This document shows positions 1 through 64,000 of a stretch of DNA of 64,000 nt, one piece after another; positions within the stretch are counted from its first letter, which is position 1, and every line of letters begins with the position of its first letter. Source of the stretch: Acidobacterium sp. (GTDB taxonomy: Bacteria > Acidobacteriota > Vicinamibacteria > Vicinamibacterales > UBA2999); contig NSIL01000006.1 in the NCBI GenBank assembly GCA_002737365.1, positions 62,001 through 126,000 on the forward strand, given 5' to 3'. A program made the position numbers and the translations under genes. Under the pieces are notes generated by a model, which saw only the letters and a list, made by a program, of their open reading frames with translations, was not told the DNA's origin and searched no databases.

Positions 1-1858
1 GCACTTCAATGCTCGCGGTCTGTTCTTCAATCTCGAACGCCGGCATGACGACATACAGGTCTTCGGCGAACATGCGCCGAATCGCGACCTCGGTGGTCGG
101 CTCCTCTTCGTGCTTGCGGAAATACCACTTGGCCGGCTTCATCTGCTCAAGCACGGCGCCGTTCTTATCTTTCACGGTGATGTGGCCGGTGACCATCTGC
201 TTCTGGCCATCGTCAGTGACCCGGATGGCATCCAGATGCAAGGTGTAGTCGCCGACCGTCGCCTCTTCGCCCGGCTTCAGCAGCAACTGCTGATCGCGGC
301 TGAAACCCTCGCCGGCGAAGCCAAGGAAGATCAGGACGATGCCGACGTGCACGATGTAACCGCCGTAACGGCGCTTGTTGCGCGCCACCAGGCCGATCAT
401 CGCCGTCAATAAATCAGTGCCGGTCATGCCACGGCGCACGTTGGCGCCACGAATGAATTCCTGGCTCAGCGTACCCAACACGTAGGCGCTCAGCGCGAAG
501 CACAGCCCCGAACCCCACACGCGCACGCCCATCGCCACGACGATGCCGCCGACGACCAGGCCGCAGACCGTCGGCCACAGGAACTGATCCTTCAAGTTCA
601 TGATGGTCGACTTGCGCCAGGCCAGCAGCGGACCGGTGCCCGTGAGCAGGAGCAAGATCAGGCCAATCGGCACCATCCAGCGATTGAAGAACGGCGGCCC
701 GACGGTGAGGCGCTCGCCGTTGATGGCTTCGGTGATGGTCGGGAACAGCGTCGCAAACAGCACGAACACGGCCGCGAACAGCAGCACCCAGTTATTGGCG
801 AGGAACGCGGCCTCCTTCGACGCCCACGAGTCGAGTTCGTGACGCGCCTTGAGCAGCGGCAACCGGTAGACGACCCAGCTGAAGCTGAACACGATGGTAA
901 AGATCATGAAGGCGATGAAGTAGCGCGCCAGCTCCGGATCTTCGCCGAAGGCGTGAATCGACTGCACCACGCCCGAGCGGGTGAGGAACGTTCCGACAAT
1001 CGTGAGCAGGAACGTGATGATCACGAGCGACACGTTCCAGACCCGCAACATGCCGCGCCGTTCCTGCACCATTACCGAGTGCAGGAACGCGGTGGCCGTG
1101 AACCACGGCAGCATGCCGGCGTTCTCGACCGGATCCCAGCCCCAGTAGCCGCCCCAACCGAGTTCCTCGTACGCCCAGATCATGCCCAGCGTCAGTCCCA
1201 GCGACAGGAAGAACCACGAGAACATTGTCCAGCGGCGCACCGCGCGGAGCCACGAGTCGTCAAGATGTCCGGTGATCAGCGCCGCCATGCCGAAGGCGAA
1301 CGGAATCGTCAACCCGACGAAGCCGAGATACATGGTCGGCGGGTGAATCGCCATGTAGAAGTTCTGCAGCAGCGGGTTCAGCCCGCGGCCATCGATCGGC
1401 GACTCGGTGAGGTAGGTCGCAAACGGGTTGTTATGGATGATCATCAGGAAGAGGAAGAACATCTCCACTGACGCGATCACCGCGACCACATACGGAATCA
1501 GCTCGCGATGACGATCGCGGTTGACCTTCACCGCCACCGAGCCGAAACACGACAGCAGGAAGACCCAGAACATGACCGAGCCGTCGAGACCGCCCCAGTA
1601 CGAGGCGATCTTGTAGAACACCGGCTGGACGCTGTCGGAGTAGCGCTGCACGTAGCGGATGGAATAGTCGCCGGCAACGAAGGCGTAGATGATGATGCCC
1701 GAAGCCACGGTCATCAGCGCGGCGACGGTATAGAACGCGGCGACACCGCTTTCGATGAGGCGGGTACTACGCCGGCGTGCGCCGGCCACGGAGGCTGCGA
1801 CCGCGTAAGCCGCGGTCACGAACGTAATCAGCAGGATCAGCGCGCCGAGTGAAGCCAT
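1..1858 (-). CDS. ccmF: Cytochrome c maturation protein CcmF (haem lyase), 3' end outside window
   Basis: Membrane haem lyase that attaches haem delivered by CcmE to apocytochrome c on the outer face of the inner membrane. Translating the complement from ATG 1858 gives an uninterrupted frame of about 619 codons that runs off the window edge, so only the C-terminus is missing. Seen: many hydrophobic segments, the tryptophan-rich haem-handling motif WGGYWGWDPVENA, a conserved AIHPPTMYLG segment, and the late motif RYGGYIVHVG typical of CcmF. It starts 9 bases after the ccmE stop, so the two are probably cotranscribed. The family is recognised with confidence; whether ccmH or other partners follow cannot be seen. 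Confidence 0.93.
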   Translation of the reverse strand, partial: MASLGALILLITFVTAAYAVAASVAGARRRSTRLIESGVAAFYTVAALMTVASGIIIYAFVAGDYSIRYVQRYSDSVQPVFYKIASYWGGLDGSVMFWVFLLSCFGSVAVKVNRDRHRELIPYVVAVIASVEMFFLFLMIIHNNPFATYLTESPIDGRGLNPLLQNFYMAIHPPTMYLGFVGLTIPFAFGMAALITGHLDDSWLRAVRRWTMFSWFFLSLGLTLGMIWAYEELGWGGYWGWDPVENAGMLPWFTATAFLHSVMVQERRGMLRVWNVSLVIITFLLTIVGTFLTRSGVVQSIHAFGEDPELARYFIAFMIFTIVFSFSWVVYRLPLLKARHELDSWASKEAAFLANNWVLLFAAVFVLFATLFPTITEAINGERLTVGPPFFNRWMVPIGLILLLLTGTGPLLAWRKSTIMNLKDQFLWPTVCGLVVGGIVVAMGVRVWGSGLCFALSAYVLGTLSQEFIRGANVRRGMTGTDLLTAMIGLVARNKRRYGGYIVHVGIVLIFLGFAGEGFSRDQQLLLKPGEEATVGDYTLHLDAIRVTDDGQKQMVTGHITVKDKNGAVLEQMKPAKWYFRKHEEEPTTEVAIRRMFAEDLYVVMPAFEIEEQTASIEV

Positions 1859-1867
1859 GCGGCGGCC

Positions 1868-2293
1868 CTAGTACTTGCCGGAAGGGGCGGTCGCGCCGGT
1901 GGGCTTGGCTTCGTACTTCGACGGGCACTTCGCCATTACGCCGTTGGGCTGCGTCTTGAACCCATCGGCCGAGAGCACCCCCTTCAGCACGACTTCAGAG
2001 TCGCTCTTGAAGGTGTCGGGCACGACGCCGGTATAGCTGGCATTGACGACATGGCCGTTGCTCTGCACCTGAAAAATGTAGTCCAGACTGTTGGGACGCC
2101 GCTTGATTGAATCCGGCACCACGAAGCCATGCATCTGCAATTTCTTGCCGTACCACGGCTCGGGCTGCGTCATTACCTCGTCGACGTGTTTGTAATATTC
2201 AGTGCCCTCGGCCATCGTCGTGTACAGAAGACCGCCGAAGGTCAGGGCAAGAACCAGACTCGTGAGACCGATCTTGATCGCTTTGTACTTCAT
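1868..2293 (-). CDS. ccmE: Cytochrome c maturation haem chaperone CcmE, CxxxY type
   Basis: Periplasmic haem chaperone anchored by one N-terminal membrane segment (about residues 7-27), followed by an OB-fold beta domain. It is 141 residues long, normal for the family. The residue that binds haem covalently is usually His in HxxxY; here the equivalent motif is CPSKY (Cys123, Tyr127), the cysteine variant known from Desulfovibrio and archaeal CcmE (the modified 'system I*'). The start codon lies 2 bases after the maf stop and ccmF follows 9 bases downstream, so it sits in a tight operon with its partner haem lyase. Confidence 0.9.
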   Translation of the reverse strand: MKYKAIKIGLTSLVLALTFGGLLYTTMAEGTEYYKHVDEVMTQPEPWYGKKLQMHGFVVPDSIKRRPNSLDYIFQVQSNGHVVNASYTGVVPDTFKSDSEVVLKGVLSADGFKTQPNGVMAKCPSKYEAKPTGATAPSGKY

Positions 2294-2295
2294 AA

Positions 2296-2925
2296 TTAAC
2301 GACTTAGCCGGATTGGCTTCTCCGAGATCAGGATACTACTGACCAGCGCCACCGGCAACCCCACCACGTTGGTGTACGACCCTTCGATTCGGGGGATAAA
2401 CCGCGACGCCAGCCCCTGGATGGCATACGCTCCAGCTCGATCGACCGGCTCGCCGCTGGCGACGTACCAGGAGATGTCTTCGTCTGTCATGGGATCGAAC
2501 CAGACGCGCGTGCGCTCCACAGCGGATCGCACCCCGGCCGTGCTGACGACGGCGACGCCCGTGAACACGTCGTGGACGCGGCCCCTGAGGCGCCGCAACA
2601 TCTCGGTCGCTTCCTGTGCATCACTTGGCTTGCCGAGGATCAGGCCGTCGATCACAACGGTTGTGTCGGCGCCGAGGACCACGAGATCAGGTGGCGACAA
2701 ACCTTTCGGTTTGTCGAGCAACAACGCCAGCACGGCGGTGGCCTTCTCGACCGCGAGGCGTTCGACATAGGCTTCGGGCGCTTCATGGGCGTGGGGCGTT
2801 TCGTCGATGTCGGCCGCCAGCACCTCGAACAGGATGCCGGCGGCCGCGAGCAGTTCCGATCGACGTGGCGATCGGCTGGCGAGCACAATGGTCCGGCTAA
2901 AGCCGGACGCTACATCGCCGGTCAT
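2296..2925 (-). CDS. maf: Maf-family nucleotide pyrophosphatase
   Basis: House-cleaning nucleoside triphosphate pyrophosphatase of the Maf family (dTTP/UTP type suggested by the C-terminal AYAIQG and NVVGLPVA motifs). Seen: SRSPRRSELL near the N-terminus, the GADTTVV strand and the GKPSDAQEA motif. I chose ATG 2925 because it overlaps the TGA of the upstream FG-GAP gene (2922-2925 reads ATGA on this strand), which suggests translational coupling. An ATG further upstream (2973) is possible but would add unrelated residues. With this start the first codons are encoded by a palindromic repeat (2888-2915), and a second repeat (2695-2716) encodes DKPKGLSPP in a loop before the GADT strand. A GTG next to LASRSPRR is an alternative start that would leave the repeat untranslated. 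Confidence 0.9.
   Translation of the reverse strand: MTGDVASGFSRTIVLASRSPRRSELLAAAGILFEVLAADIDETPHAHEAPEAYVERLAVEKATAVLALLLDKPKGLSPPDLVVLGADTTVVIDGLILGKPSDAQEATEMLRRLRGRVHDVFTGVAVVSTAGVRSAVERTRVWFDPMTDEDISWYVASGEPVDRAGAYAIQGLASRFIPRIEGSYTNVVGLPVALVSSILISEKPIRLSR
2695..2716. repeat. Palindromic element family B, copy 1 (inside maf)
   Basis: Inverted repeat with arms CGACAAACC and GGTTTGTCG around a 4-base loop, preceded by GTGG. The same sequence recurs at 19785-19806 and, with one change, at 43664-43685. It is translated in frame within Maf as part of DKPKGLSPPD. Confidence 0.8.
2888..2915. repeat. Palindromic element family A, copy 1 (start of maf)
   Basis: Inverted repeat GTCCGGCT-AA-AGCCGGAC flanked by ATG on one side and GCTACAT on the other. 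The flanks and core recur at 17764-17790, and related copies lie at 49126-49173 and 50136-50153. Here it encodes VASGFSRT at the Maf N-terminus. Confidence 0.8.
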
Positions 2926-4109
2926 TTCGCCGGCAGGTTCTCGTACCATTTCAGCGACGTCCCGCCGGTGCACGCAAGATCCATCCGCTGGTCGTTATTG
3001 AAATCCGCTACCGTGCAGCCGCTACCCGGCATGGCGTTATCTTCAAGAACGGATTTGGACCACGTGCCGTCCGCGCTACGCCGGTAGACATACACGCCGC
3101 TCGGCTTGCCGTTGGAACCCGCAACGAGTTCGTCAGCACCGTCACCGTCAAGATCCACGGACACCAGCGCGTGTCCATAGTTCAATCCCTTATCGATCAC
3201 TGTTCTTCCGCTCCATTTGTCGCCACTCCCCGAATAGGCAACGACTTCGAGGTCAGGGCGAGGCGCCACGTTGCCGTGAAACGGCTCCATCGTGGCCAGG
3301 ATGCGGCCGCCCTTCGTACGAACCGCAGCGACCTCCCCGGCGCCGTTACCGGGCCACGGCGCCGGATACCCTTCGACCAGCCGGGTGCGCGTCCACTTGC
3401 CGTCGTTAAATCGATGGATGTGGACGCCAAGGAAACTCGCCGTCAGCAACGCCTCGCGACCCTTGCCATCCCAATCCGTGGCCAGAATGCCGTGCATCAC
3501 GCCATCTTCAGCATCGGTGACAATCTGACGCTTCCAATCGGTGGGGTCATACGCGTAGACCGTGTTCTTCGACTTGTAGTCGGGCACAGCTGCGGTGGGA
3601 CCCGCGAGGGGTGCGTTGATAAGCCACTTGCGGCCGTTGCCCTCGGCATCGATAAATCGCAAGCGATGGGACACGGGCACGCGGTCGATTTCCTTCGCCG
3701 TCCATGGCGCATTGACATCCGCGCCGTGCGTATACACCGTCACGACGCCGGTGCTCTTCTCGGGCACCGTCGCGAAACCGGTGGCGATCGCAATCTCTGG
3801 GATGCCGTCTTTGTCCGTGTCGGCGGCGGCCGCGTTGATCAGCCCCATGACCCCCGACGCGATGACGTGGCGCGTCCACGATGGGTTCTCGAACCAGATG
3901 AGCTGCTGCGTGCCGCCCGCGACGGCGATCAAATCGACGCGGCCATCCTTGTTGATGTCGGCGGCATCGACCGCATACGCGCCGCGGAGGTCGGTTGCGA
4001 CCTCGTGCGGCACCAGGTTCCACGGTGTCGCGGCCTGGCCCTTCACCTGGGCCAATCCAAATGACGCCACCGCCACCGCTCCGAGCAAACCAGCCACAGT
4101 CTTGCGCAT
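2922..4109 (-). CDS. Exported FG-GAP/VCBS repeat protein
   Basis: Predicted secreted seven-bladed beta-propeller of unknown substrate. The start MRKTVAG at 4109 is preceded by GGGGAG and gives a clean signal peptide (hydrophobic residues about 5-20). An in-frame start at 4307 exists but would run through the neighbouring dciA-like gene. Calcium-binding DxDxDG-like loops are visible: DINKDGRVD, DTDKDGIPE, DWDGKGREA, DLDGDGADE and DFNNDQRMD. Length 395 residues. Its stop overlaps the maf start, so it may head the maf-ccmE-ccmF operon, and its start is divergent from dciA with 39 bases between start codons. No enzymatic motif was seen, so the function is unknown. Confidence 0.82.
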   Translation of the reverse strand: MRKTVAGLLGAVAVASFGLAQVKGQAATPWNLVPHEVATDLRGAYAVDAADINKDGRVDLIAVAGGTQQLIWFENPSWTRHVIASGVMGLINAAAADTDKDGIPEIAIATGFATVPEKSTGVVTVYTHGADVNAPWTAKEIDRVPVSHRLRFIDAEGNGRKWLINAPLAGPTAAVPDYKSKNTVYAYDPTDWKRQIVTDAEDGVMHGILATDWDGKGREALLTASFLGVHIHRFNDGKWTRTRLVEGYPAPWPGNGAGEVAAVRTKGGRILATMEPFHGNVAPRPDLEVVAYSGSGDKWSGRTVIDKGLNYGHALVSVDLDGDGADELVAGSNGKPSGVYVYRRSADGTWSKSVLEDNAMPGSGCTVADFNNDQRMDLACTGGTSLKWYENLPAK

Positions 4110-4135
4110 AGAGTGAGTCTCCCCGGGGCAGATGA

Positions 4136-4141
4136 TATTCT
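4136..4141 (+). promoter_or_regulatory. -10 element TATTCT for leaderless dciA-like gene
   Basis: TATTCT lies 7 bases before GTG 4149, where a leaderless transcript would start. There is no Shine-Dalgarno sequence between it and the start codon. Confidence 0.5.
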
Positions 4142-4148
4142 TAGCGCG

Positions 4149-4424
4149 GTGATTCAAGCGAATAAAGTGATGCCCGCTGTCCTGGCAGAGGTCATCCGCA
4201 AGGGGCCCATGTGCGACGAGAAGGTGACGCTCGCCTGGCGCCTGGCCGTGGGACCACAGATTGCCAAGGTCACCACGGTCCGGCTGGTGCCGGACGGCAC
4301 CCTGCACATCAAGACTGACTCCCAGGCCTGGATCGACGCGGTCCGTAAGTCGACCTCCCTGATCCAGATCCGCATGGGCGACTTGCTGGGTGAGAACTTA
4401 GTCAAAAGACTTGAGTTCAGATAG
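4149..4424 (+). CDS. dciA: DUF721/DciA-like protein
   Basis: Small protein (91 residues from GTG 4149) of the DUF721 family, which includes DciA, the ancestral loader or partner of the replicative helicase DnaB. Seen: the family pattern of a central Trp (LAWRLAVGP), a 'GTLHIKTDSQAW' strand, and a C-terminal 'NLVKRLEFR' strand. An upstream GTG at 4113 is in frame, but it lies almost on the divergent FG-GAP start. The TATTCT hexamer 7 bases before 4149 argues for the shorter form. The DUF721 assignment is fairly sure; a DciA role is inferred from the family. Confidence 0.75.
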   Translation: MIQANKVMPAVLAEVIRKGPMCDEKVTLAWRLAVGPQIAKVTTVRLVPDGTLHIKTDSQAWIDAVRKSTSLIQIRMGDLLGENLVKRLEFR

Positions 4425-4426
4425 AG

Positions 4427-4461
4427 GGTGCCAGAGTGCCAGAGTGCACCTTGGCACCTTT
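4427..4461 (+). terminator. Possible weak terminator after dciA-like gene
   Basis: Arms GGTGCCA (4427-4433) and TGGCACC (4452-4458) followed by TTT. The loop holds a tandem GTGCCAGA repeat. The T-run is short, so termination is uncertain. Confidence 0.35.
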
Positions 4462-4482
4462 GACAGGTAGGATAGACCTGCC

Positions 4483-5664
<1,182 letters not shown>

Positions 5665-6265
5665 GCAAGAGGAACGGTGGGCCGAGGATCAGAGTCTCCT
5701 TGATCACGGCCCACGCGTTATGACTGACAAAGTTCGGTAGCCAATACCGCCTCGAGATGGCCTCGAACACAAACGCATCCCCGAAATAGAACGTCGAGCT
5801 CAGGGGCCACAGGGCCATGACGCCCAGCGGCGGCGTGTCGTCGGATCCCAGCCAGTCGAACAAGACGTGCGTTGACCACGCAAGGGTCACCGCGATGGCC
5901 AGCCGCGGGTTTCGACCTCGCGTCCAGGCCAGCACGACCAGCCCGGCCAGAATCGCAGCCCCCAAGCTGTGGGTCTCTCGGTTATGGCCGCCCCACAGAA
6001 AGTCGACGTCAGGAAAAACTGCTGCGCAGGCGATCGTGCCTAAGGTGCCTAAGGTGCGGGGGTTCAGGGCCAAGCCAACAATCAGGCCGCCAAGGGCATG
6101 TCCGACGGGGCTGGGCATTCCCTCACCGTACGAGGTTTCTGCCTTATCGGTCAAACTTTCTGGTGGCAATCCCTGCGATCAGGCCTGAAAACAGGCGAAA
6201 GTGGTTGATTCCCCTAAAGTGTTGAAAATGAACCTAAAGCAGCTAATGGATGCACGGATTTACGC

Positions 6266-6294
6266 TTGACTTTCGCTTGGCACGTTTCTAGGAT
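6266..6294 (+). promoter_or_regulatory. recA promoter
   Basis: -35 TTGACT (6266-6271), 17-base spacer and -10 TAGGAT (6289-6294). A short inverted repeat GTCCT-GAA-AGGAC (6302-6314) overlaps the AAAGGA ribosome-binding site. No convincing LexA box was recognised. Confidence 0.75.
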
Positions 6295-6323
6295 CAATTC
6301 TGTCCTGAAAGGACCCAATTCAC

Positions 6324-7358
6324 ATGGCATCAGACGAACGACAGGAACGCATCAAGGCCCTCGACATTGCCGTTGGCCAAATCGAAAAGCAGTTCGGCAA
6401 GGGATCGATCATGCGGCTCGGCCAGAACAAGGCCGTCGGCCCCGTGGAGGTCATCTCCACCGGCGCGCTCAGCATTGACTATGCGCTGGGCATCGGCGGC
6501 GTGCCCCGCGGGCGCGTCATCGAGATCTTCGGACCGGAATCTTCCGGCAAGACCACCCTGGCCCTTCAGGTGATTGCCGAGGCCCAGAAAACCGGGGGCC
6601 TGGCGGCCTTCGTGGACGCCGAGCACGCACTCGATGCTGCCTACGCCAAGAAGCTCGGCGTGGACATCGACAACCTGCTGGTGTCGCAGCCCGACAACGG
6701 CGAACAGGCCCTCGAGATCGTCGAGGTGCTGATCCGCTCCAACAGCGTCGACGTCGTGGTCGTCGATTCGGTGGCAGCCCTGGTCCCCAAGGCTGAAATC
6801 GAGGGCGACATGGGCGAAGCGCAAATGGGCTTGCAGGCCCGCCTGATGTCGCAGGCACTGCGCAAGCTGACTGGCGCGGTCTCGAAGTCGAAGACCTCGC
6901 TCATCTTCATCAACCAGTTGCGCGAGAAGATCGGCGTGATGTTCGGCAACCCTGAAACCACGACCGGTGGCCGCGCGCTCAAGTTCTATTCGTCGGTCCG
7001 TATCGACATCCGCCGCATTGGCGCCATCAAGGATGGCGAAGCGGTGGTCGGCGGGCGCACCCGAGTCAAGATCGTCAAAAACAAGATGGCGGCGCCCTTC
7101 CGCGAAGCCGAGTTTGACATCATGTATGGCGAGGGCGTGTCGCGCGAAGGCGACCTCATCGACATTGCCGTCGAACACAAGATCATCGAGAAGAGCGGCG
7201 CCTGGTTCTCCTACAGCGGCGAGCGCCTCGGGCAGGGTCGCGAGAACGTCAAGACCTACCTCAAGGAACACATCGAGCTGCGCACCACCATCGAAGAAAA
7301 GGTGCGCAAGGCGCTCGGCATGTCACGCGAGCCCGAGCCCGCCACCGTCGGGGCATGA
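6324..7358 (+). CDS. recA: RecA recombinase
   Basis: DNA strand-exchange ATPase central to recombinational repair and SOS induction. It has 344 residues. Seen: Walker [10 protein letters not shown] (residues 70-78), [10 protein letters not shown] Walker B, the [15 protein letters not shown] segment, the [16 protein letters not shown] motif that covers the L2 region, and an acidic C-terminal tail shorter than in E. coli. ATG 6324 follows AAAGGA at good spacing and a clear promoter, making this one of the few non-leaderless units in the region. No recX follows; a PAP2 phosphatase begins 37 bases downstream. Confidence 0.98.
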
Positions 7359-7395
7359 GATAAGGTAGCGGTAATCCTTTAGGGTTGCCTAGCTG

Positions 7396-7920
7396 GTGGA
7401 CTTCGACTCTACTCTCCTGCATCACGTCATCCAGCTGCGACGCCCGTGGCTGGACGACGTGATGACTCTCGCCAGCGCGCTGGCCGCCGGCGGATTCATC
7501 TGGTGGGTGTTCGCGCTCATCACCGCGGTCTTCCCCGCCCGCCGGGCCGCGGCGTGGCGACTCCTGCTCGCCGTCGGTTTCGCTTTCCTCGTTAACGATT
7601 ACGTGCTGAAGCCGGTCTTCGACCGACCGCGCCCGTTCACCGTGATTGCGGAACTGCCGGTCATCGACGCCAAGCCCGTCACCGCTTCGTTTCCATCGGG
7701 ACACGCGGCGATGGCCGTCGCTGGCGCGCTGGCGGGCGCGCGGATGATCCCGGCGGCGGCGTGGATCCTGTGGCCGCTGGGCATGCTGGTGGCCGTCTCA
7801 CGCATCTACATCGGTGTGCATTGGCCGAGCGACGTGCTGGCCGGAGCCATCGTGGGCCTGGCCTGCGCCTGGTTTGTGCTCGGGGGACGAAGCCGCGGCG
7901 AGGCTAGCAGGCGGGATTAA
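7396..7920 (+). CDS. PAP2-superfamily membrane phosphatase
   Basis: Phosphatidic acid phosphatase type 2 family enzyme, possibly an undecaprenyl-diphosphate or phosphatidylglycerophosphate phosphatase. It is 174 residues with about five membrane segments. All three motifs of the family active site are seen: KPVFDRPRP, PSGHA and SRIYIGVHWPSD, supplying the catalytic histidines. The start is GTG 7396. It is probably read from recA or from a weak TAGGGT hexamer upstream. The substrate cannot be told from sequence. Confidence 0.85.
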   Translation: MDFDSTLLHHVIQLRRPWLDDVMTLASALAAGGFIWWVFALITAVFPARRAAAWRLLLAVGFAFLVNDYVLKPVFDRPRPFTVIAELPVIDAKPVTASFPSGHAAMAVAGALAGARMIPAAAWILWPLGMLVAVSRIYIGVHWPSDVLAGAIVGLACAWFVLGGRSRGEASRRD

Positions 7921-7947
7921 CCAACCAAGCGCTCGCCGAAGGGCCTG

Positions 7948-8071
7948 CCAACCGAAGCTCGAATGACCGGGAATGCCCACCGCCGCGGCTTCCACCTCCG
8001 CGCTTGCGCGCTATGGCGGACAGGTCGCCGCTATGGTGGGCAACCTTCGGCAGAACCAGAGCGAAGGTTGG
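7948..8071. repeat. Nested palindromic repeats (family C) joined to tRNA-Phe
   Basis: Three inverted repeats lie inside one another. The outer arms are CCAACC-GAA-GCTC (7948-7960) and GAGC-GAA-GGTTGG (8059-8071). The middle arms are GCCCACC-GCC-GCGGC (7975-7989) and GCCGC-TAT-GGTGGGC (8027-8041). The inner arms run 7991-8003 and 8006-8020. Each pair of arms has an unpaired 3-base step. A smaller perfect hairpin CAACCTTCG/CGAAGGTTG (8041-8070) directly abuts the tRNA. The stretch has no gene. Confidence 0.75.
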
Positions 8072-8144
8072 TGGCCAGGGAGGGAATTGAACCCCCGACA
8101 CCACGATTTTCAATCGTGTGCTCTACCAACTGAGCTACCTGGCC
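8069..8144 (-). tRNA. tRNA-Phe (GAA)
   Basis: Complement folds as a full cloverleaf: acceptor GGCCAGG/CCTGGCC, D-stem GCTC/GAGC, anticodon stem CACGA/TCGTG with loop TTGAAAA (anticodon GAA), T-stem GGGGG/CCCTC with loop TTCAATT, discriminator A and encoded CCA. The CCA is also the first three bases of the adjoining palindromic repeat. A TATACT hexamer at 8161-8166 could be its -10 element, with no good -35. Confidence 0.96.
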
Positions 8145-8164
8145 GATGGCGAGATTCATGAGTA

Positions 8165-8686
8165 TATCGCGGACGCCAGCCGCGGGTCGAGCCGCGCGAG
8201 AAGTTTTCACCGGTATTCGTGCCCGCGATTCAGCATGTGCATCCGGTAGCCGGATTACGCGAGCCAGGCGTTCAACCCATCGACGCCACCCACCTTCGTG
8301 GTGATCTGGCCGGTGGCGGTGTTGTCGCTGGTGATGATCATCTGCAGGATGAGATCGCGAACCGTCGACGCGAGGCCCAAGTCCGCATACTGAAACACGC
8401 CGGTGCCGTCGCGCAGGTCGGCGCGTCCCAATGTGACGCGCTCGTCGAAATCCAGCTTTCGCGCCTCGGCGAGCTGGAAGGCGCGGACCTCTACCTCTTC
8501 GCCGATCTTGAGGTGCTGCAGATAGATGCTGGTTCTGGCAGGACACCGGTCGAGCTCGGCCTCGAGCGCCAGCGTCAGCGCCGTCTTTGTCTGGGCATCG
8601 CCGCGCGCGGTCCAGACGCTGAGCCCTTCGACGGGGCTCAGCGCAAGCAGTAGCACAACGAGAACAGGCAGTCGCCGCATGGGCAA
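8165..8686 (-). pseudogene. Decayed class A beta-lactamase-like serine hydrolase
   Basis: The open part (8255-8686) has a signal peptide, then a beta-lactamase-type strand (TSIYLQHLKIGEEVEVRA) and the SDN motif (MIITSDNTATGQITTKVGG). The stretch between EVRA and the DFDERVTL segment, where the catalytic SxxK should be, is missing. Reading stops at TAA after NAWLA, yet the same frame continues with family-like SGYRMHMLNRGHEYR, a second stop (TGA) and KLLARLDPRL, until it meets tRNA-Phe. Both stops are one C-to-T change away from sense codons. It lacks the active-site serine and the C-terminal third, so no enzyme is expected. Confidence 0.75.
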
Positions 8687-8712
8687 AACACCTCCAGAGT
8701 TGGGCCCCGTCT

Positions 8713-11682
8713 TTAAAACTTCACGAGCACCGTGACCTGCGCCGCACGGGCCGCTTGCTGGTTGCGCAGCCTGAGGAAGTTCGTCGTGTTGAACCGTTCG
8801 TTCGCGCCGCTGTAGTTGTACTGGGTGTAGTTGCCGCCGTTCATCACGTTGAAGACGGCCACGCTCAACACGGCTTCACGGCCCCCACCCAGCCCAACCG
8901 ACTTGTTGACGTTCAGCCCCAGCGTCTTGATCGCCGGCGCCTGTTCCTGCCCTTCGCCGCGGGTCGGGTTCACGAAACGCATCCGCGTCGACAGCGGATT
9001 GGTCTGGCCATTCGACGTCCGAGCCGGCCCGAAGGCCGCCAGCTGCGGGTCACCGACCGGCAGCAGGTCAACAATCGGCCCCGACCACGGACCGGCAAGA
9101 ATCGTAAGGCTCGCCGAGAGGTTCACACCCCAGGGCGCCTGGTAGGACCCACCAAAGCGCGTCGAGTATTTCTGCCAGGTCGGACCGTAGGTGTGGACCG
9201 TGGTTCCAGTGGCGATGGGCAGGCTGTTGTCCTCGTTGTTGCCTCGCGGCATGTAGAGCAAGGTGTCGCTGGCAAACGTATTCGGTTGAATGAACCTGGC
9301 CGGATCGGTGGGGTTCCACGTGCCGCCAAAGTGATGCCACTGGCGATTGAGGCCGACGAGCGCCTGGAAGCCCTTCGACAGGTTTTTGGCCAGGGTGACT
9401 TCGATCGACCGGTACTCGAGCGTGCTCCACGAGTTGTTCTGTTGCTGGAAGATGATCCCGCGTGTCGGGTCGATCTTGCCGAAGCCTCCAAATGGCTGGT
9501 CGGGTCCGCTCGGGTAGATGCCGTTGACGTCGACCCGCGCCCACATGTCCTTATAGCTGCGGCTGATGCCGGCGACATCGAGGCTGATCTGGCCGGGGAA
9601 CTGCTTGCGGAACCCGAGGATCATCTCGTCGACGTACGGCTGATGCAGGCCCTTCGCAAATTCGTCGGCGGCAATCGATGCCGTGCGGGCCGCCGTAGGG
9701 ATGACAATCTCGAACCGCCCGTCGCCGTCGGCGTCGTACTCGTTACGTTCCCCGGCGGCCTCGTTGGCGCCGAAGAGCGTGATCGCGTCGCGGCCCATCA
9801 CCTGTTCGTGCACTCGCACGTAGCTGCCGCGCAGCACGTTACGCGAATCCTTGGTGAGCAGGTAGGAGAAGCCGAACCGCGGGCCGATGGAGATGCTGTT
9901 CTGTCGCTGGATGTTGAAGATGTCGTCGTTGCGGGTGACGAAGTCGGCCCGAATACCGAGGTTGAGCGTCAACCGACTGTTCGGATGCCACGTGTCCTGC
10001 ACGTAGATGCCGATGTCGCTGTCGCGGGCGGCGCGGGTGGTCAGCGAAACGGGCGAGTTATAACGGCGATGGAACGGCACCGTGCCGCCGGCGACATCTC
10101 CGGGTGTGCGCAGGCGGCGCTGTTCCAGCACAAACCCGCCGTTCACATACTCGGTCTGCTGGTCGTAGGTGCTGCGTGGGGCGGCAAAGAATCCGGTCTG
10201 CAACTGATGGCTCCCCATCCAGCCGTCCTTGTAGTACGTGACGTCGCCGCGCACCACGATCTGTGAGGCGGGCTGGAAGTTATACGACTGGAGATTGCCG
10301 CCTTCGAGGATGCGTCCCGACCCCTGAACCGTGCCGCCCTGCACGTTCGCCGAGTCGTGGATCACGACCTGGGGGCCTGACAGCCCGAGCGCCGCGAAGG
10401 TTGACGCATCCGATCCACCCTTGCCGTTATACGAGGCGGTGAAGGTGGTGGTCGTGCGCAGACCCCACACCGACGTGACCTTGCCGCTGTAGAGCGGGCC
10501 TCCAGTCGACTGCGCCGAAATCTGCTCGTAGTTGAACTCGCGGTCTCCCGTCAGCAACAGCCGGTCCTGCTGGAAGAAACCCTGGATGTCGTGCCGGCCG
10601 GCCCGCCCGCTGATCTTGAGGAACGGCTGCCAGCTCTCGCTCTCGTTGTTGAAGAGCACGGCGTCTGGCTTGTACGCCTTGATCCGTTCGACCTCGGCCG
10701 AGGTCCGGCTGATGCCGGCGGAAGAGACTGCCCGGCGAAGGGCGCCGAAGAACCACACCTTGTCTTTCATGACCGGCCCACCCAGCGCCACGTCGAACTG
10801 CCTCACGTAGGCCGTCGTCGGCGTGCCGCCCGTCCCGGGCTTGCAACCGGGCGCCGCGGAGCAGTTGTCGACGTTGTTGCCGTTCCAGCCAAAGGGCTGA
10901 TACGCAAACGCCCCGCTCCCCTTGAAACTGTTGCCGCCGCTCTTGGTGACGATGTTCATCACGAGACCGACACCCATCGGCGAGCTCGCATCCACGCCAC
11001 CGGTCTTGACTTGGATGTCCTGCACCATGTCGGCGCCCATCGACACATAGGTCAGCTGCGCGTCGTGATAGTTGGTGGCGATCGTGCCTTCGAGTTGCAG
11101 CACGTGCGCGAAGTGCTCGGTGGCGTGGCCGAAATACACCTGCCGGCCGCTGCCATCGTCGAAGCTGCGCGAAATCACTCCCGGCGTCAATTCGAGGAAG
11201 TCGCTGTAGTTACGGCGCGCCTGAATCGGCATGAGCCGCTGGAAGTCGCCGTCAATGTTGAGCACGTTGCCGGGCTTGTCGACCTCGATCATGGGCGAGT
11301 CGCCGGTGACCGTGACAGTTTCCTGAAGGCTACTGAGCTGCATCGTGACGTCCACGGCAAACGTGGCGCCGACCCGCACCAGAATGCCTTCGCGTAGGAA
11401 CGTCGCAAACCCGGGCAATTCGGCCGTGAGGGTGAATGTTCCCGGCGCCAGGTTATTCAGCCGATATTCACCGCGCTCGTTGGTGACATCGCTCTGCGGC
11501 CGCAGCACGTTGGGAGAGGTGGCTGTCACGGTGACGCCCGGCAGTCCCGCGCCTTGCTGGTCGGTCACCGACCCTCGAAGGCCACCGAGCCCACTCTGCG
11601 CGCCTGCCCCTGACGTCACGCCGAACAACAACACCAGCACCGCCGCGCTGCCAAAACAAGTCGTCCGCCATTTGCTTCCCAT
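8713..11682 (-). CDS. Oar-like TonB-dependent outer-membrane receptor
   Basis: Outer-membrane beta-barrel receptor of the carboxypeptidase-regulatory (CarboxypepD_reg) plus plug plus barrel type, 989 residues from MGSKWRTT at 11682. That ATG follows GGAGGAG and gives a signal peptide ending at AGAQ. The frame remains open to 11832, but the extra 50 codons belong to an aminotransferase pseudogene. The N-terminal domain (about residues 30-110) has GSVTDQQGAGLPGVTVT and an ETVTVTG linker; the plug has GVISRSF and NIVTKSGGN; the protein ends in the aromatic residue Phe, as sorting signals do. The ligand is unknown; such proteins take up glycans, peptides or siderophores. No TonB or ExbBD gene is in the window. 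Confidence 0.88.
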   Translation of the reverse strand: MGSKWRTTCFGSAAVLVLLFGVTSGAGAQSGLGGLRGSVTDQQGAGLPGVTVTATSPNVLRPQSDVTNERGEYRLNNLAPGTFTLTAELPGFATFLREGILVRVGATFAVDVTMQLSSLQETVTVTGDSPMIEVDKPGNVLNIDGDFQRLMPIQARRNYSDFLELTPGVISRSFDDGSGRQVYFGHATEHFAHVLQLEGTIATNYHDAQLTYVSMGADMVQDIQVKTGGVDASSPMGVGLVMNIVTKSGGNSFKGSGAFAYQPFGWNGNNVDNCSAAPGCKPGTGGTPTTAYVRQFDVALGGPVMKDKVWFFGALRRAVSSAGISRTSAEVERIKAYKPDAVLFNNESESWQPFLKISGRAGRHDIQGFFQQDRLLLTGDREFNYEQISAQSTGGPLYSGKVTSVWGLRTTTTFTASYNGKGGSDASTFAALGLSGPQVVIHDSANVQGGTVQGSGRILEGGNLQSYNFQPASQIVVRGDVTYYKDGWMGSHQLQTGFFAAPRSTYDQQTEYVNGGFVLEQRRLRTPGDVAGGTVPFHRRYNSPVSLTTRAARDSDIGIYVQDTWHPNSRLTLNLGIRADFVTRNDDIFNIQRQNSISIGPRFGFSYLLTKDSRNVLRGSYVRVHEQVMGRDAITLFGANEAAGERNEYDADGDGRFEIVIPTAARTASIAADEFAKGLHQPYVDEMILGFRKQFPGQISLDVAGISRSYKDMWARVDVNGIYPSGPDQPFGGFGKIDPTRGIIFQQQNNSWSTLEYRSIEVTLAKNLSKGFQALVGLNRQWHHFGGTWNPTDPARFIQPNTFASDTLLYMPRGNNEDNSLPIATGTTVHTYGPTWQKYSTRFGGSYQAPWGVNLSASLTILAGPWSGPIVDLLPVGDPQLAAFGPARTSNGQTNPLSTRMRFVNPTRGEGQEQAPAIKTLGLNVNKSVGLGGGREAVLSVAVFNVMNGGNYTQYNYSGANERFNTTNFLRLRNQQAARAAQVTVLVKF

Positions 11683-11754
11683 GGTTCTCCTCCAATCTGG
11701 ACTAACGTAAAGACACCAAGTTGACCGTAATGCAGAAGTGACGGCGGCGCAAGA

Positions 11755-12115
11755 CTCGTCGCGCACCTTCGCGGTGCCGGCCGTGGACATCAGCCACTTC
11801 TGCCCGGCGGCCGCATAGTGGTCGACGTTCATGGCCTTCAGGTCCAGGGTCCATCATCCCGAGCGGATGGGCACCGTCCACCGAGATCAGCAGGCCGCGG
11901 CGACGCGCCAGGTCGGCCAGTTCCTTCACCGGCGTGGCCAGCCCGGTCACGTAGGTCAGGTGGCTCACCATGACGGCACCGGACCTTCGGTGCCGTTATT
12001 CATGAAGTTCATGCCGTCGAGGATATTGAACTGGCTGCGGACTTTCCACCAGTACGCCTCGTCCAGGGGACCGGACGGCTTGAGGTTGGCCACCGACAGA
12101 GTTGGGGCGACGACC
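11755..12115 (-). pseudogene. Remnant of class V aminotransferase (isopenicillin-N-epimerase/cysteine-desulfurase-like)
   Basis: Three fragments of one PLP enzyme lie in order on the minus strand. First comes DEAYWWKVRSQFNILDGM with FMNNGTEGPVP (about 12000-12110), the N-terminal part. Next, after a stop and a large internal deletion, VSHLTYVTGLATPVKELA to LLISVDGAHPLGMMD (about 11850-11970). After a frameshift follows MNVDHYAAAGQKWLMS (about 11760-11832), the region just before the PLP lysine. The rest is absent. It is the only content of the gap between the receptor gene and the DUF5916 gene. Confidence 0.75.
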
Positions 12116-12168
12116 TGCTCGCCGTCCCACGCGCGAAGGGATCCTCCGGTGCGCGCGAATGCCTCCTC

Positions 12169-12188
12169 GGGCGCACTGAAGTGCGCCC
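12169..12188. repeat. Perfect 9-bp hairpin downstream of the DUF5916 gene
   Basis: Arms GGGCGCACT and AGTGCGCCC with a 2-base centre, 22 bases past the end of the minus-strand DUF5916 gene. There is no T-run, so it is either a factor-assisted 3' end or another dispersed palindrome. 12116-12209 holds nothing else recognisable. Confidence 0.6.
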
Positions 12189-12209
12189 CCTACGCATCAG
12201 CGGCGCTCG

Positions 12210-14507
12210 CTAGAAGTCGACGAGGCGCGTGTACTTGATGACGAACGATCGACCCAAGGTCTCGGCCGTGGTGGAACTCAGCAGGTCGCGGCGGTCGTTG
12301 AAGACCACGAACAATCCGGTACCGCTGCGGTTCAGCATCGCCAAACGGACGTTCGATGAGAACTGTCCGGTCTGGCTGTTGTACTGCAGCAGCGCCGAGA
12401 TGTTGGCCAGGGTCGTGAACGAGTAGTTCGCCTTGATCGGCACCAGGTTGTTTACGAAATTGCCATACGGCAACTTGATGTCCTGGTGGGTCCAGCCGAC
12501 GCTGGCGGTGGCCTTCGGCGTGATGCGGTACTCGCTGGTGAACTCCGCCGACGTGAAGTCGCCGTCGTAATAATCGCCGACCCGGAAGCGGACCGTTCCA
12601 GTCACCCGCGCGCTCGGGTTATGGAAATACTCAAAGGCGTTCTGCCACCAAGCATACTGACCGGCCGGTATCACCACCCTCCGGCCGTCGCGGTTGTAGA
12701 CCGCAAAGGATGCCGTCGGGTTGTCCTTGGAGTAATCGGCAAACCAACCGAAGCGGCCACCCTGCTTGGGCTGAATCTCGAACGGGTGGATGTGCCACGC
12801 CTCACTCTGAAGATTGCCGTTGAAGTCGTAGAACGAGTTGAACGATACGTGCGGCGCGACCCGGCGAATCCACTCGATCTTCTTGGGCTGCGGCTGGAAA
12901 AAAGCGCGAAACTCCGGGCGGCGATAGCCACGACGCGGCAGGAAGCCGACTTCGGGATTGAAGCCCTCCCCCACCTGCGAGTAGCCGCCGGAAATCTGCC
13001 ACAGGCTATTAGTGAAGTTATAGAAGGCGCGGCCGGCATAGTCGCTTCCAAAAGCTTTTCGCGCGCCGCCCGAATCGGTGCGCGCGACGAACCCGGACAG
13101 CCGCTGACTGGGCGACAACTGGATATTGGCGTCGACGCCGTAGGCCCGGTTAAAGTCGCCGGCGGGCGCGGAACTGCCGGTGCCCTGCCGATTCACGAAG
13201 ATGGCGCCGTAGCTCGAGCGGCCCACCTCGCGCTGGACGCGCAGGGTCGTGAAGTTGTTCGCCGGCCCCACCACCTGAGTACCAGCGGCGTTCTCGGCTT
13301 CATCGGTCTGGATGTTCAGGGCACCGACGTTCCACCCTCCGAGCTTGCCGCTCAGACGGCCGCCCCCAAGGATGTCGATCGGCACGCCGGTCGCCGACAG
13401 GCCGATGCGGCGCGTGAAGAACAAATCGATCTGCTGCGGATTGCCAAACTGGAAGGTCGACGCGTTCTCGAGAAAGAACGGACGCTTCTCCGGAAAGAAC
13501 AAATCGAAGCGGGTCAGGTTGACCTGCTCTTCGTCGGCCTCGACCTGCGCGAAGTCGGTGTTGACCGTCGCATCCAAGGTCAGGTTCGGACGAATCCCCC
13601 ACTTGAAGTCCAGCCCGACGACCGCTTTCTTGTCGACCTTGTCGCCGACGATACGGGTGTAGTCCTTGTTCACCGAGCCCAGCGCGTAGGGGATCAGCTT
13701 GAGGTCGCGCCGGGGCGGCAAATCGAGGCCAGACATCTTGGCGGCCAGCGAGACCCGGTAGATGTCGAACCCACGCGGGATGGTGGCGAGGTAGACCTGC
13801 TCATTCTTGTGGCGGATGTTCCGCATCAGGTTGAAGCCCCAGGTCTGGTTCGTGCCGGTCTGGTAGCGCAACGTCTTCAGTGGAATGGCCAGTTCGGTCT
13901 CCCAGCCACGATCAGTGACCTGACTCTTCACCGTCCAGCTGCCGTCCCAATTGGGGTTGAACGCGCTGATGCCGCCACGCTGGATGCCGGCCGCGCCGCC
14001 ACCGCCGAGCGACACGCCGCTCGTCTGCCCTTCGCGAGCGACCTGGCCGTCGTATTCGATCCCGAGCGGGTTGGTGCCAAACACAAACGCGTTCTGGTTA
14101 TCGTTGAAGGTGTCGAGCACCAGCACAATGGAGTCGGTCTCGCTGAGTGATCCATCGCGACGCGCCTGCGACACGATGATCTTCGACGGGTCGCTGTCGA
14201 AGGCAATGACACTGATATACAACGTGCCCTTGCCGACCAGGACGCGCACTTCGGTCTTCTCGCTGGCCGGAGCCCCTTCGACGGGGTCCTGTTGCGTAAA
14301 AGTGGCGTACGGCGGTACGGTCTGCCACACGGCCTCGTTCACCTTGCCGTCGATGATCGGAGCCTCGGCGGAATCGGCGAGCTTGCCAACCGTGAAGGTC
14401 GGGGGTGGAGGCGGCTGCTGGGCAACCAGCGGAGTGGCGGTCAGGACGGCGGCACACACGAGCACGAACCGCAGACAACACGAATAACGATAATCAAGTC
14501 TACACAT
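12210..14507 (-). CDS. DUF5916 outer-membrane protein with CBM9-like N-terminal domain
   Basis: Exported protein of 765 residues from ATG 14507 (MCRLDYRY). It has a signal peptide ending at LVAQQ, a proline-rich linker and a domain like carbohydrate-binding family 9 (about residues 35-230: 'IIDGKVNEAVWQTVP', 'LYISVIAFDSDPSKI'). After it comes a large beta-rich DUF5916 region with features of an outer-membrane barrel (FFPEKRPFFLE, many aromatic strands, C-terminal RLVDF). An in-frame start at 14627 would overlap the divergent gene and would lack a signal sequence. The substrate is unknown; the family often sits near TonB receptors, as here. Confidence 0.8.
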   Translation of the reverse strand: MCRLDYRYSCCLRFVLVCAAVLTATPLVAQQPPPPPTFTVGKLADSAEAPIIDGKVNEAVWQTVPPYATFTQQDPVEGAPASEKTEVRVLVGKGTLYISVIAFDSDPSKIIVSQARRDGSLSETDSIVLVLDTFNDNQNAFVFGTNPLGIEYDGQVAREGQTSGVSLGGGGAAGIQRGGISAFNPNWDGSWTVKSQVTDRGWETELAIPLKTLRYQTGTNQTWGFNLMRNIRHKNEQVYLATIPRGFDIYRVSLAAKMSGLDLPPRRDLKLIPYALGSVNKDYTRIVGDKVDKKAVVGLDFKWGIRPNLTLDATVNTDFAQVEADEEQVNLTRFDLFFPEKRPFFLENASTFQFGNPQQIDLFFTRRIGLSATGVPIDILGGGRLSGKLGGWNVGALNIQTDEAENAAGTQVVGPANNFTTLRVQREVGRSSYGAIFVNRQGTGSSAPAGDFNRAYGVDANIQLSPSQRLSGFVARTDSGGARKAFGSDYAGRAFYNFTNSLWQISGGYSQVGEGFNPEVGFLPRRGYRRPEFRAFFQPQPKKIEWIRRVAPHVSFNSFYDFNGNLQSEAWHIHPFEIQPKQGGRFGWFADYSKDNPTASFAVYNRDGRRVVIPAGQYAWWQNAFEYFHNPSARVTGTVRFRVGDYYDGDFTSAEFTSEYRITPKATASVGWTHQDIKLPYGNFVNNLVPIKANYSFTTLANISALLQYNSQTGQFSSNVRLAMLNRSGTGLFVVFNDRRDLLSSTTAETLGRSFVIKYTRLVDF

Positions 14508-14516
14508 CTGTTTTGG

Positions 14517-14522
14517 TAGGTT
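14517..14522 (+). promoter_or_regulatory. -10 element TAGGTT, leaderless promoter
   Basis: TAGGTT ends 6 bases before ATG 14529. It lies in the 21-base gap between two divergent start codons (14507 and 14529), so there is no room for a leader with a Shine-Dalgarno site. Confidence 0.5.
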
Positions 14523-14528
14523 CTGGAA

Positions 14529-16571
14529 ATGAAGAAAGAAATCGTAGTTTACGCCAAGGCAGGGCTGGCGGCAATCGCCCTTGTTGTCTTCGGTTGTCTC
14601 TCGTTCGCGACGGCCGCCGAGGCCCAACCACCGGCGCTCTCAAAAGATCAGCGCACACTGCTTCAGTCGGTCCTGAACGCGGTCGATGCGGCCACCGCGC
14701 AGCCGAGTTCGACTGAAGCTCCGTGGCCTCTCCATGTGATGCGAGCATCCGACGGTTCTCACTACCTGGCGTTCTCGATCGATTCCTTCGGCACCGCGAA
14801 GCTGCCGCCGGGACCCGTGCTGCTCTACGTGCGGCTGGCAACGGCCCGCCCCCCTGATGGGGCAACCATGACTCCTGAACGCTCGCCAATCAGCGAGTGG
14901 CTGGCCGGGCAACGCGTCGACCCGCGAATGCTGCCGGGGCGCGGCATCGCCATCGGCGAGATGCCGGCATTCGGTGCCGGCGCCATCGGCGTGCGTGGTT
15001 CAACGCCGTCCACTGGCTCCATGGACCTCAAGCTGATGGCGCTCGAGCGCGAGCGAGCGCGTCAGGACAAGGAGGACGCCGCCAAGCAGCGCCGCGCCGA
15101 GCTCGAGGGCAAGGAGACCGTGCTTCGCGGCACCGTGCCATTTGAGGATTTCGATGTCCGGTCCCATTCATTCGCGGCGGACGGCCGTCGCATCGTCAGC
15201 CGGGCCCTGACGGCGGGGCCGGGCGACTACGACCTGTTCGTGGCGTGGGCTGATCCGGCCGCCCGCCGACCGGTCGACACGATCCATGTCAGCCAAATGG
15301 CGGTCACCCTGCCCATCGTCACCACCGACGCCCTCGCCACCAGCAGCATTATCGTCGCCGACCGCATCACGATTCGAGCAAGCCCGTACACGGCGGCTGA
15401 GCAAGCCTCGCATCCGTACTCAATTGGCCTGACCGAGATTGTCCCGGCCCGTGACGCCATCTTCACGAGGGATGACAACCTGGCCGTGGCCTTCCAGGTG
15501 ATTAACGCCAGACCGAGCGATAGCGGCAAGCCCGACCTGCGCATTACGTTTCAGATCATCAGGATGGATGGCGAACGTGAACTGTCCTTCGCGTCGCTGA
15601 ACCCGCAGTCATACGACCACACCTCGATGCCCCTCGACTTCGACCTTCGCCTCGGCCACCCGCTGCTGGCGGCGATGAGTGTGCCGCTGGCGACGCTGCC
15701 GCGTGGCGACTACCGACTGAAGATCGTTGCCACTGACCGCCGGGCCGGCACGGCGCGGACGGCCGACACGGCATTCAAGGTCATCGGCACGCCAGCCTCC
15801 CTGCTCGCCGAGGCTCCGGCGCTTGGCCGGCCCTTCCGCCGCGAGGCCGCAATCGAGGCGCAGGCGCTGGCAGCCGTGGTGCTGGCGCTCACGCCTGACG
15901 CGGCCTCACCTGCCCTGCGCCGCGCGCTTGAGGCAGCGGCCGGCGGGAGGTTTGTCGACCTGCTGCTGGAAGAGGTGGTGCCCGAGAATGAACGGGCCAG
16001 TCGCGTCGCGCTGACCGGCCTGGCGCTCTACATAATTGGCGATGCCTCCGCGGCCAGCCAGTTCCAGCACGCCCTCTCCCTTGGTGCGCCACCCGCCGCG
16101 GTGCAGTTCCTGATTGGCGCGGTGCGGGCCTCGCAGAACCGAGACCCCGATGCCATTGCGGCCTGGGAGCTGTCCGCATCCTCCGGCATGGCGCCTGGCG
16201 TGGTGAGGCCCTTACTGATTGAAGCGTACTTGCGTCGCGGCGATGCGGACCGTGCGGCCGCACTGGTGCCGGCCGAGTTCACACTGCGACCAACCGCCGG
16301 CCCGTGGCTTCGAGCGCAGGTGGCCCCACACCTGGCGGGCGGCCGCGATCGCGACGCGATCGTCGTGCTCGACGCGCACCTGTCGCGGACGCCGGATGAT
16401 GGCGAGGCCCGCTGGCTCCTGCTGCAGGCCCTGTACGGCAGCATCGTCCGAGGCGCCGGTGGTAATCGCACGCGGTTCACGACCGCGGCTCTGGCGTACA
16501 TTGCCGCCGGTGGGGCCAACGCCGCCCTCGTGGCCGATTGGCTCGCTGCCCTCGGTCGCGAGGGACAATAA
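14529..16571 (+). CDS. Exported protein of unknown function with helical-repeat C-terminus
   Basis: 680 residues with a clear signal peptide (MKKEIVVYAKAGLAAIALVV, cleavage near AEAQ). The middle (about residues 100-420) looks beta-rich, with a short charged coiled segment of RERARQDKEDAAKQRRAE type near residue 175. The last 250 residues are alanine-rich alpha-helices resembling TPR repeats (LTGLALYIIGDASAASQFQHAL, AIAAWELSASSG). I do not recognise a named family. It converges tail to tail (1 base apart) with a VWFA-domain protein, a pairing that suggests a joint extracytoplasmic role, but this is inference. Confidence 0.72.
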   Translation: MKKEIVVYAKAGLAAIALVVFGCLSFATAAEAQPPALSKDQRTLLQSVLNAVDAATAQPSSTEAPWPLHVMRASDGSHYLAFSIDSFGTAKLPPGPVLLYVRLATARPPDGATMTPERSPISEWLAGQRVDPRMLPGRGIAIGEMPAFGAGAIGVRGSTPSTGSMDLKLMALERERARQDKEDAAKQRRAELEGKETVLRGTVPFEDFDVRSHSFAADGRRIVSRALTAGPGDYDLFVAWADPAARRPVDTIHVSQMAVTLPIVTTDALATSSIIVADRITIRASPYTAAEQASHPYSIGLTEIVPARDAIFTRDDNLAVAFQVINARPSDSGKPDLRITFQIIRMDGERELSFASLNPQSYDHTSMPLDFDLRLGHPLLAAMSVPLATLPRGDYRLKIVATDRRAGTARTADTAFKVIGTPASLLAEAPALGRPFRREAAIEAQALAAVVLALTPDAASPALRRALEAAAGGRFVDLLLEEVVPENERASRVALTGLALYIIGDASAASQFQHALSLGAPPAAVQFLIGAVRASQNRDPDAIAAWELSASSGMAPGVVRPLLIEAYLRRGDADRAAALVPAEFTLRPTAGPWLRAQVAPHLAGGRDRDAIVVLDAHLSRTPDDGEARWLLLQALYGSIVRGAGGNRTRFTTAALAYIAAGGANAALVADWLAALGREGQ

Positions 16572-16572
16572 A

Positions 16573-17859
16573 CTATTTCTTCTTCACCGTCGGCGGCGAC
16601 GGGACCTTACCGCCGGTCTTCAGCGAGTAGGCGCGCCGCGAGGCCACGGTCACGTTGGGCCGGTCGACCTTGACCTCCAACGCCCGCGTGCGCTTCGTCG
16701 TGTCCGGATTGCTCGAATAGAATCCGAGCAGGTAGTAATCGCTGGTCTCGGCGTCAATGCGCTTGAACTCCGAGACGTAGTCATTGGTATTCACCACCGC
16801 GAAGCCGCCGGTTTCTTCGGCCATGTAGCGCAGCGTACTGGTGGTCTTCTGGATGTGGGTGCGCCATTCACTCTGGTCGGCGAACGCCGCGAGGTCGACC
16901 ACCCCCGCCAGCCCACGCGGGTCCACCGTATACATGGTCGCGTTGGCCCGATTGGCAGATAACACCAACTCGCGCATCAGCTTGTGCAGGTCGATGTCAG
17001 CGGTGACACTGCTCAGGCGGAAATAGGGATTCTCTTCGTCATTCATCTCACGCAAGGGATCCGAGAAGCGGCCGCCCTGCACCCGGTCACGGCCCGCTCG
17101 ACCCTCGGCAAAGGGATCGAAGTCGTAACCATTGCTGATGTAGATCACGGCCTTGCGACGATTGTTGACCTGCTCCAGGTCGTTCAGGATGCTGTAAGCG
17201 GTGTAGAACGCAATCTGCGCCCGCGAACGGATGTCGGCAGGCCCCTGCGAGGACTCAAGCATCTTGAAGATCTCGGCGGGAATCAGGCCGCTGCCGCGGA
17301 TCTTGCCGACCGCTTCCATCATCATCTTCTTGTCGGCCGTCGGCCCGATGCTGATGTACGACGGCCCACTCGAGACGAGCGCGACGAGATCGCCTTCATG
17401 AATCAAGGTGTCGCCCAGGGTCTGCACCAGCTTGCGCACGTGCGGCGTCATCTCGGGATCAAAGTGGAGGTCGTCGATGAAAATCAGCAAGACGCGACCG
17501 CCGGAATCGTCGGGGCGGCGGCGGGCCGCCGGCAAGACCATGCCTTCGGGCGCGGCGATGGCCGGCCCCGGGCTCAGCAGGTTGAACGTCCGGCCCCCCT
17601 GGACCAGCGAGAACGACGTCACGACCTGCGGCACACCATCCTCGAACACGGTGAAATTCTCGCGTGTCAGGTCGGACACGAACCGGCCCTTGTCGTCGCG
17701 AGGGATGGCATCGGTGTTCACCAGCGTGACGCCGCCGCGGAACGTGGGCTGTTGGGCAAGCAATGTAGCGTCCGGTTTCAGCCGGACCATGTCCGCGCCG
17801 AGCCCAATCACCGCCAGGGCCGCCACTGTGAAAGCGCACTTCATCCCGGCAGTATTCAT
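16573..17859 (-). CDS. VWFA-related acidobacterial exported protein
   Basis: 428 residues from ATG 17859, or 423 from ATG 17844. It has a von Willebrand factor A-like domain of the type found in Acidobacteria (TIGR03436-like): ENFTVFEDGVPQ and a MIDAS-like start VLLIFIDDLHFD, then AVIYISNGYDFDPF, ATMYTVDPRGL and DYYLLGFYSSNPDTTKR. The signal peptide (MKCAFTVAALAVIGLGA) is followed by MVRLKPDAT, which is encoded by palindromic element A, so the repeat lies at the signal-cleavage region. The function of the family is not established; adhesion or protein interaction at the surface is likely. Both candidate starts lie within a 15-bp tandem duplication. Confidence 0.85.
   Translation of the reverse strand: MNTAGMKCAFTVAALAVIGLGADMVRLKPDATLLAQQPTFRGGVTLVNTDAIPRDDKGRFVSDLTRENFTVFEDGVPQVVTSFSLVQGGRTFNLLSPGPAIAAPEGMVLPAARRRPDDSGGRVLLIFIDDLHFDPEMTPHVRKLVQTLGDTLIHEGDLVALVSSGPSYISIGPTADKKMMMEAVGKIRGSGLIPAEIFKMLESSQGPADIRSRAQIAFYTAYSILNDLEQVNNRRKAVIYISNGYDFDPFAEGRAGRDRVQGGRFSDPLREMNDEENPYFRLSSVTADIDLHKLMRELVLSANRANATMYTVDPRGLAGVVDLAAFADQSEWRTHIQKTTSTLRYMAEETGGFAVVNTNDYVSEFKRIDAETSDYYLLGFYSSNPDTTKRTRALEVKVDRPNVTVASRRAYSLKTGGKVPSPPTVKKK
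17764..17790. repeat. Palindromic element family A, copy 2 (VWFA signal-peptide region)
   Basis: TGTAGC followed by the inverted repeat GTCCGG/CCGGAC (17770-17787) and CAT. It is the reverse orientation of the copy at 2888-2915 and encodes MVRLKPDAT on the minus strand. Confidence 0.8.
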
Positions 17860-17870
17860 CCCGACAGTAT
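17841..17870. repeat. 15-bp tandem duplication carrying promoter and start codon
   Basis: TCATCCCGGCAGTAT (17841-17855) is followed directly by TCATCCCGACAGTAT (17856-17870), with one difference. On the minus strand each copy ends in GGGATGA, so each offers an ATG start for the VWFA gene. Confidence 0.85.
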
Positions 17871-17878
17871 AATGTCGG
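17861..17878. promoter_or_regulatory. Palindromic bidirectional leaderless promoter
   Basis: CCGAC-AGTATAAT-GTCGG. On the plus strand TATAAT (17868-17873) lies 7 bases before ATG 17881. On the minus strand TATACT (17871-17866) lies 6 bases before ATG 17859. The two hexamers share 4 bp and are flanked by perfect 5-bp inverted arms. Confidence 0.65.
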
Positions 17879-17880
17879 CC

Positions 17881-19101
17881 ATGGAACAGACACGCCGCCA
17901 GCTTCTTGGCACCCTGGCCGCCGCCGGTGCCGCGACGCTGGTCGATCCGGGCGAGGTATTGGCCCGACTTGCCGCCAACGTCCCTTGCACCGCATCGGCT
18001 CCTGCCGGTGAACTGCTTGGCACCCTGCCGTTGTTCCGCGACCGCGCGCAGGTGCAGGCCTTCGGCGTCAAATACGGGGGCGCCGGGCTCGACGCTCGAA
18101 TGGTCACCGACCTCTCAATTCTCGAACCGGGCAAGCTGATCACGCCAAACGACTTGGCTTACATCCGCACCGAAATCCCGGCCGCCGCGGCCGCCCATAC
18201 CGGTCCGTGGACGATTGCGGCCAGCGGCCTCCTCGCCAAGGACGGCACGCTGAACCTCGATGCCATCGCCAGGCAATCGAAGGCCATGGGACCCCACCTG
18301 TTCGAATGCTCCGGCAACGCCAACCCCTCGAACTTCGGCCTGATGAGCGTCGCCGAATGGGAAGGCATCCCGCTGACGGGTATCGTCTCAGCCCTGAAGC
18401 CCACCAAGGACGCCACGGGCGTTCTGGTGAGCGGCTTTGATCACATCGGCCAGGTCTCGCAGCGCTCCATCGTCGGCGCCAGTTGGGTCTTCCCGCTGGC
18501 CACGCTCGACAAGCTGGGCGCCTTTCTCGCCGTGCGCATGAACGGTGCACCGGTGCCTGCGGACCACGGCAAGCCGGTCCGCCTGGTCGTGCCCGGTTGG
18601 TATGGCTGCACGTGGATCAAGTGGGTGAACGAAATTCGCCTGGTGGGCCCGGATGAGGCCGCGACGACGCAGATGGTGGAGTTCGCGAATCGCACGCACC
18701 AGGCCGAGCCGTTCAAGCTGGCGAAGGACTACACGCCGGCTGACATTCAGACCGCGGCCACGCCGGTGCGGATCGAGAAGCGCCGCACCGCCGCCGGCAT
18801 CGAGTACCGCATCGTCGGCATCGTGTGGGGCGGCACCAAAGCCGTCGACCGCCTGGCCATCCGAATTCAAGCCCCAGGCCCCAAGCCCCAAGCCTTCAGC
18901 GAAGTCACCGGTGAGTTCACGCCCTTCGCGGTGTGCCCGACGCCCAGGACGCACGCGACATGGAACTTGTGGGAGTACCGCTGGCAGCCGACCGCACCGG
19001 GCACCTACGACATCGCGCTGAAGGTGGCCGACCCGTCCATGCCACAGCGGCGGCTCGAGACGGGCTACTACATGCGGCAGGTGAAGGTCGAAGAGGTCTA
19101 A
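17881..19101 (+). CDS. Sulfite-oxidase-family molybdopterin protein, Tat-exported
   Basis: 406 residues starting METQ-like (MEQTRRQLLG) with a twin-arginine signal (TRRQLLGTLAAAGA), hence exported folded with its molybdenum cofactor. The oxidoreductase molybdopterin domain has the Mo-ligand cysteine in LFECSGNANPSNFG (residue about 142) and the family motifs GASWVFPL and VVPGWYGCTWIKW. A C-terminal dimerisation-type domain follows (RTHATWNLWEYRW). ATG 17872 is in frame 3 codons earlier, but the perfect TATAAT overlaps it, so 17881 is preferred. The substrate could be sulfite or another small anion. The last 4 bases overlap the convergent TPR gene. Confidence 0.87.
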   Translation: MEQTRRQLLGTLAAAGAATLVDPGEVLARLAANVPCTASAPAGELLGTLPLFRDRAQVQAFGVKYGGAGLDARMVTDLSILEPGKLITPNDLAYIRTEIPAAAAAHTGPWTIAASGLLAKDGTLNLDAIARQSKAMGPHLFECSGNANPSNFGLMSVAEWEGIPLTGIVSALKPTKDATGVLVSGFDHIGQVSQRSIVGASWVFPLATLDKLGAFLAVRMNGAPVPADHGKPVRLVVPGWYGCTWIKWVNEIRLVGPDEAATTQMVEFANRTHQAEPFKLAKDYTPADIQTAATPVRIEKRRTAAGIEYRIVGIVWGGTKAVDRLAIRIQAPGPKPQAFSEVTGEFTPFAVCPTPRTHATWNLWEYRWQPTAPGTYDIALKVADPSMPQRRLETGYYMRQVKVEEV

Positions 19102-20741
19102 CGCACAGCGGCGCGCGCTTCGGTGATCTCTGGCAGGCCGGGGTCTGCCAGTCTCCAGTTCGCCAGAAAGCGCTGGTACGTGGCCTTCGCCGCCACGGCG
19201 TTGCCGGCATTACGATAGGCGCGCGCGAGACCGAGAACCGCCTTGCTGCGGTTCGGCGTGCGCGCGAGGGCACGGTCAAACCAGATCACCGCCTCTTTGG
19301 GGCGGCTCGCCTGCAACAAGAGTTCGCCGTAGAGTTCATTCGCATCTTTAACGGGGAACGGTCGTCCGATCGGCTTGGGCATGCGGGCCTGCAACGCTGC
19401 CGCCTGATCCATCTTCGCAAACGCCTCTGGGCGTCGGCCCTGGGCGAAGAGATCGACGGCCTCCATTTGCCTGAGCATCACGTCGGCCTGTTCGCGCAGT
19501 TCCGGCGGCTGGCTCGGCGACGAGGCGGTGCGCAACTGGTCAATGACGGCGCTCACCCTCGCCGCGTCGCCGAGGTTGACGGCGCTCAGCCCCAATGCCA
19601 TCAGTTCGTCGACGTTCTCGAAGGCGGTCTGCCCCTTCATCTCGGTCCAGCTACTGCCATCAATGATGTAGCGCGCGCGCATCGAGGCGCGGTCATTGCG
19701 AAGGGCGGCCGGCCCGGAACCGCGGCCGATCTCGCTCTCGCCGTAGCCGTGTCCGCCGGCATGCTGCGGGGACAAACCCGGTGGCGACAAACCTTCAGGT
19801 TTGTCGTTCGCAGTCCTGATTGCCGCATCGACGAGGGCTAATGCCTCCTTGGTCTTTGAGAACCTGCCCTGCTGCGTCCACTCGTACTGCAACCAGGTCA
19901 GGCTGTGAAAATCGCGGCTCGACACCGGCAGGCCGCGCCGTTTGGCCCAGGCGATGGAGGCGTTCCAGGACGCCTCATCGGACAAGGCCGCTTCGTCCCA
20001 CAATCCGGCTTGCAGAAACGAATGCGCGGGCATGTGGAGGGCGTGACTCGCGGCCGGGGCGATCTTCGCGTAGGCCCGGGCTGCCGGCAGGCCCTTCGCC
20101 GCCAGGGTCACGTGATCATAGGCATGCAGAATGTAGTGCGCAGCCCCGGGATGATTTGGGCTGCGGGCAAACACCTTCTCGGCAATGCCACCGGCCTGCC
20201 GCCGGAGCGGCAACGACGCATCGCCACGCGGCAACGTAGCCAGCAAGGCCAGCGCGTAGAACGTCTGCGCCTCATCGTCCGCCGGATTCTCGGCGGCGAC
20301 CTTGGCCATGGCCTGGGCGTGAACCGCAGCACGCGCGGGCTTCTCACCAGGCCCGAACAACGCCTCCACGGCGCGCATGAATCCCTGCTCCCGTGGCGTT
20401 TTCGCCTTGGCGATGCGCCCCTCGGGTGTGGGGCCCAGCTTGGCGAGGGCCGCGCGCCCCTGCGGGAGCTCTTCGTAGAACCACAGCGGCTGGCTGAAGC
20501 TCATGGCCTCGCCCCAGTAGGCCATCACGAAGCCTGGGTCGGTCTTCTGCGCCGCCCTGAAAGCGTCAATCGCGTCTTCGTAGCCAAAGCTGTGGAGCCA
20601 GGCGATGCCGCGCTGGAAGTCGGCCTGAGCCGGGGGACTGCCGGAGTTGGCAAAGTTAGCGCGCCCGAGTTGGGCGCCAGACTGTGCGAGCGGGGACACC
20701 AAGGCGATGCACGCCAGAGCCAACACAAGAAACGGACGCAT
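19098..20741 (-). CDS. Exported TPR-repeat protein
   Basis: 547 residues with a signal peptide (MRPFLVLALACIALVSPLAQ), then helical repeats typical of tetratricopeptide proteins: 'FQRGIAWLHSFGYEDAIDAF' near the N-terminus, 'PNHPGAAHYILHAYDHV' in the middle and 'AVIWFDRALARTPNRSKAVL' at the end. It resembles uncharacterised periplasmic TPR proteins common in Acidobacteria. Element B (19785-19806) is translated in frame as DKPEGLSPPGLSPQ and followed by a low-complexity loop. GAGG about 11 bases before ATG 20741 is a weak ribosome site. Role unknown; the repeats suggest protein binding. Confidence 0.8.
   Translation of the reverse strand: MRPFLVLALACIALVSPLAQSGAQLGRANFANSGSPPAQADFQRGIAWLHSFGYEDAIDAFRAAQKTDPGFVMAYWGEAMSFSQPLWFYEELPQGRAALAKLGPTPEGRIAKAKTPREQGFMRAVEALFGPGEKPARAAVHAQAMAKVAAENPADDEAQTFYALALLATLPRGDASLPLRRQAGGIAEKVFARSPNHPGAAHYILHAYDHVTLAAKGLPAARAYAKIAPAASHALHMPAHSFLQAGLWDEAALSDEASWNASIAWAKRRGLPVSSRDFHSLTWLQYEWTQQGRFSKTKEALALVDAAIRTANDKPEGLSPPGLSPQHAGGHGYGESEIGRGSGPAALRNDRASMRARYIIDGSSWTEMKGQTAFENVDELMALGLSAVNLGDAARVSAVIDQLRTASSPSQPPELREQADVMLRQMEAVDLFAQGRRPEAFAKMDQAAALQARMPKPIGRPFPVKDANELYGELLLQASRPKEAVIWFDRALARTPNRSKAVLGLARAYRNAGNAVAAKATYQRFLANWRLADPGLPEITEARAAVR
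19785..19806. repeat. Palindromic element family B, copy 2 (inside TPR gene)
   Basis: CGACAAACC-TTCA-GGTTTGTCG preceded by GTGG as in copy 1. A partial copy GACAAACCCG lies just before it (19771-19780). Confidence 0.8.
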
Positions 20742-20759
20742 GTGGAATAAGCCTCGCGC

Positions 20760-20795
20760 AAAAAGAAAACGGGGCGCCCCTCTTGGAGCGCCCCG
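20760..20795 (-). terminator. Rho-independent terminator of the second TonB receptor gene
   Basis: 8-bp perfect stem CGGGGCGC/GCGCCCCG (20770-20777 with 20788-20795). On the minus strand it is followed by TTTTCTTTTT. It lies 22 bases past the stop of the receptor gene and separates it from the TPR gene. Confidence 0.9.
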
Positions 20796-20817
20796 TCCGA
20801 ACTAGCGGTCTTCCGTC

Positions 20818-23800
20818 TTAGAACGACAGGCGGAACATCAGCTGGGTCAGGCGCATGAAGCCCGACTGCGAGCGGATCTGGCCGAAGGTCGAGCTGCCCA
20901 CCGTGTGGATGGGACCGCGCACCTTGACCGTGTTGGTGAGGTTCAGCACTTCGAAGCGCAGTTCGCCGCGCATGCTGCCCTTGAAGGGAATGCCCTTGCT
21001 CGCCACGAAGTCCCAGTTGTTACGAGCGGGCGTCCGCACGCTGCCGTCGGTGCGCGGCGAGGTGCCGAGCGTGTAGGCGGCCGGAATGGAATACGCCGCG
21101 CCGTTCAGCCACAGCCCGATGCCGCACTCCTGACCGGCGATGCACGACGAGCCCGGAGGCGGCGCAATGCGTTCGTAGTCCGAACCCGACGTCGCCTGCT
21201 CGGAACCCGTCAGGTTGACGCGCTGCACCGACGTGAACAGGTTGGTGTTGTTGGTGCTCGACGCAATCGCGATCGGGAAGCCGCTCTCGATCGAGACAAT
21301 CGACGAAATGGTCCAGTCGCCGAGAATGGCGGCGCCGATGCCGCTCGTCAGCCACTTCTTGCCCTCACCGAACGGCAGTTCGATGATCGGCGAAATGGTG
21401 ATCTTGTGGGGCACGTCGAGCAGGCCGGTGGAGTACTCGGCGTCGAGGTTGTTGGCATCAAGGGCGCCGGCCGAGTTGCGCGAGAAGAAGTTCCCCTCGG
21501 CAAACTGGTTGTCCTTGAGGTTGCTGTAGGTGTAGTTCATGCGGCCACCCCAGCCATTGCTGATGCGCTTCTCGAACTTGAAGACCGCGGCATGGTATTG
21601 GCTCATGCCCAAGGTCGACTGGCGCATGATGATGTCGTTGTACTGCGGGAACGGACGCAGCAACTGACGACGCTGTACGGTGGCACTGGTCCCGAGTGAA
21701 CCGGTCACACCGGCGACGCCCTGGTAGGGGTTGGGCACGGCCTCGAGCAACGCACTACCCTGTGCCAGATATTGTTTGGGCACCTGGTTGATGTTAATGA
21801 AGCCGTCATTCGAACCACCGAGACCCAGTTGACGGCCGGTGGCGCCGACGTACTCGAAGCCAACGGCCATGTTGCCGGCCAGTTCGCGCGACAGGTCCAC
21901 CGAGTACTGCTGCACATAGGGGGACTTCTTGTTCTGGTCGATGAACTCGATCTGCCCACCGACACCGGTCAGCGCGCCTTTGCTGTTACCGACCGGCTGA
22001 ATCACGCCAGTCGGGAACGGGTTGGTGATCGACACCGTCGGCCGGAACTGGCCCTGGCTAATGAAGGTCTGCTGGCTGAAGCCAATCTGACCGTAGTTGG
22101 CCCCGCCGACGCCCTGGTAGTTCCACGGCGCCCAGTAGACGCCGTAACCCGCGCGGACCACCGTCTTCGGGTTGAACGAATAGACCACGCCAACCCGCGG
22201 CGAGAACTTGAGCGCCACGGGGTTGCCCTGATACTCGTTGGCGCCGTTCTGGCCGGCATACACCAGGCCGCCACGCGTTGGCTGGCCGTTCACCGTGACG
22301 GCACCCAATGCACCGCCAGGGTTCAGGGTGCGATCGAAGGCGACCGTGAAGCCGTTGTTCTCTTCCATCAGGCCCGACTCGTTCTCGAGACGCACGCCGT
22401 AGTTCAGCGTCATCTTGGGTCCGATGCGCCAGTCGTCCTGCACATAGGCGCCGATGTAGTGAACAAAGGCATTGAACGGAGTCGAGATGCCCTGGCGCGA
22501 CTGGTTGCCGGGGTCGCCCGAGGGATAGCCGAGCAGCATCGAGGCCACGGCGTTCCCCGACGGCGCCGAGCCACCCGTGCCGTTGGCCAGGGGGTTCGAC
22601 GAGGTGTAGTAACGGTCGAACCGGAAGTCGCCAGCGCCGCCCGCAAATGACTGGGTCTTCACGCCGATGGTCCGGTAGTCCATGCCGACCTTCAGGGTGT
22701 GATTACCGTACAACTTCGACATGGTGCCGTTGGCGCTCCACGAGTACCAGTTACGCGGGGTCGGGTCGATAGCGCCCTGGCTGTCGTAGTCGGTAGCGGC
22801 GATCACGGGGTACTTCTTGACCTGCGTGTTGCTCAGAAAGCTCGAGCTGAATCCAAGCGAGGCCGGGTCGAAGTCAACCGCCAGCGTGTCGTCGTCCACG
22901 AACTTAGTCATACCGTAGCGCAGGGTGATGACCGTGTTGTTGCTCGGCAGCCAGGTGTTGTTCAAGGCCACCATCTGCACGCGGCGCGCCAGCAGGTAGT
23001 CGTTCGGGTCGGCCGGACCATGCTCACCGGGATTCCAGTAGTTGGAGCACGGCTCATCGGTCGTGTTGTAGAGATAGAAACCGGACAGCGACACCCTGTC
23101 ACTGAAGCGATGGTCAACCTTCGCGGTATACATCATCGCGAAGTCCTTCACCTGGGCATCGGTGCCGTAGTTCGCGCTGCCGTTGCTGACGTCGCGCTGC
23201 GGCGAGGGGTAGGTGTTGACCAGGTTCTGGCCGACGGTGTTGATGCGGCCGGCTGGGATGACGTTGCCCGGGAATGCCGTGCGGCCCGTGCCGTCGGCGT
23301 TGCCCGTCAGCGGGTCGTAAACCACCACCAGGTTGCCCGCGGCGTCGAACGACTGCGAGAAGTCGCCTTTGCGTTCGCGGCTGGTCGGGAAACGCAGCGA
23401 ACCGTTACGGGTGGTGTTGGAGGCATAGCCCTCTTGCCCGTACCAGAAGAACGTGCGGTTCTTGACGATCGGGCCGCCGAAGCCACCGCCGCCCAGCATG
23501 AAATTCACGTCCGGCAGGGGCGTGCCGTTCAGAACCGAGAAGAAGCCGTTGGCCGAGCCCCACTTCGGGCGCGTCTGGTAGAAGCCGCTGCCGTGCCAGT
23601 CGTTGCCGCCCGACTTGGTCGCGACGTTGAACGTGCCGCCACCGGTGCGGCCGGTCTCGGCGTCGTACTGGTGCACCTGGACGTTGACGCCTTCAAGTGA
23701 TTCGATCGACGGGTTGGCCGAGGCGCGGTTGCGCAGGTCAGTGACCGGCACGCCGTCGACGAGGTAGTTGTTGGCGCGGCGCGCACCGCCGCCGAGCGAC

Positions 23801-24351
23801 AGCAGCGAGGCGTTGGTCTGGTCCTGCTGGCGGTTGAACTGCGCGTCGCCCGAGGCCACCACGGTGGGCACGGTCACGGCGAACAGGAACGCCGAACGGC
23901 CGCCACTTGGCAGCGCTTCGAGCTGACGCGAATCGATGACGCTACCGGTCGACGCGTTCGAGGTGTCGATGAGCGGCGCCTCACCAGTGACGGTGATGGT
24001 CTCCTGTAGCGACCCGACGTCGAGCGTGACGTCGAGCGTCACGAACTGCTGGGTCGCAATGCGAACAGCCTTGTTCTCGTAGGTCTTGAACCCGGTGAGG
24101 GCGGCCTTCACCGTGTAGGTGCCAGGCGGCACGGCGGCGAAGTTGTACTGCCCCTGCTCGTTCGACACGGCTTCACGGGACGCGCCCGATCCCTCGTTGA
24201 CGAGAATCACCGTGACCCCGGGGACCACGCCACCGGAATCTTTCACTGAGCCACGCAGGCCGCCCGTGAACGACTGGGCGAACGCAGAGCCGGAGACCAC
24301 CGGAATAATCAGCAGTGCCAGGAAGCACCACCGCAACAAGGATTTCCTCAT
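20818..24351 (-). CDS. Oar-like TonB-dependent outer-membrane receptor
   Basis: 1177 residues, the largest protein here. The start MRKSLLRWCF at 24351 follows GGAGGAAA and gives a signal peptide ending at AFAQ. Domains: carboxypeptidase-regulatory beta-sandwich (about 27-110, GSVKDSGGVVPGVTV, GFKTYENKAVRI), TonB plug (about 115-260, 'LPSGGRSAFLFAV', 'NNYLVDGVPVTDLRNRAS', 'FNVATKSGGNDWHGSGFYQT'), then a long 22-strand-type barrel ending in MFRLSF. It shares architecture with the 8713-11682 gene, but the two are clearly different proteins. A strong terminator follows. The cargo cannot be told. Confidence 0.9.
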   Translation of the reverse strand: MRKSLLRWCFLALLIIPVVSGSAFAQSFTGGLRGSVKDSGGVVPGVTVILVNEGSGASREAVSNEQGQYNFAAVPPGTYTVKAALTGFKTYENKAVRIATQQFVTLDVTLDVGSLQETITVTGEAPLIDTSNASTGSVIDSRQLEALPSGGRSAFLFAVTVPTVVASGDAQFNRQQDQTNASLLSLGGGARRANNYLVDGVPVTDLRNRASANPSIESLEGVNVQVHQYDAETGRTGGGTFNVATKSGGNDWHGSGFYQTRPKWGSANGFFSVLNGTPLPDVNFMLGGGGFGGPIVKNRTFFWYGQEGYASNTTRNGSLRFPTSRERKGDFSQSFDAAGNLVVVYDPLTGNADGTGRTAFPGNVIPAGRINTVGQNLVNTYPSPQRDVSNGSANYGTDAQVKDFAMMYTAKVDHRFSDRVSLSGFYLYNTTDEPCSNYWNPGEHGPADPNDYLLARRVQMVALNNTWLPSNNTVITLRYGMTKFVDDDTLAVDFDPASLGFSSSFLSNTQVKKYPVIAATDYDSQGAIDPTPRNWYSWSANGTMSKLYGNHTLKVGMDYRTIGVKTQSFAGGAGDFRFDRYYTSSNPLANGTGGSAPSGNAVASMLLGYPSGDPGNQSRQGISTPFNAFVHYIGAYVQDDWRIGPKMTLNYGVRLENESGLMEENNGFTVAFDRTLNPGGALGAVTVNGQPTRGGLVYAGQNGANEYQGNPVALKFSPRVGVVYSFNPKTVVRAGYGVYWAPWNYQGVGGANYGQIGFSQQTFISQGQFRPTVSITNPFPTGVIQPVGNSKGALTGVGGQIEFIDQNKKSPYVQQYSVDLSRELAGNMAVGFEYVGATGRQLGLGGSNDGFININQVPKQYLAQGSALLEAVPNPYQGVAGVTGSLGTSATVQRRQLLRPFPQYNDIIMRQSTLGMSQYHAAVFKFEKRISNGWGGRMNYTYSNLKDNQFAEGNFFSRNSAGALDANNLDAEYSTGLLDVPHKITISPIIELPFGEGKKWLTSGIGAAILGDWTISSIVSIESGFPIAIASSTNNTNLFTSVQRVNLTGSEQATSGSDYERIAPPPGSSCIAGQECGIGLWLNGAAYSIPAAYTLGTSPRTDGSVRTPARNNWDFVASKGIPFKGSMRGELRFEVLNLTNTVKVRGPIHTVGSSTFGQIRSQSGFMRLTQLMFRLSF

Positions 24352-24457
24352 AAACGCTTTTCCTCCAAAATCAAGACCGAAACGCTGCCCCTAGAGATTC
24401 AAGTCCTTGGCCCGGCAACCGGACCAGTGACAAGGTGTGACAAAGATGGAAAAGTGT

Positions 24458-24476
24458 AGGCCACCCAGCTTGGCCT
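24458..24476 (-). terminator. Possible terminator of ilvD
   Basis: AGGCCA/TGGCCT stem with a 7-base loop. On the minus strand it is followed after a few bases by CTTTT. It lies 52 bases past the ilvD stop. The rest of 24352-24527 would hold the receptor promoter, which I could not place. Confidence 0.5.
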
Positions 24477-24527
24477 TTGCAAGCGCCGTACGCATGGATG
24501 ACACGCCGCCCACTACGGAATTTTGGA

Positions 24528-26204
24528 TCAGTCGAGGTCCGTGACCGCGCCGGTGCTGGCCGTCGATACCTGGCGCGCATACTTGGCCAACACGCCGCGA
24601 ATGTATCGGGGTTTGCGGGGCTTCCACGCCTTGCGTCGCGCGCGCCACTCCTTTTCGGTGATGTCGATGCTCAGTTGGCGCGTTCGGGCGTCAATCGTGA
24701 TGGTATCGCCGTTCTTGACCAGGGCCAGCGGACCGCCGACAAACGCCTCGGGCGTGATGTGGCCCACCACAAAGCCGTGAGTCCCGCCGCTGAACCGGCC
24801 GTCGGTAATGAGCGCCACCTCGGCCCCCAGGCCGCGGCCCATGATGGCGCTGGTTGGCGACAACATCTCGCGCATGCCGGGACCGCCCTGCGGACCTTCA
24901 TAGCGGATCACCACGACATCACCCTTCTTGATCTTGCCGGCCAGAATCGCGGCCAGCGCCGCCTCCTCGCGGTCGTAGACCCGGGCGCGGCCGGTGAACG
25001 TCTCCCCTTCCTTACCGCTGATCTTCGCCATGGCGCCCTCCGGCGCCAGATTGCCGCGCAGCACGACCAGGTGGCTGTTCTTCTTGATCGGGTCCGCCAC
25101 AGCGCGCACCACCTCCTGCCCGGCCGGATAGTCCCTGGTGTCTCGCAGGTTCTCGGCCAGCGTGCGGCCGGTCACCGTCATGGCGTCGCCATGCAACAAG
25201 CCCGCGTCGAGCAGCCGTTTCAAGAGCGGCGTGAGGCCGCCGATCTTAATCAGCTCCGCCATCATGAACTTGCCACTGGGCTTGAGATCCGCGAGCACCG
25301 GCACGCGCTTGCCGAGGCGCGTGAAATCATCGAGCGACAGCTTGACCTCTGCCGCATGCGCGATCGCCAGCAGGTGCAGCACCGCGTTGGTTGACCCGCC
25401 CAGGGCAATCACCGTGGTGATGGCGTTCTCGAACGCCTTGCGGGTCAGGATGTCGCGCGGCCGCAGGTTGTCCTGAACCAGCCTCACCACGGCGGCGCCG
25501 GCGTTGGCGCAGTCGCGCTTCTTATCATCGGAGATCGCCGCCTGCGCGGAACTATTGGGCAGGCTGAGACCGAGCGCCTCGATCGCCGACGCCATCGTGT
25601 TCGCGGTGTACATCCCGCCGCACGAGCCCGCACCGGGGCACGCGTGCTGTTCGAGGTCGGCCAGCGCGGCAGCCGACAACTTCCCCGCCGCGTGTTGCCC
25701 CACCGCTTCAAAGACCGAGACGATGTCGACCGGTTGGTTCTGGAAGATGCCCGGCATGATCGTGCCGCCGTAGACGAATACCGACGGCCGGTTCAGCCGG
25801 GCCATCGCCATCACGCAGGCCGGCATGTTCTTGTCGCAGCCGCCGATCGCCACCAGGCCGTCCAGCCCCTCGGCGCCCATCACGACTTCGATCGAGTCGG
25901 CAATCACCTCGCGCGACACCAGCGAGTACTTCATGCCTTCGGTGCCCATCGAGATGCCGTCCGAGACGGTGATGGTGTTGAAGATCGAGGCCTTGCCGCC
26001 GGCGCCGTTCACGCCCTCGGCAGCGTGGCGCGCCAGGACATCAATGTGCACGTTGCACGGCGTCACCTGGCTCCAGGTCGAGCACACGCCGACCTGTGAC
26101 TTCTGAAAGTCGGCCCGCGTAAAACCCACGGCGTGCAGCATGGCGCGGCCAGGCGCGCGTTCGGGACCATCAAGCACCAGCGAGGAATGCGGACGTCTAC
26201 TCAT
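24528..26204 (-). CDS. ilvD: Dihydroxy-acid dehydratase
   Basis: Iron-sulfur dehydratase that makes the 2-keto acids preceding valine, leucine and isoleucine. 558 residues, family length. Seen: PCNVHID (Cys50), [10 protein letters not shown] (Cys123), [16 protein letters not shown] (Cys189 and Cys195), which include the cluster ligands, and the C-terminal '[19 protein letters not shown]' substrate-site segment. A TATGAT hexamer (26213-26218) sits 8 bases before the ATG with no Shine-Dalgarno sequence. No other branched-chain gene is near; a small S4-domain gene diverges from it. Confidence 0.95.
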
Positions 26205-26253
26205 CGCGCTGGATCATACAACCACGTCCCCTTCGTGTTCTGCATGTTTGCAC

Positions 26254-26259
26254 TAAGCT
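26254..26259 (+). promoter_or_regulatory. -10 element TAAGCT, leaderless promoter of S4 gene
   Basis: TAAGCT ends 6 bases before GTG 26266. The same hexamer serves as -10 in the strong IHF/HU promoter at 46012. Confidence 0.5.
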
Positions 26260-26265
26260 GACTCG

Positions 26266-26649
26266 GTGGACTCCGTAAGGCTCGATGTCTGGCTTGACGT
26301 CGCGTGCGTGTTCAAGACGCGCTCTGAGGCGCAGAAAGCCTGCAAGCTGGGCAAGGTCAGCGTCAACGGCCAGCTCGCCAAGGCGCATCGCGACCTCAAG
26401 GCCGGCGACCGGTTGATCATCCAGCGGCCGATGGGTCGCAAGCAGTTACTGACCGTGCTCGGCGTCGCCGACCGCAGTGTTTCGCGGGCCGAAGCCCGGC
26501 TGCTGTACGACGACACCTCGCCCAAACCGACGCCCGAAGAGATCGAGCTGCGCAAGCTCGAGCGTATCTACCGGGCCGCCGCCACGCCGCCGACCCGGCC
26601 CGACCGTGACCAGCGCCGCACGCTGCGGAGGTTGAAGCGGGGGGAGTAA
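26266..26649 (+). CDS. S4-domain RNA-binding protein (Hsp15-like)
   Basis: 127 residues. The N-terminal S4 domain (about residues 1-60) is clear: RLDVWLDVACVFKTRSEAQ, then GKVSVNGQLAKAH and GDRLII. A basic C-terminal tail with many Arg residues follows (DRDQRRTLRRLKRGE), as in HslR/Hsp15, which rescues stalled 50S subunits carrying peptidyl-tRNA. Start GTG 26266. Its TAA stop is embedded in the -10 hexamer of the next gene, so the two are adjacent but can be transcribed separately. Confidence 0.82.
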   Translation: MDSVRLDVWLDVACVFKTRSEAQKACKLGKVSVNGQLAKAHRDLKAGDRLIIQRPMGRKQLLTVLGVADRSVSRAEARLLYDDTSPKPTPEEIELRKLERIYRAAATPPTRPDRDQRRTLRRLKRGE

Positions 26650-26652
26650 GAT
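26647..26652 (+). promoter_or_regulatory. -10 element TAAGAT, leaderless promoter of UPF0182 gene
   Basis: TAAGAT ends 6 bases before GTG 26659. Its first three bases are the stop codon of the S4 gene. Confidence 0.45.
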
Positions 26653-26658
26653 GGCGGT

Positions 26659-29376
26659 GTGCCATTACGCTTTGTGATCCTTCTCCTGGCCGGTGTCCTG
26701 TTTTTCTTCCTGCCCTTTACCGTCGACTTCCTGACCGATTGGATGTGGTTCGGTGAGGTGGGCTACCGGGATGTCTACTCCACTGAAATCACTGCGCGCG
26801 CCACGCTGGCCGTGGCCGTGTTCGTGGTCGCCGCCGCCTGGTTGACCTTTCATATGCGGATGGCGCTCGCCGCCCTCTCGCCGGCGCCGGTCACCTTCAC
26901 GACCCGCGAGGGGTTCACCGTCGCGCTGCCGACTCGCGATCAGCTGCGCCCCCTCGTTATGATCGCGGTGGTCGTCGCCGCGTTTCTCGTGGCGTCGTTC
27001 GCCTCCAGCCAGTGGATGACGGTGCTCAATTGGTGGCACCAGTCGCCGTTCGGCAAGGTTGACCCGGTACTCGGACACGATGCCAGTTTGTATATCTTCA
27101 CGCTGCCCGTCCTGGAATTGGCCCGCGGCCTGGTGGTGGGCCTGGTGATGCTCGCCGCCGCAGGCTCCGCCGCGCTGTATGTGGCGGCCGGCCAGATGGC
27201 GCTGACACCGTTCGGCGTGACCGTTCAGGATCGCGCACGGCGCCATCTCACGTGGCTGGCCGCGGTGTTTTTTCTCACCCTGGCCGTGGGCGCGTGGCTC
27301 AGCCGTCTCAACGAGATCGTGGCGCCGTCGGGCATCATTCAGGGTGCCAGCTACGCCGACGTCCATGCGCGTATACCGGCGGCGCTCGTCCTCATGGTCG
27401 CGGCGGTGGTCGCCGCCGGCCTGGCCGCGGCCTCGGCCACCAGCGGTTCGAATCGGCTCTTAATTGCCGGCGCGGCGCTCTATGTCCTGACGATGCTCGG
27501 CGGCGAAGGCTACGCGACCATGCTCCAGCGATTCGCCGTGACGCCGAACGAGCAGGTGCGCGAGACGCCGTTCATTGAATACAACATCGCCGCCACCCGC
27601 GAGGCGTTCGCCCTGGACCAGGTCGAAGAGCGCGAGCTGCCGGGCGAAGGCACGCTGACGCGGGCCGATCTCGAGGCCAACCGCGGCACGCTCGACAACG
27701 TCCGCCTGTGGGACCACCAGCCGCTGCTCGACACCTTCGGGCAGATCCAGGAGATCCGCGCCTACTACGACTTCGTCTCGGTCGATAACGACCGCTACAT
27801 GATCAACGGCAAGAACCGCCAGGTCATGCTCTCGGTCCGCGAGCTCAACCCGGCCGCGCTGCCCAACCGGACGTGGATCAACGAGCGCCTGGTCTTCACC
27901 CACGGCTACGGTCTGACGCTCGGGCCGGTCAACGAGGTGACGAGCGAAGGTCTGCCGGTGCTGTTCGTCCGCGACCTGCCGCCGGTCACCACCGTCGACA
28001 TCGAGATCACCGAGCCCAGCATTTACTACGGCGAGCTGGCTGGCGACTACGTGATCGTGCGCAGCAAGGCGCAGGAGTTCCACTATCCGAAGGGCGAAGA
28101 CAACGTCTACGCGGAGTACAACGGCACGGGCGGTGTGCCGGTCGGCTCGTTCTGGAACAAGCTGCTGTTCGCGGCCCGGTTCCGGTCCTATCAGATTCTG
28201 TTGAGCGACGACATCACGGCCGAGAGCCGGCTGATGTTCGACCGCCAGATTCGCCAGCGGGTCTCGAAGATCGCGCCGTTCCTGGTCTTCGACGAGGATC
28301 CGTACCCGGTCGTCAACGACGGCCGCATTTTCTGGATTCAGGACGCCTACACGGCGACCGACCGCTACCCGTATGCCACCGCTGCCGGTGGTGTGAACTA
28401 CATCCGCAACTCGGTCAAGGTCGTGATCGACGCCTACCACGGCTCGGTCGACTTCTACGCCGCCGAACCGGACGATCCGATCGCGCAGACGCTGTCGCGG
28501 ATCTTCCCGGCGCTGCTTAAGCCGCTCAGCGACATGCCGGCGGGTTTGCGCAGCCACGTCCGTTACCCGGAAGGCATCTTCCAGATTCAATCGTCGGTCT
28601 ATGCGACCTACCACATGACTAACCCGGCGGTGTTCTACAACAAGGAAGACCAATGGGAAGCGCCGGCGGTTGACAGCAGCGGTGAGACCCGCCGCATGGA
28701 GCCGTACTACGCCATGATGAAGCTGCCGGGCGAGCAGGATGCCGAGTTCATCCAGATGCTGCCGTTCACGCCGCGCCGGCGCGACAACCTGGCATCGTGG
28801 ATGGTGGCTCGCAGCGACGGCGAGCATTACGGCAAGCTGCAGGTGTTCCAGTTCCCCAAGCAGACCCTGGTCTTCGGTCCGCAGCAGGTGGTGGCCCGGA
28901 TCAACCAGGATCAGGTGATCTCGCCGCAGATCACGCTGTGGAACCAGCAGGGCTCACAGGTCATCCAGGGCACCTTGATGGTGATTCCGATTGAGCAGTC
29001 ACTGATCTACGTGCGGCCGCTGTACCTGCGCGCGCAAGCCGGGCGCATTCCGGAACTGACTCGCGTGATCGTCGCCTACCAGAACCGGATTGTCATGGAG
29101 CGGACGCTGGATGAAGCGATCGCGCGGCTGTTCGGTGAGAGCGATCGGACCGGCCGGCCGGCCGCGGCGCCGGCCGCGAGTACCCCGGCGCTCGCGGGTG
29201 CGGCCCCCTCGGCGGCGACGCCGACGGCATCGCCCGAGTGGGAGCGCATGGCCGGCGAGTCACGCGCGGCGTATCAACGAGCGCTCGATGCGCAACGCGC
29301 CGGTGACTGGGCGAAGTACGGCGAAGAAATTAAACGGCTCGGCGAATTGCTTGAACGGATGAAGCAGCCACGATAA
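26659..29376 (+). CDS. UPF0182-family large membrane protein
   Basis: 905 residues of the UPF0182/COG1615 family, conserved in many bacteria but uncharacterised. The first third has about seven membrane segments (for example 'VILLLAGVLFFFLPFTVDFL' at the N-terminus). The remaining part is a large extracytoplasmic domain with family motifs such as FIEYNIAATREAF, YYDFVSVDNDRYMING, RTWINERLVFTHGYG and PYAMMKLPG-like YYAMMKLPGEQ. The C-terminus carries an Ala/Pro/Ser linker and a final helix. The start is GTG, set by the TAAGAT hexamer. No function can be named. Confidence 0.9.
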   Translation: MPLRFVILLLAGVLFFFLPFTVDFLTDWMWFGEVGYRDVYSTEITARATLAVAVFVVAAAWLTFHMRMALAALSPAPVTFTTREGFTVALPTRDQLRPLVMIAVVVAAFLVASFASSQWMTVLNWWHQSPFGKVDPVLGHDASLYIFTLPVLELARGLVVGLVMLAAAGSAALYVAAGQMALTPFGVTVQDRARRHLTWLAAVFFLTLAVGAWLSRLNEIVAPSGIIQGASYADVHARIPAALVLMVAAVVAAGLAAASATSGSNRLLIAGAALYVLTMLGGEGYATMLQRFAVTPNEQVRETPFIEYNIAATREAFALDQVEERELPGEGTLTRADLEANRGTLDNVRLWDHQPLLDTFGQIQEIRAYYDFVSVDNDRYMINGKNRQVMLSVRELNPAALPNRTWINERLVFTHGYGLTLGPVNEVTSEGLPVLFVRDLPPVTTVDIEITEPSIYYGELAGDYVIVRSKAQEFHYPKGEDNVYAEYNGTGGVPVGSFWNKLLFAARFRSYQILLSDDITAESRLMFDRQIRQRVSKIAPFLVFDEDPYPVVNDGRIFWIQDAYTATDRYPYATAAGGVNYIRNSVKVVIDAYHGSVDFYAAEPDDPIAQTLSRIFPALLKPLSDMPAGLRSHVRYPEGIFQIQSSVYATYHMTNPAVFYNKEDQWEAPAVDSSGETRRMEPYYAMMKLPGEQDAEFIQMLPFTPRRRDNLASWMVARSDGEHYGKLQVFQFPKQTLVFGPQQVVARINQDQVISPQITLWNQQGSQVIQGTLMVIPIEQSLIYVRPLYLRAQAGRIPELTRVIVAYQNRIVMERTLDEAIARLFGESDRTGRPAAAPAASTPALAGAAPSAATPTASPEWERMAGESRAAYQRALDAQRAGDWAKYGEEIKRLGELLERMKQPR

Positions 29377-29468
29377 GGGTGCGTCAGCTGCCTCGGGGGC
29401 TACACGGTCAGCCCCCGGAACACGTCAAGCGACCGCAACCGAGCCAACTACGCCTGCACCTTAGGCAC

Positions 29469-29474
29469 TATGAT
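29469..29474 (+). promoter_or_regulatory. -10 element TATGAT, leaderless promoter of moaA
   Basis: TATGAT ends 6 bases before GTG 29481, the codon at which MoaA homology begins. The rest of 29377-29480 shows nothing else. Confidence 0.55.
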
Positions 29475-29480
29475 CAAGCC

Positions 29481-30500
29481 GTGCCCGTTCTCGACGCTCA
29501 CCAGCGCCCCTTGCGCAACCTGCGCCTGTCGGTCACGGATCGCTGCAACCTGCGGTGCCAGTACTGCATGCCCGAGGCGGACTACCTCTGGCTGCCACGC
29601 GAGGACATCCTGCAGTTCGAGGAGATCGACCGGCTGGTCGAGCAATTCCTGATTCTCGGCGTGGACAAGGTCCGCCTGACCGGCGGCGAGCCGCTGTTGC
29701 GTCGCGACCTGCCCGAACTGGTGGCGCGACTCGGCAGGAAACCCGGGATCAAAGACTTCGCGATGACCACCAACGCGGTCTTGCTGGCCCAGTCGGCGGC
29801 CGACCTGCAGGCGGCTGGACTACACCGCCTGACCATCAGCCTCGACACCTTGCAGCGCGATCGGTTCATCAAACTGGCGCGGTTCGACGAATTGTCGCGC
29901 GTGCTCGCCGGCATCGATGCCGCCGTCGACGCGTTCCCCGGCTTCAAGATCGACACCGTGATGATCCGCGGCGTGAATGACGATGAACTGATTCCGCTAC
30001 TCGAGTTCGCGCGCGAGCGGCGCGCCGAGATCCGCTTCATCGAATACATGGACGTTGGTGGCGCCACGACCTGGTCGATGAACCAGGTCTACTCGCGGCA
30101 CGACATGCTGGCCGCCATCGCCGCGCACTTCGGTCCGGTCGAGCCTGTTCGCGAGTCGTCTTCGGCACCGGCAGAACGCTATCGGCTGACCGACGGCACC
30201 GTCTTCGGCATCATCGCCTCAACCACCGAACCGTTCTGCAAGTCGTGCGATCGCAGCCGTCTGACCGCCGACGGGCTCTGGTATCTGTGCTTGTATGGCG
30301 CGCGGGGGGTGGACTTGCGCGGGCCGCTGCGCGGCGGCGTCAGCGACGAGGCCTTGCGCGACCTCGTCACCAGCGTGTGGCGCACGCGCACGGATCGCGG
30401 TGCCGAGGCGCGCTTGTCCCAGCGCGAACGCTCACCGTTGATTCCGGTGAGCGCCCTGCGGAGGGATCCCCACCTGGAAATGCACACGCGTGGAGGGTAG
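29481..30500 (+). CDS. moaA: GTP 3',8-cyclase MoaA (molybdenum cofactor biosynthesis)
   Basis: Radical-SAM enzyme for the first step of molybdopterin synthesis, converting GTP to 3',8-cyclo-dihydro-GTP. From GTG 29481 it has 339 residues. The N-terminal [4Fe-4S]/SAM motif is RCNLRCQYCMPE (Cys22, Cys26, Cys29), with GGEPLLRRD next to it. The C-terminal second cluster motif is CKSCDRSRLTADG with a third Cys in YLCLYG. An upstream in-frame ATG (29379) adds 34 residues unlike MoaA. The cofactor supports the two molybdoenzymes in this window; other moa/moe genes are not present. Confidence 0.94.
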   Translation: MPVLDAHQRPLRNLRLSVTDRCNLRCQYCMPEADYLWLPREDILQFEEIDRLVEQFLILGVDKVRLTGGEPLLRRDLPELVARLGRKPGIKDFAMTTNAVLLAQSAADLQAAGLHRLTISLDTLQRDRFIKLARFDELSRVLAGIDAAVDAFPGFKIDTVMIRGVNDDELIPLLEFARERRAEIRFIEYMDVGGATTWSMNQVYSRHDMLAAIAAHFGPVEPVRESSSAPAERYRLTDGTVFGIIASTTEPFCKSCDRSRLTADGLWYLCLYGARGVDLRGPLRGGVSDEALRDLVTSVWRTRTDRGAEARLSQRERSPLIPVSALRRDPHLEMHTRGG

Positions 30501-30518
30501 CCGCGAAGGGCTCAGCCC

Positions 30519-30941
30519 CTAGCAGTGCGCTTCGAAGGCCTTCTGTAGTTCAGCCGCGATCATGTCCGACGAGCGGGTCTCGATGTCTTTGCGTTCCATC
30601 AAATAGACCAACTTGCCGTCCTTCATTAATCCAATCGACGGCGATGACGGCGAATACGGCGCGAAGTGCGCGCGGGCGGCTTCGGTCGCTTCCACATCCG
30701 CACCAGCAAACACCGTCGTCAGGTGCTCGGGGCGCTTGCCCTGGCGCAACGCCAGCGCAATGCCGGGGCGGGCTTTGCCCGCGGCGCAGCCGCACACCGA
30801 GTTCACGACGAGCAGCGTCGTGCCGGCCTGCTGGACCGCGGCCTCGACCGCGTCGGGCGTCTTGAGATCTTTGAAGCCCAGCTGGGCTAACTCTGCGCGC
30901 ATGGGCGCGATAAACGGCTCCGGATAGCGTTGAATGATCAT
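30519..30941 (-). CDS. Bacilliredoxin (BrxA/BrxB, DUF1094 family)
   Basis: Thioredoxin-fold protein of the YphP/YqiW family, which removes bacillithiol from proteins. 140 residues from ATG 30941, preceded by AGAGG. The active-site CGC motif lies in NSVCGCAAG (Cys50, Cys52), followed by ARPGIALAL. The family's C-terminal cysteine is the last residue. A TTG 8 codons upstream is also in frame. Whether this organism makes bacillithiol cannot be told here. It converges with moaA and diverges from the photolyase gene. Confidence 0.87.
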   Translation of the reverse strand: MIIQRYPEPFIAPMRAELAQLGFKDLKTPDAVEAAVQQAGTTLLVVNSVCGCAAGKARPGIALALRQGKRPEHLTTVFAGADVEATEAARAHFAPYSPSSPSIGLMKDGKLVYLMERKDIETRSSDMIAAELQKAFEAHC

Positions 30942-30997
30942 GTGTCTTGAATCCTCTTCAAACAAACCGGCGTCCCACTAATGATTCCGCTGACTGC

Positions 30998-31003
30998 TAT
31001 TGT
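30998..31003 (+). promoter_or_regulatory. -10 element TATTGT, leaderless promoter of photolyase
   Basis: TATTGT, preceded by TGC (extended -10), ends 7 bases before ATG 31011, where class II photolyase homology begins. Confidence 0.5.
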
Positions 31004-31010
31004 AACTGCA

Positions 31011-32501
31011 ATGGTTCCCGCCGAGCGCATTTCCACCCTCAACCGCGCGCCCGTTCGCATGGACGGCGACTACGTTTTGTATTGGATGATCGCCGCTCGC
31101 CGCTCCCGCTACAACTTTGGGCTCCAGCGCGCCGTCGAACACGCCATCCAGCTCGGCAAGCCCCTGGTCGTGCTCGAAGCGTTACGCGCCGGACACCGCT
31201 GGGCTTCGTCCCGCTTTCACCAGTTCGTCATTGATGGGATGCGCGACAACGCGCGGGGGTTTCAGCGCGCCGGCGTTCGCTACCATCCCTACCTCGAGTG
31301 CGCCGACGGTGAGGGCCGCGGGCTGCTGGTCGCGCTGGCCGCGAATGCCGCCGTCGTCGTCACTGACGACTACCCCGCTTTTTTTCTTCCCGCCATGGTC
31401 ACAGCGGCTGCCAGCCAGTTGCCGGTGGTACTAGAGGCGGTCGATTCCAATGGCCTGCTGCCGGTGCGCGGCGCAGCCAAGGTCCATGCCACGGCGTACT
31501 CGTTCCGGCGGATGCTGCAGGAGGCTCTGCCGCGGCACTTGCCGCAACGGCCGCTCGAGGATCCTCTCGCGCCACTCACCGGATCCCCTCCGGCTCTGCC
31601 GGCCGGCCTGTCGACACGATGGCCCGATGCGCTCGCCTGGCTTGACGGGGCCGGCACGCTCTCAGGACTGGCCATCGATCACCGGGTCACGCCGGTTGAC
31701 ATGCGCGGCGGCGAGACGGCCGCGCGGGCGGCCCTTCACGCCTTCGTCGCAAATGGCCTGCCCGCCTACGGCGCCAGCCGCAATCATCCCGACCACGATG
31801 CCTCGAGCGGACTCTCGCCGTATCTGCATTGGGGCCACCTGTCACCGCACGAGGCGTTTGCCGCCGTGATGTCGCGCGAGGGATGGCTCGGCGACACGCC
31901 TCGGCGCGCCACTGGCGCGCGCGAGGGCTGGTGGGGCGTCAGCGCCGACGCCGAGGCGTTTCTCGATCAGTTGATCACGTGGCGTGAACTCGGCTTCAAC
32001 TTCACCGCCAACCGCGCCGACTACGACTTGTTTGAGTCACTACCGCCGTGGGCGCTCGCGACACTGGCAGCGCACGAGAGCGACGAGCGCGAGTGGGTCT
32101 ATGACTTGCCTACGCTCGAGCACGCTCGCACCCACGACCCGCTGTGGAATGCCGCCCAGCGGCAACTGGTGAGCGAAGGGCGCATGCACAACTATCTGCG
32201 CATGCTGTGGGGCAAGAAGATCCTGCAGTGGTCGGCGACGCCACGCGAGGCGCTGGCGGCGATGATCGAGCTGAACAACAAGTACGCGCTTGATGGCCGC
32301 GACCCCAACTCCTACAGCGGCATCTTCTGGGTCCTCGGGCGCTACGACCGTCCGTGGTTTCCGGAGCGGCCGATCTACGGCGTGGTGCGCTACATGACGT
32401 CAGAGAACGCCGCCCGCAAGCTACGGCTGCGCGAGTATCTGGCGCGCTATGGGGATCCGAATACAGGAGCTAAGGAGATAAAGCGAACTTTATTCTCCTG
32501 A
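31011..32501 (+). CDS. Class II CPD photolyase
   Basis: FAD-dependent enzyme that splits UV-induced cyclobutane pyrimidine dimers using light. 496 residues. The N-terminal photolyase alpha/beta domain starts MVPAERISTLN, with DGDYVLYWMIAARR. The C-terminal FAD domain has the class II signature GRMHNYLRMLWGKKILQW and LNNKYALDGRDPNSYSGI, with WVLGRYDRPWFPERPI. An in-frame ATG at 30981 adds 10 residues without homology. A loose inverted repeat GGAGATAAAG/CTTTATTCTCC covers the last codons (32474-32498). Confidence 0.94.
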   Translation: MVPAERISTLNRAPVRMDGDYVLYWMIAARRSRYNFGLQRAVEHAIQLGKPLVVLEALRAGHRWASSRFHQFVIDGMRDNARGFQRAGVRYHPYLECADGEGRGLLVALAANAAVVVTDDYPAFFLPAMVTAAASQLPVVLEAVDSNGLLPVRGAAKVHATAYSFRRMLQEALPRHLPQRPLEDPLAPLTGSPPALPAGLSTRWPDALAWLDGAGTLSGLAIDHRVTPVDMRGGETAARAALHAFVANGLPAYGASRNHPDHDASSGLSPYLHWGHLSPHEAFAAVMSREGWLGDTPRRATGAREGWWGVSADAEAFLDQLITWRELGFNFTANRADYDLFESLPPWALATLAAHESDEREWVYDLPTLEHARTHDPLWNAAQRQLVSEGRMHNYLRMLWGKKILQWSATPREALAAMIELNNKYALDGRDPNSYSGIFWVLGRYDRPWFPERPIYGVVRYMTSENAARKLRLREYLARYGDPNTGAKEIKRTLFS

Positions 32502-32589
32502 TCTCTTGAACTCCTGGTTATCCAATCAGGCTCTTGATGGAGTTCCCAGGGTTTAGTGGAGACCCTGCAACGAAGGCATGGCCGAGTGT

Positions 32590-32595
32590 TATCAT
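32590..32595 (+). promoter_or_regulatory. -10 element TATCAT, leaderless promoter of amidohydrolase
   Basis: TATCAT with a preceding TGT (extended -10) ends 7 bases before ATG 32603. Confidence 0.5.
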
Positions 32596-32602
32596 CCGCG
32601 CC

Positions 32603-33883
32603 ATGCGAACCGTTGCTGCCCTGTCGTGGTGCCTCATCCTTGTCCTTTTGACCGCCAGCTCGGCCTCGGCGCAGGTCACGGCCTTTGTTGGCGGCCGGCT
32701 GATCGACGGCACTGGCCGCGTCATCGAGAACGGCACCCTGATCATCGACGGCGGCCGCATCGTCGCCGCCGGCCCGGCCGCGACTGCGGTACCGGCGGGA
32801 GCGACCCGCGTGGACGTCAAGGGTAAAACCCTGTTACCCGGCCTGGTGAACGCGCATGGCCATGTCGCCGCGACGGTGGGGCTGCGTTCTGATCCCGCCT
32901 CGTATACGCGTGACAACCTCACGCGGCAGTTGAAGACGTATGCACAGTACGGCGTAACCACGGTGTTCAGCCTTGGCGACGACCAGGCGCTGGGCTTTGA
33001 GATGCGGAACGAGCAGGCCGGCGGCCCACTCGATCGAGCCAGGATTTTTGTTGCCGGCGCGGTCATTACCGGCAGCACCGCCGAAGAGGCCAGGGCCATG
33101 GCGGCCAAGGTCGCGGACATGAAGCCGGACCTGTTGAAGATTCGCGTCGACGACAACCTGGGCTCCAGTCGAAAAATGCCGGAGCCAGCCTGGCGCGCCG
33201 TGATCGACGAGGCGCACAGACGGAACTTGAAGGTCGCGGTCCACATCTACTTGCTGGCCGACGCAAAGGCCACGCTCGATGGCGGCGTGGACTTCATTGC
33301 CCACAGCGTGCGCGATGTGCCGGTCGACGAAGGGTTGATCGCGGCGCTGAAGAGCCGCGACGTGTGTTACTCGCCCACCCTCACGCGCGAGATCTCAACC
33401 TTCATCTACGACGCGACGCCGACCTGGATTGACGACCCGTTCTTCGTCAAGGGCGTCACGCCCGACATCATCACGCAGCTCAAGGATCCCAAGCGCCAGG
33501 AGCAGATCCGGAACGGCGCGGGCTGGAAGGCCGGTCAGCAATACAAGGCCGGCCTTGAAGTAGCGAAGCGCAATCTCAAAACCCTGGTGGATCGCGGTGT
33601 GCGCATCGCGTTCGGGACCGACACGGGGCCACCGGCCCGCTTCCAGGGGTTCTTCGAGCACCTGGAGCTCGAGATGATGGTCGAGGCTGGGCTGACGCCG
33701 ATGCAGGCGCTGGTGTCGGCCACCGGCGATGCCGCGCGCTGCCATCAGCGCGCCGGGCAGTTGGGCACGCTGGCGCCGGGCGCGGCCGCCGACGTATTGA
33801 TCCTCGGTGCCAACCCGCTCGACAACATCCGCAACACCCGGAGCATCGAGCAGGTGTGGATCAACGGTCGGAAAACGTTCTAA
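32603..33883 (+). CDS. Exported amidohydrolase-family protein
   Basis: Metal-dependent hydrolase of the amidohydrolase superfamily, imidazolonepropionase-like branch, 426 residues. A signal peptide (MRTVAALSWCLILVLLTASS, cleavage near ASAQ) sends it to the periplasm. Metal-site features: NAHGHVAA after beta-strand 1, VKVH-equivalent KVAVHIY, FIAHSV, and the Asp in FGTDTGPP. The C-terminal part has GTLAPGAAADVLIL. An ATG at 32534 is in frame but would add 23 residues ahead of the signal peptide. Substrate probably a peptide or cyclic amide; not determinable. Confidence 0.88.
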   Translation: MRTVAALSWCLILVLLTASSASAQVTAFVGGRLIDGTGRVIENGTLIIDGGRIVAAGPAATAVPAGATRVDVKGKTLLPGLVNAHGHVAATVGLRSDPASYTRDNLTRQLKTYAQYGVTTVFSLGDDQALGFEMRNEQAGGPLDRARIFVAGAVITGSTAEEARAMAAKVADMKPDLLKIRVDDNLGSSRKMPEPAWRAVIDEAHRRNLKVAVHIYLLADAKATLDGGVDFIAHSVRDVPVDEGLIAALKSRDVCYSPTLTREISTFIYDATPTWIDDPFFVKGVTPDIITQLKDPKRQEQIRNGAGWKAGQQYKAGLEVAKRNLKTLVDRGVRIAFGTDTGPPARFQGFFEHLELEMMVEAGLTPMQALVSATGDAARCHQRAGQLGTLAPGAAADVLILGANPLDNIRNTRSIEQVWINGRKTF

Positions 33884-33919
33884 GAGATCGGTAATCTGCG
33901 GCTGTCCGTCTGCGGCCTA

Positions 33920-34326
33920 GCGTGGATTCCTGGCGGGGCCGTACACCGGCCGGCCCGGCCGCGCGCCCGTGAGGCCCTTGGGGTCAGCGCATCGACATCC
34001 GCGGTGTCCTTGGTCCAGTACGCTGGAGAGCCGCCTTCACCGATGATCTCGGTCGTGATGCCCTGGCGCAGGTGACTCTCGCCATTGCCATCGGCCAGCA
34101 GGGTGGTGTCCGACTGGCCCTGCACGGCGAGAAAGCCGGGAGCCGCCGTCAGACCGCTCGCATCGATCACGCGCCCGGCTTGGCCGGCCGACAGGTCGCC
34201 CACCGCGACAATGCGATCGCCGCCGATGGCGACGTCCCCGCGGGTGGGTGCACCGCCGCTCCCGTCGACCACGGTCCCGCCGCAAATGACCAGGACCGGA
34301 ATCAAGCGATCGCGGAGCAAGCTCAT
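33920..34326 (-). pseudogene. Remnant of N-acyl-D-amino-acid deacylase with internal deletion
   Basis: The first about 110 codons from ATG 34326 match the N-terminus of D-aminoacylase-type amidohydrolases: ICGGTVVDGSGG, DVAIGGDRIVAVGDL, RVIDASGLTAAPGF, GQSDTTLLADG and ITTEIIGEGGS. After TADVDAL the frame breaks. In another frame TGARPGRPVYGPARNPR, typical of the C-terminal end of these proteins, follows (about 33920-33980). Some 400 residues between them, including the catalytic core, are gone. The open frame on this strand reads on to 33880. Confidence 0.78.
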
Positions 34327-34334
34327 TGTGGGCA

Positions 34335-34342
34335 ACTATAAT
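34335..34342. promoter_or_regulatory. Shared divergent -10 region ACTATAAT
   Basis: Plus strand TATAAT (34337-34342); minus strand TATAGT (34340-34335), 8 bases before the ATG of the deacylase remnant. It resembles the bidirectional promoter at 17861 but without the flanking arms. Confidence 0.5.
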
Positions 34343-34381
34343 CACTTCATCATCCCAGCCCAAGCCACGGTCAGCGCGTAC

Positions 34382-35614
34382 GTGCCGAATGGTCCGGCTG
34401 AAGGTGGATCAACCGTCCGCGGGCTGTTCACGGCTGATGAGTATTGGGCGGTTCGTGCCTTCTTCGCGGCGCGACCGCACCTGTCGCCGACACCGCTCCT
34501 CGACCTGCCCAGCCTGGCCCGCAGACTCGGCCTGGGTCGCGTCATGATCAAGGACGAGACCGGCCGATTTGGACTGAACGCCTTCAAGCTGCTCGGTGGC
34601 CGGTTCGCCATGGAGACCCTCGCCGCCGAGGGCGCCCTGCCGCCCGGACACACGGTCGTCTGCGCCAGCGAAGGCAATCATGGCCGCGCCGTCGCTCGCG
34701 CGGCGCGCGAGGCCGGCTGCCAGGCCCGGGTCTACATGGCCGCCGACGCCGCGCCGGCGCGCGTGGACGCCATTGTCGGCGAAGGCGCGACCGTCGTGCG
34801 GGTGGATGGTTCCTATGACGATGCGGTCCGCCGACTGAGCGCGGATGCGGCCGCTCACGGCTGGACCATTGTGTCGGACACCTCGTGGGACGGCTACGAA
34901 CGCATTCCGCGACTGATCATGTTGGGCTACACCCACATGATGGATGAAATCGTGGCGACACTGAAATCTGAGCCATCTGTGTCATCTGCGGCGCTGGATG
35001 ACCACGCGTCATCGGCCTTCGATTCTGTGTTCGTGCAGGGTGGCGTCGGTGGATTGCTGTGCGGCATCGCCAGTTGGTGTGCGTTTCACGCGCCAACCAG
35101 CGCGGTGGTGTCGGTCGAACCGACCACCGCCGCCTGCCTGCAAGCGTCGGCACGTGCCGGACGACCCACCGCCGTCGGCGGCCCGCTCGCCACGACGATG
35201 GCCGGCCTGCGCAATCGCGAGGTGTCGCCCCTGGCGTTTCAATCGCTGCGCGCGACGGTGGCGGCGTATTTGGCCATTGATGATGTCTGGGCGAACGACG
35301 CGATGCGGACGTTGGCCGATCCGGCCGAGGGCGATCCCATGCTCGCGGCCGGCGCCTCTGGAGCCGCGGCGCTCGGTGGCTTGCTCGCCGTCTGCGGTGA
35401 CCCGGCGATGCAGCAGGTCCGCGAGCGCCTGCGCCTTGGCCCCACCTCACGCGTACTCGTGCTGGTCAGCGAAGGTGTGACCGAACCGGCGCTATGGACC
35501 GAGGTCACCGGAAAGCCTGTCGGCCATAGCGCCGAGCGCGGCCAATCCCGACTTGCTGGTGTGGAAGCCGTCGATTCTGGAGTGCTACTACTCGACGGAA
35601 TTGCTGAAGTCTGA
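34382..35614 (+). CDS. Diaminopropionate ammonia-lyase-like PLP enzyme
   Basis: Fold-type II PLP enzyme, closest by motifs to diaminopropionate ammonia-lyase (DpaL). From GTG 34382 it has 410 residues. The Schiff-base lysine is in LNAFKLLGG (Lys69). Further motifs: ASEGNHGRAVA (phosphate and substrate site), DTSWDGYERIPRLIMLGY and GGVGGLLCGIASW. The true start is uncertain: the only strong -10 (34337-34342) would place a leaderless start at ATC 34349, in frame, with 11 more residues. No Shine-Dalgarno sequence precedes GTG 34382. A linked catabolic gene was not seen. Confidence 0.8.
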   Translation: MPNGPAEGGSTVRGLFTADEYWAVRAFFAARPHLSPTPLLDLPSLARRLGLGRVMIKDETGRFGLNAFKLLGGRFAMETLAAEGALPPGHTVVCASEGNHGRAVARAAREAGCQARVYMAADAAPARVDAIVGEGATVVRVDGSYDDAVRRLSADAAAHGWTIVSDTSWDGYERIPRLIMLGYTHMMDEIVATLKSEPSVSSAALDDHASSAFDSVFVQGGVGGLLCGIASWCAFHAPTSAVVSVEPTTAACLQASARAGRPTAVGGPLATTMAGLRNREVSPLAFQSLRATVAAYLAIDDVWANDAMRTLADPAEGDPMLAAGASGAAALGGLLAVCGDPAMQQVRERLRLGPTSRVLVLVSEGVTEPALWTEVTGKPVGHSAERGQSRLAGVEAVDSGVLLLDGIAEV

Positions 35615-35638
35615 CCAGGCCAAACGATCGCTCGTAAT

Positions 35639-35655
35639 GCCGGATTTGGTCCGGC
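35639..35655. repeat. Short inverted repeat between convergent genes
   Basis: GCCGGA (35639-35644) and TCCGGC (35650-35655) around TTTGG. The arms resemble family A. It lies between the stops of the DpaL-like gene and the small helical-protein gene and may end transcription from either side. Confidence 0.45.
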
Positions 35656-36083
35656 TAACCACCTTCGCCGAGGCGTCGGGAGCCCTTGAGAATCTCGTCG
35701 ACGATGAACACGTCGGTGAGCAGGGCGCGCACATGAATCGATGCGTTCACGTTGTCGACCATTTGTGAGCTGATGCCTGGCTGTCCGAGCAGCAAGCGCA
35801 GGGCGGCCTGGGTGGCCGCCGCGTCTCGTGCCAGGGTTTCCAAGAAGGTGTCGAGCGCGTCGACCGGCCCCACACCGACAGCTTTGCCGCACTCACGATA
35901 GGTGCCCGCCAGGTCGGTGAGCGCCGCCTCAAATCGCTGGAGGTGATCGCGGAGCTGCCCGCTATTGGCAGCCCCTTGATCGGTGTGCAGACCCTGAGCC
36001 GCGTAGCCCAGCATCAGTTCGTAACCCGCCTCGATGGCTTCGGCTCGTCGAGCCAGTTCTTCTCGGGCCGCCTCTGGGGTCAC
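35655..36083 (-). CDS. Small helical protein of unknown function, last gene of molybdenum hydroxylase operon
   Basis: 142 residues, no signal peptide, no cysteine cluster (one Cys at 'RECGKAV'). It is predicted almost wholly helical, with alanine- and leucine-rich heptad-like stretches (REELARRAEAIEAGYELML, DAAATQAALRLLLG). ATG 36083 overlaps the TGA of the cytochrome b gene (ATGA), so it is translationally coupled. I do not recognise the family. Position at the end of the operon suggests a maturation or regulatory accessory for the enzyme, but nothing in the sequence proves it. Confidence 0.65.
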   Translation of the reverse strand: MTPEAAREELARRAEAIEAGYELMLGYAAQGLHTDQGAANSGQLRDHLQRFEAALTDLAGTYRECGKAVGVGPVDALDTFLETLARDAAATQAALRLLLGQPGISSQMVDNVNASIHVRALLTDVFIVDEILKGSRRLGEGG

Positions 36084-36904
36084 TTGTCGGCGACCCAGCG
36101 GTCAGGGTCGTGATGCTCAAGGTACTCACGTCGCGTCACGGTGCCGAAGATCATCGCCTTGGTGACCCACAGCTTTTCTGGTCGCAGCGCGAAGTAGATG
36201 TGCGCGATGACCAGGCCGACAAAACCGACACCCATGAGGCCGTGCACCACATACGTAATGCCCCAGGTCGCGTCCGTCAGTATGTACGGGTTGCGTTCGA
36301 CGATGCCGGTGCGGACACGCCACATCATCAGGATGCCGGTGGCGATGACCGCCAGACCCGCGACCAGCACCGCCAGGTGATAGAGGCGGTTGCCAAGCGG
36401 ATACTTGCCCGGCTTCGGCGCGCCTGGTGTCTCCTGTCCCAAGTCGCGCATCATCTCGGCCTTGAACTCCGGGATGTCCTTCGGGCCGATCCAGATCGAC
36501 CAGAAGTCCAGCACGAAGGTGGCGTGCACAATATGGAACATGACCGAGGCCGTCAGCAGGATGCCGGCCATCCAGTGCCAATAGACCCACGCGAACTTCA
36601 CGCCGACGATCGGCAGGAAGGCCGTGACCAGCAACGTGAGCATGCTGAATGCCATCACCCAGTGGAACATCCGCGCCACGAAACCGTGACGGGTGATATT
36701 AGCCGGGAGTCCCTTGCGCGCGGCCTCCAAGCGATCCACTTCCGACGAGTCGCGCTTGTGGTGCTGGGAGAACAGCATGTAGCCACCGTGCGCGAGCAGG
36801 AACAACAGGCCGCCCACGAGCGCCGCCCAGAACAGATCCCAGGAAATGTGGATGAGTACCGACTCACCCCACGGACTGCGCGCCCAACTTACGAGGTTGC
36901 CCAT
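36080..36904 (-). CDS. Membrane cytochrome b subunit (formate-dehydrogenase-gamma/b561-like)
   Basis: 274 residues with about four to five membrane helices. Histidines placed as haem b ligands: FHWVMAF, YWHWMAGI, FHIVHATF and the late VVHGLMGVGFVGLVIAHIYF. This is the pattern of dihaem quinone-reducing cytochrome b subunits of formate dehydrogenase or Ni-Fe hydrogenase. Its start overlaps the FAD-subunit gene by 16 bases and has GGAGAGG before it. In this operon it probably passes electrons from the molybdenum hydroxylase to the quinone pool. Only the cytochrome b fold is seen directly. Confidence 0.83.
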   Translation of the reverse strand: MGNLVSWARSPWGESVLIHISWDLFWAALVGGLLFLLAHGGYMLFSQHHKRDSSEVDRLEAARKGLPANITRHGFVARMFHWVMAFSMLTLLVTAFLPIVGVKFAWVYWHWMAGILLTASVMFHIVHATFVLDFWSIWIGPKDIPEFKAEMMRDLGQETPGAPKPGKYPLGNRLYHLAVLVAGLAVIATGILMMWRVRTGIVERNPYILTDATWGITYVVHGLMGVGFVGLVIAHIYFALRPEKLWVTKAMIFGTVTRREYLEHHDPDRWVADK

Positions 36905-37902
36905 TCAGCCTCTCCGCGAATGGCGCGCTTCACGAGCGCCTTAACCAGCGGGATCTTGTAGGCGTTGTGACGCAGCGGCACGGCACCCTGCACGGCGAGG
37001 TCAGCGGCCAGGTCGGCCGTGGCCTTGTCGCGTGGTTTGCCCTTGATGGCGGCTTCCACCGCGTCGAGCCGATACGGCTCGGCGGCGACGCCATTGACCA
37101 CCAGGCGGGCCTCACTGATCGTCGTGCCCGACATGTTCAGTGAGGCGGCAATGTTTACGAGCGCGAAGTCCCACACCTGGCGGTCGCGCACCTTCTCGAA
37201 GTAGTGCGCCTTCCCTGCCCAGGTCGCCGGGATGCGGATGGCCGTCAGCAGGTCGCCAGGCTGCAGTACCGTCAGCTTGGTGATGTCGATGCCGGGGCCG
37301 ACGAAGAACTCACGGGCCGGCAAGACACGCTCGGCGGAGCCGCGCTTGATCACGAATTCGGCGTCGAGCGCGATGAGCGCCGGTGCCGTGTCCGATGGAT
37401 TCACCGCGACGCAGCGATCGGCATTAAAGATCGCATGCTCGCGGTTGATCGAGGTCGGCGTATCGGCGTAGCAGATGTTGCCGCCCGCACGATAACAGGG
37501 CCAACCGGCGCGGTAGTACCAGCAGCGCGCGTCCTGCGACACGTTGCCGCCGACGGTGCCCTGGTTACGAATTTGCGGCGACGCAACCTTCAACGCCGCG
37601 GCGGCCAGCATTGGGAAACGCTCCTTGACCAGCGGGTCGTCTGCCACGCTCGTCAGCGTGGTCATGGCGCCGATCTCGAGGCCGCCCGCGGCGTCCTTGA
37701 TCCCGCGCAGTTCGGTGACGTTACCGAGGTCAACGACGACCTTCGGCTTCCTGATGCGATCCTTCAGCCAATCGAAGGTGTCCATTCCGCCGGCCATGAC
37801 CCAGGCATCGGCGCCATGGCGGTCGAGAATTGCAAGAGCGTCACCCACATTCGCCGGCTGGAAGAGCTCGAATGCCGGCATTACGTCGCGAATCGGTGGC
37901 AT
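36889..37902 (-). CDS. Molybdenum hydroxylase FAD-binding subunit (CoxM/XdhB-like)
   Basis: 337 residues from ATG 37902, preceded by GGGGAGA. FAD_binding_5 domain with AGGMDTFDWLK and the flavin motif TVGGNVSQDARC; C-terminal CO-dehydrogenase flavoprotein-like domain (FEKVRDRQVWDFALVNIAAS). Four cysteines (127, 136, 144, 164) lie together after the FAD site, as in 4-hydroxybenzoyl-CoA reductase, whose beta subunit holds an extra [4Fe-4S] cluster. This suggests an additional cluster here. It sits between the molybdopterin subunit and the cytochrome b gene. Confidence 0.87.
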   Translation of the reverse strand: MPPIRDVMPAFELFQPANVGDALAILDRHGADAWVMAGGMDTFDWLKDRIRKPKVVVDLGNVTELRGIKDAAGGLEIGAMTTLTSVADDPLVKERFPMLAAAALKVASPQIRNQGTVGGNVSQDARCWYYRAGWPCYRAGGNICYADTPTSINREHAIFNADRCVAVNPSDTAPALIALDAEFVIKRGSAERVLPAREFFVGPGIDITKLTVLQPGDLLTAIRIPATWAGKAHYFEKVRDRQVWDFALVNIAASLNMSGTTISEARLVVNGVAAEPYRLDAVEAAIKGKPRDKATADLAADLAVQGAVPLRHNAYKIPLVKALVKRAIRGEAEWATS

Positions 37903-37916
37903 TTGTCAGTCTCCCC

Positions 37917-40595
37917 TTAGATGAACGCTTGAAGCGGGTTGGCCATCACCGGCTTGCGGCCGTTGGCCAGCACTTCGGCAATGTGTTCCGGCTGCACCGG
38001 GGTGCGCCTGATAATGTCGTCGCCGACTGCATCGGCCAGGGCCGCCAGCACCGCGCCGGCTGCAGCGACGGTCGAAGGCTCGCCGATGCCTTTGGCACCG
38101 GTTGGATTGCTCGGATCCGGCAACCCAACGGCGCCCCACTTGGCGTTGATGGGCACATCGAGGATCGTCGGCGGCTTGTTGTGATGCATCCGGGTCGAGA
38201 GGCCGGCGCCGTATTGCGGGTCGTAGACCAGTTTCTGGCTGCGAATGTGGCCAATGCCCTGGAGACTGCCGCCATTGATCTGGCCGCCCAGTGAGTTCGG
38301 GTGAATCACCGTACCGACGTCGGCGACGCCCACGAAATCCACGATCGTCCAGACGCCGGTTTCCACGTCGACCTCAACTTCGGCAAACGCCGACATGAAG
38401 CCGTAGGTCTGGCCGTCGCGTGGCAGGTTGTCGCGCGCCACGCCCATGAGCCCGCGGCCCTTGTGCGCCGCCGCCGCGGCCTTGGTCATGGCGTTAATCT
38501 CTTTCGGCACTTCCGTGCCGTCGTAGATGCCACCGAGGGAAATAGCGCGCTCGGCCGCCTTGGCCCACGTCAACCGGAGCCCGCCGCCCTTGCGGATGAC
38601 GCCCTGTGCGTTGGTGTCGTACTGATCGGCCGTGCCGCCAAAGTCCTTCGCGGCAATTTCGGTCAGCTTCTTCTTGAGGTCCATGCCCGTCGCGTAATTC
38701 GCGCGAGTATGGGCGTAGGTCGTCTGGCTGCCGGCCTGGATGGAAGACCACGGCAGGCCCTTCGAAGTGTTGCCCCAGACCACTTCGCAGTTTTCCCACG
38801 GCACATTCGCGACCTCGGCGATGACGCGCGCGGTGTCGATCACCGAGTGCGTGCCGAGGTTACCGATGCCTTGGTGAATTTCCAGCTTGCCGTCAGGCCG
38901 CAGAATGCAGAGGCCGTCGACGCCGATCGAACCGGCCGTATAGGCACCGGTCCCGACGCCGACGCCGCGCACCTTGCTGCCCGTGCGCTTGCCGCTATTG
39001 CCCTTGCGCGCTTCCCAACCAAACAGTTCGGCGCCCTGGTCGAGGCACTCTTTGACAAAGCAGCTGGTCAACTTGTTGCGCGGACGTCCCGGCGGCGTTT
39101 CCGGCGCTACCAGTCCGAACAGCGCCTGTCCTTCAGGCGCGTTCAGCTTGCGAATCGCGACCTGATCGAGGCCAAGTTTCTTCGCGGCTTCATGCACCAG
39201 CGGCTCAAACCAGACCGATGCCTGCAGGCCGCCGGGGGCGCGCTGCGACGTGCCGGGGGGCGTGTTGGTCGCCACCGAGAGGCCGCGGAAGCGCATGTTC
39301 GGCGCCTGGAACAACAACGAACCGAGGTTCGCGGTGGTCGCGTGATCGCCCTGACGGCGATACGGACCGGCGGCTTCAACGATGAACGTGTCGATCGCGG
39401 TGACGCGACCGTCCTTCTTGAAGCCCATCTTGACCCAACCCTGGTAGCCAGGGCGGACGCGGCCGATGTAAGTCTCTTCCGCGCGCGAAATACGCATCAT
39501 CACCGGGCGGCCATTCAGCTTCTTCGACATCAGAGCCGGAATCGCTATCGACTGCGCGCCCGGAATCTTGCTGCCGAAACCGCCACCTGTGTACTCGCTG
39601 ATGAGCACGAGTTCTTCAGGCTTGACACCCACCCAGCCGGCCACTGACGCCACGGTGCGCGCCAGGCTCTGCGTCGACACATGCAGGTGGCATTTGCCGT
39701 TCTGCCAGTACGCCATCGCCGACCGCGATTCAAGCGGCTGGTGCGACGTCGTCTGTTGATACATGTCGCGCTCGACGATGAGGTCGGCTTCCTTGAAGCC
39801 TTTCTCGATGTCGCCGAACACCAGCGTCTCGGTCGCCTCGGCGCCAACCGGGAACTTACCGGCGTCGACTGTCGCCATGTCGGCGGCAGTCCACTTGATG
39901 GTCTTCATGCTGGGGCCAACAAAGACGTTGCCCTGCGTGCGGCCATTCGGCGACCCGGGGCGCATGCCCTCGAGCGGGTCGATGACGAACGGCAAGGCTT
40001 CGAACTCCACCACGATCTTGTCGATGGCTTCGGCGGCGAGTTCTTCGCTATCGGCGGCGATCGCGAGTATCGGTTCACCCTCGTAAACCGGTTCGTCGGT
40101 CAACGCATATTCCTGGGGCATGGGCGGAGCCGGCGGTGCGGCCGGGGCTGCACCTGCAGCACCAGCGGCCGGAGCGGCGGCGGCCGGAGCCGCGGCACCC
40201 GCCGCAGGAGCCGGAGCGGCCGCGCCTGTCGCAGGAGTTGCTGCCGCAGCGGGTGCGCCGGCCGGACGTGCCGCAGCACCGGCGGCGGCTGGCGGCGGTC
40301 CTGCGGGCGGTGCCGGGACGGGCAGATCCTTCGCCGTCAGAATGCCGTGGACGCCAGGCATGGCGAGCGCCGCTGACGCATCAATGCTAATCACCTTCGC
40401 GTGCGGACGCGGGCTCGGCATCAACTTGATGAAGACCATGCCCTCGGCCCGGAAGTCCTCGGCGTACTTCGCCTTGCCGGTCACCTTGGCGACCAGATCA
40501 GGCGTGACGTAGTTGTGACCGAGGAGCCTGAATTCCATTTTCTTGGGTGGCTCGACCGGTTTCGCCGGCGCGACTGGCTTCTGCTGTTCAGCCAT
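37917..40595 (-). CDS. Molybdenum hydroxylase large subunit (molybdopterin-binding)
   Basis: 892 residues of the xanthine oxidase/aldehyde oxidase family. Seen: the cofactor loop YTGGGFGSK, NTPPGTSQRAPGG near the substrate site, and the catalytic Glu in KGIGEPSTVAA. The AYRCSFR-type active-site loop of true CO dehydrogenase is absent. Residues about 92-160 are an almost pure Ala/Pro/Gly insertion (AAGAAAPA repeats) between the first domain's GVHGILTAKDLPVP and YALTDEPVYEGEPIL, where relatives have a short loop. It has no signal peptide of its own and would be exported with the Tat-bearing Fe-S subunit. The substrate may be an aldehyde or N-heterocycle. Confidence 0.9.
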   Translation of the reverse strand: MAEQQKPVAPAKPVEPPKKMEFRLLGHNYVTPDLVAKVTGKAKYAEDFRAEGMVFIKLMPSPRPHAKVISIDASAALAMPGVHGILTAKDLPVPAPPAGPPPAAAGAAARPAGAPAAAATPATGAAAPAPAAGAAAPAAAAPAAGAAGAAPAAPPAPPMPQEYALTDEPVYEGEPILAIAADSEELAAEAIDKIVVEFEALPFVIDPLEGMRPGSPNGRTQGNVFVGPSMKTIKWTAADMATVDAGKFPVGAEATETLVFGDIEKGFKEADLIVERDMYQQTTSHQPLESRSAMAYWQNGKCHLHVSTQSLARTVASVAGWVGVKPEELVLISEYTGGGFGSKIPGAQSIAIPALMSKKLNGRPVMMRISRAEETYIGRVRPGYQGWVKMGFKKDGRVTAIDTFIVEAAGPYRRQGDHATTANLGSLLFQAPNMRFRGLSVATNTPPGTSQRAPGGLQASVWFEPLVHEAAKKLGLDQVAIRKLNAPEGQALFGLVAPETPPGRPRNKLTSCFVKECLDQGAELFGWEARKGNSGKRTGSKVRGVGVGTGAYTAGSIGVDGLCILRPDGKLEIHQGIGNLGTHSVIDTARVIAEVANVPWENCEVVWGNTSKGLPWSSIQAGSQTTYAHTRANYATGMDLKKKLTEIAAKDFGGTADQYDTNAQGVIRKGGGLRLTWAKAAERAISLGGIYDGTEVPKEINAMTKAAAAAHKGRGLMGVARDNLPRDGQTYGFMSAFAEVEVDVETGVWTIVDFVGVADVGTVIHPNSLGGQINGGSLQGIGHIRSQKLVYDPQYGAGLSTRMHHNKPPTILDVPINAKWGAVGLPDPSNPTGAKGIGEPSTVAAAGAVLAALADAVGDDIIRRTPVQPEHIAEVLANGRKPVMANPLQAFI

Positions 40596-40597
40596 GA

Positions 40598-41233
40598 TTA
40601 CGCCCCCCTCGATTTGTCGGCCGCCACCATCATGACGTCCAGAATCTTGTTGTAGTCAGCACACCGGCAGAGATTGCCGGAGATGCCATGCGCGAGCTGT
40701 TCGCGCGTCGGACTGGGATTGGTCTTCAGGAAGCCGACCGTGGCCATCACGAAGCCGGGCATGCAGAAGGCGCACTGGAAGCCCTGGCCATCAACGACGG
40801 CCTGCTGCACCGGGTGCAGAGTGCCATCGGGCTTGGCGAGGCCCTCGATGCTCACGACCTTCTTGCCGCGCACGCTGTGCGTCAGCACCGAGCACGCGTA
40901 GCGCGGGACATCGTCGACCGTGACGGTGCAGGCGCCGCACTCGGCGCGGTCACAGCCTAACTTGGTGCCGGTGAGACCCAGCTTGTAGCGCAAGGTCATG
41001 GCCAGCGTCTCGTTCTTCAGCACATCGACACGGCGTTGTTGGCCGTTCACGTCGAGCGTGATGAGACGTTCAACCGCACCAGCCATGCCATCGTTCTGGC
41101 CCATGATGGTGGTGCGGAACAGGTATGCCGACGCAGACACGGTCGCGCCCGCTGCGATGACACCCTTGATGAAATTACGTCGCGAGTGGCCGGGTTGAAG
41201 ACCCGGTACGTCCGTCATGCCGTCTTGACTCAT
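40598..41233 (-). CDS. Molybdenum hydroxylase [2Fe-2S] subunit with Tat signal
   Basis: 211 residues from ATG 41233, preceded at good spacing by GGGGGG. A twin-arginine signal (HSRRNFIKGVIAAGATVSAS) precedes the two [2Fe-2S] domains: plant-type ferredoxin Cys94, 99, 102 and 114 (GCDRAECGACTV, ACSV) and the helical domain Cys154, 157, 189 and 191 (CAFCMPGF, GNLCRCADY). The mature part resembles PaoA/IorA. The Tat signal implies that the folded complex is taken to the periplasm. It is the first gene of the operon; the next starts 2 bases later. An ATG at 41242 or 41287 is also possible. Confidence 0.9.
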   Translation of the reverse strand: MSQDGMTDVPGLQPGHSRRNFIKGVIAAGATVSASAYLFRTTIMGQNDGMAGAVERLITLDVNGQQRRVDVLKNETLAMTLRYKLGLTGTKLGCDRAECGACTVTVDDVPRYACSVLTHSVRGKKVVSIEGLAKPDGTLHPVQQAVVDGQGFQCAFCMPGFVMATVGFLKTNPSPTREQLAHGISGNLCRCADYNKILDVMMVAADKSRGA

Positions 41234-41260
41234 TGAGCCCATCCCCCCGAATAGCTGCGC

Positions 41261-41266
41261 ATGATA
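41261..41266 (-). promoter_or_regulatory. -10 element TATCAT of the molybdenum hydroxylase operon
   Basis: TATCAT with TGT just upstream (extended -10), 27 bases before ATG 41233. This unit has a normal leader with a GGGGGG ribosome site. The remaining bases 41267-41339 contain nothing recognised. Confidence 0.45.
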
Positions 41267-41339
41267 ACACCAACTGTCACAATGCAATTACGTTGTTAGC
41301 GGTCGGAGATTGAACCTGAACGTTCGTTCAAGGCCAAGG

Positions 41340-42413
41340 TCAGACCCGGCGGATGCGGCCTTCAGCCGCTCGAGCCAGCCGGTCCCTAACCGCCAGGCCC
41401 AACCCCTCGGGACCGATCGACGTGGCCAGGATATGGCTGACACCAGTGGCGTCGAGCGCGCGCAACGCGGCGAATAATTCACGCGCGGCCCGCGCCGGGT
41501 CGCGCCGCGAACCGTAGGGCTGCACCTCGACTCGTCCATGTGACGCCAACGCCGCCAGTTCCGGTGCAAGCGCCACCAGGTCGTCCTCGGGCGCGAGAAT
41601 GCCGACCCTGGCACCAGTCGCCGCGAGCGTCCGGGTGTCGGCGGCCACCCTCTGGATCACCTTGTCCGCCATTCCGTCGTAGAGCGTCAACTCGGCCCGC
41701 GGGGCGTAGTGCCGCGTCAACTGTCCTGGCGCCAACTGTGCAACGTCCGCATGGCCACGCGCGGCGATGGCGACGACCGCGGGAACCACCGACTGGATCT
41801 GTGCCAGGGTCAGGCCGCCCGGCCGGCGCATGACCGGTGGGTCGACCGTGAAATCGACGATGGTGGACTCAAGGCCGATGTCGGTCGGACCGCCATCGAG
41901 CACGAGGTCGATCCGGCTGTCGAGGTCCGCCAGCACGTGCGCGGCGGTGGTCGGGCTCGGTCGTGAGAAACGGTTGGCACTGGGCGCGGCCACGGGCACG
42001 CCGGCCATCTCCAGCAAGGCGCGCGCGACCCGGTGCGACGGGACGCGAAGCGCGACGCTCGGCAGGCCCGCCGTCACGCTGTCAGGAATCTGCGGCTTCT
42101 TCGGCAGGATGATCGTCAATGGGCCGGCCCAGAACGCCAGCCCGAGCTTGCGCGCGGCCGGCGGCACGTGCGACGCGCACATCGACAGTTGCCCGATGTG
42201 AGCAAGATGAACGATCAGCGGGTCGGTGGCCGGACGTCCCTTCGCTTCAAAGATTCGCGCCACCGCCTCCCCATCGAGGGCGTTGGCCCCGAGCCCGTAG
42301 ACGGTCTCAGTGGGAAAGGCGACCAGGCAACCGGCGCGTAACGCCTGCGCGGCTTGCTCAATGACCGCCGGGTCGGGCTGCGCGGGATCGACCGCCACGA
42401 TACGGGTGATCAT
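41340..42413 (-). CDS. tsaC: L-threonylcarbamoyladenylate synthase (Sua5 type)
   Basis: Makes threonylcarbamoyl-AMP for the universal t6A37 tRNA modification. 357 residues: YrdC domain (about 1-200) with AFPTETVYGLG, ATDPLIVH and PSANRFSRPSPT, and a C-terminal Sua5 domain (about 225-350) that distinguishes Sua5 from short TsaC. ATG 42413 overlaps the stop of the DUF3810 gene (ATGA). Its C-terminus is standard; no oddity seen. Confidence 0.93.
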   Translation of the reverse strand: MITRIVAVDPAQPDPAVIEQAAQALRAGCLVAFPTETVYGLGANALDGEAVARIFEAKGRPATDPLIVHLAHIGQLSMCASHVPPAARKLGLAFWAGPLTIILPKKPQIPDSVTAGLPSVALRVPSHRVARALLEMAGVPVAAPSANRFSRPSPTTAAHVLADLDSRIDLVLDGGPTDIGLESTIVDFTVDPPVMRRPGGLTLAQIQSVVPAVVAIAARGHADVAQLAPGQLTRHYAPRAELTLYDGMADKVIQRVAADTRTLAATGARVGILAPEDDLVALAPELAALASHGRVEVQPYGSRRDPARAARELFAALRALDATGVSHILATSIGPEGLGLAVRDRLARAAEGRIRRV

Positions 42414-43510
42414 CGGCTTGGGGCTTGGGGCTTGAGGCGTGAGGCGGTCAAGGCCTCAGTACCAATCAGCAGTTGGACCACGCGACTGTAGCTTCGCACA
42501 CCCTCTTCGACACCCTGTGATTTCAACATCTGATCATACGTCGACCACGCGGCGCGCTCGACGGGTCGCACCAGCGCCTTGAGGCGTTGCCGGATGGCTT
42601 CCTGATCCTGCCGTGGACCGGCCTCCAGCTTCTCCAGCACCAGTCGCTGGGTGACCGGCTGCAACTGGTTCGTCGATTCCGAGACCAAGTCCAGCCACGC
42701 GCTGTACTCGGCCGCGGGACCCGCCCGCCAGGCAGCCAGGTAGCCGACGAAACTGGCGGCTGATTCCGGTGCGTAGCCCGACAGATGCGCCCACTCGTGC
42801 GCCAACACCGCGGGCCGCTCGGGGCCCGTGAGATCCGGATTGAGCAGGGTCTCAAGAAAGAACGGTGCGAGCTGGCCACTCACGCCGGCGGCGCGATAGA
42901 ACGGCGACAGCATCGACGTCTTGGGATGCGCCACGCGCGTTGGACTGGGCCGCCCGAACTCGCGCTCGACCTGATGCAGCGCGTCGCTGAGCGCGGTGGG
43001 CCAATCATGAATCGCCGGGAAGCCCTCGGCATGTGCGGCGGCGTAGGACCGGTTCGCTTCACGAACCGCCAGTTCGGCCAGTCCGCGCACGGCTTGCGGC
43101 GTGATGCGCGACTCGTCGAACGGAATCTGCGTCTCGATCATCGGCCGCGCGTAGTTCAGTCCCCACGCGGCGAGGAACCACAGATACACCACTGACCCTC
43201 CGGCAAGCGTCGCGAACAGGCCGCGTGCGATCGGCTTGATCGATTTCTCGCGCCGCACGCGGCGCAGCCAGTAAATCCAAGACCCGGTCACGATCAGAAG
43301 CAGGAACCCTAACGTCACGTCGAACCACGCGACCGGGGATCGATTTGACAGCGCGGTGAGGTTGCCCTGGATGAACGGATACAGCCCGCGCGCATAGTAG
43401 CGCTCCACGGTCTGAGCGGACGGCGGCGCCAGCGCCATGACCGCGGCGACCGCAATCGGGGTGAGTTGAACGAGGGTCTTGGGAGATGGTTTCAAGGGTT
43501 GGCCTGCCAA
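42410..43510 (-). CDS. DUF3810 membrane-anchored putative zinc protease
   Basis: Up to 366 residues. N-terminal membrane segments ('TLVQLTPIAVAAVMALAPP', 'VTLGFLLLIVTGSWIYWL', 'GGSVVYLWFLAAWGLNYA'), then a helical domain with LAHEWAHLSGY, a HExxH-like zinc site, and an ASFVGYLAAW segment. This matches DUF3810, whose members are uncharacterised. The start is uncertain: TTG 43510 lies inside the palindromic repeat next to tRNA-Pro, TTG 43495 lies just after it, and ATG 43441 would cut the first membrane segment. Cotranscribed with the Sua5-type gene. Confidence 0.75.
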   Translation of the reverse strand: MAGQPLKPSPKTLVQLTPIAVAAVMALAPPSAQTVERYYARGLYPFIQGNLTALSNRSPVAWFDVTLGFLLLIVTGSWIYWLRRVRREKSIKPIARGLFATLAGGSVVYLWFLAAWGLNYARPMIETQIPFDESRITPQAVRGLAELAVREANRSYAAAHAEGFPAIHDWPTALSDALHQVEREFGRPSPTRVAHPKTSMLSPFYRAAGVSGQLAPFFLETLLNPDLTGPERPAVLAHEWAHLSGYAPESAASFVGYLAAWRAGPAAEYSAWLDLVSESTNQLQPVTQRLVLEKLEAGPRQDQEAIRQRLKALVRPVERAAWSTYDQMLKSQGVEEGVRSYSRVVQLLIGTEALTASRLKPQAPSR

Positions 43511-43554
43511 CCGTAGCTCAGGTTCACTCGATCAGGAACCTGAGCGAAGGTTGG
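43507..43554. repeat. Palindromic repeat family C joined to tRNA-Pro
   Basis: Arms CCAACC-GTA-GCTCAGGTTC (43507-43525) and GAACCTGAGC-GAA-GGTTGG (43536-43554), with an unpaired 3-base step, as in the outer repeat beside tRNA-Phe. Read from the tRNA, both copies begin CCAACCTTCGCTC, and its first three bases supply the tRNA CCA. Confidence 0.8.
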
Positions 43555-43628
43555 TCGGGATGCCGAGATTCGAACTCGGGACCTCCTGCACCCCAAGCAG
43601 GCGCGCTACCAGGCTACGCTACATCCCG
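43552..43628 (-). tRNA. tRNA-Pro (GGG)
   Basis: Complement folds as a cloverleaf: acceptor CGGGATG/CATCCCG, D-arm GCG...CGC, anticodon stem CCTGC/GCAGG with loop TTGGGGT (anticodon GGG), T-stem CCGAG/CTCGG with loop TTCGAAT, discriminator A and encoded CCA. It follows the MerR-like gene on the same strand by 66 bases and is probably cotranscribed with it. Confidence 0.96.
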
Positions 43629-43663
43629 TCCACTACGAGCTGACGGACTTGCGGGGTTCGCAA

Positions 43664-43685
43664 CGACTAACCTAAAGGTTTGTCG
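43664..43685. repeat. Palindromic element family B, copy 3 (intergenic)
   Basis: CGACTAACC-TAAA-GGTTTGTCG between tRNA-Pro and the MerR-like gene, with one mismatch between arms compared with the copies in maf and the TPR gene. Confidence 0.7.
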
Positions 43686-43694
43686 TCTCCGATT

Positions 43695-44153
43695 CTATTT
43701 TCTCTTGGTGGCTTTCGCCACTATCTTCTTCTTCTCGACCGGGGACGGTGGCACCAATTCCAGTTCCGCCGTCTCGACGCCGTCCTTCGCCAGCAGCCGA
43801 AGAATCGATTGCAGGCCCGTCTTGACGTCCCGCAGGCTGTCCCTCACGCGGTCGCCGACGACCTCTCTTACCAGGACCGCCGCGCCGCTTTCCTCGCCTC
43901 CGTCGCCGGTCTCGCCGTCCTCGGCCAGACGACGTCGCGCGCCCGACAGCGTCAGGCCTTCTTCAAAGACCAACTGCTTGATCCGGATGACCAGCTCGAC
44001 ATCGGCGCGGCGATACAGGCGCGGCCCGCCGCTCTCTGGTATCTGGCCGATTTGCGGGAATTCCGCCTCCCACGACCTTAGAACGTAAGGTTGAACCTGC
44101 ACCACTTCGCAGACGTCCGCGGCCTTGAAGAGCTCGCGCTTGGGTGCAGCCAT
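43695..44153 (-). CDS. MerR-family transcriptional regulator
   Basis: 152 residues from ATG 44153, preceded by CTGGAG. The N-terminal winged helix of the MerR type is clear: FKAADVCEVVQVQPYVLRSWEAEF, then GPRLYRRADVELVIRIKQL and EEGLTLSGARRRL. The C-terminal half is a short helical segment with a lysine-rich tail and no cysteine or drug-binding domain, so it is of the small 'housekeeping' MerR type often found with ihf genes and tRNA-Pro. The effector is unknown. Confidence 0.87.
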   Translation of the reverse strand: MAAPKRELFKAADVCEVVQVQPYVLRSWEAEFPQIGQIPESGGPRLYRRADVELVIRIKQLVFEEGLTLSGARRRLAEDGETGDGGEESGAAVLVREVVGDRVRDSLRDVKTGLQSILRLLAKDGVETAELELVPPSPVEKKKIVAKATKRK

Positions 44154-44173
44154 CGAGGCAATCTCCAGCGGGG

Positions 44174-44179
44174 AGTATA
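44174..44179 (-). promoter_or_regulatory. Extended -10 TGC-TATACT for MerR-like gene
   Basis: TATACT with TGC in front, 20 bases before ATG 44153; it lies in the intergenic gap after der. Confidence 0.45.
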
Positions 44180-44190
44180 GCACGCAGGCC

Positions 44191-45885
44191 TCAGCGGCCC
44201 GACCGCTTGGGTCCCTGCTTGGAACGCGACTTCTTCGACAAGTTCGGCTTCGCGGCGCGCGCCTTCTGCTTCGCCGACACGGGCTTCCCCTTACCCGCCC
44301 CACCCGCCCTGCCGGCCCCACCTGCCTTACCCGCCTTGCCTCGCATGGCGGGAGACTTGTCCCAGGCTCCCTTGTTGGCCGACTTGCTCTTCGCCTTCAG
44401 CCGTTCGTGCTTGGAGGGCGACGACCCAGGTCCCTTGCGGACCGGGCTGCGCCGTTCAGGCGCGCGCTCGCTCGCTGTCTTGCGGGTATCACCGCCGCGC
44501 TGCTCGGCCCGGCCGCGAATCTGGATGCGAATGGGCGCACCGACAAAGCCGTACTCCTCGCGCAGCCGGTTCTCCAGAAAACGCTCGTAGGAAAAATGCA
44601 GCTTGGTCAGGCTGTTGGTGAACAGGATGAAGGTCGGCGGCGCGACGGCGGCTTGCGCCGCATACATCACGCGCATGTTCCGCCGGCCGGCCGTGACCGG
44701 CGGCGCGCCGGTGGTGATTCTCAGGATGAAGCGATTCAGCTCGCCCGTCGGCACGCGCTTGCGCGTGGCGGCGTAGACCTTGTCCACCGTCTCGATCAGC
44801 TTCGGCGTGCGCTCGCCGGTGGCGGCCGAGATGTGCAGGATCGGCGCGAACTCAAGAAACTTCAATTGGTAGCGCAGGTTCTCGTCGAACACCTTGGCGG
44901 CTTCGGGACCTTGGTCCTTCATGAGATCCCACTTGTTGGCGGCGACGATCACGCCGCGGCCGGCGTCTTTCGCGGCGCCGGCGATCGCGCCGTCCTGATC
45001 GGTCGGTCCCACGGTCGCATCAATCACCAGCACGACGACGTCGGCACGCTCGATGGCGCGCTTGGCCAGCATCACGCTCAGGGTTTCGACCTGGCCCGAC
45101 TTCGACACTTTGCCGGGCTTGCGGATGCCGGCGGTATCGACAATGCGGAACTGGCGCCGGTGCCACATCAACACCGAGTCGACCGAGTCGCGCGTCGTCC
45201 CCGGCATCTCGGACACGATCATCCGCTCTTCACGCAACAGCCTGTTCACCAGTGACGACTTGCCCGCATTGGGGCGGCCGACAATTGCAATCGCGGTCTC
45301 AGTCTTGATCTCGTCGGCGGCCTCGGCGTCATCCGCACCCGCCTCGCTGTCCACGGGATCCGATGCGCGCGACTTCACCTGCGGCAGCATCTTGACGACG
45401 ACCTCCAACAGGTCGCCGACGGCCCGGCCATGCTCGGCGCTGATCTCGACGACCGACTCGAAGCCCATGCGATAGAGCTCGAGCGCGCCGTCCTTGCCGC
45501 GGCGGTCGTCCATCTTGTTGATGGCCAGAATCACCGGTACGCCGGTGTGGCGAACCGCGGCGGCAATCTGCTGGTCGCCGGGGATGAGCCCTTCGCGGCC
45601 ATCGACCACGAAAATAATGAGTTCGGCGGAGGCGAGTGCGCGCTGGCCGCGTTCGACCACCAGCTCGTGCAGCGGATCCTCGCTGGCGCCAAACAGGCCG
45701 CCGGTGTCGGTCAGGTCAAACCGCGCCTCGCCCCACGTCACCTCATGCGTAATGACGTCGCGGGTCGTCCCGGCAATGGCCGTCACAATTGACCGCCGGG
45801 CGCCGCTCAACCGATTGAACAGCGTCGACTTACCGACATTGGGGCGGCCAACGAGCACGACACGGGGCAAATGCTTGGACGACAC
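44191..45885 (-). CDS. der: Ribosome-assembly GTPase Der (EngA) with long basic tail
   Basis: Double-GTPase needed for 50S ribosome assembly. 564 residues from GTG 45885. First G domain: GRPNVGKSTLFNRL, DTGGLF and NKMD; second: GRPNAGKSSLVNRL, DTAGIRKPGK and NKWD. Both are complete, and the KH-like domain follows (NRFILRITTGAPPV, FLENRLREEYGFVGAPIRI). After it comes a tail of about 90 residues rich in Lys, Arg, Gly and Ala (KGPGSSPSKHERLKAKSKS and similar), longer than in E. coli, probably disordered and RNA-binding. Confidence 0.95.
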   Translation of the reverse strand: MSSKHLPRVVLVGRPNVGKSTLFNRLSGARRSIVTAIAGTTRDVITHEVTWGEARFDLTDTGGLFGASEDPLHELVVERGQRALASAELIIFVVDGREGLIPGDQQIAAAVRHTGVPVILAINKMDDRRGKDGALELYRMGFESVVEISAEHGRAVGDLLEVVVKMLPQVKSRASDPVDSEAGADDAEAADEIKTETAIAIVGRPNAGKSSLVNRLLREERMIVSEMPGTTRDSVDSVLMWHRRQFRIVDTAGIRKPGKVSKSGQVETLSVMLAKRAIERADVVVLVIDATVGPTDQDGAIAGAAKDAGRGVIVAANKWDLMKDQGPEAAKVFDENLRYQLKFLEFAPILHISAATGERTPKLIETVDKVYAATRKRVPTGELNRFILRITTGAPPVTAGRRNMRVMYAAQAAVAPPTFILFTNSLTKLHFSYERFLENRLREEYGFVGAPIRIQIRGRAEQRGGDTRKTASERAPERRSPVRKGPGSSPSKHERLKAKSKSANKGAWDKSPAMRGKAGKAGGAGRAGGAGKGKPVSAKQKARAAKPNLSKKSRSKQGPKRSGR

Positions 45886-45988
45886 AATTGCCTTTATCTT
45901 ACAGGTTTCAAAGGGCTTGCGCCGGTCACTCCCCTACAGTGCTGCACCGCAATGCCGATAAATACATCCAGACAAAGCACTTATCCGT

Positions 45989-46017
45989 TTGACAGCGTAA
46001 GTGCCTTGATTTAAGCT
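45989..46017 (+). promoter_or_regulatory. Promoter of the IHF/HU gene
   Basis: -35 TTGACA (45989-45994), exact 17-base spacer, -10 TAAGCT (46012-46017). GAGGAG lies before ATG 46049. Confidence 0.8.
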
Positions 46018-46048
46018 AGTTACACCGATTGAGGAGCGACCAAGCAGC

Positions 46049-46318
46049 ATGATCAAGGTCGACATCGTGAACCAGGTCTCACGGGTGGCAGACGTCACCA
46101 AGGTGAAGGCCGAGCTGGCAGTAGATGCCGTATTTGAAGCGATGCGTCACTCGATGCAACGCGGCGAACGCATTGAACTGCGGGGGTTTGGCGTGTTTCA
46201 GGTAAAGCCCCGAAAGCGCGGGATTGGCCGCAATCCCCGTACCGGCAAAGAAGTACGCATTCCTCCCGGCCGGACCATTCGCTTCAAGCCCGGCAAGGAA
46301 CTGCAGAACATCGGTTAA
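46049..46318 (+). CDS. HU/IHF-family DNA-binding protein (IHF-like)
   Basis: 89-residue nucleoid protein that bends DNA. The family core is complete: a helical dimerisation part, ERIELRGFGVFQVKPR, GRNPRTGKEVRIPPG on the DNA-binding arm, and FKPGKELQN. The arm sequence and the C-terminal helix are closer to IHF subunits than to HU. Strong promoter and GAGGAG ribosome site. The site-2 protease gene begins 6 bases after its stop and should be cotranscribed. Confidence 0.93.
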   Translation: MIKVDIVNQVSRVADVTKVKAELAVDAVFEAMRHSMQRGERIELRGFGVFQVKPRKRGIGRNPRTGKEVRIPPGRTIRFKPGKELQNIG

Positions 46319-46324
46319 GCCTTC

Positions 46325-47251
46325 GTGTCCCCACCCAACCATGGGCGGCTCTGGGTTCAACTCACCCTTCTCGCCGCCACCGTCATCACCACCACGCTGG
46401 TCGGTGGGTGTCACTACTACAGCTTCGCCACCGACCTGTCGACGATCAACGACGTGCCGACCAGCGCGGCGCCGCCGGTCCTGTTTTCCGATCCGCTCTT
46501 CTGGCTGCGCGGGCTGTGGTACAGCCTGACCGTCCTGGCCATTCTGGGTTGCCACGAGATGGGCCACTACCTCGCGTGCCTGCGCTACGGCGTGGATGTG
46601 ACGCGGCCGTATTTCCTGCCCGCACCCCTGCCCCTCACCGGTACGCTCGGCGCGTTCATCCGCATTCGCTCGCGCATTCCCAACAAGATTGCGCTGTTCG
46701 ACATCGGCATTGCCGGTCCGCTCGCAGGATTCGTGGTCGCCGTGCCCGCGTTGTTCATTGGCTTGTGGTTGTCGCGTGTGGATCGGCTGCCGGCCGATGC
46801 CTCGAACCTGATGGAACTGGGCGAGCCGCTGTTCTTCCGCTTCGCGGCGTGGGTGGTCTGGGGTGACGTCGCCGACGGCTACACCATCAACATGCACCCG
46901 ATGGCGTTCGCCGCCTGGTTCGGCTTGCTCGCCACCGCGCTCAACCTGTTTCCGATTTCGCAGCTCGACGGCGGCCACATCTCGTACGCGGTGTTCGGCC
47001 GTCGCTCGACCGCGATCACCATCGTGATGATCGGCGTTGCGGTCGGCCTGACCTTCGTGTCGTCGAGCTGGATCGCCTGGACGGTGTTACTGGTCATCAT
47101 GATCGTGACGATGGGCCCGCGGCACCCGCCGACGCTGGACGAGGATGAGCCGCTCGATCGTGGACGCCTGATCCTCGCTGCCGTGGCGCTCGCCATCCTG
47201 GTCGGGTGCTTCACGCCGGCACCGATCGGTCCGTTTATCGGCGCACCCTAG
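46325..47251 (+). CDS. Site-2 protease family (M50) membrane protein
   Basis: 308 residues with about eight membrane segments and an intramembrane zinc-protease site: HEMGH (LGCHEMGHYLA) and NLFPISQLDGGH further on. It resembles the short, PDZ-less M50 branch often annotated as peptidase M50 or sporulation-type protease. Start GTG 46325; the stop lies 1 base before the convergent priA stop. The substrate is unknown; proteolysis of membrane regulators is the usual role. Confidence 0.87.
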   Translation: MSPPNHGRLWVQLTLLAATVITTTLVGGCHYYSFATDLSTINDVPTSAAPPVLFSDPLFWLRGLWYSLTVLAILGCHEMGHYLACLRYGVDVTRPYFLPAPLPLTGTLGAFIRIRSRIPNKIALFDIGIAGPLAGFVVAVPALFIGLWLSRVDRLPADASNLMELGEPLFFRFAAWVVWGDVADGYTINMHPMAFAAWFGLLATALNLFPISQLDGGHISYAVFGRRSTAITIVMIGVAVGLTFVSSSWIAWTVLLVIMIVTMGPRHPPTLDEDEPLDRGRLILAAVALAILVGCFTPAPIGPFIGAP

Positions 47252-49549
47252 TCACAGCATCGACAACGGGTCAACGTCGACGGCGATCGCCTTGGTCCCC
47301 TTGTTCAGCCGCGACAGCGCCAGCTGCAGGCTCTCGCGCATTGCCCTTCGGCTGGTGCCCTTCAGGAACAACTGGACGCGATGCTCGCCGCGCAGCCTGA
47401 TGAGCGGCGCGGGTGCCGGGCCCAGGACCACAAACCCCTTCGCCCCGCGGAAGCCAGTCGCGAGATCGCGAGCGGTCGCCATCGCTCCTTCGAACGTCTG
47501 GTCTCGGACGACGACGTTGACCATGGCGACCTGGGGTGGATAGCGCATGGCGCGCCGGAACTCGACTTCCTTGTCATAAAACGCGCGGTAGTCCTGATCG
47601 CACGCCAGGCGGACGCTGTAATGCTCGGGCACCAGCGACTGGATGATGGCCTGCCCCGGCCGCTCGCCCCGGCCGGCACGGCCGGCGACCTGCGTCAGCA
47701 ACTGGAATGTGCGTTCGGCCGAGCGAAAGTCCGCCGTGCCGAGGCCGACGTCGGCCGAGATGACTCCGACCAGCGTGCACTCGGGAAAATCATGCCCCTT
47801 GGCGATCATCTGCGTGCCGATCAGGACATCGATCTCCCTACGCGCCACTTGCTCCAGCATCTCGACGAGGCTGCCCCTGCGCCGCACGGTGTCGCGATCG
47901 ACGCGCGCCACCCGGGCCGCTGGGAAGGCCTCGCGTATTTCAGCCTCGACGCGCTCGGTGCCAAACCCGATGCGCTCCAGGTACGGCGCCGCGCACTGCT
48001 CGCACTGCTTCGGCACGAGCTTGGTGAAGTTGCAATAGTGACAGCGCCCTCGCCACTCGCGACCCTGCGTGTGCACCGTGAGCGTCACGCTGCAGTTCGG
48101 GCATTCCAGGCTGGCGCCGCACTGCCGGCACACCACCGCGGTGGCAAACCCGCGGCGGTTGAGCAGGATCAGCGACTGTTCGCCCTCATCCAGCCGGATC
48201 TTGATCGCCTCGCGCAGCGGCCGGCTGATCACCACTTCGGCGCCAGTGGCGGCAATCTCCTCGCGCATGTTGACGACCTGGACGCGAGCCATCGGCCGAT
48301 CGAGGACGCGCCGATTGAGCGTCACCAGGGTGTAGCGGCCTTCGATCGCATGGGTATACGACTCGAGCGTCGGCGTCGCCGATCCGATCACCACGAGCGC
48401 GTCCGCAAACTTGCCGCGCATGATGGCGACATCGCGACCATGGTAGCGCGGCGTTTCGTCCTGCTTGTACGAGGTGTCGTGTTCTTCGTCGACGATGATC
48501 AGTCCGGGATTGGCCAGCGGTGCGAACACGGCGGAGCGCGTGCCGATCACGACATCGACGGCGCCGGCGCGGATGCGGTGCCACTGGTCGTGGCGCTCGC
48601 CATCGGACAGGCCACTGTGCTGGATGGCGACCGCGGTGCCAAAGCGCGCGCGGAACAGTGCCGCCACCTGTGGCGTGAGGGCAATCTCAGGCACCAGCAT
48701 CAGCACGCCGCGCCCGCTCTGCCTGACCGCGTCGGCCAGCTGCAGGTAGATCTCGGTCTTGCCACTGCCGGTCACGCCGTGGATCAACGCCACGCGAAAC
48801 GCCCGCGCGGCCGCGAGCGGCAGCAACTGCTCCATCGCGACTTGCTGCTCGGCTGTCAGCGGCCGGCGCGATCCGCCCGCATCGGGTGTGTGCGCGCCGA
48901 CGGCATGCTCAAAGGGGTCGCGGTCCACGCGGTCGTTGCGGATGGCAACATAGCCGAGCCCGGCCAGGCGCGAAATGGTGGCAGCGACAATGCCTGCTGC
49001 TGCCAGCTCTGGCACCGGGCGGCCATCGGGCGCATCCGCCAACAACCGCAGGGCCTGCACTTGCTTCGGCCCCAGGCCCGGCAAGGTCCGGCTTCCACCT
49101 TCGCCAGGGCTTCGGCGGACAGGGAAGCCGGACGCTACATCGACGGCTGTGGTGTCCGCCTTCAGGCGGACCATGCCACGTTCGGTCAGCGTGACGACAC
49201 GAACGGTCTTGAAGCGAGCCACGCGGTTCGCCAGCCCGCGCGGCGGCAGCGCGGCCGACAGCGTCGCGCCAGGGCCGGCGAGATAGTAGTCGGAGACCCA
49301 CCCGGTGAGCTTGACCACGTCGGCCGGGACGAAGGCCTCGGCATCGAGCACCCGGACGATGTCCTTGACCTTGAAGGCGACATCGACCGCACTGAGGTGT
49401 CCGACCACAACGCCGGTCAACTGGCGCGGCCCGAGCGGCACGATCACGCGCGCGCCCGGCACGGGCATGTCCTGGCCGGAGGGGACGGAATAGGTGAGGA
49501 GGCCGAGCACTGGCACCGGCACCGCGACAGAGACGAGACGGTCGATCAC
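47252..49549 (-). CDS. priA: Primosomal replication helicase PriA
   Basis: Restarts stalled replication forks. 765 residues from GTG 49549. N-terminal 3'-DNA-binding domain (about 1-105), winged-helix region, helicase core with HGVTGSGKTE (Walker A), DEEHD (DEAH box) and IGTQMIAKGHDFP, and eight zinc-binding cysteines (CRQCG, CPNC, CHYC, CEQC). Between the first two domains (about residues 125-158) is an in-frame insertion MVRLKADTTAVDVASGFPV and following residues, encoded by compound palindromic elements. The start follows the udg stop by 7 bases. Confidence 0.95.
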   Translation of the reverse strand: MIDRLVSVAVPVPVLGLLTYSVPSGQDMPVPGARVIVPLGPRQLTGVVVGHLSAVDVAFKVKDIVRVLDAEAFVPADVVKLTGWVSDYYLAGPGATLSAALPPRGLANRVARFKTVRVVTLTERGMVRLKADTTAVDVASGFPVRRSPGEGGSRTLPGLGPKQVQALRLLADAPDGRPVPELAAAGIVAATISRLAGLGYVAIRNDRVDRDPFEHAVGAHTPDAGGSRRPLTAEQQVAMEQLLPLAAARAFRVALIHGVTGSGKTEIYLQLADAVRQSGRGVLMLVPEIALTPQVAALFRARFGTAVAIQHSGLSDGERHDQWHRIRAGAVDVVIGTRSAVFAPLANPGLIIVDEEHDTSYKQDETPRYHGRDVAIMRGKFADALVVIGSATPTLESYTHAIEGRYTLVTLNRRVLDRPMARVQVVNMREEIAATGAEVVISRPLREAIKIRLDEGEQSLILLNRRGFATAVVCRQCGASLECPNCSVTLTVHTQGREWRGRCHYCNFTKLVPKQCEQCAAPYLERIGFGTERVEAEIREAFPAARVARVDRDTVRRRGSLVEMLEQVARREIDVLIGTQMIAKGHDFPECTLVGVISADVGLGTADFRSAERTFQLLTQVAGRAGRGERPGQAIIQSLVPEHYSVRLACDQDYRAFYDKEVEFRRAMRYPPQVAMVNVVVRDQTFEGAMATARDLATGFRGAKGFVVLGPAPAPLIRLRGEHRVQLFLKGTSRRAMRESLQLALSRLNKGTKAIAVDVDPLSML
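49087..49173. repeat. Compound palindromic elements in priA (family A, copy 3)
   Basis: Arms TCCGGCTTCC (49087-49096) and GGAAGCCGGA (49123-49132) enclose a stretch rich in TTCGCC/GGCGGA. Next to it, after AGCCGGACGCTACAT (49126-49140, half of family A), lies a full copy GTCCGCC-TTCA-GGCGGAC (49154-49171). The whole block is translated in frame. Confidence 0.75.
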
Positions 49550-49556
49550 GTGGTGC

Positions 49557-50258
49557 CTACGCGTCGCCCTGGAGAATAGCGCGCACCAGCTTCATGTCGT
49601 CCCACACTTCGCGCTTCGCTGACGGGTTGCGCAACAGGTAGGCAGGATGGAACGTCGGGATCAAGGTGGTGCCGCGATAGTCGAACCGGCGCCCGCGCAG
49701 CTTAGTGATCGGGTCGGTGGTCTTCAGCAGGCACTGCGCGGCGAACTTGCCGAGCGGAACGATCACCGTCGGGTTGATGACGTCGATCTGGCGGAACAGG
49801 TAGGGTTCGCACGCCGCGACCTCGTCCGGCTCAGGATTACGATTGTTCGGCGGCCGGCACTTGATCACGTTGGCAATGTAGACCTGTTCGCGCGACAAGC
49901 CGATGGCTTCGATGATCTTGGTCAGCAGTTGTCCGGAACGGCCGACGAAGGGCTCGCCGCGCTCGTCTTCTTCCTCACCCGGTGCCTCGCCCACGAACAT
50001 CAGGCGCGCCTTCGGATGGCCGACGCCAAACACGACCTGCGTTCGACCCAGGGTGCACAGCTTGCACCGCGTGCAGGCCGGACCGATCTCGGTCTCGATG
50101 AGGTCAAGGGATTCGGTGGCGCTTTGTCCTGTGGCGTCCGCCTTCAGGCGGACCTCAGGGACCGCATCGGCCCGCGCGCGCCACTTGGCATCACGGCTCA
50201 GCCCCGTGACACCCAACTCGGCATAGTAGCGCAGGTGATCGGCAATCTCGCGTGACAT
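49557..50258 (-). CDS. Type 4 uracil-DNA glycosylase (Fe-S)
   Basis: Removes uracil from DNA. 233 residues. The family iron-sulfur cysteines are CTRCKLC and, further on, IKCRPPNN and AACEPY. Active-site motifs [17 protein letters not shown] and HPAYLLRN are complete. The N-terminal linker before the cluster contains VRLKADATG, encoded by palindromic element A (50136-50153). It lies 4 bases after coaBC and 7 bases before priA, so it belongs to the same transcript. Confidence 0.92.
50136..50153. repeat. Palindromic element family A, copy 4 (in uracil-DNA glycosylase gene)
   Basis: GTCCGCC-TTCA-GGCGGAC preceded by GTGGC. It is identical in core to the 49154-49171 copy in priA and sits in the N-terminal linker of the protein. 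Confidence 0.8.
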
Positions 50259-50262
50259 GGCG

Positions 50263-51528
50263 TCAGGCCTTGGCGGCGCTCGCGCGCGACGGCACGGCGA
50301 TCAGCAATTGCTCGAGCCGATCGAGTACCCGCGCGGCGACGGCACTCTTGCTTTGCAGGGGGACGTCTTCAACGCCATCGGCCGACACGATGGTCACCGC
50401 GTTTAGGTCGACGTCAAAGCCCATACCCGCGCGCGACACGTCATTGGCCACCACCAGGTCGACGGCCTTCTTCTCGAGTTTCCCCGTCGCGTACGCGACC
50501 ACGTCCTGGGTTTCGGCGGCGAAGCCGACAAGCACCGGCAGGCGTTGCGCCCGCGAGGGTAACCGGCCGAGGTCACCCAGGATGTCCTTGGTTCGCTGGA
50601 GGGTGATCGTGAGATCGCCCTCCCCTTTCTTCACCTTCTGCCCGGCGGGATTGGCCGGCGTGTAGTCGGCGACCGCCGCCGCCATGATCACCGCGTCCTG
50701 CTCGGCCGCGCGCGCCATGACCGCCGTGTGCATGTCAGCGGCGCTGCGCACCGCGATCAGGTCCACGCCGTGGGGCGCGGCCAAATGCGTGGGGCCGCTC
50801 ACGAGCGTCACCGTCGCGCCACGGCGTATCGCCTCGGCCGCCAGCGCGTATCCCATGCGGCCACTGGATCGATTGCCGACAAAGCGAACGGGATCGAGGT
50901 CCTCGTAGGTCGGTCCGGCCGTCACCATCACACGGCGTCCGGCCATGGTGCCGCCTTCACCTGCCGGCTTCGGCGCGCCAAGCGCCAGAGCCTTAATACG
51001 CAGGAGTTGCTCGGCCGCGGCTACGACCGCCTCAGGTTCGGCCAGGCGGCCCTTGCCAATCCAGCCGCAGGCCAGGTAACCGGACCCGGGATCGACGACG
51101 TGGACGCCGCGCGCCATCAGCGTCTCGAGGTTCTTCACCACCGCCGGGTGCTCGAACATGTTGGTGTTCATGGCCGGAGCGATCAGCACCGGCGCCTTGG
51201 TGGCGACGAACAGCGACGAGAGAAAGTCATCGGCGAGGCCGTTGGCAAACTTGCCGACGGTATTGGCTGTCGCCGGCGCCACCAGCAGCAGGTCGATGGT
51301 CGAGGCGATCGAGATGTGCTCGATGTCGGCGTTGGCACCCGCCTTCCACTGGTCGGTGATGACCTCGCGCCGGGTAATCGCCTCGAACGTCAGCGGCCCC
51401 ACGAACTGGGTGGCCGATCGGGTCATGATCGCGATCACCTCGTGCCCGTTGTTCTGGAGCCCGCGGGCAATCTCCACCGCCTTGTAGGCGCCGATGCCGC
51501 CGGTCACGCCGAGTGCGATCAATGCCAT
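50263..51528 (-). CDS. coaBC: Phosphopantothenoylcysteine decarboxylase/synthetase
   Basis: Bifunctional coenzyme A biosynthesis enzyme, 421 residues. CoaC flavoprotein part (about 1-190) with [13 protein letters not shown], the catalytic IEHISIA His, PAMNTNM and [13 protein letters not shown]. CoaB part (about 195-415) with [21 protein letters not shown] and the [10 protein letters not shown] nucleotide-binding motif. It starts 7 bases after gmk; rpoZ, which often stands between gmk and coaBC, is not there. Confidence 0.95.
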
Positions 51529-51535
51529 GGCCTGC

Positions 51536-52159
51536 CTACCCGTGAAAGGTGTCGATAATCTTCAGCGCCAGTGCTTGCATGCGCGGCGTTCGTGACCGCG
51601 CCGCTGCGATGATCTCCTGCAGTCGCACGGTCGCCGACTCGAGCTGATCGTTGATCACCACAAACTCATATTCGGCGTAGTGCAACACCTCGCGGCGAGC
51701 GGTCTTCAAGCGCTGCTGGATCGAATCCTCGCTGTCGGCACTACGCCCTCGCAGCCGGCGTTCAAGCACTTCAAATGAGGGCGGCAAAATGAAAATCCCG
51801 GTGTAGTCGACACCGAGCGCCTTCACCTGGAAGACGCCCTGCACATCAATCGTCAGCACCACGTCCTGGCCCGAGTCCAACCACGTTTCGGTATCCACGC
51901 GAGAGGTGCCATAAAGGTTGCCGAACACGTCGGCCCACTCCAGAAACTCGCCCCGCGAGATCATGGCTTCGAAAGTCTCGCGGCTGACGAAATTATAGTC
52001 GACGCCGGGCCGCTCTCCGGCCCGCGCGGCGCGCGAGGTGTACGATCGCGACATCCGCAGGTTGGGCATGATCTGCACCAGCCGCTCGGCCAGCGTCGTC
52101 TTGCCCGTACCCGACGCAGCCGAGATGATGAACAGCAGCCCGCGGCTCTTACTCGACAT
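51536..52159 (-). CDS. gmk: Guanylate kinase
   Basis: Phosphorylates GMP to GDP. 207 residues from ATG 52159 (MSSKSRGLLFII); a longer frame to 52261 lies inside yicC. P-loop ASGTGKTT, GMP-binding SYTSRAARAGERPGVDY, and the WADVFGNLYGTS segment are present. It overlaps the end of yicC by 11 bases, the usual yicC-gmk arrangement. Confidence 0.95.
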   Translation of the reverse strand: MSSKSRGLLFIISAASGTGKTTLAERLVQIMPNLRMSRSYTSRAARAGERPGVDYNFVSRETFEAMISRGEFLEWADVFGNLYGTSRVDTETWLDSGQDVVLTIDVQGVFQVKALGVDYTGIFILPPSFEVLERRLRGRSADSEDSIQQRLKTARREVLHYAEYEFVVINDQLESATVRLQEIIAAARSRTPRMQALALKIIDTFHG

Positions 52160-53039
52160 TCTGGACCTGCTCGCGCATCTTCTCCAGCTCGGCCTTGGCC
52201 TCGATGACAACCTCCGAGACCTGCAGCCCATCGGCCTTTGAGCCAATGGTGTTGATCTCACGATTCATCTCCTGCAGCAGGAAGTCGAGCTTGCGGCCGC
52301 AGGGTTCGGGGCTGTCAGACAGCGCATCCCAATGCGCCAGGTGACCGTGAAAGCGGGTGATCTCTTCGCTGATGTCCGAGCGCTGCGCCACGCGCACCAC
52401 CTCCTGCGCCAGCGCCGACTGGTCGAGCGGCAGCGCGCCGGCCAGTTCGCGGGTGCGCTCCAACAGCCGCGCCTCGAGCTCCTGCCGTCCGGTCTCCGCC
52501 GCGGCGGCAATCCGAAGAATCAGCTCCGCCAGCAGCGCCTTGCGCGCATCCAGGTCGACGCGCAGGTGCTGCCCCTCGCGGACCCGCATCGTCTCGAGTT
52601 GTTCGATCGCAGCGTCCACGGCGGCGGCCACCGGCGCGCCCAGGGCCTCGGCCAAGCCACCAGACTCGGGCAATTGTTCCTGGATGGTCAGCGCCTGCGG
52701 CAATCGCAACAAGTCACCGGGCGTGAGCATTCCGCTTACCAGGCCCTTCGCCCGCGCCTGCGCCATGGCCGCCGACAGCGCCTGGGCGAATTCGGCGTTC
52801 AACTCAATGCGTGGCACCGACGCCTGACGGCTCTGCAGTGACACGCCGATTTCGACGCGGCCTCGACCCAGGCGCTTCTGTACTAATGCGCGCAGCGGTG
52901 GTTCGAGTGAGGCCAGCGGCGTGGGCAATCGCAGCTGGAGGTCGAGAAAGCGGTGGTTGACCGCCCGAATCGTCACCCCGATCGCGCCACGCTCATCGTC
53001 GTGCGTGAGTGAGGCAAAGCCGGTCATGCTCTTGATCAT
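52149..53039 (-). CDS. yicC: YicC-family endoribonuclease
   Basis: 296 residues with the family start MIKSMTGFA, the RAVNHRFLDLQLRLP motif and the C-terminal GRKLDFLLQEMNREINTIGSKA signature. YicC proteins are RNA-cleaving enzymes. ATG 53039 overlaps the msbA stop by 4 bases, and gmk begins inside its 3' end. Confidence 0.93.
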   Translation of the reverse strand: MIKSMTGFASLTHDDERGAIGVTIRAVNHRFLDLQLRLPTPLASLEPPLRALVQKRLGRGRVEIGVSLQSRQASVPRIELNAEFAQALSAAMAQARAKGLVSGMLTPGDLLRLPQALTIQEQLPESGGLAEALGAPVAAAVDAAIEQLETMRVREGQHLRVDLDARKALLAELILRIAAAAETGRQELEARLLERTRELAGALPLDQSALAQEVVRVAQRSDISEEITRFHGHLAHWDALSDSPEPCGRKLDFLLQEMNREINTIGSKADGLQVSEVVIEAKAELEKMREQVQNVE

Positions 53040-54823
53040 AGGGTGCTTTCGGCCTTCAGCCGGCGGGTTTCCGCCTTCAGTTCCTTGGTGTCCGGGCGGG
53101 TTTCGAGCAACTGCATTTGGTGCAGCCGCGCGTAGGCACCACTCGGCCGTTGCACCAGCTCATCGTGCTTGCCCATCTCCACCACCCGGCCCCGCTCGAG
53201 CACGATGATTGCATCGGCTTTCTGGACCGTCGACAGCCGATGCGCGATGACAAACGAGGTGCGATTCATCATCAGCGTGGCGAGTGCTTGCTGCACCAGG
53301 CGTTCGGATTCGGAATCAAGCGCCGAAGTGGCTTCGTCGAGAATCAGCAGCGGCGAGTTTTTGAGCAACGCGCGGGCAATCGCCAGTCGCTGGCGCTGAC
53401 CGCCCGACAGGCGCTGGCCGCGCTCGCCAATTGTCGTCTTGTAGCCCTGCGGCTGCGCGGCGATGAAGTCGTGGGCGTTCGCGGCGCGGGCGGCGGCCTC
53501 GATCGCTTCGCTCGATGCACCCGGCGTACCGTAGGCGATGTTCGCGGCGATGGTGTCGTCGAACAGTACCGTCTCCTGCGTGACCATGCCAATCTGCGCG
53601 CGCAGCGACGCGAGGGTGACATCGCGAAGGTCCCGGCCATCGATGGTGACGGCGCCGCTCGTCACGTCATAGAAGCGCGGCAGCAGGTTGACCAGCGTGG
53701 TCTTGCCGGCGCCGCTGCGGCCGACGATGGCCACCATCTGCCCGGCCCGCACCGAGAACGACACGCCGCGCAGGGTACTGCGGCCGACGCCATCCTCGTA
53801 GCCGAAGCTAACGTCGCGGAACTCGATCGCGCCCGTGAACGGCGGCAGTGGGACGGCGCCCGCACGCTCGGTCACTTCCGTGTGCGTGTCGAGAAGTTCG
53901 AAGATGCGATCCGACGCCGCCATGGCCTGCTGCAGGTTGGCGTTGACCCGCGACAGCTTCTTGATCGGCCCGTACATCAACAGCAGGGCGGCCAGGAACG
54001 AGGTGAACTCGCCGGCGGTGAGCCGGCCCTGGGCGATCTCGCGGCTGCCGTACCACAGGGCGCCGGCGATGGCGACGCCGCCCAGAAACTCCATCAGCGG
54101 TGGCAGCGTGGCCAGCACGCGCGTGACCTTCAGATTGGTCCGGAACAACGTCGCCGAGGCACGCTCGAACTTGACCGCCTCGCGCCCTTCGGCGCCAAAC
54201 GCCTTGACGATGCGATGACCAGCGAAGGCTTCGCCGGCGACGTGCGACATGTGCTCCTGGGCCTCCTGACTCCAGCGCGACACCTGCCGCACACGCTTGC
54301 CGAGGCGCACAATCGGATACACCACCAGCGGCGCAGCGGTCATGCACACCAGCGCCAGCTTCGCGTCGTAATAGAACAACAATCCGGCGCACCCAAGCAG
54401 CGTGAGCGACTCGCGCGCCAGGTCGCCAATCGTCTCCGACACCGCGCGCTGCACCATGCCGACGTCGTTGTTGATGCGCGACAGCAACTGCCCCGCCGTG
54501 CGGCGTGCGAAGAACGCTGCCGACTGATCGAGCAGGTGGCGGAACAACTGGTTGCGCACCACCATCACCACGCGATGGCCCAGGCCCTCCATCAGGTAGC
54601 TTGAAAAATACGAGCCAAGCCCCTTGAGCAGGTTCACGATCAGGATCGCCGCCATGATCGACGCCAGGTTGCCGCCCGTCGGCAGCACGTCGTCGATGAT
54701 CGGCTTGATCAGGTACGCCAGCGCCGCGGACGCGGCCCCGTACACGACCATGGCCACGGCCGCGCCGGCCATGACCGTCTTGTGGGGGGTCGCGTAGCGA
54801 AGGAGGCGCAAGAAGGGATTCAT
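53036..54823 (-). CDS. msbA: MsbA-like lipid/polysaccharide ABC exporter
   Basis: 595 residues: N-terminal membrane domain with six helices and C-terminal ATPase with GRSGAGKTT (Walker A), LSGGQRQRLAIARAL (signature), LLILDEATSALD (Walker B) and the AHRLSTV switch His. MsbA exports lipid A-core or similar lipids; in this neighbourhood it may instead move a lipid-linked glycan. galE overlaps its start by 1 base. It ends with a lysine/leucine-rich tail 'RPDTKELKAETRRLKAE'. Confidence 0.9.
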   Translation of the reverse strand: MNPFLRLLRYATPHKTVMAGAAVAMVVYGAASAALAYLIKPIIDDVLPTGGNLASIMAAILIVNLLKGLGSYFSSYLMEGLGHRVVMVVRNQLFRHLLDQSAAFFARRTAGQLLSRINNDVGMVQRAVSETIGDLARESLTLLGCAGLLFYYDAKLALVCMTAAPLVVYPIVRLGKRVRQVSRWSQEAQEHMSHVAGEAFAGHRIVKAFGAEGREAVKFERASATLFRTNLKVTRVLATLPPLMEFLGGVAIAGALWYGSREIAQGRLTAGEFTSFLAALLLMYGPIKKLSRVNANLQQAMAASDRIFELLDTHTEVTERAGAVPLPPFTGAIEFRDVSFGYEDGVGRSTLRGVSFSVRAGQMVAIVGRSGAGKTTLVNLLPRFYDVTSGAVTIDGRDLRDVTLASLRAQIGMVTQETVLFDDTIAANIAYGTPGASSEAIEAAARAANAHDFIAAQPQGYKTTIGERGQRLSGGQRQRLAIARALLKNSPLLILDEATSALDSESERLVQQALATLMMNRTSFVIAHRLSTVQKADAIIVLERGRVVEMGKHDELVQRPSGAYARLHQMQLLETRPDTKELKAETRRLKAESTL

Positions 54824-55824
54824 CAGCGGGTGTCAGACACCCTATACCCTGTCGGGTGGCTGGAATGCCACTGCCACGCGTGGCGGACAATCACCTCGAG
54901 GTCGGCGTAGCGTGGCGTCCAGTGCAACTCGCGCTGGGCGCGATCGCTGGCCGCATACAGCTTGGCCGGGTCGCCGGGCCGCCTCGGCGCCGCCTGCCAC
55001 GCCACCGGCGCACCGACCACCCGGCTGACCGTGTCGATCACGGCCCGCACCGACTGCGGCGTGCCGGTGCCGATGTTGTAGGCCGCCGACGCCGCGCCTC
55101 GCTCGAGCGCCGCGAGCGCGCACAAGTGGGCTTCGGCCAGGTCGCAGACGTGGATGTAGTCGCGCTGGCAGGTGCCATCAGGCGTCGGGTAATCCTCACC
55201 AAACACCTGCAGCGGCTGGCCACCGGTCGCCGCCTGGATCGCCAGCGGGATCAGGTGCACTTCGACTGCATGATCCTCGCCGATGGTGCCATCGGGATGC
55301 GCACCGGCGGCGTTGAAGTACCGCAACGCCATCCACTGCAGCCCGTAAGCGCGCTCGAGATGGGGCAAGGCGCGCTCGATCGCCAGCTTGGTCTCGCCGT
55401 AGGCATTGATCGGCTGCTGGTCGTGGGTCTCGACAATCGGCACCTGCGACGGCTCGCCGTAGACCGCGCAGGTTGACGAGAACACGAAGCGGCGGACGCC
55501 GGCCTGGCGCATCGCTTCGAGCACGCCGAACGTCCCGACGACGTTGTTCTGGTAATAGTCGAGGGGCTTCTGCACCGACTCGCCGACCGCGAGCCACGCG
55601 GCGAAGTGCATCACGGCATCAGCACGATGGTCGAGCAAGAGCTGGCGGACCGCGTCGACATCGTGGATGGCGGCGCGCACCAGCGGCACGCCGGCCGGCA
55701 CCGACTCGGCGTGGCCGGCCGACAGATCGTCCAACACCGCCACCGCGTGGCCCGCGTCCACCAGGGCGCGCACCGCGTGGCTGCCAATGTAACCCGCGCC
55801 CCCGGTCACGACCACGCGAGACAT
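54823..55824 (-). CDS. galE: UDP-glucose 4-epimerase
   Basis: Interconverts UDP-glucose and UDP-galactose. 333 residues from ATG 55824. NAD motif GGAGYIGSHA, catalytic SSTCAVYG and YGETK (Tyr-x-x-x-Lys), and RYFNAAGAHPDG. A frame to 55965 is only the overlap with ugd. Starts 2 bases after the ugd stop; product used by the glycosyltransferases encoded beside it. Confidence 0.94.
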   Translation of the reverse strand: MSRVVVTGGAGYIGSHAVRALVDAGHAVAVLDDLSAGHAESVPAGVPLVRAAIHDVDAVRQLLLDHRADAVMHFAAWLAVGESVQKPLDYYQNNVVGTFGVLEAMRQAGVRRFVFSSTCAVYGEPSQVPIVETHDQQPINAYGETKLAIERALPHLERAYGLQWMALRYFNAAGAHPDGTIGEDHAVEVHLIPLAIQAATGGQPLQVFGEDYPTPDGTCQRDYIHVCDLAEAHLCALAALERGAASAAYNIGTGTPQSVRAVIDTVSRVVGAPVAWQAAPRRPGDPAKLYAASDRAQRELHWTPRYADLEVIVRHAWQWHSSHPTGYRVSDTR

Positions 55825-55826
55825 GG

Positions 55827-57125
55827 CTAGCGTCCGATCGAGAAGTAGGTGAAGCCCTGTGCCTTCATCTGGTCCGGCTGGTAGATGTTGCGGCCGTCGA
55901 ACACCACCGGCGTGCGCATCAACTTCTTGATGCGGACAAAATCCGGTTCGCGGAACTCCTGCCACTCGGTGATTACTGCCAACGCGTCCGCGCCCGTGAG
56001 GGCGTCGTAGTTGCGGGCGCTGTAGGTGATGCGGGCACCGAAAATGCCCTTGGCCACTGTCATCGCCTCGGGATCGTAGGCCTGCACCTTGGCGCCCCTG
56101 GCGAGCAGCGCCTCGATGATTGGCACCGACGGCGCTTCGCGCATGTCGTCAGTCTTCGGCTTGAACGCCAGGCCCCACACGGCGATGGTCTTACCCTTGA
56201 GGCTGGCGCCGAAATGGGCCTCGATCTTCTTCACCAGCACCCGCTTCTGGCTATCGTTGACCGCGTCAACGGCCTTCAGGATCTTGAAGTCGTATTTCTT
56301 GTCGGCCGAGAACTTCATCACGGCCTTGACGTCCTTGGGGAAACAACTGCCGCCGTAGCCGACACCGGGAAACAGAAAAGAACTGCCGATGCGTCGGTCC
56401 GCGCCCACGGCCTGTCGCACGCGGTCGACGTCGGCGCCAAACAGGTCGCAGACATTGGCAATCTCGTTCATGAACGAGATCTTGGTCGCCAGGAACGCAT
56501 TCGAGGCGTACTTCGACAGCTCGGCACTCGGGCAATCCATCACCATGATCGGCGCGCCGGTGCGCGTGAACGGCTGGTGGAGCTTGACCATCAGCTCGGC
56601 CGCCCGTGGATCCTCGGCTCCAATCACGACGCGGTCGGGCTTCATGAAGTCATCGACCGCCGCGCCCTGCTTGAGGAACTCGGGGTTGCTGACGACGCTG
56701 AACGGGTGGGTGGTCTCGCGACGCACGACCGCGCGCACCTTTTCGGCGGTCCCCACCGGCACGGTGCTCTTGTTGACGATGACCTTGTAGCCATTCATGG
56801 CGCGGGCAATGTCTCGCGCGACGCCCATGACGTGGCGCAGGTCGGCAGAGCCATCTTCGCCCTGGGGCGTGCCGACGGCGATGAACACCACCTCGGCCCC
56901 GCGAACGGCCTTCGGCAATTCGGTCGTGAATACCAGGCGGCCCTCGGTCTTGTTCCGCTTGACCATCTCTTCGAGGCCCGGCTCATAGATCGGCACTTTG
57001 CCGCGCCGAAGCATGCGAACCTTGGCGGCGTCCTTGTCCACGCAAGTAACGTCGTTGCCTGACTCGGCCATGCACGCGCCAAGCACCAGTCCCACATACC
57101 CTGTCCCGACAACCGCGATCTTCAT
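55827..57125 (-). CDS. ugd: UDP-glucose 6-dehydrogenase
   Basis: Oxidises UDP-glucose to UDP-glucuronate. 432 residues: N-terminal NAD domain VVGTGYVGL, EFLKQGAAVDDFMKPDR, the catalytic Cys in YGGSCFPKDVKA, and C-terminal VWGLAFKPKTDDMREAPS. First gene of the eight-gene minus-strand unit, with promoter TTGACA-17-TAGGCT upstream and GGGGGG before the ATG. Confidence 0.96.
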   Translation of the reverse strand: MKIAVVGTGYVGLVLGACMAESGNDVTCVDKDAAKVRMLRRGKVPIYEPGLEEMVKRNKTEGRLVFTTELPKAVRGAEVVFIAVGTPQGEDGSADLRHVMGVARDIARAMNGYKVIVNKSTVPVGTAEKVRAVVRRETTHPFSVVSNPEFLKQGAAVDDFMKPDRVVIGAEDPRAAELMVKLHQPFTRTGAPIMVMDCPSAELSKYASNAFLATKISFMNEIANVCDLFGADVDRVRQAVGADRRIGSSFLFPGVGYGGSCFPKDVKAVMKFSADKKYDFKILKAVDAVNDSQKRVLVKKIEAHFGASLKGKTIAVWGLAFKPKTDDMREAPSVPIIEALLARGAKVQAYDPEAMTVAKGIFGARITYSARNYDALTGADALAVITEWQEFREPDFVRIKKLMRTPVVFDGRNIYQPDQMKAQGFTYFSIGR

Positions 57126-57144
57126 CAGCCCCCCGAAACACGAA

Positions 57145-57173
57145 AGCCTATCATCCGGGATCTATGCTGTCAA
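57145..57173 (-). promoter_or_regulatory. Promoter of the ugd-galE-msbA-yicC-gmk-coaBC-udg-priA unit
   Basis: On the minus strand: -35 TTGACA (57173-57168), 17-base spacer, -10 TAGGCT (57150-57145). It lies 20 bases before the ugd start. Confidence 0.8.
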
Positions 57174-57207
57174 CATACTGAACCCAAAGGACTTGCTGGT
57201 CTTGTGG

Positions 57208-57213
57208 TAGCCT
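57208..57213 (+). promoter_or_regulatory. -10 element TAGCCT, leaderless promoter of glycosyltransferase operon
   Basis: TAGCCT ends 7 bases before GTG 57221. No -35 was recognised at the usual distance. Confidence 0.4.
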
Positions 57214-57220
57214 CTTTGGC

Positions 57221-58348
57221 GTGCGGATCCTGGTCGACTACCGTCCGGCCCTACGCGAACGGACGGGCGTCGGTGAATTCGTGCACGGGCTGGCCACCGC
57301 CCTGTGCGCCGAGACCGGCTCCCCCGACACGATTACCCTCTTCAGCAGTTCCTGGAAGGACCGGCTGTCGCCTGAGCTGCCGGTTGAGCTGCCAACGGTC
57401 CGCCTGGCCGACGTTCAGATTCCCGTTCGCGCGCTGATGTGGGCCTGGAACCGTTTGGAATGGCCGCCGGTCGAATGGCTGGCGGGCGAACACGACGTGG
57501 TCCACAGCCAGAGCCCCATGCTGATCCCGACGACCCAGGGCGCTCGGGTCGTGACGATCCACGACCTGGATTTCCTGCGGCACCCCGAGCAGATGGCGGC
57601 CGAGATTGGTCGCGACTATCCGCGGCTGGCGCGGTCCCATGCCAAGCGTGCCGACGCCCTTATCGTGTCGTCACGTTACGCGGCGGGTGAAATGACTCGG
57701 GAGTTGGGCGTCAGCGCCTCGCGCGTGTACGTCTGCCCGCCGGGCCGTCCCGATTGGGCCGTATCGGTGGCGGCGCGACAGGCCGTGCGACGCGGCGCGA
57801 CCATCCTCTTCATGGGCACGCTGAACCGGCGTAAGAACGTCGGCACGCTGCTCGAAGCCTACGCCCGGCTGCGTAGCCAGGTGCCGAGCGCGCCCCGACT
57901 GGTGCTGGCCGGCCACACCACGCCAGCCTCGGCGCCGTGGGAGGCCCGCGCCAAGGAAGCGCCGCTCGCGGGTCACGTCGAAATCACGGGCTACGTCGAC
58001 CTGGCGCGGCGCATCGAGCTGTTTGCAGATGCGCGCATGCTCGTCTTGCCGTCATACGAAGAAGGCTTCGGCCTGCCGGTCCTTGAAGCCATGGCCTGCG
58101 GCGTCCCCGTCGTCGTCTCGTCGCGCGGCTCGCTGCCCGAAGTCGCGGGTGGTGCCGCGGTGCCAATCGATCCCGACGATGCCGAGGCGATGACGGCGCA
58201 GATGCGAGCTTTGCTGGATGATGGCCAGGCCGATTCGGCAGCGCAGCGCGGGCTGCTGCAAGCCTCGAAATACAGTTGGACCGCCTGCGCGGCAGCCGCG
58301 CGGACGGCGTACGCCTCGGCGATCGAGGTCCATGCGCATCGCGGTTGA
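57221..58348 (+). CDS. Glycosyltransferase family 4 (first)
   Basis: 375 residues, GT-B fold retaining transferase. Seen: RILVDYRPALRERTGVGEF start typical of the family, VVTIHDLDFLRHP, FMGTLNRRKNV (start of the donor domain) and YEEGFGLPVLEAMACGVPVV, the EX7E-type donor motif. It heads a plus-strand operon. The specific sugar is not determinable. Confidence 0.87.
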   Translation: MRILVDYRPALRERTGVGEFVHGLATALCAETGSPDTITLFSSSWKDRLSPELPVELPTVRLADVQIPVRALMWAWNRLEWPPVEWLAGEHDVVHSQSPMLIPTTQGARVVTIHDLDFLRHPEQMAAEIGRDYPRLARSHAKRADALIVSSRYAAGEMTRELGVSASRVYVCPPGRPDWAVSVAARQAVRRGATILFMGTLNRRKNVGTLLEAYARLRSQVPSAPRLVLAGHTTPASAPWEARAKEAPLAGHVEITGYVDLARRIELFADARMLVLPSYEEGFGLPVLEAMACGVPVVVSSRGSLPEVAGGAAVPIDPDDAEAMTAQMRALLDDGQADSAAQRGLLQASKYSWTACAAAARTAYASAIEVHAHRG

Positions 58349-59441
58349 CGCGCGCGAACTCTGCGGCCACCCGACCGGTGTGGGTCGCTACCTGGGCGAG
58401 TTACTCACCGAGTGGGCGGCCGAGGCCGGCGCCATGCGTCACGAGTGGACATTGTTCGCGCACGCGCCACCGCAGGTCCCGGTCGCCTGGCAATCCGCGG
58501 TGCGAGTGATCGCGGGCGACGGCGGGACATCCTGGGAGCAATGGGCGTTCCCACGGGCCCTGGGATCGCGGCGGCCTGACGTGATCTTTGCCCCGGCCTA
58601 CTCCGCGCCGTTGACCGCACCGGCCCCGGTGGTGCTGACCGTTCACGATGTCTCGTTCTACGCACACCCGGAATGGTTCTCGTTCCGGGAAGGCGCGCGC
58701 CGGCGGCTGCTGACGGGGTGGTCGGCACGCCGCGCCCGGACGGTGATCACCGATACGGCGTTTTCACAGGGTGAGATCGCGCGTCACATCGGCCTGCCGG
58801 CATCGCAGATCAGGGTGATTCCCCTCGGCATTCGCGAAGCGGTGCGCGTGACGGCGGACGCGACCCTTGATCTGGCGGCGTCGCCGCGAGAACCAATCGT
58901 GCTATACGTTGGCTCGGTATTCGAACGACGAAGGGTTGATCGATTGATCGCGGCATTTGATGCAGTGGCAGACCAGGTGCCGGCGGCACAACTGGAAATC
59001 GTCGGCGAGAACCGGACCCGGCATCCGCGTCTTGACCTTGCGGCGCTCTGCCGGCAGTCGCGCCATCACGACCGCATCCACCTGCGCGCCTACGTGGACG
59101 ACGCGACCTTGGGCCGTCTGTATGCCCGTGCCTCGGCCTTCGCTTTCCTGTCTGAATACGAGGGCTTCGGCTTGACGCCGCTCGAGGCGCTGGCCGCGGG
59201 CGTGCCGCCGGTGTTACTCGACACGCCGGTCGCCCGGGAGACCGCTGGCGCGGCGGCCCGGTATGTCGATGCCGGCGCCGGTCACCAGGCCATTTCCGAC
59301 GCCCTGATCGCCGTGCTCACGGATCAGGACGTGCGGCACACCATTCTCGACCGCGCGCCGGGCGTACTCTCGCAGTACAACTGGACCGTGACGGCCGCGC
59401 GGACGCTGGCAGCGATTGAAGGGGCGGCACGTGGCAGATAA
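58332..59441 (+). CDS. Glycosyltransferase family 4 (second)
   Basis: 369 residues from ATG 58332, overlapping the preceding gene by 17 bases; a longer frame from 58218 lies within that gene. Seen: MRIAVDARELCGHPTGVGRY, VVLTVHDVSFYAHPEWF, VGSVFERRRVDRLI and YEGFGLTPLEALAAGVPPV. Same GT-B architecture as its neighbour, with about the same length, possibly an old duplication. Confidence 0.87.
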   Translation: MRIAVDARELCGHPTGVGRYLGELLTEWAAEAGAMRHEWTLFAHAPPQVPVAWQSAVRVIAGDGGTSWEQWAFPRALGSRRPDVIFAPAYSAPLTAPAPVVLTVHDVSFYAHPEWFSFREGARRRLLTGWSARRARTVITDTAFSQGEIARHIGLPASQIRVIPLGIREAVRVTADATLDLAASPREPIVLYVGSVFERRRVDRLIAAFDAVADQVPAAQLEIVGENRTRHPRLDLAALCRQSRHHDRIHLRAYVDDATLGRLYARASAFAFLSEYEGFGLTPLEALAAGVPPVLLDTPVARETAGAAARYVDAGAGHQAISDALIAVLTDQDVRHTILDRAPGVLSQYNWTVTAARTLAAIEGAARGR

Positions 59442-60261
59442 CCTCTCGTCCCTCGCGATCATCATCGTCACCTACAACTCGGCGACGGAGATCGGGCCCT
59501 GCCTCGACTCGCTGGTCGGCCACACCGGCCCGTTTCCCACCACCATCACGGTGGTCGACAACGCGTCTGGCGACGGGACTGCCGGCATGGTCCGCGACCG
59601 CTGGCCCAGTGTGCAGGTGATCGAGTCGCCGACCAACGTCGGCTTCTCGCGCGCCAACAACCTCGGCATCCGCGCCACCAGTGGCGACTATGTGTTGCTG
59701 TTGAATCCCGACACGGTGGCGCCACCCGGCGCGATCCAGACCCTGGTGCACGGGCTGGCGGCGCATCCGGACGCGGCCATCGCCGGGGCTCGGCTGCTCA
59801 ACGAACGCGGCTTTCCTGAGCTGTCGTGGGGCAACCCGATCGGGCCGTGGAACGAACTCAAGCGGAAGATATTTTCCGTCCTCTACTACCGCAAGATCCG
59901 CCGCATCGTCCGCCGGGTCGACAAGCTGAGCCGGCAAGGCCGCGAAGTGGCGTGGGTCAGCGGTGCCTGCATGGCGATTCGCCGGCCTGATCTTGAAGCT
60001 GCCGGCCTGCTCGACGAGCGCTTCTTCATGTATACCGAAGACGTCGACCTGTGCCTGGCCATGACCAAACGTGGCCGGACGGTGCTGTACATCGCCGCCG
60101 CCGAGGTGCTGCACTATCGCGGCCGCTCGGCCGCCCGCAACCCTGCCTCCGAGCGGATGTACCGCCAGAGCCAGGTCGCCTATTACGAAAAGCACCTGCC
60201 GCGGTGGGCGGGACTGCTCCGCACCTACCTGAAACTCACCGGCAAGCCGATTGCGGACTGA
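59431..60261 (+). CDS. Glycosyltransferase family 2 (rhamnosyltransferase-like)
   Basis: 276 residues from GTG 59431, overlapping the previous gene by 11 bases; a TTG at 59416 is also in frame. GT-A fold: AIIIVTYNSATEIGPCLDSL, VDNASGDGT, NVGFSRANNLGIR, LLLNPDTV (DxD-like), and WVSGACMAIRRPDL with DERFFMYTEDVDLCLA. Similar to enzymes adding rhamnose or other deoxyhexoses in polysaccharide assembly. Confidence 0.88.
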   Translation: MADNLSSLAIIIVTYNSATEIGPCLDSLVGHTGPFPTTITVVDNASGDGTAGMVRDRWPSVQVIESPTNVGFSRANNLGIRATSGDYVLLLNPDTVAPPGAIQTLVHGLAAHPDAAIAGARLLNERGFPELSWGNPIGPWNELKRKIFSVLYYRKIRRIVRRVDKLSRQGREVAWVSGACMAIRRPDLEAAGLLDERFFMYTEDVDLCLAMTKRGRTVLYIAAAEVLHYRGRSAARNPASERMYRQSQVAYYEKHLPRWAGLLRTYLKLTGKPIAD

Positions 60262-60263
60262 CG

Positions 60264-61376
60264 ATGCGCATTGCTATTGACGCGCGGAAGCTGCGCGATT
60301 TCGGTATTGGCACCTACATCCGCAACATCCTCATCGAGCTCTCGCGCCTCGATCAGACGACGGAGTACGTCGTGCTGTGCCGTCCAGACGACCAGGAGTC
60401 CGGCGAGGTGCTGGGCCGCAACTTCCGGATGGTGCCCGAAACGGCGCCGCCCTATTCGCTCGCCGAGCAGTACCGGATTCCGCTCTCGCTCGCCCGCGAG
60501 CGCGTGCAAATGGTGCATGAGCCGCACTATGTGCTGCCGCCTGCCATCCGCTGCCGGTCGGTGGTGACGATTCACGATTGCATCCACTTGATGTTCCCGC
60601 AGTACCTGCCGGGCAAACTGGCGTATGTCTACGCCAAGGGCTCGATGTGGAGCGCGACGCGCAAGGCCGACCGTGTTCTGACGGTATCGGAAGCATCCAA
60701 GCGAGACATCCTGCGCTTCTTCGACATCCCGCCGGAGAAAGTGGCAGTGGTCTACAACGCCATCGACGAGCGGTTCCTGGGGCCTGCCGACCTGGTCCAC
60801 ATGGACTTGACGCGGCAACGGTACCAGCTTGATCACCCGTTCGTGCTCTACGTCGGCAACATCAAGCCGCACAAGAACATCGGGCGGCTGGTCGAGGCGT
60901 TTGCGATCGCGCGGCGCACCGGCCCGGACGACCTCAAGCTGATCGTCATCGGCGACGAGCTGTCGAAGTATCCGGTGCTGCGACAGTCGGTGCACCGTCA
61001 CAAGCTCGACAAGCATGTCCGGTTCCTCGGCTTCCAGCCGCAGGCGACGCTCGCCGCCTTCTACCGGCTGGCCCGCGCATTCGTGTTCCCGTCGCTCTAC
61101 GAGGGCTTTGGCCTGCCGCCGCTCGAAGCGATGGCGTGCGGCACGCCGGTCGTGACCTCGAACGTGTCGTCGTTACCCGAAGTCTGTGGCGACGCGGCGT
61201 TACTGGTCGACCCGCTCGATTCGGACGCCATCGCCACCGCAATCGTCCGCGCCGTCACTGACGAGCCACTGCGCGCGGAGATGATTGCCAGGGGCCTGGC
61301 CCGCGCCCGCGATTTCTCGTGGCAGCAGAGTGTGGCGAAAATTCATCAGATCTACATGGAAGTGGCTAACCGGTAA
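60264..61376 (+). CDS. Glycosyltransferase family 4 (third)
   Basis: 370 residues from ATG 60264, 2 bases after the GT2 stop; the frame is open further upstream inside that gene. Seen: MRIAIDARKLRDFGIGTYI, VVTIHDCIHLMFP, LYVGNIKPHKNIGRLVEAF and YEGFGLPPLEAMACGTPVV. Closest in pattern to mannosyl- or glucosyltransferases of exopolysaccharide loci. Confidence 0.88.
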   Translation: MRIAIDARKLRDFGIGTYIRNILIELSRLDQTTEYVVLCRPDDQESGEVLGRNFRMVPETAPPYSLAEQYRIPLSLARERVQMVHEPHYVLPPAIRCRSVVTIHDCIHLMFPQYLPGKLAYVYAKGSMWSATRKADRVLTVSEASKRDILRFFDIPPEKVAVVYNAIDERFLGPADLVHMDLTRQRYQLDHPFVLYVGNIKPHKNIGRLVEAFAIARRTGPDDLKLIVIGDELSKYPVLRQSVHRHKLDKHVRFLGFQPQATLAAFYRLARAFVFPSLYEGFGLPPLEAMACGTPVVTSNVSSLPEVCGDAALLVDPLDSDAIATAIVRAVTDEPLRAEMIARGLARARDFSWQQSVAKIHQIYMEVANR

Positions 61377-62533
61377 TGCGCGTCGCCCTCATTCACGACT
61401 GGCTCACCGGGATGCGCGGTGGCGAGAAGGCCCTCGAGGTCTTCTGCGAGCTTTACCCCACCGCCGACCTGTTCACGCTGGTCTACCTGAAGGGCACCGT
61501 CACGCCGATGATCGAGCGGCGCGTGGTGAAGAAGTCGCCGGTCCATTGGCTGCCGTTCGCGGGCAAGCTCTACCGACAGTACCTCCCCCTGTTTCCCATG
61601 GCCGTTGAGCAGTTCGACCTGGACGACTATGACCTCGTGATCAGCACGAGCCACTGCGCGGCCAAGTCAGTGGTGGTCACCGGGCGGGCCCGGCACCTGT
61701 GCTATTGCCTCACGCCGATGCGGTACGCCTGGGACCAGTTCGATGCGTATTTCGGGCCCGAGCGCGTGGGGACAGTGCCGAGTGCGCTGCTACGGCCGGT
61801 GTTGGCGGGTCTGGCCCGATGGGACCGCGCGACCGCGGGCCGCGTACACCGCTATCTTGCTATTTCTCAATATGTTGCGCGGAGGATCGCGCTGTACTAT
61901 AATCGTGAATCGACCCTGGTGTACCCACCGGTCGACACTGACTACTACAACCCCGTTTCGAACGAGGCGGCCATCGCCGTGCCCCCAGCCACTTCACCCG
62001 ATCACCAGATCGCCAACTCGCCACATTTTCTGGTGGTGTCGGCCCTGGTGCCGTACAAGCGCGTCGATCTCGCCATGATGGCGGCTCGGCGTGCCGGGGT
62101 GCGCCTGACGGTCGTCGGCAACGGTCCCGAGCGGCACAACCTCGAACGGCTGGCGGGCGACGGCATTTCCCTAGCCGGCTGGCGCACGGATGAAGAAATT
62201 CGCAATTTGTATCGCACCTGCACGGCCGCCATCCTCCCCGGCGAAGAGGATTTCGGCATTGTCCCGGTCGAGGCGCAAGCCTGCGGCCGACCCGTGGTCG
62301 CGCTGGGCCGCGGCGGCGCGCTCGAGACCGTGATTGACGGCGAGACGGGCGTGCTGTTCGGCGCCGCCACGGTGGACTCGCTGGCGGCAGGCTTGCAGCG
62401 CGCCGCCACCACGCCGTGGAGTGCGACCCGCATCCGCGCTCACGCGGAGACCTTTTCACGGCGCCGGTTTGTCGCCGAAATCGAACAGGTCGTCGACGAC
62501 ACCTTGCGCGCGCCGGCAGGTACGCGATGGTAA
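61376..62533 (+). CDS. Glycosyltransferase family 4 (fourth, WbaZ-like)
   Basis: 385 residues; its ATG shares one base with the previous TAA. It starts MRVALIHDWLTGMRGGEKAL, typical of the GT4 group that includes mannosyltransferase WbaZ. Further motifs: CYCLTPMRYAWD, LVVSALVPYKRVDLA and ILPGEEDFGIVPVEAQACGRPV. A low-complexity linker (AIAVPPATSPDHQIANSP) joins the two domains. It overlaps the next gene by 7 bases. Confidence 0.88.
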   Translation: MRVALIHDWLTGMRGGEKALEVFCELYPTADLFTLVYLKGTVTPMIERRVVKKSPVHWLPFAGKLYRQYLPLFPMAVEQFDLDDYDLVISTSHCAAKSVVVTGRARHLCYCLTPMRYAWDQFDAYFGPERVGTVPSALLRPVLAGLARWDRATAGRVHRYLAISQYVARRIALYYNRESTLVYPPVDTDYYNPVSNEAAIAVPPATSPDHQIANSPHFLVVSALVPYKRVDLAMMAARRAGVRLTVVGNGPERHNLERLAGDGISLAGWRTDEEIRNLYRTCTAAILPGEEDFGIVPVEAQACGRPVVALGRGGALETVIDGETGVLFGAATVDSLAAGLQRAATTPWSATRIRAHAETFSRRRFVAEIEQVVDDTLRAPAGTRW

Positions 62534-63966
62534 GGCGCCACAACCGCCTGCTGGTCGCCTTCCACGTTGGCACCGATGCGGTGATGGCGATGATGGCCTT
62601 TCTGCTCGCCTACGTGCTGCGCTTCGAGTCGGGCTTGTTCGAAATCACGCGCGGCCAGCCACCCATCGAGCAGTACTTCAGCGTGCTGCCGTTCGTCGCG
62701 CTGGTGGTGCCGCTCGGCTTCCACTTCCAGGGTCTCTATCGCCTGCGCCGCGGCCGCTCGCGCATCGACGATTTCTTCAACGTGCTGGTCGGCAGCATCT
62801 TCGCGGTGGTGCTCGGCATTGTCAGCACGCTTTACTTCCAGGCCTATTACGCCTCGGATGGGCAACGCGAGATCGGGGCCTTCGCCGTGTCGCGGCTGGT
62901 GTGGGGCCTGTTTCTGGCCGGCAACATCGCGTGTGGGTATCTGTCGCGCAAGTTCATTCGCGAAGCGCTGGAACGGCGCTGGCTGGCGGGGGTCGGCCTG
63001 CGGCGTATTCTGATTGCTGGCGCCGGCGAACTGGGCCGCGTCGTCGCCGACCGCATGCTCGAGCATCGTGAGCTCGGCTACCAACTGGTCGGCTTCGTGG
63101 ACGACAAGGCCGGCGGCGATCACCTGGGTTATCGGGGCCTGCCGCTGCTCGGTTCATTGAGCGAGGCGGCGGCGATTGTCGCCAACGAGAAGATCGATGA
63201 CCTGTATGTCGCGCTGCCCCTCGAAGAACACATGAAGCTGCTCGACCTGGTCGAGTCGACCAGCCGTGAGGGCGTCGACGTCAAGGTCGTGCCGGACCTG
63301 CTGCAATTCATCGCCTTGCGCGCGCGCCTTGAGGACCTCGATGGCGTGCCCGTCATCAACCTGAACGACGTGCCCATGCAGGGGGTGAGCGCCTTCATCA
63401 AGCGGTCGCTCGACATCCTGATTTCGATGGGCGCCCTGGCGGCCATGGCGCTGCCCGGCCTGCTGATCTCATGGCTGATCAAGCGCAATTCGCCCGGCCC
63501 GGTGTTCTACACCCAGGAGCGCATGGGTCTCGACGGCAAGCAGTTTCAGGTCTATAAATTCCGCACCATGCCGATCGACGCCGAACGTGAAGGCCCGGTG
63601 TGGTCTGACGAGAACGACCCGCGCGCCACCGGCATTGGCGCCTGGCTGCGCGCGCACGATCTGGACGAGTGGCCGCAGTTCTGGAACGTGCTGGTCGGCG
63701 AGATGTCGATTGTCGGCCCGCGGCCGGAGCGGCCGTTCTTCGTCGAGCAGTTCAAGCACCGGATCCCGCAATACATGCTGCGCCACAAGGTCAAGGCCGG
63801 CATCACCGGCTGGGCCCAGGTCAACGGCTGGCGTGGCAACACCTCGCTCGAGAAACGCATCGAGTACGACCTGTATTACATCGAGAACTGGTCGGTGACT
63901 CTCGACATCAAAATCATGTGGCTGACATTGATCCGCGTCCTGGCCCCTAATCGCGGAGCTGTGTAA
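62527..63966 (+). CDS. wcaJ: Undecaprenyl-phosphate sugar-phosphotransferase (WcaJ/polyprenyl type)
   Basis: Starts polysaccharide assembly by moving a sugar-1-phosphate, usually glucose, onto undecaprenyl phosphate. 479 residues: four N-terminal membrane helices, a cytoplasmic Rossmann-like CoA_binding_3 domain (RILIAGAGELGRVVADRML), a fifth helix, then the catalytic Bac_transf domain with FYTQERMGLDGKQFQVYKFRTM, DEWPQFWNVLVGEMSIVGPRPERP and GITGWAQVNGWRG. It overlaps the previous gene by 7 bases. Confidence 0.92.
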   Translation: MVRRHNRLLVAFHVGTDAVMAMMAFLLAYVLRFESGLFEITRGQPPIEQYFSVLPFVALVVPLGFHFQGLYRLRRGRSRIDDFFNVLVGSIFAVVLGIVSTLYFQAYYASDGQREIGAFAVSRLVWGLFLAGNIACGYLSRKFIREALERRWLAGVGLRRILIAGAGELGRVVADRMLEHRELGYQLVGFVDDKAGGDHLGYRGLPLLGSLSEAAAIVANEKIDDLYVALPLEEHMKLLDLVESTSREGVDVKVVPDLLQFIALRARLEDLDGVPVINLNDVPMQGVSAFIKRSLDILISMGALAAMALPGLLISWLIKRNSPGPVFYTQERMGLDGKQFQVYKFRTMPIDAEREGPVWSDENDPRATGIGAWLRAHDLDEWPQFWNVLVGEMSIVGPRPERPFFVEQFKHRIPQYMLRHKVKAGITGWAQVNGWRGNTSLEKRIEYDLYYIENWSVTLDIKIMWLTLIRVLAPNRGAV

Positions 63967-63967
63967 C

Positions 63968-64000
63968 GTGCCGAGAGTTGTCATTACCGGCGCCGCCGGG
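63968..64000 (+). CDS. NAD-dependent sugar epimerase/dehydratase, first 11 codons only
   Basis: GTG 63968 opens a frame reading MPRVVITGAAG, the beginning of a Rossmann-fold GxxGxxG nucleotide-sugar enzyme, and runs off the window. It starts 1 base after the wcaJ stop, so it continues the polysaccharide operon. The exact enzyme cannot be told. Confidence 0.6.
   Translation, partial: MPRVVITGAAG

Follow-up and report, generated by a model that had tools for sequence, protein, structure and literature searches.

Two divergent genes in the analysed stretch of DNA from an uncultured acidobacterium (64,000 nucleotides, hereafter the window) are separated by only 21 bp, and this spacer very probably holds a bidirectional promoter in which one shared -10 region would start two leaderless mRNAs at or near their start codons. 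The reading draws on the sequence of the element, its conservation, its spacing on both strands and a genome-wide leaderless signature, all of which we observed directly. On the plus strand, P0001 (17881-19101, 406 aa, with the Tat-type signal RRQLLG) is a predicted leaderless, sulfite-oxidase-like gene, whereas on the minus strand P0002 (16573-17859, with its start at 17859 or 17844) is a predicted leaderless, acidobacterial VWFA-domain gene. Domain matches (PF00174, E 1.2e-28, for P0001; TIGR03436, 155 bits vs a cutoff of 81, for P0002) show that both ORFs are real genes and agree with the identities originally predicted. The closest solved structures to P0001 are sulfite oxidases/dehydrogenases, and its profile is that of a molybdopterin oxidoreductase of the sulfite oxidase family. 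With SorA, SorT and SoxC it has in common a Tat-type signal and the molybdopterin domain PF00174, but its scores against the SoxC/SorT/SorA models (63.9-68.5 bits) are well under the subfamily cutoffs of 420-600, and it stands on a separate branch. P0002 is conserved as the divergent neighbour of P0001 within the genus and among some members of the family. Since both genes meet their next neighbours tail to tail (16571/16573 and 19098/19101), each is probably a single-gene transcript.

The spacer between ATG 17881 (plus) and ATG 17859 (minus) has the sequence CCCGACAGTATAATGTCGGCC (17860-17880) and contains an 18-bp palindrome at 17861-17878, composed of a left arm CCGAC (17861-17865), the middle AGTATAAT (17866-17873) and a right arm GTCGG (17874-17878). 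The putative -10 hexamer of the sulfite-oxidase-like gene, TATAAT (17868-17873, plus strand), stands 7 nt 5' of its ATG, and that of the VWFA gene, TATACT (17866-17871, minus strand), stands 6 nt 5' of ATG 17859; the two overlap by 4 bp (TATA) and thus share their -10 region in the manner of bidirectional promoters. The hexamers, the palindrome, the spacings and the gap are all as originally described. Both genes have a TANNNT-type hexamer at leaderless spacing (6-8 nt before the start codon), and neither strand of the 21-bp spacer carries a Shine-Dalgarno sequence. A search by eye found no -35 hexamer or TG-extended -10 on either side, and T is absent from position -18 of either predicted start (17863 is G, and the minus strand has C at 17877). 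The window has ~65% GC and the host genome is GC-rich; TATAAT and TATACT are accordingly rare, with 32 and 28 sites, respectively, on both strands of the 854 kb covered by our genome-wide tests (about 28% of the genome), while the exact 18-bp palindrome has a single occurrence in the 3.05-Mb genome. Given TATAAT on one strand, however, the preceding AG that creates TATACT on the opposite strand is expected by chance about 1 time in 16, so what truly argues against chance is conservation, which was assessed in relatives that, like the host genome, appear to be metagenome bins.

We interpret the site as a housekeeping-type bidirectional promoter. Because the 10-bp core CAGTATAATG (17865-17874) is near-symmetric, presenting TATAAT on one strand and TATACT on the other, a sigma-70-type RNA polymerase could melt the same base pairs either way round. 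Transcription would start at the A of the start codon, or within 1-2 bases of it, on both strands, which places the predicted starts (17881 and 17859) 22 bp apart, and both mRNAs would have no 5' leader and be translated in the leaderless way. The actual start points, the activity in two directions and the leaderless translation are what we infer from sequence.

A general leaderless signature is seen in the genome. Zheng et al. (2011, PMC3160421) predicted 9.7-19.4% of genes to be leaderless in three Acidobacteria, and placed TANNNT some 12 bp upstream of the start codon in bacterial leaderless genes. Counted without gene calling over the 854 kb, TANNNT peaked at 6 and 7 nt before the opening ATG of ORFs of at least 80 aa (42 and 42 instances vs ~14 at other spacings, roughly threefold), and among first-ATG ORFs of at least 150 aa the spacings of 6-9 nt gave 16, 14, 12 and 12 instances vs a background of 2.8. 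Shine-Dalgarno-like 5-mers showed an excess of about equal size in the first-ATG ORFs, which implies that leaderless and led genes coexist. The present genes resemble the leaderless genes of that study in their hexamers 6-7 nt before ATG, the lack of a Shine-Dalgarno sequence and the genome-wide signature, but differ in lying back to back with one common -10 region. Two further candidate divergent pairs were seen in the host genome, one on contig C45 with TATAAT 6 nt before both ATGs and a 75-bp gap (L048 2856-2932), and one on contig C23 with overlapping TACTAT/TATAGT in an 18-bp gap (L068 17148-17167).

Nine genomes of the same genus, including that of the window (G000), keep both genes. The overlapping hexamers and an invariant CAGTATAATG were found in seven of them (G000, G001/L003, G002/L007, G003/L004, G005/L002, G007/L005 and G008/L006), against a background of considerable divergence: at fourfold-degenerate sites of the plus gene the same seven show 43-58% pairwise identity, and the only invariant sites, 15 of 125 (12%), include no A or T. 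The AG preceding TATAAT, which only the minus hexamer requires, does not vary in any of the seven overlapped loci. Conservation of the palindrome, originally suggested as a check, thus holds for its 10-bp core and fails for its 5-bp arms, which are lost in L003, L004, L005, L006 and L007 while CAGTATAATG persists. The hexamers themselves fared better, since each gene has its own in nine of nine genomes, including two in which the promoters are split; TATAAT lies 5-8 nt before the plus-gene ATG in all nine, and the minus gene has TATACT/TATAAT 6-7 nt before ATG in most relatives. A scripted search, which required at least 5/6 identity including the key A and T, recovered a hexamer 5-8 nt ahead of an in-frame ATG at 12 of 18 loci for the plus gene and 11 of 16 for the minus gene, whereas a slid-spacing control gave 0-1 matches in each of 21 windows. 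The script stopped short of the minus-gene start codon at three loci (L002, L004 and L007) at which TATACT is visible 6 nt before ATG. The minus hexamer of L005 (G007) lies 10 nt from ATG. At L008 (2700-3001) no VWFA neighbour was found, and the plus-gene hexamer, 6 nt before ATG, has decayed to TAAAAC.

In the remaining two congeners, G006 (L009) and G004 (L019), extra DNA parts the two directions. At both loci the plus gene has TATAAT 7 nt before ATG and the minus gene has TATACT 6-7 nt before ATG. G006 is the nearest relative of the window (the plus proteins are 96% identical over 196 residues and the mature minus proteins 99.5%), and its plus site reads TGTATAAT, with AG gone, while its minus TATACT sits 7 nt before its own ATG; at L019, AG is likewise gone from the plus site and TATACT is retained on the minus side. 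Separate promoters are also found in seven distant family members (L011, L012, L026, L027, L029, L030 and L032), where the hexamer of the VWFA gene, TATAAT in all but L027 (CATAAT), stands exactly 6 nt from ATG, and that of the plus gene, at 5-8 nt, is CATAAT, AATACT or a weaker form. Across the split loci and these seven relatives, each gene's -10-like hexamer is nearly always 5-8 nt, and usually 6 nt, before ATG. Parsimony would place the origin of the overlap at the base of the genus, followed by two splits; having been split twice, the overlapped layout is not essential. Several loci with promoters apart carry tandem repeats of 7-, 8- or 9-bp units in or beside the gap (L019 2737-2884, L009 2963-2983, L026 1345-1407, L030 1380-1424 and L031 2804-2910). 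In L019 a heptamer array falls within the codons for the VWFA signal peptide, and the ATG that follows the hexamer does not share the reading frame of the mature protein; phase variation, decay or assembly error are alternative explanations. Between the window (17731-17860) and L009 (~2830-2985), most of the VWFA signal peptide and promoter has been replaced, even at 99.5% identity of the mature protein. The same signal-peptide codons in the window include a copy (17770-17787, translated VRLKPDAT) of a REP-like palindrome, GTCCGGYTTNAGCCGGAC, found also at 2891-2908, 4278-4295, 49154-49171 and 50136-50153; a search of the 3.05-Mb genome for its CTT form gave 26 exact matches vs none for a reversed control.

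The original account named the two main ATGs and overlooked two others. One is the in-frame ATG inside TATAATG (17872-17874, plus strand), which is unlikely to be the start of the plus gene because in several relatives (L005, L006 and L007) its counterpart does not share the frame of the gene. The other arises from a tandem duplication at 17840-17870 (15-bp unit, 2.1 copies, 93% match), each copy of which has an (A/T)ATACT hexamer and a start codon for the minus gene. The minus start is thus ambiguous, as the duplication supplies a second hexamer, AATACT (17851-17856, minus strand), 6 nt 5' of an alternative in-frame VWFA start codon (17842-17844, minus strand), the same spacing as that of TATACT to ATG 17859. 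The VWFA protein would begin MKCAFTV from 17844 and MNTAGMKCAFTV from 17859, and the former is closer to the MKVSLRL/MRFGFAL of relatives, so the VWFA start may be 17844 instead of 17859. The predicted starts would then lie ~37 bp apart, and if the second copy of the duplication is used, the host genome too would have partly uncoupled its two promoters. As TATACT is one mismatch off consensus, the minus direction may be weak, or AATACT may be used instead.

These features lend themselves to a one-way promoter, in which only the plus TATAAT is used, the minus TATACT reflects the self-symmetry of TATA plus chance, and the VWFA gene is expressed from AATACT/ATG 17844 or from a promoter within the plus gene. 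The self-complementarity of TATA supplies half of the minus hexamer at no cost, the duplicated AATACT is correctly placed before a start codon whose N-terminus suits the relatives better, and the 10-nt minus spacing in G007 fits as well. Such a promoter would not, however, account for an AG that serves only the minus hexamer and is nevertheless invariant in seven of seven overlapped loci, nor for its loss from the plus site precisely where the minus gene has a TATACT of its own, as in L009, or retains it, as in L019. We therefore regard one-way use as unlikely. Counted against the shared promoter are the missing -35 and TG-extended -10 elements, a predicted start distance of 22 bp that matches none of the modal values (18, 10 and 23) for E. 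coli bidirectional promoters, the lack of T at -18, the 10-nt spacing in L005 and the decay in L008.

Bidirectional promoters described by Warman, Grainger and colleagues in E. coli (PMC12825309, PMC10268837) likewise have opposed -10 hexamers that share base pairs, starts to both sides and room for one polymerase at a time. The preferred distance between their starts is 18 bp, distances of 10 and 23 bp are frequent too, and slight departures are tolerated (PMC12825309); the distance predicted here is 22 bp. A T at -18 is usual in them but not required (PMC10268837). The present site differs in that both predicted starts fall on start codons, without 5' leaders, and in that we saw no T at -18 and no conserved activator site; counts of terms in the two papers returned no mention of leaderless mRNAs. 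The original prediction took the gene pair to be mutually exclusive and the 5-bp arms to be a possible operator, and a switch of this kind, in which the overlap is selected for alternating expression, possibly with a repressor on CCGAC/GTCGG, can be weighed against these systems. Overlapping -10 elements cannot hold two polymerases at once, so steric exclusion on the core at any one moment is expected; the overlap is retained in seven of nine congeners, and in E. coli strong activation of one side does bring about competition (PMC12825309). In five E. coli bidirectional promoters, on the other hand, basal activity was too low for competition unless one side was so activated (PMC12825309), and with no T at -18 and no -35 elements, activity here may be low in both directions, a regime that leaves the claim of mutual exclusion without support. 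The overlap has moreover been lost in two congeners, including the nearest, with 96-99% protein identity, we saw no conserved regulator site in the flanking sequence, and the operator reading is rejected on account of arms that vary around an unchanging core. We consider the switch improbable; what stands of the shared promoter with two leaderless genes is the pair of hexamers sharing DNA at leaderless spacing, which conservation backs, while the operator and the exclusivity are not supported.

The arrangement recurs at other gene pairs. A search of related genomes for the pattern CAT-N5-8-ANTATAAT-N5-8-ATG returned 18 distinct places in 15 of 60 genomes, vs one match for a reversed control, and this count is too low because perfect TATAAT was demanded on one strand. 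The search was made at order level, as a phylum-wide search was uninformative (AT-rich genomes also match the reversed control). All but one of the places (17 of 18) lie between divergent ORFs, both of at least 98 aa and most with Pfam domains; six of these 17 are the present pair and 11 are other pairs, including amino acid permease/OmpA protein (L096, L102), fumarase/methyltransferase (L088), alpha-beta hydrolase/M28 peptidase (L093), M20/M64 peptidases (L104) and glycosyltransferase/polysaccharide synthesis protein (L101). The amino acid permease/OmpA-family pair has a common core, AACTATAATGG, in two species of the genus and is a candidate for a second conserved double-leaderless bidirectional promoter. 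That the core is instead a protein-binding operator or other non-promoter element, as its palindromic form and conservation might suggest, is highly improbable given its fit to the -10 consensus at a near-fixed distance to both ATGs, its splitting into two directional hexamers in relatives and the same pattern between unrelated gene pairs.

Bidirectional -10 promoters and leaderless genes are both already known, and the site presents a variant in which the two are combined at a single 21-bp spacer. Should the starts be confirmed, this would be a near-minimal spacer for two divergent bacterial genes, with the melting site and both transcription and translation starts within 27 bp (17857-17883). 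The relatives with split promoters offer a natural comparison for the constraint that a common -10 places on expression, and since start codons mark the expected starts, leaderless bidirectional promoters are easy to find by sequence and can be counted without RNA data. More broadly, and with the balance about even in our judgement, the lineage may use leaderless transcription to pack divergent genes around a ~20-bp spacer that is all promoter, in which one symmetric -10 would be the whole regulatory region, evolving by splitting into two separate leaderless promoters or by the fusion of two such promoters, and recurring at many unrelated gene pairs.
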